Source: a virus
Strand: one strand, 5' to 3'
Virus record (IMG/VR): IMGVR_UViG_3300042889_000685
Location: 1 to 27,561 of that record
DNA length: 27,561 nt
Shown: positions 1 through 27,561 of the stretch, piece after piece
How positions within the stretch are numbered: the first letter of the stretch is position 1
Layout of the letters: the number at the start of each line of letters is the position of its first letter
The notes under the pieces: generated by a model
What the model saw: the letters and a program-made list of their open reading frames with translations, nothing else
Databases searched by the model: none
Told to the model about the DNA's origin: nothing
Made by a program: the position numbers and the translations under genes

Positions 1-230
1 ACAATGTTGAAACACTAGATGCATTGATCGATATCTTGGTTGTTACTATTGGCGCTATCCACAGTGCAGGATACGATGCTGAAGGTGCCTGGAAAGAAGT
101 TATGGCTACTAACTTTGCCAAGATTGACAAAGACACTGGCAAGGTTCGCAAGCGCGAAGATGGTAAGGTTCTTAAGCCATTAGGCTGGACTGCCCCTAAC
201 TTAGTGAGATTCATAAATGAAAAAAATTAA
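1..230 (+). CDS. MazG/PRA-PH-like NTP pyrophosphohydrolase, 5' partial
   Basis: The reading frame is open from base 3, so the start codon lies left of the window. About 75 residues remain, beginning NVETLDALIDILVVTIGAI. The visible part matches the C-terminal half of phage all-alpha NTP pyrophosphohydrolases: a helix with the LIDILVVTIGA pattern carrying a conserved acidic residue, then GYDAEGAWKEVMATNFAK, and an ending rich in K and G with GWTAPNL. Family members hydrolyse nucleoside triphosphates to monophosphates and pyrophosphate. In phages they are thought to tune nucleotide pools or clear alarmones. Substrate cannot be told from this fragment. The stop lies 14 bp inside the next gene, so the two are probably translationally coupled. 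The metal-binding ExxE motif of the N-terminal half is outside the window. Confidence 0.7.
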   Translation, partial: NVETLDALIDILVVTIGAIHSAGYDAEGAWKEVMATNFAKIDKDTGKVRKREDGKVLKPLGWTAPNLVRFINEKN

Positions 231-666
231 AACACGCCTGGACAAAAATGGCAACAACGTAGAAATCTGGTGGGCCGGAAACATATCCTTCACCCCAGTG
301 GTACCATTATTTCTCAGAGTGCAGGCTGAACTTATAGAAAACAAATTAGGACTACCAGTATTCGTTTTTAAAAATACCAACAGTGTAGTATGGGCGCAAG
401 ACTTGGATGGTAAAGTATTAGGCGGAATATGCTACGAGTATCAAATCCCCACTCGTACTGGCCACATTATCCTGAACTTTACCGACCCAGATCATCGTGG
501 CCAAGGTATCAATGCAATGTGCCACCCTTGTTTTGAAGAAGATGTTAGACGTCAAGGTGCTACCAGTTTAGCAAGTGTTGTCAATGTATTAAACGAATCG
601 GGTATTCGGGCTTCGACGAAGGCAGGTATGATGCCAGCTTCGTATCGAATGCACAAATCATTATAA
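217..666 (+). CDS. GNAT-family N-acetyltransferase
   Basis: 149 residues, matching a single GNAT domain. The central strand HIILNFTD (83-90) leads into the acetyl-CoA pyrophosphate loop DPDHRGQGIN (90-99), followed by helix AMCHPCFEEDVRRQG, strand SLASVVN and the late motif VNVLNESGIRASTKAGM, where the Asn-Ser pair and the following helix are typical of motif B. The usual RxxGxG/A loop reads R-G-Q-G-I-N here, so the last small residue is replaced by Asn. The enzyme should transfer an acyl group from acyl-CoA to an amine; the substrate is unknown. The start overlaps the preceding gene by 14 bp. Roles in modifying host proteins or phage nucleotides are possible but not shown by sequence. Confidence 0.75.
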   Translation: MKKIKTRLDKNGNNVEIWWAGNISFTPVVPLFLRVQAELIENKLGLPVFVFKNTNSVVWAQDLDGKVLGGICYEYQIPTRTGHIILNFTDPDHRGQGINAMCHPCFEEDVRRQGATSLASVVNVLNESGIRASTKAGMMPASYRMHKSL

Positions 667-676
667 GGAGTTAGCT

Positions 677-871
677 ATGCACCATCCGGATAGTTTACAG
701 CGGCACATTAGCCACTTAGAAGAGAGCCATACCAAGTTAGAAAAGGAATTATTGATCCTTGAAGAACATCATCAAAACGATACTCCAGTGGCCATTGGTA
801 TTAAGAAAAAGAAATTATACATCAAAGACGAGCTAACTCGTTGTAGACAAACCCTTGTTAGTATGTTATAA
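677..871 (+). CDS. Small DUF465/YdcH-like protein
   Basis: 64 residues, charged and helical. The pattern HISHLEESHTKLEKELLILE, then HH, then a Lys-rich segment IKKKKLYIKDEL, matches the YdcH/DUF465 family, in which two helices form an antiparallel hairpin (H-L-E-x-x-H-x-x-L-x-x-x-I ... L-K-K-x-K-L-x-L-K-D-E). The biochemical function of the family is unknown; members are widespread in Proteobacteria. A strong Shine-Dalgarno AAGGAG (665-670) overlaps the stop of the acetyltransferase and sits 6 nt before the ATG. The coding region ends 7 bp before the gp47 start, so it belongs to the same transcription unit. Confidence 0.65.
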   Translation: MHHPDSLQRHISHLEESHTKLEKELLILEEHHQNDTPVAIGIKKKKLYIKDELTRCRQTLVSML

Positions 872-878
872 TACATCT

Positions 879-1901
879 ATGACTCAACCTTTTAAGAAAG
901 CTGCATGCTTTACTGATATCCATTTTGGCCTACGCAATAATAGTCGTACTCATAATGATGATTGTGAAAACTTTATCAAATGGATGACTACTGAAGCTAA
1001 GAAGGAAGGGGCCGAAACAGCCATCTTCCTTGGTGACTGGCACAACAATAGATCCACTGTAAACGTAAGCACATTAAACTACACCACTTCAAATATCAAG
1101 TATCTCTCGGAAAACTTCGAAAAGGTGTATGTTATTATGGGTAACCACGATCTTGCATATCGAGAGAAGCGTGAGATCAATTCCTTGCCGTTTGCCAAAC
1201 ATCTAAGTAATGTTGTACTTGTTGACGAACAGTTGACTATCGGAGACATGACTATTGTCCCGTGGTTAGTTGGCGACGAGTGGGAAGATATGAAGAAGCT
1301 AAAGAGTCGCTATGTGTTTGGACACTTTGAGCTTCCACATTTTAAAATGAATGCTATGGTAGAAATGCCAGATCATGGCGGGCTTAATGCCGGACACTTT
1401 CCTAATCAAGAACTTGTGTTCTCTGGACATTTTCACAAGCGCCAGCGCAAAGGCAACATTGTGTACATGGGAAATTGCTTCCCACACAACTATGCAGATG
1501 CCTGGGATGATGAACGTGGATGTATGTTCTTAGAGTACGGTGGGCAACCTGACTTTCGTACTTGGCCCGATGCACCAAAGTTTAAAACACTTACATTGAC
1601 GCAAGCCATTGATCGGCATGAAGAATTGTTTGATGCACAAACGTTTGCTCGAGTGACAATTGACGTAGACATCTCATTTGAGGAGGCTACATATATTAAA
1701 GAGCAATGGGCAGAAACGTATAACATGCGTGAACTGAGTCTAGTTCCTGGAAAGAAAGAAGAACACGCAACTGAATGGACAGGCGGAGAAATCCAATTTG
1801 AATCAGTTGATGCAATTGTATTGAATCAGATCCAAGCAATCGATTCTGACGTTATTGACCGTAATATGCTATCACAAATCTATCAAGGACTTACACATTG
1901 A
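879..1901 (+). CDS. 47: Recombination endonuclease subunit gp47 (SbcD/Mre11-like)
   Basis: 341 residues, close to T4 gp47 (about 339). It has a calcineurin-like metallophosphoesterase fold with all metal motifs in order: D13-x-H15 (FTDIHFG), G-D53-W-H-N56, G-N89-H90-D91, H149 (FGHFE) and G-H184-F-H186. With gp46 it forms the Mre11/Rad50-type complex that resects DNA ends for recombination-dependent replication and host DNA breakdown. I chose the ATG at 879 because the open frame upstream adds only nine residues from a TTG with no ribosome-binding site and the catalytic strand starts about ten residues after this Met. Its stop TGA overlaps the TTG start of gp46 (TTGA), implying coupled, stoichiometric synthesis. 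Confidence 0.93.
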   Translation: MTQPFKKAACFTDIHFGLRNNSRTHNDDCENFIKWMTTEAKKEGAETAIFLGDWHNNRSTVNVSTLNYTTSNIKYLSENFEKVYVIMGNHDLAYREKREINSLPFAKHLSNVVLVDEQLTIGDMTIVPWLVGDEWEDMKKLKSRYVFGHFELPHFKMNAMVEMPDHGGLNAGHFPNQELVFSGHFHKRQRKGNIVYMGNCFPHNYADAWDDERGCMFLEYGGQPDFRTWPDAPKFKTLTLTQAIDRHEELFDAQTFARVTIDVDISFEEATYIKEQWAETYNMRELSLVPGKKEEHATEWTGGEIQFESVDAIVLNQIQAIDSDVIDRNMLSQIYQGLTH

Positions 1902-3673
1902 TTAAGTTTAAGAATCTGACAATTAAAAACTTTATGAGCGTGGGCAATGTGACCCAGGCGCTTCGCATGGATCAGCATGGGCTAACCCTTGTACTCGGCA
2001 ATAACTTAGACTTAGGTGGTGATGGAGCTCGCAATGGCGTGGGTAAAACTACCATGGTCAATGCACTATCGTATGCTATCTACGGCACTGCACTGACTAG
2101 CATCCGTAAAGAAAACTTGATTAATAAGACCAACGCTAAGGCAATGCTGGTCACTGTTGAGTTCGAAAAGAATGGTGCAAAGTATCGTATTGAGCGTGGC
2201 CGCAAGCCTAACCTACTAAGATTCATTGTTGACGATCAAGAAGTGAGCGAAGCTGGTACTGATGAAGGTGCTGGCGAAAATCGTGTGACTCAAGAAGCTA
2301 TCGAACGTGTAATTGGTATGAGCAGCGAAATGTTCAAGCATTTAGTTGCACTCAATACATACACGCAGCCATTCCTGAGTCTTAAATCAAATGATCAACG
2401 TAATATCATCGAAGAGCTATTGGGCATTACACAGTTAAGCGAAAAGGCCGAGCTGCTTCGAGAACAAATTAAGATTAGCAAAGAAACAATTCGTGACGAA
2501 GAGTCTCGTATTAAAGCAATGCAAGAAAGCAACACTCGGGTGCAAAGTGCAATCGATGATCTTGAACGACGAAGTCGTACATGGTCTACTAAAAAAACTA
2601 CCGACTCAACTGCACTGGCTGTTGCAATCACCGAATTAGAAAATACTGATATTGAAACCGAGCTCGAGTCGCACCGTGCGTTAGCAACTTATAAAGAAAA
2701 CGAAAATCGTTTAAAGTTGGCAACTAAGGAACTGGCAACTCGACAAAGCAATGTTAAGAAACTACAAGAAGCATTATCACTTGCGCAGAAAAGTCTAGCT
2801 TCAATCAAAGAGCATCAGTGTCCAAGTTGCGGACAAGATGTACATGATGAAAAACATGACGAAATGGCAACGTCTGCTCAAGCAGCAGTGGACTTAACTG
2901 TCAATGCGCTGCAAGAAGAACACGGGTACCTTGCGCAATCTGACATGGTAGTTCGTAGTATTGGTCAATTGGGCGATCGCCCGCGCACCAAATATCAAAA
3001 TGTAGAAGATGCAGCAGCTCATAAGAATAACTTAGAAAATATCCGTAAGCAGCTAGATACAAAGGCTCAAGAAGAAGATCCGTATGCGGAACAAATTGAG
3101 TCAATGAAAAATACTGCTCTTGCATTGGTTAGCTGGGATGAAATTAACAGAGTAAGTAAGCTACTTGAGCATCAAGAGTTTTTGCTAAAACTATTAACCA
3201 GCAAAGACTCGTTTGTTCGAAAACGAATTATTGAACAAAACTTGGCGTATTTGAATCATAGATTGGGATACTACTTGGATAAGCTACAACTGCCGCATAC
3301 TGTTGCTTTTAGAAGCGACTTGGAAGTTGATATTAGCCAACTAGGACAAACTTTTGATTTTGATAATCTGAGTCGAGGAGAACGTAATCGACTAATTCTA
3401 GCATTGAGCTGGAGTTTTAGAGATGTGTATGAAAGCTTCACTGAGCCAATGAACTTGTTGTTTATCGACGAGTTGGTTGATTCTGGTATGGACAGTGTTG
3501 GTATTGAGCATTCAATGTCGGTACTGAAATCTATGGGACGAGAAATGAATCGTAATATTTTCTTAATCTCGCACCGTGATGAACTAGCAAGCAGAGTGAA
3601 TAACGTGCTTATGGTTGTCAAGGAAAATGGATTTACTATGCTAGAAGCTGATACACAAGTTAACGAAATTTAA
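1898..3673 (+). CDS. 46: Recombination endonuclease subunit gp46 (SbcC/Rad50-like ATPase)
   Basis: 591 residues, slightly longer than T4 gp46 (about 560). An SMC-type ATPase split by a coiled coil. Walker A GARNGVGKTT is at 43-52; two heptad-rich arms flank a zinc hook C308-P-S-C311; the ABC signature LSRGER is at 491-496; Walker B LLFIDE ends at D524-E525, followed by LVDSGMD (D-loop); SHRDE is the H-loop. ATP binding closes the dimer and regulates gp47 nuclease. The start is TTG inside the gp47 stop (TTGA); the first residues MIKFKNLTIKNFMSVG match the conserved N-terminus, so the TTG start is well supported. Partner: gp47 immediately upstream. Confidence 0.95.
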   Translation: MIKFKNLTIKNFMSVGNVTQALRMDQHGLTLVLGNNLDLGGDGARNGVGKTTMVNALSYAIYGTALTSIRKENLINKTNAKAMLVTVEFEKNGAKYRIERGRKPNLLRFIVDDQEVSEAGTDEGAGENRVTQEAIERVIGMSSEMFKHLVALNTYTQPFLSLKSNDQRNIIEELLGITQLSEKAELLREQIKISKETIRDEESRIKAMQESNTRVQSAIDDLERRSRTWSTKKTTDSTALAVAITELENTDIETELESHRALATYKENENRLKLATKELATRQSNVKKLQEALSLAQKSLASIKEHQCPSCGQDVHDEKHDEMATSAQAAVDLTVNALQEEHGYLAQSDMVVRSIGQLGDRPRTKYQNVEDAAAHKNNLENIRKQLDTKAQEEDPYAEQIESMKNTALALVSWDEINRVSKLLEHQEFLLKLLTSKDSFVRKRIIEQNLAYLNHRLGYYLDKLQLPHTVAFRSDLEVDISQLGQTFDFDNLSRGERNRLILALSWSFRDVYESFTEPMNLLFIDELVDSGMDSVGIEHSMSVLKSMGREMNRNIFLISHRDELASRVNNVLMVVKENGFTMLEADTQVNEI

Positions 3674-3682
3674 GGAAACAAC

Positions 3683-3874
3683 ATGACAAATCACGAAACA
3701 CTATTGGAACAATTTGAAGTATACAAGTCTGAGAACGAAAAGTTCACAGGCAAAGGTGTTAAGGCTGCTGCTGCCCGTGCTCGTAAGGCACTACAGGAAA
3801 TGTCCAAAGCGATCAAAGAACGCCGTAAAGAGATTACTGCTGAAAAAGAAGCACTAGCCGCTGCTCCAAAGTAA
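3683..3874 (+). CDS. Histone H1-like (Hc1-type) small basic protein
   Basis: 63 residues, helical, Lys/Arg/Ala-rich. The core FTGKGVKAAAARARKALQEM followed by KAIKERRKEI matches the Hc1 family consensus (K-G-N-K-A-A-G-T-R-A-R-K-A-L), first known from chlamydial nucleoid condensation proteins and common as single-domain proteins in T4-like phages of aquatic bacteria. It probably binds DNA non-specifically, perhaps in nucleoid remodelling or genome compaction; that role is inferred from the family. It starts 9 bp after gp46 behind a GGAA ribosome-binding site and its TAA is followed directly by the ATG of the next gene, so it is in the gp47-gp46 operon. Confidence 0.75.
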   Translation: MTNHETLLEQFEVYKSENEKFTGKGVKAAAARARKALQEMSKAIKERRKEITAEKEALAAAPK

Positions 3875-4303
3875 ATGGAATGGACCTATCAAGGTGCCAT
3901 TGTCGATACACTACCTGATGAATGCATTGGGTTTGTGTATCTCATTACTAATATCACCAATGGTAGAAAGTACGTTGGTAAAAAGTTGGCAAAGTTTGCT
4001 AAAACATCTGTGAAGACAGTAAAGCTAAAGAACGGCACCAAGAAGAAAAAGAAAATTAGATCCAAAGTGGACAGCGATTGGCGCGAGTACTATGGATCCA
4101 GTGAACATTTAACCAAAGACGTTGAACTATTAGGCAAGGACAACTTTAGCAGAGAGATACTACACTACTGCAACTCAAAAGCAGTGTGCTCGTATATTGA
4201 AGCAAAAGAACAGTTTGATAGAAAAGTACTCGAATCGCTAGACTACTACAATGGTCATATTAGCGTTAGGGTTCATGGCTCACATATTATTAATAAACTC
4301 TAA
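3875..4303 (+). CDS. SegE-like GIY-YIG domain protein (putative endonuclease)
   Basis: 142 residues. The N-terminal GIY-YIG element is degenerate: G19-F-V-Y22 stands for GIY and K32-Y-V-G35 for YIG, within GFVYLITNITNGRKYVGKK. The insertion of a very basic stretch (KLKNGTKKKKKIRSK) followed by DWREYYGSS and a later YIEAKEQF (Glu of the active site) is the arrangement of the SegE-type family in T4-like phages. Such proteins cut DNA or derive from homing endonucleases. No intron or separate DNA-binding domain is visible, so it is either a free-standing endonuclease or a domesticated nuclease working with the neighbouring gp46/47 pair. The ATG abuts the previous stop (TAAATG). Confidence 0.75.
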   Translation: MEWTYQGAIVDTLPDECIGFVYLITNITNGRKYVGKKLAKFAKTSVKTVKLKNGTKKKKKIRSKVDSDWREYYGSSEHLTKDVELLGKDNFSREILHYCNSKAVCSYIEAKEQFDRKVLESLDYYNGHISVRVHGSHIINKL

Positions 4304-4306
4304 AAA

Positions 4307-4892
4307 TAACACGAATGGCTGCTGAAAATGTAGCCACAATGATAATTACAACATAGCACTCATCTTAGACTAAACTGCTTAGTCCAGCAATCTGCGTTTA
4401 CCGCACACTCCTTAACACCACGTTAACCGCTAACTCCCCCAGACTCATTTACTACTGATAGGCTCGTGTCGCCGATATATGACACCCATAAAACCAGGCA
4501 CTAGGGTTGCGCTGGGGAAGGAACTTCTGTGCAGTAGCAGAGACTAAAACCACTATCCTTCACAGGACGTAGATCACTTGCTTGAAAAGATCTGGGTTTA
4601 GTATATGTAAAGCTAGAAAGAGTAGGCACTGCTGACAATTGCATCCTACATACTGTGTGCGTGAGTTCAACTAGATTCACATAGTAGCGTCATAATAAGA
4701 TGAGTGTAAAAGGGTACAGCGTGACCGCCCTAACTGGTAACAGTTGCTTTAGTTGAATGTGGCATTGGACTTCGGGTCAAAATGTTAATCTTAGTCCGTA
4801 AAGGGCTAAGTGTGACTGAAGCATCAGGTCAAGTATTCATCTTGTACTTCATTTAGTAAAACACATAACTTCTATCACAATAAATCGTGTTA
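4307..4892 (+). ncRNA. Candidate large structured RNA (GOLLD/ROOL-like or new class)
   Basis: The two ends are perfect reverse complements: TAACACGA (4307-4314) and TCGTGTTA (4885-4892), which would close a 586-nt RNA. Inside I can hand-fold: 4316-4322/4330-4336 (7 bp), 4368-4373/4379-4384 (6 bp), 4412-4416/4422-4426, 4466-4470/4481-4485, a three-way junction with outer helix 4543-4551/4594-4602 (one mismatch) enclosing 4556-4559/4564-4567 and 4571-4575/4589-4593, 4622-4626/4645-4649, 4651-4659/4678-4686 (9 bp), 4732-4736/4741-4745 with a GUAA tetraloop, 4763-4784 around UUCGG, 4790-4797/4803-4810 (8 bp) and 4831-4835/4845-4849. Three helices include a G-U pair only if the + strand is transcribed. 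No tRNA or tmRNA signatures were seen. Class assignment is inference; no promoter was identified. Confidence 0.55.
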
Positions 4893-4952
4893 ACTAAAAA
4901 AATTCTAGTTTATTAAAGTTGAATGAGTTAGAGCATAGCGATACGAAATTCA

Positions 4953-4971
4953 AGAGCGAAGCATTCGCTCT
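4953..4971. terminator. Strong hairpin between convergent units, possible leftward terminator
   Basis: AGAGCGAA, loop GCA, TTCGCTCT: an 8-bp perfect stem. On the minus strand it is followed by TTGAATTT, a weak T-rich tail, so it may end the leftward gp26/gp51-like transcript before it runs antisense into the candidate RNA. On the plus strand no T-run follows. It may alternatively be a 3' structural element of the RNA locus. Confidence 0.35.
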
Positions 4972-5000
4972 ACCAAGATAATATAAATGCATATCAATGA

Positions 5001-5222
5001 CTATGAGCGAGCAAACCCTTTTTTGCCGTACATTGCTTCTGTTCTTTCCTTGATAGTCTCACTGAGAATAGTTCTTTCAATATATGTCATGTCCCAGATT
5101 TCTGCTGGGCTAATTGCGCCCCAAATACTCAACATTGATACTTCTTTGATTAAGGCTCTTGATTCTGTTTCGATGTTGTCAACGAAGCGTTTAATTTTTG
5201 CCCCGTTAGTCCCGAGTGTCAA
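5001..5222 (-). CDS. Small baseplate-associated protein, possibly gp51-like
   Basis: 73 residues, mostly helical: MTLGTNGAKIKRFVDNIETE, then SMLSIWGAISPAEIWDMTYI followed by ERTILSETIKERTEAMYGKK. The W-G-x-I-S-x-x-E-I pattern before a charged helix resembles short tail/hub assembly factors. In T4, gene 51 (hub assembly catalyst) follows gene 26, and this gene follows the gp26-like gene in the same direction, so position suggests the same role; the sequence similarity is not strong enough for me to name it. The start is TTG within the gp26 stop (TTGA), the same coupling used by gp47/gp46; no ATG is available upstream without deep overlap. Overlapping plus-strand frames are shadows. Confidence 0.6.
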   Translation of the reverse strand: MTLGTNGAKIKRFVDNIETESRALIKEVSMLSIWGAISPAEIWDMTYIERTILSETIKERTEAMYGKKGFARS

Positions 5223-6112
5223 GAGCCTGCGCCGAAAAAACTTGTAGGATCAAATAACATGTCTGATGTATAAGGTTTATTGCAGAACTCACAGGTGACG
5301 TGCAGTGTTCTGGTAATACCAAATTCACTAAACCTTTTAATTTCAACGTCAAGTCTCTCGTTGCTGGCCCGATCTAAATTCTTAATCCACTCGCGAATGT
5401 GGTTGGTGTCAGTGACAACTATACCATCTGGCAATATAACTGACGTAATACTTTCTGCCAATACATCTTGACTCAATGCAATCAGCTGATTATAGCCTTT
5501 GTTAGCAACATCTGCTTTCTGTTCTAACGTTGCATCTTCTCGTGATTCAACACCTTGCATTTGACGCATCGTATCAAATTGTACACGCAACAATTTGCTT
5601 TGTGCAGCCAGTGTGTACGGTTTTAATATTACGTTAACACCATTGCTCAATGTAACATTGCCAATGTCTTCAGCAATTGGTTTCATTGTGCCAAGTACGC
5701 TGCCTAAACCCACAGTAACTCGTTGACTTCTGCCTTCGCTTTCGGTACAGTTATGATTGATTTCCAAATCCATATCGTCGCCATAACTGGTCATTCTCAT
5801 TGCAACTAAAATTGTGTCAATGTCCGGGGACGGGATTTCATTGACATCTTTAATGTCTGGGCACACTGAAGTAAGCACTTGTTTAAGAGCTTCACCATTG
5901 AGTAATGCGTCGGGATTTTTTAAGATAAGTTCGTCTTTGGCAGTCATTGGGTATACTGCTAATTCATTTGTATCAGATAACTTGGGTGTATTTTTATAAT
6001 AACGGCCGCCACTTGGCAACGTAATGTATGTTCCTGGTTTTCGGTAATATTGAAAGAGCGGGTTTGCTGCAACCTGTTTAATAGGTTTGTTTAGAGGGTT
6101 TGAGTTATCCAT
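5219..6112 (-). CDS. 26: Baseplate hub subunit, gp26-like (T4 baseplate protein family)
   Basis: 297 residues, longer than T4 gp26 (about 208). The N-terminal pattern NPLFQYYRKPGTYITLPSGG, then RYY, AVYPMTAKDELILKNPDALL, N-G-E-A and a cluster of SVCPDI is characteristic of the T4-like baseplate protein family that includes gp26, a component of the central hub of the baseplate. The C-terminus carries a C274-x-x-C277 pair (CEFCNKPY), maybe half of a metal site with C-containing NHNC in the middle. It is transcribed leftward from the control region at 6113-6205 and is coupled to the small downstream gene by a TTGA overlap. Confidence 0.8.
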   Translation of the reverse strand: MDNSNPLNKPIKQVAANPLFQYYRKPGTYITLPSGGRYYKNTPKLSDTNELAVYPMTAKDELILKNPDALLNGEALKQVLTSVCPDIKDVNEIPSPDIDTILVAMRMTSYGDDMDLEINHNCTESEGRSQRVTVGLGSVLGTMKPIAEDIGNVTLSNGVNVILKPYTLAAQSKLLRVQFDTMRQMQGVESREDATLEQKADVANKGYNQLIALSQDVLAESITSVILPDGIVVTDTNHIREWIKNLDRASNERLDVEIKRFSEFGITRTLHVTCEFCNKPYTSDMLFDPTSFFGAGS

Positions 6113-6128
6113 GTAGTTAATCCTTATC

Positions 6129-6136
6129 GGTAAATA
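6129..6136 (+). promoter_or_regulatory. Late-promoter-like box GGTAAATA for the 6206 gene
   Basis: GGTAAATA resembles the T4 late promoter core TATAAATA bound by the gp55 sigma factor. It lies 69 nt before the ATG at 6206 and points rightward. The same octamer occurs before the holin gene and before the 22210 fibre gene. Confidence 0.45.
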
Positions 6137-6161
6137 GGTGTGTAAACCTATTTCATAAACC

Positions 6162-6169
6162 TATTTATG
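6162..6169 (-). promoter_or_regulatory. Late-promoter-like box CATAAATA for gp26
   Basis: On the minus strand this reads CATAAATA followed by GG, matching the core seen at 21552 and the GG flank of the facing plus-strand box. It lies 49 nt upstream of the gp26 start. With the usual spacing the two transcripts from this region would overlap at their 5' ends by roughly a dozen bases. Confidence 0.4.
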
Positions 6170-6205
6170 TACAGTGTTAAAGGCTAAAGGACCGGATTTC
6201 TATAA

Positions 6206-8833
6206 ATGGATGAAGAACAATACAATCGTATAATGGAACAATTTTTCACACGTTTAGAACGTTTGACAAATCAACTTGGCCGCGGTGATACTAGTGCCGG
6301 CAGCAAAACAGGTACGGTTCCTCGCCAAGCCAAAATTGATACCAGTGGTAAAGAAGCAGAGAGATTGCAGCAACAGGCAAATGCTCGAGCCAAATTAGGT
6401 ATTAAAGCCAACAAAGAACAACTTGATGCACAAGATGAATTAACTGACAGCACTGATGACTTGGCTAAGAAGACCAAAAATCTTGGACGCGAGTGGGATA
6501 GTGGTACTAGTGCTCTAAAAAGATTTGGCAACGGCTTGCTAACTGGAACATCGGATCTAGGTGGAGCAATAAGCAATTTAGGCAGCGGGTTAGAATCAAG
6601 TAAAAATACTGTGCTAAAGTCTTTTAGCAAATTTGCCATTGGAGCCGGCTATGTTTTAGGAGGCATGCAAGAATTTGCTAAAAATGCAGCAGAGATGGGG
6701 ACATTTGCCGATCTAAATGCATTCAGTGCAGGCAGTGTAACTCAAATGAAAATTATGAGTGGATTAGGAAATAGTTTCATAAAAGTCATTGAAGGTAGCC
6801 AAGGTGGATTCAAAGCCTTTGGCAAAACCAGTGAAGAAGCAGTTAAAAATTTAAGTAATCTGTCACGTGGATTAAAATATGGTGCATTTCATTCAAATTG
6901 GTTTGGAATGACGCTATCATCAGACGTGGCAAAATCAATGAATATTGCTGCTAAAGCTGCAAATGGAATGGGATTAGCCGACGAAGATCGTGCAATGTTG
7001 TTGGGCCAATTGGCACAAAGTTCAAGTCTTGGTGCCAAAGACGAGCAAGATGCACAAGAGAGACTTGTTAAACAGTACGCTGATACGTTAACAAACACCC
7101 GAACATTAAGCAATGCATTTGGTACCAGTGCAAAAGAAGTTTTAGCTGCAATGGCAGCATTTAGAAAAACACAAGCTGGCGCAGTTGCAGGTTTAGAAGG
7201 CAATGTGGGCGCTGCCAATATTGCCGCAGTGATTAAACAATTAGGTTATGAAACTGACGAAACTAAAATTGCAAACCAGGCACTTGCTTTATCGCAAGGA
7301 CGCATGGAAGCTGCACAAGCTAATTTAAGTAATGTAAATGCTACGCCTGTATTACAAATGCTAAATGAGCAGATACAAAAAGGTACTGGGGGCGGTGCCA
7401 ACATGGAGAAACTAACTCAAAACTTAGTAGGTCAAAAAGACTTCATGAAGCAGCTTTATGAAGAACGTAAAAGTCAGCAGGGATTAAATGATGCGTATGC
7501 AGCACCAGCTGTTGCAATGGGCGTATTGGCTAAAAGAATTGAACAGACTGGAAAAATTATAGACAAGGAAACAACTGCTGGATCTGAAGCTGGTAATATT
7601 AAAGCAATGAATACCCTCACTGCTTCACTTGACTTTCTTCGTTGGGGTGTTGTAACACTTACTGCAACCCTGGTTGCATTAACTGGAATATTAGCACCAC
7701 TAGTAGGAGGTCTTGCATTAAGTAAAATTACGTCAATGTTTAAAGGAGGAGGTGCCGCTGCTGGCGGCATCACTGGCGCCCTTGGCGGATTATTTGGTAA
7801 AGATGGCAAAGGTTTTGCTGGTGGCATCACAGGTGCAATTGGCGGATTATTTGGTAAGGGTGGCGCAGTTGAAGCTGGCGGAACAGTTGCAACCACAGCA
7901 GCAAGTGCTGGCGGCGCGGCTGCTGGTGCTAAAAACTTAGGTGAAACAATGGCGTCAATGGGCTCTGGCGCCGGCAAAGGCATTAGTGAATTATTAATTG
8001 GTATTGGTACCGGAGTTGGCAAAGGAGCCGAAGCATTGCTACGTGGGTTAGCAGCAGGATTGCAAGCATTTGCTAATCCGCAAGTGGTAGCAGGTGCCGC
8101 TGGACTTGCTGCTTCTATTGCATTAATTGGAGCAGGCGCTGGTGTAGCATTATGGGCAGTGGGCAAAGGTTTAAAAGTATTCGGCGAAGGTTTAGCAGTT
8201 GTTGGCGCAGTAGATGGCGGCAACTTAATAAGCATTGGCGCTGGTCTAGGTGCAATTGGATTAGGATTGGCATCATTTAGTGCAGGCTCATTACTTGCAA
8301 CAAGCACTGGTGTCATTACTGGTATTGCAAGTTTATTTGGAGTCAAGAGTCCATTTGATCGTATCAAAGAGTTTGTGCCATTAGCAGATAAAATTAGTAT
8401 GGTCGGCCTTGGTATTAAAAACTTTGGCGCCGGCATCTTGGACATGAACACTGGTCTCAATGGATTTAATAAATCTGCACTGGTTGATTTACAAGGGCAA
8501 TTGGCAGAGTTTGCAATTGCAGGATCAAGTGATGCAATGCGACAAACTGCTGAGTATTTGACACAAATTGGCGGCGCCCTTGGCAATATCAGCAAGTTAG
8601 GTAGCACTACTTTACCAAATATTAGTAATTTGACAATTCCAACCGTGCCAACAAATATGGCCGCAAATCTACCAGCCAGCAATACACTGCCTACAAATAT
8701 ACTGAATAATACTGCGTTAACGCCCGATGTTATTGCACAAGTTCTTGTTTATCTGTCAAGTATTGAAACTGATTTACAAGCCATCAGGGGAAATACACGT
8801 AAGAGTGGATATTCTCCGGTGACTTTGGCATAA
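6206..8833 (+). CDS. Tape-measure-like large tail/baseplate protein
   Basis: 875 residues. The N-terminal 120 residues are polar and coiled-coil-like (EQYNRIMEQFFTRLERLTNQ). Residues 120-470 are helical and Ala/Gly/Ser-rich. A hydrophobic segment at about 477-510 is followed by a Gly-rich region with an internal duplication (GGITGALGGLFGK and GGITGAIGGLFGK, 20 residues apart), then two more membrane-like helices near 624-656 and 680-712. The C-terminus ends LQAIRGNTRK, an ending often seen in tape-measure proteins. This long helical build with hydrophobic segments fits a tail tape measure or hub protein threading the tail tube; T4 gp29 is the functional equivalent, but I see no direct gp29 similarity. 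Location between gp26 and the portal supports a structural role. The true identity is uncertain. Confidence 0.6.
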   Translation: MDEEQYNRIMEQFFTRLERLTNQLGRGDTSAGSKTGTVPRQAKIDTSGKEAERLQQQANARAKLGIKANKEQLDAQDELTDSTDDLAKKTKNLGREWDSGTSALKRFGNGLLTGTSDLGGAISNLGSGLESSKNTVLKSFSKFAIGAGYVLGGMQEFAKNAAEMGTFADLNAFSAGSVTQMKIMSGLGNSFIKVIEGSQGGFKAFGKTSEEAVKNLSNLSRGLKYGAFHSNWFGMTLSSDVAKSMNIAAKAANGMGLADEDRAMLLGQLAQSSSLGAKDEQDAQERLVKQYADTLTNTRTLSNAFGTSAKEVLAAMAAFRKTQAGAVAGLEGNVGAANIAAVIKQLGYETDETKIANQALALSQGRMEAAQANLSNVNATPVLQMLNEQIQKGTGGGANMEKLTQNLVGQKDFMKQLYEERKSQQGLNDAYAAPAVAMGVLAKRIEQTGKIIDKETTAGSEAGNIKAMNTLTASLDFLRWGVVTLTATLVALTGILAPLVGGLALSKITSMFKGGGAAAGGITGALGGLFGKDGKGFAGGITGAIGGLFGKGGAVEAGGTVATTAASAGGAAAGAKNLGETMASMGSGAGKGISELLIGIGTGVGKGAEALLRGLAAGLQAFANPQVVAGAAGLAASIALIGAGAGVALWAVGKGLKVFGEGLAVVGAVDGGNLISIGAGLGAIGLGLASFSAGSLLATSTGVITGIASLFGVKSPFDRIKEFVPLADKISMVGLGIKNFGAGILDMNTGLNGFNKSALVDLQGQLAEFAIAGSSDAMRQTAEYLTQIGGALGNISKLGSTTLPNISNLTIPTVPTNMAANLPASNTLPTNILNNTALTPDVIAQVLVYLSSIETDLQAIRGNTRKSGYSPVTLA
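7762..7860 (+). repeat. 60-nt internal duplication in the tape-measure-like gene
   Basis: Two diverged copies encode GGITGA(L/I)GGLFGK, starting 60 nt apart. The copies differ mainly at synonymous positions, suggesting an old duplication kept by selection for the Gly-rich hydrophobic protein segment. Confidence 0.6.
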
Positions 8834-8904
8834 CATGATGAGATAAGTAAAGCTATAACATCAACATGTACTAGATAGACATAGTAGAGAAATAGGATAA
8901 TTTT

Positions 8905-10587
8905 ATGGCTGGATGGAAAAAACATTTTAAAATTTGGGAACCAGAGAATGAACTGGGGAAATCCGGGCAAGGAGGCGGCGCCGCCTCCTCTTCCAAATTT
9001 GCGTCTTGGCTACAGGAAGTCTACACTGGCCAGCCAAACCGTACAGATCGTTATACTCAGTATGATCAGATGGATATTGATAGTGAAGTAAATGCAGCAT
9101 TAGATACTATCAGTGAATTTTGCACACAATCAGACTCTGAAACAAATTTACCGTTCCGTGTGATTTGGAAAAATGAACCAACCGAAAGCGAAAGTAAAAT
9201 TGTCAGTGAGTCATTGAAAAAGTGGACAGCAATTAACAAGATGGATCAGCGCATCTTCCGTATCTTCCGCAGTGCAATCAAGTATGGCGATCACTTTTTC
9301 CTGCGCGACCCGGAAACATTTGAATTGTATTGGGTGAATCCTACAGATGTAAAACGTGCCGTTATTAATGAAGCCGAAGGCCGCGCAATTGAGCAATATG
9401 TTATTTCAAACATTCACCCCAACTTAGCTTCGAAAGTCGCGACCCAACCAATTGATAATGTGCAAACATTACCTGGAGCAGCAGTAACAAACGCAGCTGG
9501 TCCTTATTCACAATCTAGCAATTATTCCAAACCAGGTAGTCAAGGCGGTGAAGTTGCAATTGATGCTAATGACGTAGTTCACATCAGTCTCAACGAAGGC
9601 TTGGATAGTTCTTGGCCGTTTGGAGCAAGTATTCTTGACAGTGTATTTAAAATTTACAAGCAAAAAGAAATGCTTGAAGATGCTGTTATTATCTATCGTG
9701 TACAACGTGCGCCAGAACGTCGAGTGTTCTACATTGACACAGGCAACTTGCCAGCACACCAAGCAATGGCATTCGTTGAGCGTGTAAAAAATGAAATTCA
9801 CCAACGTCGAATCCCAACTCGCAGTGGTGGTGGTTCGTCAGTTGATGCCAGCTATAACCCATTAAGCATCATGGAAGACTTCTTCTTTGCCCAGACAGCC
9901 GACGGTCGTGGCAGTAAAGTTGAAACATTACCTGGCGGCACAGGCTTAGGTGAAATTGACGACTTGAAGTTCTTTACTAATAAATTACTGCGCGGACTAC
10001 GTATTCCAAGTAGCTACTTGCCAACTGGCCCAGATGATAGTGCAGCTCAATTCTCAGACGGTCGCATTGGCACAGCATTAATTCAAGAATATCGTTTCAA
10101 TCGTTATTGCCGTAGACTGCAAGGCTTAGTTGCACCATATCTTGATAAAGAATTCAAAGTCTTTATGAAGCAACGTGGTATTAACATTGATAGTTCTGAT
10201 TTTGACATTGACTTTTTAGAGCCACAAAACTTTAACGACTATCGTGAAATTGAAGTTAACAATGCACGTTCAGCAGTGTTTACACAATTGAGTGAAATCC
10301 CATATATTAGTCATAGATTCAAATTGAAAAAGTTCCTTGGACTTAACGACGATGAAATTTTAGAAAACGAGCGTCTATGGAAAGAAGAAAATCAAGGTGC
10401 GGATGCAATGGCATCAGACACCGAAGAGTCACCAAGTTTTGCTGCAACTGGTCTCAAAGGGCCAGGCGAAAGCGATTTAGATTTAACAGCCGGCATGGGT
10501 GAATTTGAAACCGAAGCACCAGCTGCTCCAGGTGAAGAAGCAGCCGCACCGCTAGCAGCAGTACCCGGTGCTGCACCAGTAGCATAA
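8905..10587 (+). CDS. 20: Portal vertex protein gp20
   Basis: 560 residues, near T4 gp20 (about 524). The family core is clear: YDQMDIDSEVNAALDTISEF near residue 52, then FRVIWKNEPTESESKIV, the KYGDHFFLRDP segment, WVNPTDVKRAV, DVVHISLNEGLDSSWPFGAS, the long helix KIYKQKEMLEDAVIIYRVQR followed by APERRVFYIDTGNLP, DFFFAQTADGRGSKVETLPG with GTGLGEIDDL, and LRIPSSYL. The C-terminal 50 residues are low-complexity Ala/Pro/Glu. Twelve copies form the ring through which DNA enters and leaves the head and on which the prohead initiates. It is the first gene of the head cassette. Confidence 0.96.
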   Translation: MAGWKKHFKIWEPENELGKSGQGGGAASSSKFASWLQEVYTGQPNRTDRYTQYDQMDIDSEVNAALDTISEFCTQSDSETNLPFRVIWKNEPTESESKIVSESLKKWTAINKMDQRIFRIFRSAIKYGDHFFLRDPETFELYWVNPTDVKRAVINEAEGRAIEQYVISNIHPNLASKVATQPIDNVQTLPGAAVTNAAGPYSQSSNYSKPGSQGGEVAIDANDVVHISLNEGLDSSWPFGASILDSVFKIYKQKEMLEDAVIIYRVQRAPERRVFYIDTGNLPAHQAMAFVERVKNEIHQRRIPTRSGGGSSVDASYNPLSIMEDFFFAQTADGRGSKVETLPGGTGLGEIDDLKFFTNKLLRGLRIPSSYLPTGPDDSAAQFSDGRIGTALIQEYRFNRYCRRLQGLVAPYLDKEFKVFMKQRGINIDSSDFDIDFLEPQNFNDYREIEVNNARSAVFTQLSEIPYISHRFKLKKFLGLNDDEILENERLWKEENQGADAMASDTEESPSFAATGLKGPGESDLDLTAGMGEFETEAPAAPGEEAAAPLAAVPGAAPVA

Positions 10588-10612
10588 AGCATATTGATTG
10601 ATAAGTAAGAGT

Positions 10613-10819
10613 ATGAGATTTAATGACCTTACTGAAATCAAAGATGAGATCGAAGAAGAAATCGATCCCGATGTTGCTTTTTATAGCGACACCAGACGTA
10701 AACGTTTAACGCTTGAACACGTTAATCGTTTACGTAAGCTACGTGATTTGAGAAAGTACGAAACTGCTAAACGGTTAGACTTAGTTCAAAAAATGTACGC
10801 CAGACCTGCTCCGGTCTAA
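10613..10819 (+). CDS. Small conserved protein between portal and prohead core
   Basis: 68 residues: an acidic start (MRFNDLTEIKDEIEEEIDPD) followed by a basic helical half (RRKRLTLEHVNRLRKLRDLR, KYETAKRLDLVQKMY). A protein of this size and charge pattern at this place is typical of T4-like phages of aquatic bacteria; a role in head assembly is inferred from position only. I chose ATG 10613, preceded by TAAGTAAGAG, over an upstream TTG at 10598 that has no ribosome-binding site. The last codons overlap a 5-bp hairpin (AGACC/GGTCT). Confidence 0.65.
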   Translation: MRFNDLTEIKDEIEEEIDPDVAFYSDTRRKRLTLEHVNRLRKLRDLRKYETAKRLDLVQKMYARPAPV

Positions 10820-10849
10820 TACTAAATCATATTTCTCTGTAAATTTGTC

Positions 10850-10867
10850 AAAAAACTAATGTTTTTT
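10850..10867. terminator. AT-only hairpin with T-run, weak terminator candidate
   Basis: AAAAAAC, loop TAAT, GTTTTTT. The stem is 7 bp and symmetric but contains a single G-C pair, so it could be a weak bidirectional terminator or attenuator between the small gene and the acidic core gene. Confidence 0.3.
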
Positions 10868-10939
10868 CGCCATATCTGCACGATTCTCCTACGTCAATAG
10901 TAAGTAGTTATTGGTACAGCATACTTTACTATGCCTGCC

Positions 10940-10953
10940 CCTTAGCTAAGGAG
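10940..10953 (+). promoter_or_regulatory. Palindrome overlapping the ribosome-binding site of the core gene
   Basis: CCTTAGCTAAGG is a perfect 12-bp palindrome; its right arm continues into the Shine-Dalgarno AAGGAG (10948-10953), 8 nt before the ATG at 10962. In RNA a CCTT/AAGG stem with an AGCT loop could cover the ribosome-binding site, giving translational control of this scaffold gene. Confidence 0.35.
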
Positions 10954-10961
10954 AAACACTA

Positions 10962-11657
10962 ATGACTAAAACGATTTTAGAACAAGCACTGGACCATCTT
11001 TTAAATAAAGAAGATGACAAAGCCTCTGCATTGTTGCATGATTATTATGTTGATATTGGCCGTAAAGTCTATGAAGATATTATGACCGACGACATTAACT
11101 TCGAAGACGAAGACGAACTTGGAACTGCAATTGACGAAGTTGATGCAGATTTAACAGAAGAAGGCGAAGACGAATTTGCTCCAGAAATGGGCGATGACGA
11201 AGCCACTGCTGACTTAGGTGACGACATGGGCGCCGACGAAGCAATGCCAGTTGATGCAGATTCAGCTGATGTTGCAGATGCTATGATGGATGTTGAATCC
11301 GCATTAGCCAAGTTAAAAGCAGAATTTGAAGAAATGGTTTCTGGTGCCAGCGAAGAAATGGGCGCAGAAGAAGAAATGGGCGACATGGGAGCTGAAGAAA
11401 TGCCAGAAAGCATTGAAGAATCTGCTGAATTAACAGCAGTTTCAAAGCCAGACAACAGCGACAAAGCTGATGTTAAAGCCAGCCCAGTAGCAAAACGCAA
11501 TCCAATGATGGCTCGCCCAGCGACCAACTTTGCAGGCGGCGCTGCCCAAGGCGTAGTAAGCGGTACAACACCAGCTAAAGCCCCATCTGCACAAGATATG
11601 GGTGGAACTACTAAGCCAGCAATGTCAAAAGTTGCTAAACCCTCAGCTAGAGGTTAA
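10962..11657 (+). CDS. Acidic prohead core protein, gp67/gp68-like position
   Basis: 231 residues. The N-terminus TILEQALDHLLNKEDDKASA is helical and resembles small T4-like core proteins; residues 45-150 are extremely acidic with repeats of MGAEEEMGDMGAEEM type; the C-terminal 70 residues are basic and Pro/Ala-rich (SPVAKRNPMMARPATNFAGG). Acidic, low-complexity proteins encoded between the portal and the protease form the inner prohead core in T4 (gp67, gp68) and are later degraded by gp21. Length is well above T4 gp67, so orthology is uncertain. The strong AAGGAG lies in a palindrome. Confidence 0.6.
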   Translation: MTKTILEQALDHLLNKEDDKASALLHDYYVDIGRKVYEDIMTDDINFEDEDELGTAIDEVDADLTEEGEDEFAPEMGDDEATADLGDDMGADEAMPVDADSADVADAMMDVESALAKLKAEFEEMVSGASEEMGAEEEMGDMGAEEMPESIEESAELTAVSKPDNSDKADVKASPVAKRNPMMARPATNFAGGAAQGVVSGTTPAKAPSAQDMGGTTKPAMSKVAKPSARG

Positions 11658-11662
11658 ACATC

Positions 11663-12295
11663 ATGAACCTTCAGCCACTACGTGAAAATTTAAGTTTCGA
11701 TCAAGCCAAAATGGTCGTTGAAACCAAAGAGTCAGCCAGTGGCGGTAAGGATCTCTACATGAAAGGGATTTTCATCCAAGGCGGTAAAGAAAACCATAAC
11801 GGTCGTACTTACGGTGTCAATGAAATTTCTCGTGCTGTAGAGAGCATTCGTACACGATTAGATAGTGGTTTCTCAGTGTTGGGCGAAGCTGACCATCCAG
11901 ATGATCTTCAAGTAAACATTGACCGAGTAAGTCATATGATTACTGAGATGTGGATGGAAGGCGAAAACGGTTATGGTAAGTTAAAACTTATCCCAACTCC
12001 AATGGGAAATATTATTAAAACATTACTTGAAAGTGGTGTTAAGTTAGGTGTTAGCAGCCGCGGTAGCGGTAATGTTACAGAATCAGGCGCTGTTAGCGAT
12101 TTTGAGATTGTAACAGTTGACGTTGTAGCACAACCTAGTGCTCCAGATGCCTACCCAACAGCAATTTATGAACGAGTAATGGGCAGTCGTAGACGTGCCG
12201 CTCTTATGGATGTGGCCTTTGCGGCGACCTACGATAGGTCCGCACAAAAGCATCTCGAATCCGAGATGCGTAGATTCATTCAGAATCTAAAATAA
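11663..12295 (+). CDS. 21: Prohead core protease gp21
   Basis: 210 residues, matching T4 gp21 (about 212). The serine protease core of the herpesvirus-assemblin-like fold is visible: GIFIQGGKENHNGRTYG, then VLGEADHPDD with catalytic His78, and LGVSSRGSG with the catalytic Ser (131/132), then FEIVTVDVVAQPSAPDA. It cleaves scaffold and capsid proteins during prohead maturation, usually after a Glu in an (L/I)-x-E site. The ATG is 5 bp after the core gene, with GAGG as the ribosome-binding site inside its last codons. Confidence 0.95.
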   Translation: MNLQPLRENLSFDQAKMVVETKESASGGKDLYMKGIFIQGGKENHNGRTYGVNEISRAVESIRTRLDSGFSVLGEADHPDDLQVNIDRVSHMITEMWMEGENGYGKLKLIPTPMGNIIKTLLESGVKLGVSSRGSGNVTESGAVSDFEIVTVDVVAQPSAPDAYPTAIYERVMGSRRRAALMDVAFAATYDRSAQKHLESEMRRFIQNLK

Positions 12296-12312
12296 GTCTG
12301 AGGAAAAATACA

Positions 12313-13419
12313 ATGACACAATTTACAGAAATGTTAGGTTCAGTGGTTTTATCCGAAGAGGTGCGCGATAATATCAACACCGCTTGGGACAAACACTTAG
12401 CCGAAAGTCGTGAAGCAGTGACCGCTGAACTCCGTGAAGAGTTTGCTGGTCGTTATGATCATGATAAAAGCCAATTAATTGAAGCAATGGACAAGTTAAT
12501 GCAAGATACAATCTCTGCAGGCGCTGCCGATTTAAAAACTTTACGCGAAGAAGCAACAGCTCAACGTGTAAAGTATGCTGCTAAAATTAAAGAAGATGCT
12601 CAATTACTACAAAAATTAGTATTAGAGACATTATCAAAAGAAATTAGCGAACTACGTGATGATCGTACAGCTTCTAAAGCTGCTATTGGTCAACTTGAAG
12701 AATTTGCCTTGCGCAAGTTAACAGGTGAATTAAGCGAGTTACACGAAGATCATAAAGCCCTAGTAAACGCTCGCGTTAAACTAGTTGCTGAAGGTCGTAA
12801 AGCAATCATAGAAACTAAAGCTACTTTCATCAAGAAAGCCAGTGAAAAGGTTAATAGATTAGTTGCTGAATCTTTCAAGAAAGAAGTAACTCAGCTTAAA
12901 GAAGATATTCGTACTGCTAAAGAAAATAACTTTGGTCGTAAGATTATGGAAGCGTTTGCAACAGAATTTATGGCAAGCAAGTTTGCTGATGGCACAGCCG
13001 TTAGCGCATTGAACCGTAAAATTTCTGATATGCAATCAAAACTAACAGAGGCTCAGCAAGCAATTGCACAAAAAGAAACAGTTATTACCGAGTCGCTTCG
13101 TCGTCAGCGCATTGCGGAAGATCAAGCACAGCGAGTTCGCGTAATGCAAGATTTATGCTCACCTTTGTCGAAAGACAAGCGTGGCATTATGGAAGAGTTA
13201 CTTGAAAGCACAGATACGTCTAAGCTAAAAGATCAATTCCAGAAGTTCTTGCCATCTGTCCTTAACGAAGAAGTTCGTCGTGAGAAGAAAACACTTGTTG
13301 AAGGACAACAATCGCAGAAGACTGTGATTACAGGTAACAAAACAGCGCAAGCCGTTGAAGTTGCTCCAGCCGAAGCTGACGAAACTATTCGTCAACTACG
13401 AAAACTCGCTGGTATTTAA
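12313..13419 (+). CDS. 22: Major prohead scaffold protein gp22
   Basis: 368 residues, longer than T4 gp22 (about 269), nearly all helical and highly charged, with long coiled-coil stretches (for example LRDDRTASKAAIGQLEEFAL and ISDMQSKLTEAQQAIAQKET). The C-terminus ends in a charged helix closing with IRQLRKLAGI, as scaffold proteins of the group do. It lies between protease and capsid genes, the invariant T4-like position. It forms the internal scaffold around which gp23 polymerises and is then digested by gp21. The extra length is in the central coiled coil. Confidence 0.9.
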   Translation: MTQFTEMLGSVVLSEEVRDNINTAWDKHLAESREAVTAELREEFAGRYDHDKSQLIEAMDKLMQDTISAGAADLKTLREEATAQRVKYAAKIKEDAQLLQKLVLETLSKEISELRDDRTASKAAIGQLEEFALRKLTGELSELHEDHKALVNARVKLVAEGRKAIIETKATFIKKASEKVNRLVAESFKKEVTQLKEDIRTAKENNFGRKIMEAFATEFMASKFADGTAVSALNRKISDMQSKLTEAQQAIAQKETVITESLRRQRIAEDQAQRVRVMQDLCSPLSKDKRGIMEELLESTDTSKLKDQFQKFLPSVLNEEVRREKKTLVEGQQSQKTVITGNKTAQAVEVAPAEADETIRQLRKLAGI

Positions 13420-13442
13420 GAATTAATTAAGGAGACATTAAT

Positions 13443-14645
13443 ATGTCACAAGCTCTATTTGAAGCTAAAAATTGGTCTGCTACTAAGTCAGCCCTTACTG
13501 AAGGCCTAACTGGTCAACGTAAAACAACAATGGAAGTATGTTTAGAGAATACTAAAAAGTATTTGACAGAAACAGCTACTGCCGGCGGTACAGCAAGCGG
13601 TAACATCAGCGTTCTTAATAAGGTTATTTTACCTGTTATCCGTCGCGTTATGCCTACTACAATCGCTAACGAATTAGTTGGTGTACAGCCTATGCAAGGC
13701 CCAGTTTCGCAGATCCACACATTACGTGTACGTTATGCTGAAGCTGCTGATGCACAGACTGGTTATGCTGCTGGTAACATCGGCAAAGCAGTTACTGCTA
13801 ACGACGAAGCTCTAAGCCCATTCTCAATTGCTAGCCAGTACTCCGGTTCTGCTGCTGGTAAGGGTTCTTCTACAGGTACTTTAGAAGGTACTGGCGGTAA
13901 GAAAATGAACATCCAGATCTTGAAAGAGACTGTTGAAGCTAAATCACGTAAGTTAAGCGCACGTTGGACATTTGAAGCTGCTCAAGACGCACAAGCCATT
14001 CACGGTGTTGACGTTGAAGCAGAAATCATGGCTGCTCTTGCACAAGAAATTACAGCTGAAATCGACCAAGAAGTTATCGGTTCCCTAATCGGTCTTGCTG
14101 GTACTGCTTATGCTACATACGACCAGTCTGGCGTATCTGGCCAAGCTGTATTCGTTGGTGACCAACACGCTGCTCTTGCAGTATTGGTAAACCGTGCTGC
14201 TAACGATATTGCTGCTCGCACACGTCGTGGCGCTGGTAATTACATCGTTGTTAGCCCAACAGCATTGACAATTCTACAATCTGCTACTACAAGCGCATTT
14301 GCTCGTACTACAGAAGGTACATTCGAAGCTCCAACAAACACCAAGTTCGTTGGTACATTGAACAGTTCAGTTCGCGTTTATGTTAACCATTACGCTGGTG
14401 ATGATACTCCAGTTCTAATCGGTTACAAAGGTGCTAACGAGATGGACGCTCCTGCATTCTATTGCCCATACATTCCTTTGATGAGCAGTGGTGTTGTTCT
14501 TGATCCAAATACATTCGAGCCAACAGTGTCATTCATGACACGTTACGGTTATGTTGAGTTATCAAACAGCGCATCTTCTTTAGGTAACGCTGCTGACTAC
14601 GTTAACACAATCGCAATCGATAGTACTACATTAAGCTTCATCTAA
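13443..14645 (+). CDS. 23: Major capsid protein gp23
   Basis: 400 residues, HK97 fold, shorter than T4 gp23 (521). Diagnostic segments: LPVIRRVMPTTIANELVGVQ followed by PM, SQIHTLRVRYAEA, the E-loop-like Gly/Ser-rich insertion at 120-145, KSRKLSARWTFEAAQDAQAI, HGVDVEAEIMAALAQEITAE, and a C-terminal MTRYGYVELSNSA. The probable gp21 cleavage site is L-T-E43 before TATAGG, by analogy with IPE/AEIGG in T4, leaving a 43-residue propeptide. A strong AAGGAG (13429-13434) precedes the ATG, fitting high expression; codon choice is regular. A rho-independent terminator follows at 14676-14699. Confidence 0.97.
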   Translation: MSQALFEAKNWSATKSALTEGLTGQRKTTMEVCLENTKKYLTETATAGGTASGNISVLNKVILPVIRRVMPTTIANELVGVQPMQGPVSQIHTLRVRYAEAADAQTGYAAGNIGKAVTANDEALSPFSIASQYSGSAAGKGSSTGTLEGTGGKKMNIQILKETVEAKSRKLSARWTFEAAQDAQAIHGVDVEAEIMAALAQEITAEIDQEVIGSLIGLAGTAYATYDQSGVSGQAVFVGDQHAALAVLVNRAANDIAARTRRGAGNYIVVSPTALTILQSATTSAFARTTEGTFEAPTNTKFVGTLNSSVRVYVNHYAGDDTPVLIGYKGANEMDAPAFYCPYIPLMSSGVVLDPNTFEPTVSFMTRYGYVELSNSASSLGNAADYVNTIAIDSTTLSFI

Positions 14646-14675
14646 TCTAAAAAGATTAGTTAAGTTTGACTAAGA

Positions 14676-14699
14676 AAAGGGCAGGCAACTGCCCTTTTC
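14676..14699 (+). terminator. Rho-independent terminator after gp23
   Basis: AAAAGGGCAG, GCAA tetraloop, CTGCCCTTTT: a perfect 10-bp stem ending in a T-run. It is preceded by a second 7-bp hairpin (CTAATCT/AGATTAG, 14642-14659) covering the gp23 stop codon. Together they should end the head transcript and stabilise the capsid mRNA 3' end. Confidence 0.9.
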
Positions 14700-14716
14700 C
14701 ATTGGGTAAGTATAGT

Positions 14717-14947
14717 ATGTTTACAAGTATGCAAATTAGATTAGAACGCGCTGGTCACTGCCAAAAGTGTGAATACTATCGCCGAGCAACTAAGCAATGT
14801 ACACAGTGTGGTTGCTTGGTTAATTTAAAAGTAACAATAGCAAATTCTACTTGCCCAGTGGGAAAATGGAAAGAAGCCGACCCCGGTGATGATCTGATAG
14901 CCGAAGTTTCTAATAAGATACGAAATTTCCTACACCTAAAAAAATGA
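14717..14947 (+). CDS. Small zinc-ribbon protein (DUF6171-like)
   Basis: 76 residues from the ATG at 14717. Cysteine pattern: HCQKCEYY, then KQCTQCGCLVNLK, then STCPVGKW, that is C-x2-C ... C-x2-C-G-C ... C-P-x-G-K-W, the signature of a small treble-clef/zinc-ribbon family found next to gp23 in many T4-like phages of aquatic bacteria. Function is unknown. An in-frame TTG at 14666 would put the start inside the gp23 terminator, so I reject it. The ribosome-binding site is weak, and translation probably depends on read-through of the terminator or an unseen promoter. Confidence 0.7.
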   Translation: MFTSMQIRLERAGHCQKCEYYRRATKQCTQCGCLVNLKVTIANSTCPVGKWKEADPGDDLIAEVSNKIRNFLHLKK

Positions 14948-14953
14948 GCCTCT

Positions 14954-14961
14954 GGTAAATA
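14954..14961 (+). promoter_or_regulatory. Late-promoter-like box GGTAAATA for the holin gene
   Basis: The octamer is identical to those at 6129 and 22143 and lies 19 nt before the holin ATG, leaving just room for a start site and the GAGGAG ribosome-binding site. Confidence 0.4.
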
Positions 14962-14980
14962 CATTCAGAGGAGACTGATA

Positions 14981-15427
14981 ATGCCAAAATTAGATGATTA
15001 TGATGACAGTGGTGCTAATGCACCTCTAAGTGCAAACGCACAAAAAAGTATAGACGCTAAAATTGCATCAGGCGGTTGGTCTAGTGCAGACGAAGCCGCA
15101 AAAACAAAAGCAGTAGCTGACGCAGCCGCACAAGTGGCAGTGCAAGGTGCTACAAACACATTAGAAACAGATGATAAATTTGGACAATTTATTAATAGTA
15201 AATGGCGCCCAATGATGGCTTTTATCTACATGGTAACATGTGCAACAGACTTTGTAATTTTTCCTATTTTATGGTCAGTACTACAAGCAGTTCAAGGTGG
15301 GCAAGTTACTAGCCAGTGGAGTCCATTGACACTACAAGGGGCTGGACTTTATCACATAGCAATGGGTGCTGTATTAGGTTTAGCAGCATATGGTCGTAGC
15401 CAAGAAAAAATTGCAGGTAAGTCTTAA
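14981..15427 (+). CDS. Holin, GTA/3TM holin family-like
   Basis: 148 residues. The N-terminal 65 residues are polar and Ala-rich. From about residue 68 the pattern FINSKWRPMMAFIYMVTCAT and then DFVIFPILWSVLQAV forms a membrane segment after a conserved W-R-P, followed by GAGLYHIAMGAVLGLAAYGR, a second membrane segment, and SQEK. The W-R-P start and the YGR-x-QEK ending match the gene-transfer-agent-type holin family. Such proteins form pores that time lysis by letting an endolysin reach the cell wall. No endolysin gene is in this window. The stop overlaps the next start (TAATG), so it is coupled to the fibre island. Confidence 0.75.
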   Translation: MPKLDDYDDSGANAPLSANAQKSIDAKIASGGWSSADEAAKTKAVADAAAQVAVQGATNTLETDDKFGQFINSKWRPMMAFIYMVTCATDFVIFPILWSVLQAVQGGQVTSQWSPLTLQGAGLYHIAMGAVLGLAAYGRSQEKIAGKS

Positions 15428-16572
15428 TGGCAATTAAAACGAATCACTCAGTGGATTCATTGACACCAGATTCTGGTGTTTTGAAAATTTTAGCAGCTGG
15501 CGCAGTTGCACTTCCAGCAGGAACATCCAATGATCGTCCTGTAATCAGCGCCGCCGGCTATATTCGATTTGCAGATGAGATTATAACTCCAGAATATTAT
15601 GACGGCGCTGATTGGCAGACTATATCGAATAAGGCGTATGTTGATAGCAGAATTAGCAATGCTGGATCTTCGATTAGCGAAGTAATTGCAAACTTAACGC
15701 TAGATGATCTAGCAGATGTTAAAATTAGTTCACCTAGTTCAAACCAGCTGCTGTCGTATGACACTGATTTAGGCCAGTTTGTAAATAAATCTCAAGCACT
15801 ATCAATTGTTACCAGAATGTTTTCTGCAGATGGTACATCAATGACGTTTGATATATTAACAAATGTTCCGGCAATACAGAATTTAGTAGTAAGTATAAAT
15901 GGTATTCAACAAGAGCCTTATTACAGTTATACGTTAGTTGATGGACACATTATTGCCTTTGACGAATTGCCAGAAGCTGGCGATAGAATTCAAGTTAAAA
16001 TTTTAAATGCAACCGTATCAACGGATCGTGCAAGACCTCGGGTCCTTGACGTTTCTTATAGTACAGTTGCGCAGTACACTACAATTACTATTGTAGCCAC
16101 AGACATTATATATGGAACAGGTGCCAAAATTGGCGGTCAAGCTATTACTAGAATTGATTATCCTGGGCAAGGAAGAATTCAACTTATGGTTGAAACAAGT
16201 CGCATGAGCAGTGTGCTTTGGCAGTATCCGCAAGACTTGACATTGGTAGATACCTCTGGGAACGAATTCGTTTTCCCAAACTTAATAAACTATGGCGCAA
16301 ATCGTCCACAGTGGACTGAGTCAAATTCTTATATTGGAAGTTTTAATGGTGGAGATACCATTAATTATGCACTTGGAATAAATAATTTTGTTAGTGCAAC
16401 AATAAACCCTGCTTATGCAGGTGAGACCGCTATTCCCTGGTTATCTATTAGCGGCTCTAATATCGTAGGTACTGCTCCAATTAATAGCAGTCCTAGTCGA
16501 TACGAAATCTCAATAACTGCAAGCAACGGAAGCGTTGATATAACGAAAAACTTCTGGCTGCTTGTGATTTAA
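15427..16572 (+). CDS. Tail fibre/adhesin-like structural protein with C-terminal Ig-like domain
   Basis: 381 residues. The N-terminal AAGAVALPAGTSNDRPV, then GYIRFADE and YYDGADWQTI, is the 'attachment' motif common at the start of phage fibre and head-decoration proteins. Residues about 95-200 carry a beta domain (LDDLADVKI ... VVSINGIQQEPYYSYTL ... IAFDELPEAGDRIQVKI) that also occurs in the 1607-residue fibre. The last 80 residues (YALGINNFVSATINPAYAGE, IPWLSISGSNIVGTAP, YEISITASNGS) match putative Ig/cadherin-like (He_PIG type) domains found in surface-binding proteins. Probably sits on the virion surface and binds host carbohydrate; the receptor is unknown. Confidence 0.7.
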   Translation: MAIKTNHSVDSLTPDSGVLKILAAGAVALPAGTSNDRPVISAAGYIRFADEIITPEYYDGADWQTISNKAYVDSRISNAGSSISEVIANLTLDDLADVKISSPSSNQLLSYDTDLGQFVNKSQALSIVTRMFSADGTSMTFDILTNVPAIQNLVVSINGIQQEPYYSYTLVDGHIIAFDELPEAGDRIQVKILNATVSTDRARPRVLDVSYSTVAQYTTITIVATDIIYGTGAKIGGQAITRIDYPGQGRIQLMVETSRMSSVLWQYPQDLTLVDTSGNEFVFPNLINYGANRPQWTESNSYIGSFNGGDTINYALGINNFVSATINPAYAGETAIPWLSISGSNIVGTAPINSSPSRYEISITASNGSVDITKNFWLLVI

Positions 16573-16668
16573 CAATATCCTTCTTACGTTGGTTGGCGCC
16601 ATACTTAAAATGCCAAAAAAACAAAACTAATTTGGTCTCATTAGAGGCCTAATACGAGGAAAATAAAC

Positions 16669-19600
16669 ATGCCTATTATTAAAGCAAGATCGAGTTCGAT
16701 TATCGACTCGGTTGACCTGCGCGGTACCCCAACAGTTGCAACGGCAACAGCAGGTTCCAGCACAACACAAGTTGCTTCTACTGCTTTCGTTAGCACTGGA
16801 ATCAGCAACTTAATTAATTCTGCACCAGCAGTATTAGACACATTATCAGAGTTGTCAGCAGCTCTTGGTGGTGATGAGAATTTTGCAACAACAGTTGCAG
16901 CATCTATTGCTACTAAATTATCTCTAAGCGGTGACACTATGTCGGGCTTCTTGACATTGAGTGCAGACCCAGCAAACGACCTACACGCAGCTACCAAAGG
17001 TTACGTTGACGGCTTAGTTGATGCACAGATGATTTACAGTACAGATGACGTACCAGAGGGTGTATTAAATTCATATTACCACACTGCACTTGTACGAGCC
17101 GACATTGGTTTAACAAGCGACAACACATCTGTGTTAAGCTATGCAGATGGTCAGTTTACATACAATCACCCAAACAGTGATGGTATTATTGAAGGTCAAA
17201 CTAATCAATACTTTAATCAAGCTCGCGCTCGTACAAGTATCAGTTTGAACAGCGATGACAACCAGATTTTAAGTTATGGTTCAAGCACTGGTGAGTTTAC
17301 ATTCGTGACTCCAAGCACAACAAAAATTACAGAAGGTACACAGTTGTACTTTACTACTGCTCGTGCTCGCGCTTCAATCAGTTCTGGTACCAACATCAGC
17401 TACGATCCAGCAACTGGTATTATCAGTTCTGTTGCCACAGTTGAAAGTGTAAACGGACAAACTGGTGTAGTGGTTTTAACAACTTCACACATTGAAGAAG
17501 GTTCACAGTTATACTTCACAGCCGGCCGTGCAATCACTGCTACTGCTGCTGCTGTTGCTGCTGTGCAAGCTGCCGTTGATGCAGAAGCCCTTGCTGCCCG
17601 TGCTGCTGAAGGCATATTAACAGCTGACTTAGCCGCTGAAGCAACTCGTGCCACTGGTGCCGAAGGTGTATTGACAACTAACTTGGCAGCTGAAGTGACT
17701 CGTGCAACTGGCGCCGAAAGCGTATTAACAGCTGATCTAACCGCTGAAGTCTCTCGCGCAACTGGCGCCGAAGGCGTATTAACAGCTGACTTGGCTGCTG
17801 AAGCTTCTACTGCTCGTGCTGCCGAACTTGTATTGACAACTGACTTGGCTGCTGAAGTCTCTCGCGCAACTGCTGCCGAAGGCGTATTGACAGCCGACTT
17901 AGCCACTGAAGTTACAGCTCGTACTACTGGTGATACTACTAACGCAACTGCTATTGCTGCCGAAGCTACTACTGCTCGTGCCGCTGAAGGTGTGTTGACA
18001 ACTGCTATTGCTGCTGAAGCTACTACTGCTCGTGCTGCCGAAGGCGTATTGACAGCCGACTTGGCCACTGAAGTCTCTCGTGCAACTGCTGCCGAAGGTG
18101 TATTGACAACTGCCATTTCTAATGAAGCTACTGCTCGTGCTGCTGCTGTCACTGCTGAAGAAACTGCTCGTATCGCAGGTGATGCTGCTTTGGGTGTTCG
18201 TATTGACAATGTTCTTAGCAATATTGATCCAGCTGCACTTGATTCTTTAACAGAAATCATTGCTGCTTATGATGCTGCTGACGCTGATTTACAACAGGCA
18301 ATTACAGACTTAGCTTCTGCCAATGCTCTTGCTATCACTGCTGAAGAAACTCGCGCTATTGCTGCTGAAACTGCGCTTGATTCTGCTATTTCTACTGAAG
18401 AAGATGCTCGAATTGCTGCTGATAATCTAATTACTGCCAGCGTTGTTGCTGAAGCTACTACTCGCGCAGCCAACGATACAACAAATGCTACTGCAATCGC
18501 TGCTGAAGCCACTGCTGCTCGTGCTGCTGAAGGTGTATTAACAGCTGACTTAGCCGCTGAAGTAACACGCGCTGTTGCTGCTGAAGGTGTATTAACTGCT
18601 GCTGTTATTAGTGAAGCTGGTTTACGCGAGTCTGGCGACATTGCAAATGCTGCTGCCATTGATGCCGAAGAAACTCGTGCAATGGCTGCTGAAGATGTAT
18701 TGACAACTTCCATTGAAACAGAAGCTAATCGCGCTGTTGCTGCCGAAGGCGTATTGACAACTGCTATTAGTACTGAAGCTTCTACAGCTCGTGCTGCCGA
18801 AGGCGTATTGACAACTAACTTAACTGCAGAAGTGACTCGCGCTACTGCTGCCGAAGTTGCAAACTCTTTGGCTATTACTGCTGAAGCCAATCGCGCTACT
18901 GCTGCTGAAGTTGCAAATGCCGCAGCTATTACTGCTGAAGAAACAGCTCGTATTGCCGGTGATGGTGCCGAAGCCAGTGCCCGTGCTATTGCTGTAAGTG
19001 CTGAAGAAACTCGTGCATTAGCTGCTGAAACTATACTTACTAATGCAGTAGCTGCCGAAGAAACTCGTGCTCTAGCTGCTGAAGGTGTATTAACTGCTGC
19101 CATTGAAGATGAAACTACTCGTGCATTAGCTGCTGAAGGTGTATTACAGACCAACATCAACAATGCATCTACTGCTTGGCAAGATGCTGACACTGCAATT
19201 GGTATTCGTATTGACAATGTTCTTAGTAATATTGATCCAGTTGCTCTTGATTCGTTGACAGAAATCGTTGCTGCATTCCAAGGTGCAGATAGTACTATCA
19301 ATGGTGCTATCACTGCATTGGCCGCTGCTGCCACTGCTGATGTTGATGCAGAAGAAACTCGTGCTACTGCTGCTGAAGGCGTATTGACAACTAACTTGGC
19401 TGCTGAAGCTACTACTGCTCGTGCTGCTGAAGTTGCATTAGGTCTACGCATTGATGAAGAACATACTCATCACACTGCTGCTGAAGGCGTATTAACAGCT
19501 GACTTGGCTGCTGAAGTAACTCGTGCTACTGCTGCTGAAGGCGTATTGACAGCTGACTTGGCTGCTGAAGTAACTCGTGCTACTGATGCTGAAGGCGTAT

Positions 19601-21492
19601 TGACAGCCGACTTAGCCACTGAAGTAACTCGTGCAAATGCTGCCGAAGGCGTATTACAAGCCAACATTGAAGCTGAAGCTACTACTGCTCGTGCTGCTGA
19701 ATTAGCCAATGCTACAGCTATTAGTACTGAAGCTTCTACAGCTCGTGCTGCTGAAACAGCCAATACTACAGCTATCACCGCTGAAGTGACTCGCGCTACT
19801 GCTGCCGAAGTTGCAAACTCTTTGGCTATTACTGCTGAAGAAACACGCGCTACTGCTGCTGAAGCTGCATTATCAAGCGATATAGCTGCTGAAGCTACTA
19901 CTGCTCGTGCTGCGGAAGAAACAAATGCTGCTGCTATTGTTGCTGAAGCTTTGACTCGATCTGCTGCTGATGTTGCAGGCGCAAACGCTTTGTCGTCTGA
20001 AGTGACTCGTGCTACTGCTGCTGAACAAGCCAACACTGCTGCTATTGTTGCTGAAGAAACTCGCGCTATGGCTGCTGAAAGTGCTGAAGAAACAGCTCGT
20101 ATTGCTGCTGACACTGCAATTGGTATTCGTATTGACAATGTTCTTAGCAACATTGACGAAACTGCTCTTGATTCTTTAACAGAAATTATTGCAGCATATG
20201 ATGCAGCTGATTCCAGCTTAACACAAGCTATTAGTGATTTGTCAACTGCAAGTGCTAATGCTATGACACTTGAAGCTTCTACACGTTTAGCGGCTGACAA
20301 TGCATTATCAACTGCGTTAGCTGCTGAAGTAAGCCGCGCAAGCACAGCAGAAGCTGCAAATGCAACTAACATTACTAATGAAATTAGTGATCGTACACTT
20401 GCTGACACAACACTGCAGGCCAACATTGACGCTGAAGCTACTCGTGCAACTGCTGCCGAAGGAGTTATTGCTGCCAATGTAACTGCTGAAGAAACTCGTG
20501 CAATGGCTGCTGAAACAGCCAATGCTACAGCTATCACTGCTGAAGCGGATCGCGCTATTGCTGCTGAAAATGCAAATGCCGCAGCCGATCTTATCGAAGT
20601 TGCTGCTCGTTTAGCAGGTGACGTTGCTGTACAAGCCAACATTACTGCTGAAGCTACTACTGCTCGTGCTGCTGAAGTCGCACTGGGCGGCCGTATTGAC
20701 ACATTGAATACTGATAACATTGCTGAATTAAGCGGCGCTATCCACTTGTTCTTCACAGAAGGCCGTGCAAAAGCTTCTATCAGTTCTGGTGCAAACATTC
20801 AGTACAACAGCTCAACTGGTGTTATCAGCACATTGGCTGCGGTTCAAAGTGTTAACGGTCAAGATGGTATTGTTATTTTAACAACTGACAATGTGTCTGA
20901 CGCTACTGCAACTAACAAATATTTTACCAATGCGCAAGCACGTGGTGCAGTATCGTTAGTAAGCGACAATAGTGACATTCTAAGTTACAGTGCCGGTACT
21001 GGTGTGTTTACATTTGCTGTTCCAACAACAGATGCAATCATTGAAGGTGCAGTAAACCAATACTACACAGACGCACGTGCCGATGCTCGCATTGGTCTTG
21101 CAAGTGTAAGCGATTTAGCTGACGTTGACTTTACTGGTACTATCAGTGATGGTTACTCACTAATTTGGAGCTCTGCTCTAAGCAAGTTTGTACCACAAAA
21201 CGTTACAACACAAGTTCTTACAATGAACTTTACTGGCGACGGTACAACAGCAAGTTTCGCCACAGGTGTTGAACTAACAACAATTAATAACTCGCAAGTG
21301 TTTATTAACGGTTTGGTCCAAGCTCCAACTTACTCTTACACATTGTCTACAGTAGACGGTGTAACAAGTATCGTGTTTGACACTGCTCCAGAATCCAATG
21401 ACTTCATTATGGTTCGTTTAACACCTTCGGCTACTTTAAGTGCTGGTGGTATCTTGAACGAAAATAGTGGCATTGATGGTGGTACATTCTAA
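16669..21492 (+). CDS. Giant repeat-rich tail fibre protein
   Basis: 1607 residues. N-terminus: PTVATATAGSSTTQVASTAF and APAVLDTLSELSAALGGDEN, the usual phage fibre motif, then DLHAATKGYVDG. Two YFT-x-ARAR-x-S-I-S modules follow (about 210-240 and flanks). Residues about 303-1342 are an 18-residue repeat with consensus A-T-A-A-E-G-V-L-T-A-D-L-A-A-E-V-T-R, predicted to form a long trimeric coiled-coil stalk. A different block RIDNVLSNIDPxALDSLTEI interrupts it three times (near 511, 847, 1154), likely local non-coil knobs. C-terminal domains repeat the YFT module and end with the shared beta domain (VFINGLVQAPTYSYTLS) and GIDGGTF. Long minus-strand frames across this gene are codon-bias shadows. 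A terminator follows. Confidence 0.88.
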   Translation: MPIIKARSSSIIDSVDLRGTPTVATATAGSSTTQVASTAFVSTGISNLINSAPAVLDTLSELSAALGGDENFATTVAASIATKLSLSGDTMSGFLTLSADPANDLHAATKGYVDGLVDAQMIYSTDDVPEGVLNSYYHTALVRADIGLTSDNTSVLSYADGQFTYNHPNSDGIIEGQTNQYFNQARARTSISLNSDDNQILSYGSSTGEFTFVTPSTTKITEGTQLYFTTARARASISSGTNISYDPATGIISSVATVESVNGQTGVVVLTTSHIEEGSQLYFTAGRAITATAAAVAAVQAAVDAEALAARAAEGILTADLAAEATRATGAEGVLTTNLAAEVTRATGAESVLTADLTAEVSRATGAEGVLTADLAAEASTARAAELVLTTDLAAEVSRATAAEGVLTADLATEVTARTTGDTTNATAIAAEATTARAAEGVLTTAIAAEATTARAAEGVLTADLATEVSRATAAEGVLTTAISNEATARAAAVTAEETARIAGDAALGVRIDNVLSNIDPAALDSLTEIIAAYDAADADLQQAITDLASANALAITAEETRAIAAETALDSAISTEEDARIAADNLITASVVAEATTRAANDTTNATAIAAEATAARAAEGVLTADLAAEVTRAVAAEGVLTAAVISEAGLRESGDIANAAAIDAEETRAMAAEDVLTTSIETEANRAVAAEGVLTTAISTEASTARAAEGVLTTNLTAEVTRATAAEVANSLAITAEANRATAAEVANAAAITAEETARIAGDGAEASARAIAVSAEETRALAAETILTNAVAAEETRALAAEGVLTAAIEDETTRALAAEGVLQTNINNASTAWQDADTAIGIRIDNVLSNIDPVALDSLTEIVAAFQGADSTINGAITALAAAATADVDAEETRATAAEGVLTTNLAAEATTARAAEVALGLRIDEEHTHHTAAEGVLTADLAAEVTRATAAEGVLTADLAAEVTRATDAEGVLTADLATEVTRANAAEGVLQANIEAEATTARAAELANATAISTEASTARAAETANTTAITAEVTRATAAEVANSLAITAEETRATAAEAALSSDIAAEATTARAAEETNAAAIVAEALTRSAADVAGANALSSEVTRATAAEQANTAAIVAEETRAMAAESAEETARIAADTAIGIRIDNVLSNIDETALDSLTEIIAAYDAADSSLTQAISDLSTASANAMTLEASTRLAADNALSTALAAEVSRASTAEAANATNITNEISDRTLADTTLQANIDAEATRATAAEGVIAANVTAEETRAMAAETANATAITAEADRAIAAENANAAADLIEVAARLAGDVAVQANITAEATTARAAEVALGGRIDTLNTDNIAELSGAIHLFFTEGRAKASISSGANIQYNSSTGVISTLAAVQSVNGQDGIVILTTDNVSDATATNKYFTNAQARGAVSLVSDNSDILSYSAGTGVFTFAVPTTDAIIEGAVNQYYTDARADARIGLASVSDLADVDFTGTISDGYSLIWSSALSKFVPQNVTTQVLTMNFTGDGTTASFATGVELTTINNSQVFINGLVQAPTYSYTLSTVDGVTSIVFDTAPESNDFIMVRLTPSATLSAGGILNENSGIDGGTF
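17575..20694 (+). repeat. 54-nt tandem repeat tract encoding the coiled-coil stalk
   Basis: Units of 54 nt encode the 18-residue stalk repeat. Neighbouring units 19477-19530 and 19531-19584 differ at one base, showing recent duplication, while others have diverged mainly at third codon positions (GCT/GCC, GAA kept). The tract is interrupted by three copies of a longer block at about 18193, 19201 and 20122. Confidence 0.9.
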
Positions 21493-21518
21493 TCTTAAAG
21501 TAATTTAAGCTAGTATGG

Positions 21519-21545
21519 GGAAAGGCGCATTGCGCCTTTCCTTTT
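21519..21545 (+). terminator. Rho-independent terminator after the giant fibre gene
   Basis: GGAAAGGCGC, loop ATT, GCGCCTTTCC, then TTTT: a 10-bp G-C-rich stem with a T-run, 27 nt after the stop codon. Confidence 0.92.
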
Positions 21546-21551
21546 GGATCG

Positions 21552-21559
21552 CATAAATA
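21552..21559 (+). promoter_or_regulatory. Late-promoter-like box CATAAATA for the 21603 gene
   Basis: It lies just after the terminator and 43 nt before the next ATG, the expected place for restarting transcription. It matches the minus-strand box upstream of gp26. Confidence 0.5.
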
Positions 21560-21602
21560 GAGTTAGTACATTTTGCTATAGTACATAAATGCGAGTCCTT
21601 AA

Positions 21603-22103
21603 ATGCCAATTTTTCGTGGAAAAGAGTTTGTAAGTTCAAATTCTGACATAAAAGACAGTGTCAGAATTGCCACACGAGCTTATGTTAACTTATCATCAAT
21701 GATTTCAAGTATTGATGGTATTAATCTTGTTCATCGCGATCGTGTGCTGCTGACTGGCCAAAATAATCCTGCCCACAATGGAATTTATTCGTGGAATTCT
21801 GTAACAAGTAAATTATTACGTTCATCTGATGCAGATTCGGCAACTGAAGTTTCAGGCGGCCTGCGAGTGTATGTAGAAGAAGGTCTAGCAAATGCCCAAA
21901 CATATTGGACACTGACAACCCCAGGTGTAATAACACTGGGGACAACAGGTTTAACCTTTGCCAGAGAAAATCGGGTAGGGAATTTTGATCAATCTGGTAC
22001 TCATGGCTCTTCAACAAAAACCAACATCATAACCCTTGATGAATCTGGACAAATTGAGTCTATCAGTGCAGTAGACATTACCGTCGATGGCGGGACATTC
22101 TAA
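21603..22103 (+). CDS. Short fibre-associated protein
   Basis: 166 residues. The segment VRIATRAYVNLSSMISSIDG, then VHRDRVLLTGQNNPAHNGIY, SSDADSATEVSGGLRVYVEE and TYWTLTTPGVITLGTTGLTF is a beta-rich module that recurs, often in tandem, in phage tail fibre and tail collar proteins. Here it occurs once with a short tail ending VDGGTF, the same ending as the giant fibre just upstream (IDGGTF). It probably forms a trimeric fibre segment or adaptor. No clear Shine-Dalgarno sequence is present (AGTCCTTAAATG). It has its own promoter-like box and follows a terminator, so it is expressed separately from the giant fibre. Confidence 0.7.
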   Translation: MPIFRGKEFVSSNSDIKDSVRIATRAYVNLSSMISSIDGINLVHRDRVLLTGQNNPAHNGIYSWNSVTSKLLRSSDADSATEVSGGLRVYVEEGLANAQTYWTLTTPGVITLGTTGLTFARENRVGNFDQSGTHGSSTKTNIITLDESGQIESISAVDITVDGGTF

Positions 22104-22142
22104 GACTTTTGTACAGCATTTTGAAGGTTTGCATCCAATATA

Positions 22143-22150
22143 GGTAAATA
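22143..22150 (+). promoter_or_regulatory. Late-promoter-like box GGTAAATA for the 22210 fibre gene
   Basis: Identical octamer to those at 6129 and 14954, 59 nt before the ATG; the following TAAATAC and TTC also match the holin promoter. Confidence 0.45.
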
Positions 22151-22194
22151 CTTCTGGAACGGCGGGAACCGATCACCCTGCTAAACACCAAGAG

Positions 22195-22206
22195 GAGTAT
22201 ATACTC
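22195..22206 (+). promoter_or_regulatory. Palindrome overlapping the ribosome-binding site of the 22210 gene
   Basis: GAGTATATACTC is a perfect 12-bp palindrome that overlaps the GAGGAG Shine-Dalgarno (22192-22197). It is the second such case in the window after 10940, but its stem would be A-T rich and weak. Confidence 0.25.
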
Positions 22207-22209
22207 AAA

Positions 22210-24057
22210 ATGGCCAATCAAATTATTTTAAAGCGTAGTTCAACACCGGGCAAGGCACCACTTGCGGCCCAGTTGGCACTAGGCGAAATTGCTATCAACA
22301 CATATGATGGCAGAATCTACATCAAGAAAGACGACGGCGTTCCTGCTGTAGTTGAAATTGGTGGAGTTACAAGCGTTAACACACAAACAGGTGATGTTGT
22401 ACTATCGACATCAGACGTTGCTGAAGGTTCTAACCAATACTTTACAACAGCCCGTGCTCGTAGCGCATTAAGCGCAGGTACAGGCATCAGCTATAACAGC
22501 ACAACAGGTGCTATTAGCACAGCTCAAAATTTGTCAACAGCAGGTACACCAACTTTTGCTGCTGCCACATTTACGGGTGATTTGACAGTACGTAACATTA
22601 TCCCAAGTGAAAGCAACACATATGACTTAGGTTCGGTAGCAAATCCATTCCGTCACATGTACGTTGGTCCAGGATCTTTGTATGTTAACGGTAAGCAAGT
22701 TTTAACAGAAACAAGCGGCACAATGACATTCACAGCTGACTTAGATCAGAACATGCGTGTCACAACAACTGGTACTGGTTTACTTCAGTTCGGTTCAAGT
22801 ACAACAGGTGTTAACATTGACGGTACATTGCAAATTGCAGCCGGTAAGCGTATCACTTCTAGTGATGGCGTTAAAGTTCAATTCGGCGACGATATTGAAT
22901 TAAACAACAACAAAGTTATTGGCGTTGGCGCACCAACTGCATTAACAGATGCCGCTACTAAAGGTTATGTTGATACAGCAATCAGTGCAGTAAGCACTTC
23001 AAGCATTGCACAAGGCAACTCAAACATTGCAGTTGTTGATTCGGGTACCGGTACAGTTACGGTTACAGTTGACGGTAGCACAGCATTGACAGTTGACTCA
23101 ACTGGTGTTGTAGTAGCTGGAAACTTTACAGTTAGCGGTACAACAACTACGGTTAACTCCAATACAGTTGCAATTGCAGACAACATCGTTACATTAAACA
23201 GCGATGCAACAGGCACCCCAACTCAAAACGCAGGTATTGAAGTTGAACGCGGTGATGAGGCTAACGTACAAGTTCGTTGGAATGAAGGTTCGCAAAAGTG
23301 GACATTCACTAACGATGGTTCCGTTTACACACAAATTGCCACAAGTACAGACACATTAACTGAAGGTACAACACAGTTGTACCACACAGCTGGCCGTGCT
23401 CGCGCAGCAATCAGTGCAAGTAGCGCAAGTGGTGTAAGCTACAACAGTGCAAGTGGTGTAATCAACTTGGGTTCTATTCCTAACAGTTCATTGACCAATA
23501 GCAGTGTTACTGTTAACGGTGCAGTTGCTACCTTGGGTGGTTCAATTACTTTAGGCGTTGCTGACATTTCTGATGCAGCTACAACTGCTTCAGTAACAGC
23601 CGCTATTGCAACAGCCGCAACTGATGCAACTACAAAAGCTAATGCAGCTCAAGTAGCAGCAGCAACTGATGCAACTACAAAAGTAGCAGCTGAAGCCATA
23701 GCACGTGATACAGCTATTGCTGCTGCGGTAGCGTTGAAAGATAACACAAGTGAAATTATAGAAGGTACAAACTTATATTACACAGATGCACGAGTTGCAA
23801 CTCGTGTAAACAGTGGTTTGACTCGCTTCCATGCTACTTTCCAATCAGTTACATCTACTCAAGCGGCTAACAACGTAAGCGCAACAGTTGCATACACATT
23901 TGCTGATTTAGCTACTGCTAAAGACTACAATGTATATTTAAACCGTATGTTGTTGCGTCCTACTGAATATAGTGTTAGTGGTTCTACACTAACTATTTCA
24001 GTTGGTATATTAGGAACAGATGACGAAATCGAAGTAAGCGGATTAAAGTTCGCGTAA
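22210..24057 (+). CDS. Tail fibre protein with multiple modules
   Basis: 615 residues. N-terminus IILKRSSTPGKAPLAAQLAL, GEIAINTYDGRIYIKKDD is the standard virion-attachment motif of phage fibre and tropism-determinant proteins. Next come SVNTQTGDVVLSTSDVAEGS with NQYFTTARARSALSAGTGIS (YFT module), VRNIIPSESNTYDLGSVANP with FRHMYVG (typical of S74-type fibres), an AATKGYVD coiled segment, VSGTTTTVNSNTVAIADNIV, a second YFT module (TQLYHTAGRARAAIS), a short Ala-rich coiled coil with TDATTKANAAQ repeats, and a C-terminal beta domain ending YNVYLNRMLLRPTEYSVSGS and DEIEVSGLKFA. No S74 chaperone domain is present here; that is in the next gene. A GAGGAG ribosome-binding site lies within a palindrome. 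Confidence 0.85.
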   Translation: MANQIILKRSSTPGKAPLAAQLALGEIAINTYDGRIYIKKDDGVPAVVEIGGVTSVNTQTGDVVLSTSDVAEGSNQYFTTARARSALSAGTGISYNSTTGAISTAQNLSTAGTPTFAAATFTGDLTVRNIIPSESNTYDLGSVANPFRHMYVGPGSLYVNGKQVLTETSGTMTFTADLDQNMRVTTTGTGLLQFGSSTTGVNIDGTLQIAAGKRITSSDGVKVQFGDDIELNNNKVIGVGAPTALTDAATKGYVDTAISAVSTSSIAQGNSNIAVVDSGTGTVTVTVDGSTALTVDSTGVVVAGNFTVSGTTTTVNSNTVAIADNIVTLNSDATGTPTQNAGIEVERGDEANVQVRWNEGSQKWTFTNDGSVYTQIATSTDTLTEGTTQLYHTAGRARAAISASSASGVSYNSASGVINLGSIPNSSLTNSSVTVNGAVATLGGSITLGVADISDAATTASVTAAIATAATDATTKANAAQVAAATDATTKVAAEAIARDTAIAAAVALKDNTSEIIEGTNLYYTDARVATRVNSGLTRFHATFQSVTSTQAANNVSATVAYTFADLATAKDYNVYLNRMLLRPTEYSVSGSTLTISVGILGTDDEIEVSGLKFA

Positions 24058-24070
24058 TATAACTGGCTAA

Positions 24071-24096
24071 AGACAGGGGTTTGACATCCCCTGTCT
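24071..24096 (+). terminator. Strong hairpin after the 22210 fibre gene
   Basis: AGACAGGGG, loop TTTGACAT, CCCCTGTCT: a 9-bp stem without a T-run. It may act as a terminator or mRNA end barrier. The following 40 bases contain GGTAACAAT twice (24104 and 24121). Confidence 0.5.
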
Positions 24097-24167
24097 GTAC
24101 ATTGGTAACAATGGACATGGGGTAACAATAGTTTGCCCCTCGTGCCAGTAAACTCAAAGGAGATAAA

Positions 24168-25154
24168 ATGTCTGAACGTAAATTAAGAAATAATGGTACT
24201 ACAAGTGAAGTATCATTGGACAAATCAAAAAACTACAAATATGACAAGAGTGGTACTCTTGTAGAAGCAACAACAGTTGCTGATAGTGATATCATTTTCA
24301 CTGGTAGCAAGTCAAGTCTACGTCGTTTGTCTGATTTGGAGCGTAACGTTTCCATTCTTGCAACTACATTGACAACAACTGACGGTACTACAGTTGACGC
24401 AGATGACACCAACTATGATGGTATTTTCACAGAGCCTGCGCGTTTCAAATCTACAACACGTTTTGACGGTAGTGTAAGCGTTAATGCAGCCGTTGGAATG
24501 AACAGTAATAAAATTACTAGTTTAGGTACACCAACTGCTGGTACTGATGCAAGTACTAAAGGCTACGTTGATTCTACCGCAGCTACTGCTAAGTCAGAAG
24601 CAATCAGTGCAGCCGCAACTGATGCAACTACCAAAGCCAATGCTGCTAAGTCAGAAGCAATCAGTGCAGCCGCAACTGATGCAACTACCAAAGCCAATGC
24701 TGCCAAGCCAGTGGCTGGCACAGGCATTGGTGTAAGCGGTACAACAGTTACTAACACATTGTCTACAAGTGGTGGTACTATTGGTGGTGCTATTGCAGTT
24801 ACCGGCGGCATTACTGCCACTGGCGAAATTACAGCTTACTACTCTGATGCACGTTTGAAAACAAATGTATCTAAGATTGATGGCGCCCTGAGTAAAGTTA
24901 TGGCTATCAACGGTTACACATACGATTCAAGCGATCTTGCTATGTCGTTGGGTCTTCCAAAGCACATGGATCAAATTGGTCTAATGGCAGACGAAGTTGA
25001 AGCAGTATTGCCAGAATTGGTAACAGAATCTGGTATTGCAGGCTACAAGACTATTCGTTATGACAAAGTTGTTTCTGTCCTAGTTAACGCTGTTAAAGAG
25101 CAACAAGCAATGATCGAGGAACTACAAGCACTTGTAAAGAAGACTTTACATTAA
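24168..25154 (+). CDS. Tail fibre with C-terminal S74 intramolecular chaperone protease
   Basis: 328 residues. The N-terminal 80 residues (DIIFTGSKSSLRRLSDLERN) probably attach to the virion; NAAVGMNSNKITSLGTPTAG and DASTKGYVDS lead into an Ala-rich coiled coil with an exact 19-residue tandem repeat. From about residue 224 the C-terminus is a peptidase S74 domain: YYSDARLKTNVSKIDGALSK, then YTY, HMDQIGLMADEVEAVLPELV, YDKVVSVLVNAVKEQQAMIE. The catalytic dyad Ser226 and Lys231 has the spacing seen in endosialidase-type chaperones (Ser-x4-Lys). The domain trimerises the fibre and then cuts itself off in front of Ser226, so the mature fibre would be about 225 residues. GGAG precedes the ATG. Confidence 0.9.
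   Translation: MSERKLRNNGTTSEVSLDKSKNYKYDKSGTLVEATTVADSDIIFTGSKSSLRRLSDLERNVSILATTLTTTDGTTVDADDTNYDGIFTEPARFKSTTRFDGSVSVNAAVGMNSNKITSLGTPTAGTDASTKGYVDSTAATAKSEAISAAATDATTKANAAKSEAISAAATDATTKANAAKPVAGTGIGVSGTTVTNTLSTSGGTIGGAIAVTGGITATGEITAYYSDARLKTNVSKIDGALSKVMAINGYTYDSSDLAMSLGLPKHMDQIGLMADEVEAVLPELVTESGIAGYKTIRYDKVVSVLVNAVKEQQAMIEELQALVKKTLH
24588..24701 (+). repeat. Exact 57-nt tandem duplication in the S74 fibre gene
   Basis: Copies 24588-24644 and 24645-24701 are identical and encode AKSEAISAAATDATTKANA twice. A diverged relative (TDATTKANAAQ) occurs in the upstream fibre at about 23620-23690. Identity at silent sites indicates a very recent duplication. Confidence 0.9.
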
Positions 25155-25180
25155 TTCAGTGAAAAGAGGAGGCAAATAAA

Positions 25181-25363
25181 ATGGCAATTCTTCCAGCAAC
25201 TGGATCATCTATCTCGTTTGGTAATGTCAGACGTGGCTACACTAATGCAACTGGTACAAACCTTGGATTACGTAGCACACTTGGAGCACACGTAAGTATA
25301 TCAACAGGTGCTGTTGGACTAAGTTCAACATTTGGTGGCCGTACAACACCATACGCTATCTAA
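25181..25363 (+). CDS. Short structural/fibre-associated protein
   Basis: 60 residues, no charge clusters, rich in Gly, Ser and Thr: MAILPATGSSISFGNVRRGY, then GLRSTLGAHVSISTGAVGLS and STFGGRTTPYAI. It belongs to a loose group of short phage proteins that begin with P-x-S/T-G-x-I-S-F/L-x-x-V and end in FGG-like motifs, usually encoded among tail fibre genes. Role unknown, perhaps a fibre tip or adaptor. A strong AGAGGAGG ribosome-binding site and a terminator 15 nt downstream suggest substantial expression. Confidence 0.65.
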   Translation: MAILPATGSSISFGNVRRGYTNATGTNLGLRSTLGAHVSISTGAVGLSSTFGGRTTPYAI

Positions 25364-25378
25364 AAAATAGCAACTAAG

Positions 25379-25402
25379 AAAAGGGCTTTGGCCCTTTTCT
25401 TT
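25379..25402 (+). terminator. Rho-independent terminator at end of fibre island
   Basis: AAAAGGGC, loop TTTG, GCCCTTTT (8 bp, extendable over one bulge), followed by CTTTT. The stem sequence resembles the terminator behind gp23 (AAAAGGGC core). Confidence 0.88.
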
Positions 25403-25457
25403 TGGCTAACTTTTCTACAACGGCATTGATACATAGTTAAACACATAAGGAGTTGAC

Positions 25458-25973
25458 ATGGCACTAACACAACATGAAATTTTAAACAATACTCGGGCAG
25501 TATTAAAACAAGTCCCTTACCGTACAAATTTTGAAAGAGATAATTTTGTTTATGGTACCGAATCGGGCCCTCGATTGGTAATCTCTCTTTGTCAAGAGAT
25601 GGAGTTTCTAAGCGCAGAGCACGATAAGGCTACAAATGATTGGTCAAAAGCTTCATTAGTTGAAGAAATGAACATAATTAATGCCAAAATTGTAGAATTG
25701 CAGACAGTAATTGGCAGCAATATACGTGTAGCAGTAGAAGCTGCTGAACCCAGTTACTGGGTAGAAGAATTGGCAAAGAAAGCAGCAATTGAAGCAATTT
25801 GCCAAAAAGTCTCAGTTGAAAATATGAGTCAGATGTTGAAATTGCCAGCTGAACATTATGAAAGCGCAATTGTTAAATGCCAAACATTCCTGAACATCAT
25901 TAATAAGACAACTCGTTCGGCCGAACGCAAAGCAAATACTGCAAGTTCATTGCAATACGGTGATGATGAATAA
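25458..25973 (+). CDS. Unknown helical protein
   Basis: 171 residues, no family recognised. Mostly alpha-helical: LTQHEILNNTRAVLKQVPYR, a charged middle (EMEFLSAEHDKATNDWSKAS, NIINAKIVELQTVIGSN) and an ending YESAIVKCQTFLNIINKTTR with the acidic tail QYGDDE. No signal peptide or membrane segment. It has its own AAGGAG site and overlaps the glycosyltransferase start by one base (TAATG), so the two are co-translated. It could be a virion or replication-associated protein; nothing in the sequence decides this. Confidence 0.7.
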   Translation: MALTQHEILNNTRAVLKQVPYRTNFERDNFVYGTESGPRLVISLCQEMEFLSAEHDKATNDWSKASLVEEMNIINAKIVELQTVIGSNIRVAVEAAEPSYWVEELAKKAAIEAICQKVSVENMSQMLKLPAEHYESAIVKCQTFLNIINKTTRSAERKANTASSLQYGDDE

Positions 25974-26632
25974 TGTTTGGTAAGTCGACTGCAAATATAT
26001 TTGACAAACCACCTGCTTTGAGTAATCGGGTGGTTATTTGTGTGCCTACCAATGGTACAGTACACGCTAAGTTTACTTACTGCTTGGTACAGGCAATACA
26101 GTTTACTGAACGTCAAGGTATTCCAGTTCAACTTGACATGGATGCTGGCACAGTATTGAGTAATCAGCGGCAAGTGTTGTTGACAACTGCTGTTGATACT
26201 CACAATGCCGAGCACATCATGTGGCTTGATAGTGATATGACTTTCCCCGAAGATGTTATTGTCAGATTATTAAAACATCGCAAGCGAGTAGTTTGCGCAA
26301 CATATTCTAAACGTGTACCACCGTTTCATCCCACTGCATTTACCAGCATTGATCCTGTGGAGCCAGTTAATACAGAAGGATATGGGTTAGTTAATGTTCG
26401 TTATACTGGATTTGGCTGCGTATTAATGAAAGCAAATGTCATTGACGATATGCCAAGTCCACACTTTCCGTTAAAGTGGCATGCACCAAGTTCAACTTGG
26501 CACGGGGAAGATATGGGATTCTGCGACCTACTAGACCACAATGACATTAAAATATTTTGCGACTTGGATCTCAGTCGCGAGATTGGGCATTTAGGGCAGC
26601 GAGAGTTTCTAGTGAATCAGGTAAACTTGTAA
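25973..26632 (+). CDS. GT-A-type glycosyltransferase
   Basis: 219 residues. A nucleotide-sugar-binding start RVVICVPTNGTVHAKFTYCL, then AEHIMWLDSDMTFPEDVIVR with the D86-S-D88 metal-binding motif after a hydrophobic strand, CATYSKRVPPF, GFGCVLMKANVIDDM and a late STWHGEDMGFCDLL, where the E-D matches the catalytic-base position of the GT2-like fold. It should transfer a sugar from a nucleotide donor to a protein, lipid or DNA acceptor. Position beside the fibre island makes a virion or fibre protein, or host surface glycan, possible acceptors. Its 3' end overlaps the leftward gene by 62 bp. Confidence 0.75.
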   Translation: MFGKSTANIFDKPPALSNRVVICVPTNGTVHAKFTYCLVQAIQFTERQGIPVQLDMDAGTVLSNQRQVLLTTAVDTHNAEHIMWLDSDMTFPEDVIVRLLKHRKRVVCATYSKRVPPFHPTAFTSIDPVEPVNTEGYGLVNVRYTGFGCVLMKANVIDDMPSPHFPLKWHAPSSTWHGEDMGFCDLLDHNDIKIFCDLDLSREIGHLGQREFLVNQVNL

Positions 26633-27008
26633 AAAACGCACACCATCGTCTTAACTTTTTAAGATTGACAGAAGCAGACAATTGGTATTCTGGATAATTG
26701 TTGTTTAAAAGAATATCGCGCATAAATGCACCGTCGATTACAGTGCTTTTTATCAGGCGTAATTTTAACTCGTGATCTGCTACTACACTATTGAGAAGAG
26801 GATGACACCATTCTTCATCATTGATTAGTCGTCTGATTTCTAAAAACCAACGTTCAGTGTAGGCAATGTTATTTTTGTAAAGATTATTGAGAAGCGGATT
26901 GTTAAGCCATGTTGCCCAGCATTGTTGAAAATTAAGCTGGCGATGGGGCCCTGAATATATTTCTAATGGTTTTTCATTAATTGTATTTTTAATTACTTTT
27001 AACGCCAT
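26571..27008 (-). CDS. Unknown protein, convergent with the glycosyltransferase
   Basis: 145 residues, no family recognised. Trp- and Leu-rich helical segments: HRQLNFQQCWATWLNNPLLN, YTERWFLEIRRLINDEEWCH, STVIDGAFMRDILLNNNYPE, LKKLRRWCAFFTSLPDSLE. Starts with ATG inside the last 20 bp of the Nudix gene, so it is coupled to it. The last 20 residues overlap the glycosyltransferase 3' end on the opposite strand; the coding character of the N-terminal part and coupling make the gene credible, while the exact end is less sure. Confidence 0.6.
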   Translation of the reverse strand: MALKVIKNTINEKPLEIYSGPHRQLNFQQCWATWLNNPLLNNLYKNNIAYTERWFLEIRRLINDEEWCHPLLNSVVADHELKLRLIKSTVIDGAFMRDILLNNNYPEYQLSASVNLKKLRRWCAFFTSLPDSLETLAALNAQSRD

Positions 27009-27420
27009 TGAGCAGACCTTCTAACGATTCTCTAAATCCACGACTACTAAACATTTTTGCGGTATTACGATGCAACGGTTGCGGCCATTCCCACAAGTTA
27101 ACCCAGCAGTAGCCAGCACTTTCTTCATCTATGACGGGGATAAATTCTTCCTCGCATAAGATTAGATAGCTGACATGACGAAAGCGTTTATCACGAGTTG
27201 TGAACGTGTACACATGACTCATTGCAATTGTGTTGGGCACACCTGGAAAGCCAAGTTCTTCGCATAGTTCTCGTTTTAGACCGTTTAAGTCTCCTTCGTC
27301 ACCGTCTAACTTGCCGCCCCATAGACCCCAGCACATACTGTGTGTTTCAGCAGGGCTACGAAGTTGCATCATAACCCTGCCTGTTTTTTTACTTACAATT
27401 AATGCGCCCACAGCTCTCAT
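26989..27420 (-). CDS. Nudix hydrolase
   Basis: 143 residues, a single Nudix domain. The Nudix box is perfect: G36-x5-E42-x7-R50-E51-L-x-E54-E55-L-G-F58. Upstream GALIVSKKTGRVMMQLRSP and WGLWGGKL, and downstream HVYTFTTRDKRFRHVSYLIL, fit the fold. It hydrolyses a nucleoside diphosphate linked to another group; substrates of phage Nudix enzymes include (d)NTPs, NAD, ADP-ribose and capped RNA, and the sequence does not decide among them. The start is 7 nt after the stop of the upstream (leftward) structural gene. Confidence 0.9.
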   Translation of the reverse strand: MRAVGALIVSKKTGRVMMQLRSPAETHSMCWGLWGGKLDGDEGDLNGLKRELCEELGFPGVPNTIAMSHVYTFTTRDKRFRHVSYLILCEEEFIPVIDEESAGYCWVNLWEWPQPLHRNTAKMFSSRGFRESLEGLLNGVKSN

Positions 27421-27427
27421 GATTTAC

Positions 27428-27561
27428 TTAGTTGACAATACGCCAGTACCCCTGCTCGTATAAACCTTCGATTGCAAGCACCCAATCTGTGCCGGTAAAA
27501 TATAACTTTTCCATGGTATTTGCATTTGTAGTGTATGCAACTGAATTAGTAGCACTTGCAT
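27428..27561 (-). CDS. C-terminus of a probable virion structural/fibre protein, partial
   Basis: An open minus-strand frame enters from the right edge and ends with TAA at 27428-27430. The 43 visible residues read ASATNSVAYTTNANTMEKLY, then FTGTDWVLAIEGLYEQGYW and RIVN. The LYFTGTDW pattern and the Thr/Asn/Ala-rich lead resemble the ends of phage fibre and head-decoration proteins, which often have 'YDG-x-W' motifs. Too short to name. It is the first visible gene of the leftward unit with the Nudix gene. Confidence 0.6.
   Translation of the reverse strand, partial: ASATNSVAYTTNANTMEKLYFTGTDWVLAIEGLYEQGYWRIVN

What the first reader, a model, noticed from the sequence alone, without database searches (positions are those of the whole stretch)
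4307..4892. 586-nt candidate ornate non-coding RNA in a T4-like phage
A gene-free convergent gap is packed with local helices, including 9-bp (4651-4659/4678-4686) and 8-bp (4790-4797/4803-4810) stems, a GUAA-capped hairpin (4732-4745) and a three-way junction (4543-4602). The outer ends form a perfect 8-bp helix (TAACACGA/TCGTGTTA). Three helices (4316-4336, 4651-4686, 4790-4810) contain a G-U pair that would be an A-C mismatch on the other strand, which points to + strand transcription. Size, phage setting and lack of coding fit the large ornate RNA classes GOLLD and ROOL, known from phages and able to form multimers, but I cannot match any class motif, so it may be new.
Basis: partly seen in the sequence, partly recalled or inferred. 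Interest (0 to 1): 0.85.

Follow-up and report, generated by a model that had tools for sequence, protein, structure and literature searches.

The report
Large T4-phage RNA with locked repeats
The gap holds a real structured RNA of roughly 400-530 bases, of which only a 141-base piece was in the databases; it recurs in over 150 uncultured T4-like phage contigs and in integrated elements of freshwater bacteria, and it carries two 7-base copies of a sequence that differs from phage to phage yet changes in step in both copies.

Summary
The gap contains a real + strand structured RNA, but not the 586-nt molecule proposed. Rfam RF01718 (Polynucleobacter-1, 141 nt) matches 4461-4602 at 91 bits. Comparison with about 178 homologous loci shows that this family is only part of a longer RNA: conserved core about 4449-4836, plus a 3' domain to about 4971. 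The proposed outer helix (4307-4314/4885-4892) and the 4316-4336 hairpin are absent from all 16 close relatives checked.

In T4-like phages the RNA directly follows a small SegE-type GIY-YIG nuclease gene (68 of 76 loci; a PD-(D/E)XK nuclease in 4). In Polynucleobacter and a Nitrospira MAG it sits in integrative elements, behind a T4-late-promoter-like motif (20 of 20).

A tree-based covariation test gives ten significant pairs, nine of them canonical. The striking part is a 7-nt direct repeat (R1/R2) flanking the 3' hairpin. It differs between phages but changes to the same base in both copies on the same branch 44 times (null mean 2.75, maximum 10). No complementary partner was found in cis.

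I infer a trans-acting RNA that presents one element-specific recognition sequence twice to the same partner; the partner is unknown. No GOLLD, ROOL, intron, tmRNA or HEARO match was found.

The parts
4449..4836 (+). Conserved core of the RNA (begins CACTACTGATAGGC-like, ends with repeat R2)
   Evidence: BLAST and nhmmer homology in about 178 loci; covariation
4461..4602 (+). Rfam RF01718 Polynucleobacter-1 portion (5' pseudoknot-like stem, hairpins, three-way junction)
   Evidence: cmscan 91.4 bits, E 1.3e-18, gathering score 37
4466..4485 (+). Hairpin stem 4466-4470/4481-4485; the four inner pairs are significant by covariation
   Evidence: pairs 4467-4470/4481-4484, E 0.008 each, 97-99% canonical
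4651..4686 (+).
   Evidence: fold; pairs near 4653-4656/4679-4683 keep pairing through changes, below the strict threshold
4691..4749 (+). Crossing (pseudoknot-like) helices 4691-4693/4721-4723 and 4704-4706/4747-4749, with pair 4712/4730, around the conserved ACAGC...ACCGCC block
   Evidence: covariation; only 4691/4723 and 4712/4730 pass the strict null
4775..4780 (+). R1, first copy of the element-specific repeat (GGUCAA)
   Evidence: identity covariation with R2
4790..4810 (+). 8-bp hairpin between R1 and R2
   Evidence: fold; 4793/4807 covaries
4827..4832 (+). R2, second copy of the repeat (GGUCAA)
4917..4971 (+). 3' domain: stem with GAGC-loop-GCGA apex, then a terminal hairpin GAGCGAA/UUCGCUC
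   Evidence: same layout in almost all phage loci and in the bacterial copies; 4955/4967 significant
3875..4303 (+). SegE-type GIY-YIG nuclease gene that directly precedes the RNA (142 aa)
   Evidence: PF19835 E 9.8e-33; adjacent in 68 of 76 loci; 71 of 76 in the reciprocal search
5219..6112 (-). Convergent T4 baseplate-type (hub) gene on the other side of the RNA
   Evidence: PF12322 E 1.5e-12; phrog_150

Best explanation
The gap encodes a structured, trans-acting RNA of about 400-530 nt, of which RF01718 is the 5' part. In T4-like phages it is probably transcribed together with, or just after, the small GIY-YIG nuclease gene; in bacterial integrative elements it is probably made from a T4-late-like promoter, hence during T4-like phage infection. 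A conserved fold, including crossing helices, holds two similar 3' modules (GUGU..-GAA-YYY-R), each ending in the same 7-nt sequence R. The RNA most likely works by contacting one element-specific partner through R twice, the partner being a nucleic-acid site or a dimeric co-evolving protein. Shown: the RNA's existence as a conserved structured unit, its extent, its contexts, and the lockstep evolution of R1 and R2. Inferred: transcription mode, action in trans, and recognition through R. Unknown: the partner and the downstream effect.
For: RF01718 match. About 178 homologous loci, most full-length. The core is far more conserved than the flanking genes. A profile trained almost only on phages finds the bacterial copies over most of their length at E 4e-28 to 3e-14, with one weaker. 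Tree-based null: 10 significant pairs, 9 canonical. R1/R2 identity 81% in register against 17-44% in other registers; 44 same-branch same-base co-changes against 2.75 expected, maximum 10 in 2000 simulations. No column complementary to R inside the RNA; no excess of complementary R within 1.5 kb or in the whole loci. The bases just before R keep a fixed difference (CUC against UCU) in most sequences while R stays identical, which argues against gene conversion. Two elements in one genome carry different R (L393 and L394), so R is element-specific rather than host-specific. The first downstream ORF is on the opposite strand in 42 of 76 loci, which argues against a 5' leader. T4-late-like TAAATAA motif in front of the RNA in 20 of 20 bacterial copies.
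Against: No transcript has been seen. The partner of R was not found. Single-sequence folds do not make R1 and R2 especially unpaired (0.44 and 0.47 against a mean of 0.40). About 30% of the aligned sequences do not have perfect R identity in the alignment register used (28 of 91). The identity pairs are not among the ten that pass the all-against-all threshold; they were tested as a specific hypothesis after being noticed. The RNA can be absent at the same locus (L457), so it is not essential to every phage of the group.
Confidence: 0.45

Rival explanations
1. It is a cis-acting untranslated region: a 3' UTR of the nuclease operon or a 5' leader that controls the next gene, as the 2010 description assumed (table entry cis-reg 'y').
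For: Very short spacing to the nuclease stop codon, median 17 nt; in bacteria a variable gene often follows within about 40 nt; PMC2864571 lists it as probably cis-regulatory.
Against: The next ORF is on the opposite strand in 42 of 76 phage loci; the neighbouring genes differ completely between phages and bacteria; the size and the lockstep repeats are unusual for a leader.
Confidence: 0.17
2. The conserved unit acts as DNA: a recombination site or replication origin in which R1 and R2 are binding or crossover cores, transcribed only incidentally.
For: 7-nt identity with variable sequence is what a crossover core would show; the bacterial elements encode two tyrosine recombinases; repeat spacing varies.
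Against: Base-pair covariation with crossing helices needs a single strand; T4-like phages with the RNA show no recombinase gene next to it; own R is not enriched elsewhere in the loci.
Confidence: 0.12
3. An ornate scaffold RNA like GOLLD or ROOL that assembles into multimers, with no sequence-specific target.
For: Similar size, phage and integrative-element setting, elaborate fold.
Against: No Rfam match to those classes; the variable lockstep repeat suggests specific recognition rather than a fixed scaffold.
Confidence: 0.12
4. Nuclease and RNA travel together as a homing cassette; the RNA is passenger or target of the nuclease.
For: Adjacent nuclease in 72 of 76 phage loci (68 GIY-YIG, 4 PD-(D/E)XK); RNA-less locus L457.
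Against: Bacterial elements carry the RNA without any such nuclease; four close nuclease relatives lie elsewhere without the RNA; none of 9 isolate phages sampled with SegE relatives has it.
Confidence: 0.07

Closest known systems
Polynucleobacter-1 RNA (Rfam RF01718, Weinberg et al. 2010, PMC2864571)
   Same: Positions 4461-4602 match its full 141-nt model, 91 bits; its bacterial members carry the same longer RNA.
   Different: The model covers roughly a third of the conserved RNA; T4-like phage members, the 3' modules, the R1/R2 repeat and the 3' domain are not in it. The 2010 table describes it as Burkholderiales and fresh water/estuary, probably cis-regulatory.
GOLLD and ROOL RNAs
   Same: Large, elaborately folded RNAs known from phages and prophages; similar size range.
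   Different: No covariance-model match; no multimer evidence; lockstep repeat not known to me from them.
Guide RNAs next to nucleases or recombinases (HEARO/omega RNA of IscB and TnpB, IS110 bridge RNA)
   Same: RNA encoded against a small nuclease or recombinase gene; short variable segments; in bridge RNAs two guides share a core (own knowledge).
   Different: No match to HEARO; R is only 7 nt and both copies have the same sense; neighbours change between contexts; no target found.

Membership tests
Polynucleobacter-1 RNA (RF01718) | Covariance-model score above the gathering threshold (37 bits) | tested here: met
   91.4 bits over model positions 1-141; homologues L002-L004 at 87-92 bits
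Polynucleobacter-1 RNA (RF01718) | Helices kept by compensatory changes | tested here: met
   4467-4470/4481-4484 and 4496/4513 significant
GOLLD | Match to the Rfam GOLLD model | tested here: not met
   No match to E 5 in 4200-5000, none at gathering score in the window
ROOL | Match to the Rfam ROOL model | tested here: not met
GOLLD / ROOL-like ornate RNA | Forms homo-oligomeric RNA complexes | not testable with these tools
   needs native gel or cryo-EM
Group I/II intron, tmRNA, HEARO | Match to the family models | tested here: not met
   No Rfam match to E 5; ARAGORN finds no tRNA or tmRNA
RNA-guided nuclease or recombinase guide RNA | Guide segment complementary to a target sequence | tested here: inconclusive
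   No cis target for R in loci of up to about 19 kb; whole phage genomes and hosts not searched
RNA-guided nuclease or recombinase guide RNA | Obligate association with one nuclease or recombinase family | tested here: not met
   GIY-YIG, PD-(D/E)XK and tyrosine recombinase contexts

The most novel reading that the evidence does not exclude
The RNA is a guide component that lends sequence recognition to small nucleases or recombinases that look like bare catalytic domains (142-aa GIY-YIG, 172-aa PD-(D/E)XK, 188-aa tyrosine recombinase), with R1 and R2 as two identical guides for one element-specific site. It would then be a module shared between T4-like phages and their integrated satellites.
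Probability: 0.08. Interest if true: 0.95.

Novelty: new variant of a known kind. Interest (0 to 1): 0.74.

Why it matters
It turns an almost unstudied 141-nt Rfam entry into a widespread large phage RNA with defined ends, contexts and a testable recognition sequence. Two copies of a variable 7-mer that evolve in step inside one structured RNA would, as far as I know, be new, and they give a direct genetic test (change one copy, then both). The same RNA in T4-like phages and in integrative elements with a clamp-loader-like gene and T4-late-like promoters points to an unrecognised phage-satellite relationship in freshwater bacteria.

Tried and rejected
Outer helix and 5' hairpin as part of the RNA: absent in 16 of 16 relatives. 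Group I intron resemblance of GCAGAGACUA: no Rfam support and not kept in bacterial copies. Cis pairing partner for R: none in the RNA, none within 1.5 kb, none in whole loci. R as attachment core of the bacterial elements: direct repeats spanning the RNA gave only palindromes and chance repeats. Translational-bypass idea (R followed by UAA/UGA in one clade): fails in the other clades. A tool alignment of 24 sequences (A1) was too divergent in the middle to count helices in window register, so covariation was measured on a 91-sequence alignment instead. The exact-pattern scan of bacterial genomes gave chance hits except L101. DUF6641 relatives were not found in viral contigs. Literature searches found nothing on RF01718 function, DUF6641 or such satellites; subscription papers are mostly not held and no bioRxiv preprints are searchable as such. 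In one search five proteins of the bacterial elements had no PHROGs match.

Full report
What was checked. The window is a T4-like phage contig: SbcD and SbcC homologues, a SegE-type GIY-YIG gene, a T4 baseplate-type gene, portal and head protease. Between the GIY-YIG stop at 4303 and 4986 there is no ORF of 60 aa or more on either strand. The + strand folds slightly better than shuffles, the - strand does not. Energy alone would not make the case.

Identity. Rfam gives one match in the whole window: RF01718 Polynucleobacter-1 at 4461-4602 +, 91.4 bits against a threshold of 37. Nothing else passes, and with permissive settings no GOLLD, ROOL, intron, tmRNA or HEARO match appears up to E = 5.

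Extent. Three close relatives already show that the conserved block is about three times the Rfam model: 4432-4865 is 94% identical in L002 while the flanking genes are about 77-85% identical. Iterated profile searches of the contigs fetched by DNA patterns reach 178 loci, 151 of them over at least 330 of 372 positions. The core starts around 4449 and ends with R2 around 4836. A further 3' domain, a stem with a GAGC-loop-GCGA apex plus a terminal hairpin, recurs downstream in almost all loci and in bacteria; in the window it ends near 4971.

Structure. On 91 sequences (73 phage, 18 bacterial) I used a null in which each column's inferred substitutions are placed at random on the tree. Ten column pairs reach E <= 0.05 and nine are canonical base pairs: 4456/4533, 4467-4470/4481-4484, 4496/4513, 4691/4723, 4712/4730, 4955/4967. 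Helices 4691-4693/4721-4723 and 4704-4706/4747-4749 cross, so a pseudoknot is likely; the second of these is below the strict threshold. The test was written here and is only R-scape-like.

The repeat. The strongest unexpected signal in the first covariation table was identity, not complementarity, between columns 4768-4780 and 4821-4832. It is a direct repeat of about 7 nt, R1 and R2, 47-76 nt apart, flanking the 3' hairpin. Examples are GGAUAAU, AGAUGAA, GCAUAAU, GGUCAAG, GUGUCAAG, AGCGAAA. In the tested register identity is 81% against 17-44% in neighbouring registers; 63 of 91 sequences have all seven bases identical, with 15 different sequences among them. On the tree, R1 and R2 change to the same base on the same branch 44 times; 2000 simulations give a mean of 2.75 and a maximum of 10. 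The bases immediately before R stay CUC at R1 and UCU at R2 in most sequences, so gene conversion across the repeat is unlikely. No column of the RNA is complementary to R, and own R or its complement is not enriched nearby or in the whole loci. Two elements in the same bacterial genome can have different R (L393 AGCGAAA, L394 AGAGAAA), so the partner is not simply a host RNA. In the window itself the shared part is six bases, GGUCAA at 4775-4780 and 4827-4832.

Context in phages. In 76 dereplicated loci (75 viral contigs and L101 from a Nitrospira MAG) the first upstream gene is the GIY-YIG nuclease in 68, a PD-(D/E)XK nuclease (PF24608) in 4, another gene in 3, and off the contig in 1; the median gap from stop codon to RNA is 17 nt. 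In the reciprocal search, 71 of 76 informative contigs with close GIY-YIG relatives carry the RNA behind it; four lack it at another locus, and L457 lacks it at what looks like the same locus. SegE relatives occur in 387 isolate phages; in the nine regions examined there is no RNA, and direct searches of isolate phages with four different members find none. The first downstream ORF is on the opposite strand in 42 of 76.

Context in bacteria. RF01718 was found above the cut-off in 13 of 151 genomes of the genus of G471, with 17 copies, in 3 of 399 Burkholderiales, in one of 98 genomes of the Nitrospira MAG's class, namely that MAG, and in none of 399 across the phylum of G101. All 20 copies examined have a DUF6641 gene on one side; most have on the other side variable genes, a 188-212-aa tyrosine recombinase, two unknown genes, a clamp-loader-like AAA gene (phrog_168) and a full integrase. 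All 20 have a TAAATAA motif just upstream of the RNA, resembling the T4 late promoter TATAAATA. I read these as integrative elements that respond to T4-like phages, perhaps satellites; that is inference.

Mechanism. What is shown is a conserved, structured, non-coding unit with two lockstep recognition sequences. The most economical reading is a trans-acting RNA that contacts one variable partner twice. What the partner is, and what follows from contact, is not known. The observation that the neighbouring enzymes are small and look like bare catalytic domains suggests a guide role, but SegE proteins of the same size exist widely without the RNA, so I give this 8%.

Novelty. A fragment is known (RF01718). 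The full-length RNA, its T4-like phage members, the repeat and the bacterial element are not described in the papers I could search.

Noticed in passing
L369 12445-13104; L372 12034-12747 and the other bacterial loci L390-L405: Integrative elements with DUF6641, a short tyrosine recombinase, a T4-type clamp-loader-like AAA gene, a full integrase and T4-late-like promoter motifs; possibly unrecognised satellites of T4-like phages.
   Followed up: partly
L394, L372, L400 (upstream small gene, family b7): Small proteins beginning MKVKEVTNPEEQL / MRISEIANAEEQV, recalling T4 capsid-targeting N-termini; no PHROGs match for the one tested.
   Followed up: partly
L266, L270, L321, L247, L275 downstream of the RNA: Variable genes beginning MKIYEIISEE / MNIKELISEQ, close behind ATAAATA-type motifs, that look like injected internal head proteins.
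   Followed up: no
L236, L301, L303, L227 between SbcC and the GIY-YIG gene: Radical-SAM-like genes inserted in a variable spot upstream of the nuclease (judged by eye from the sequences).
   Followed up: no
L398, L400, L401, L402, L369 (bacterial loci): Several copies of palindromes TGTCGTTTTAAACGACA or GTCCTTTTAAAGGACA within the loci, possibly operator sites.
   Followed up: no
L457: GIY-YIG gene followed directly by what looks like the small - strand gene and hub gene, with no RNA between: a natural RNA-less comparison.
   Followed up: partly
window 3683-3874: 63-aa protein matching Histone H1-like Hc1 (PF07432, E 7e-14) just before the nuclease gene.
   Followed up: no
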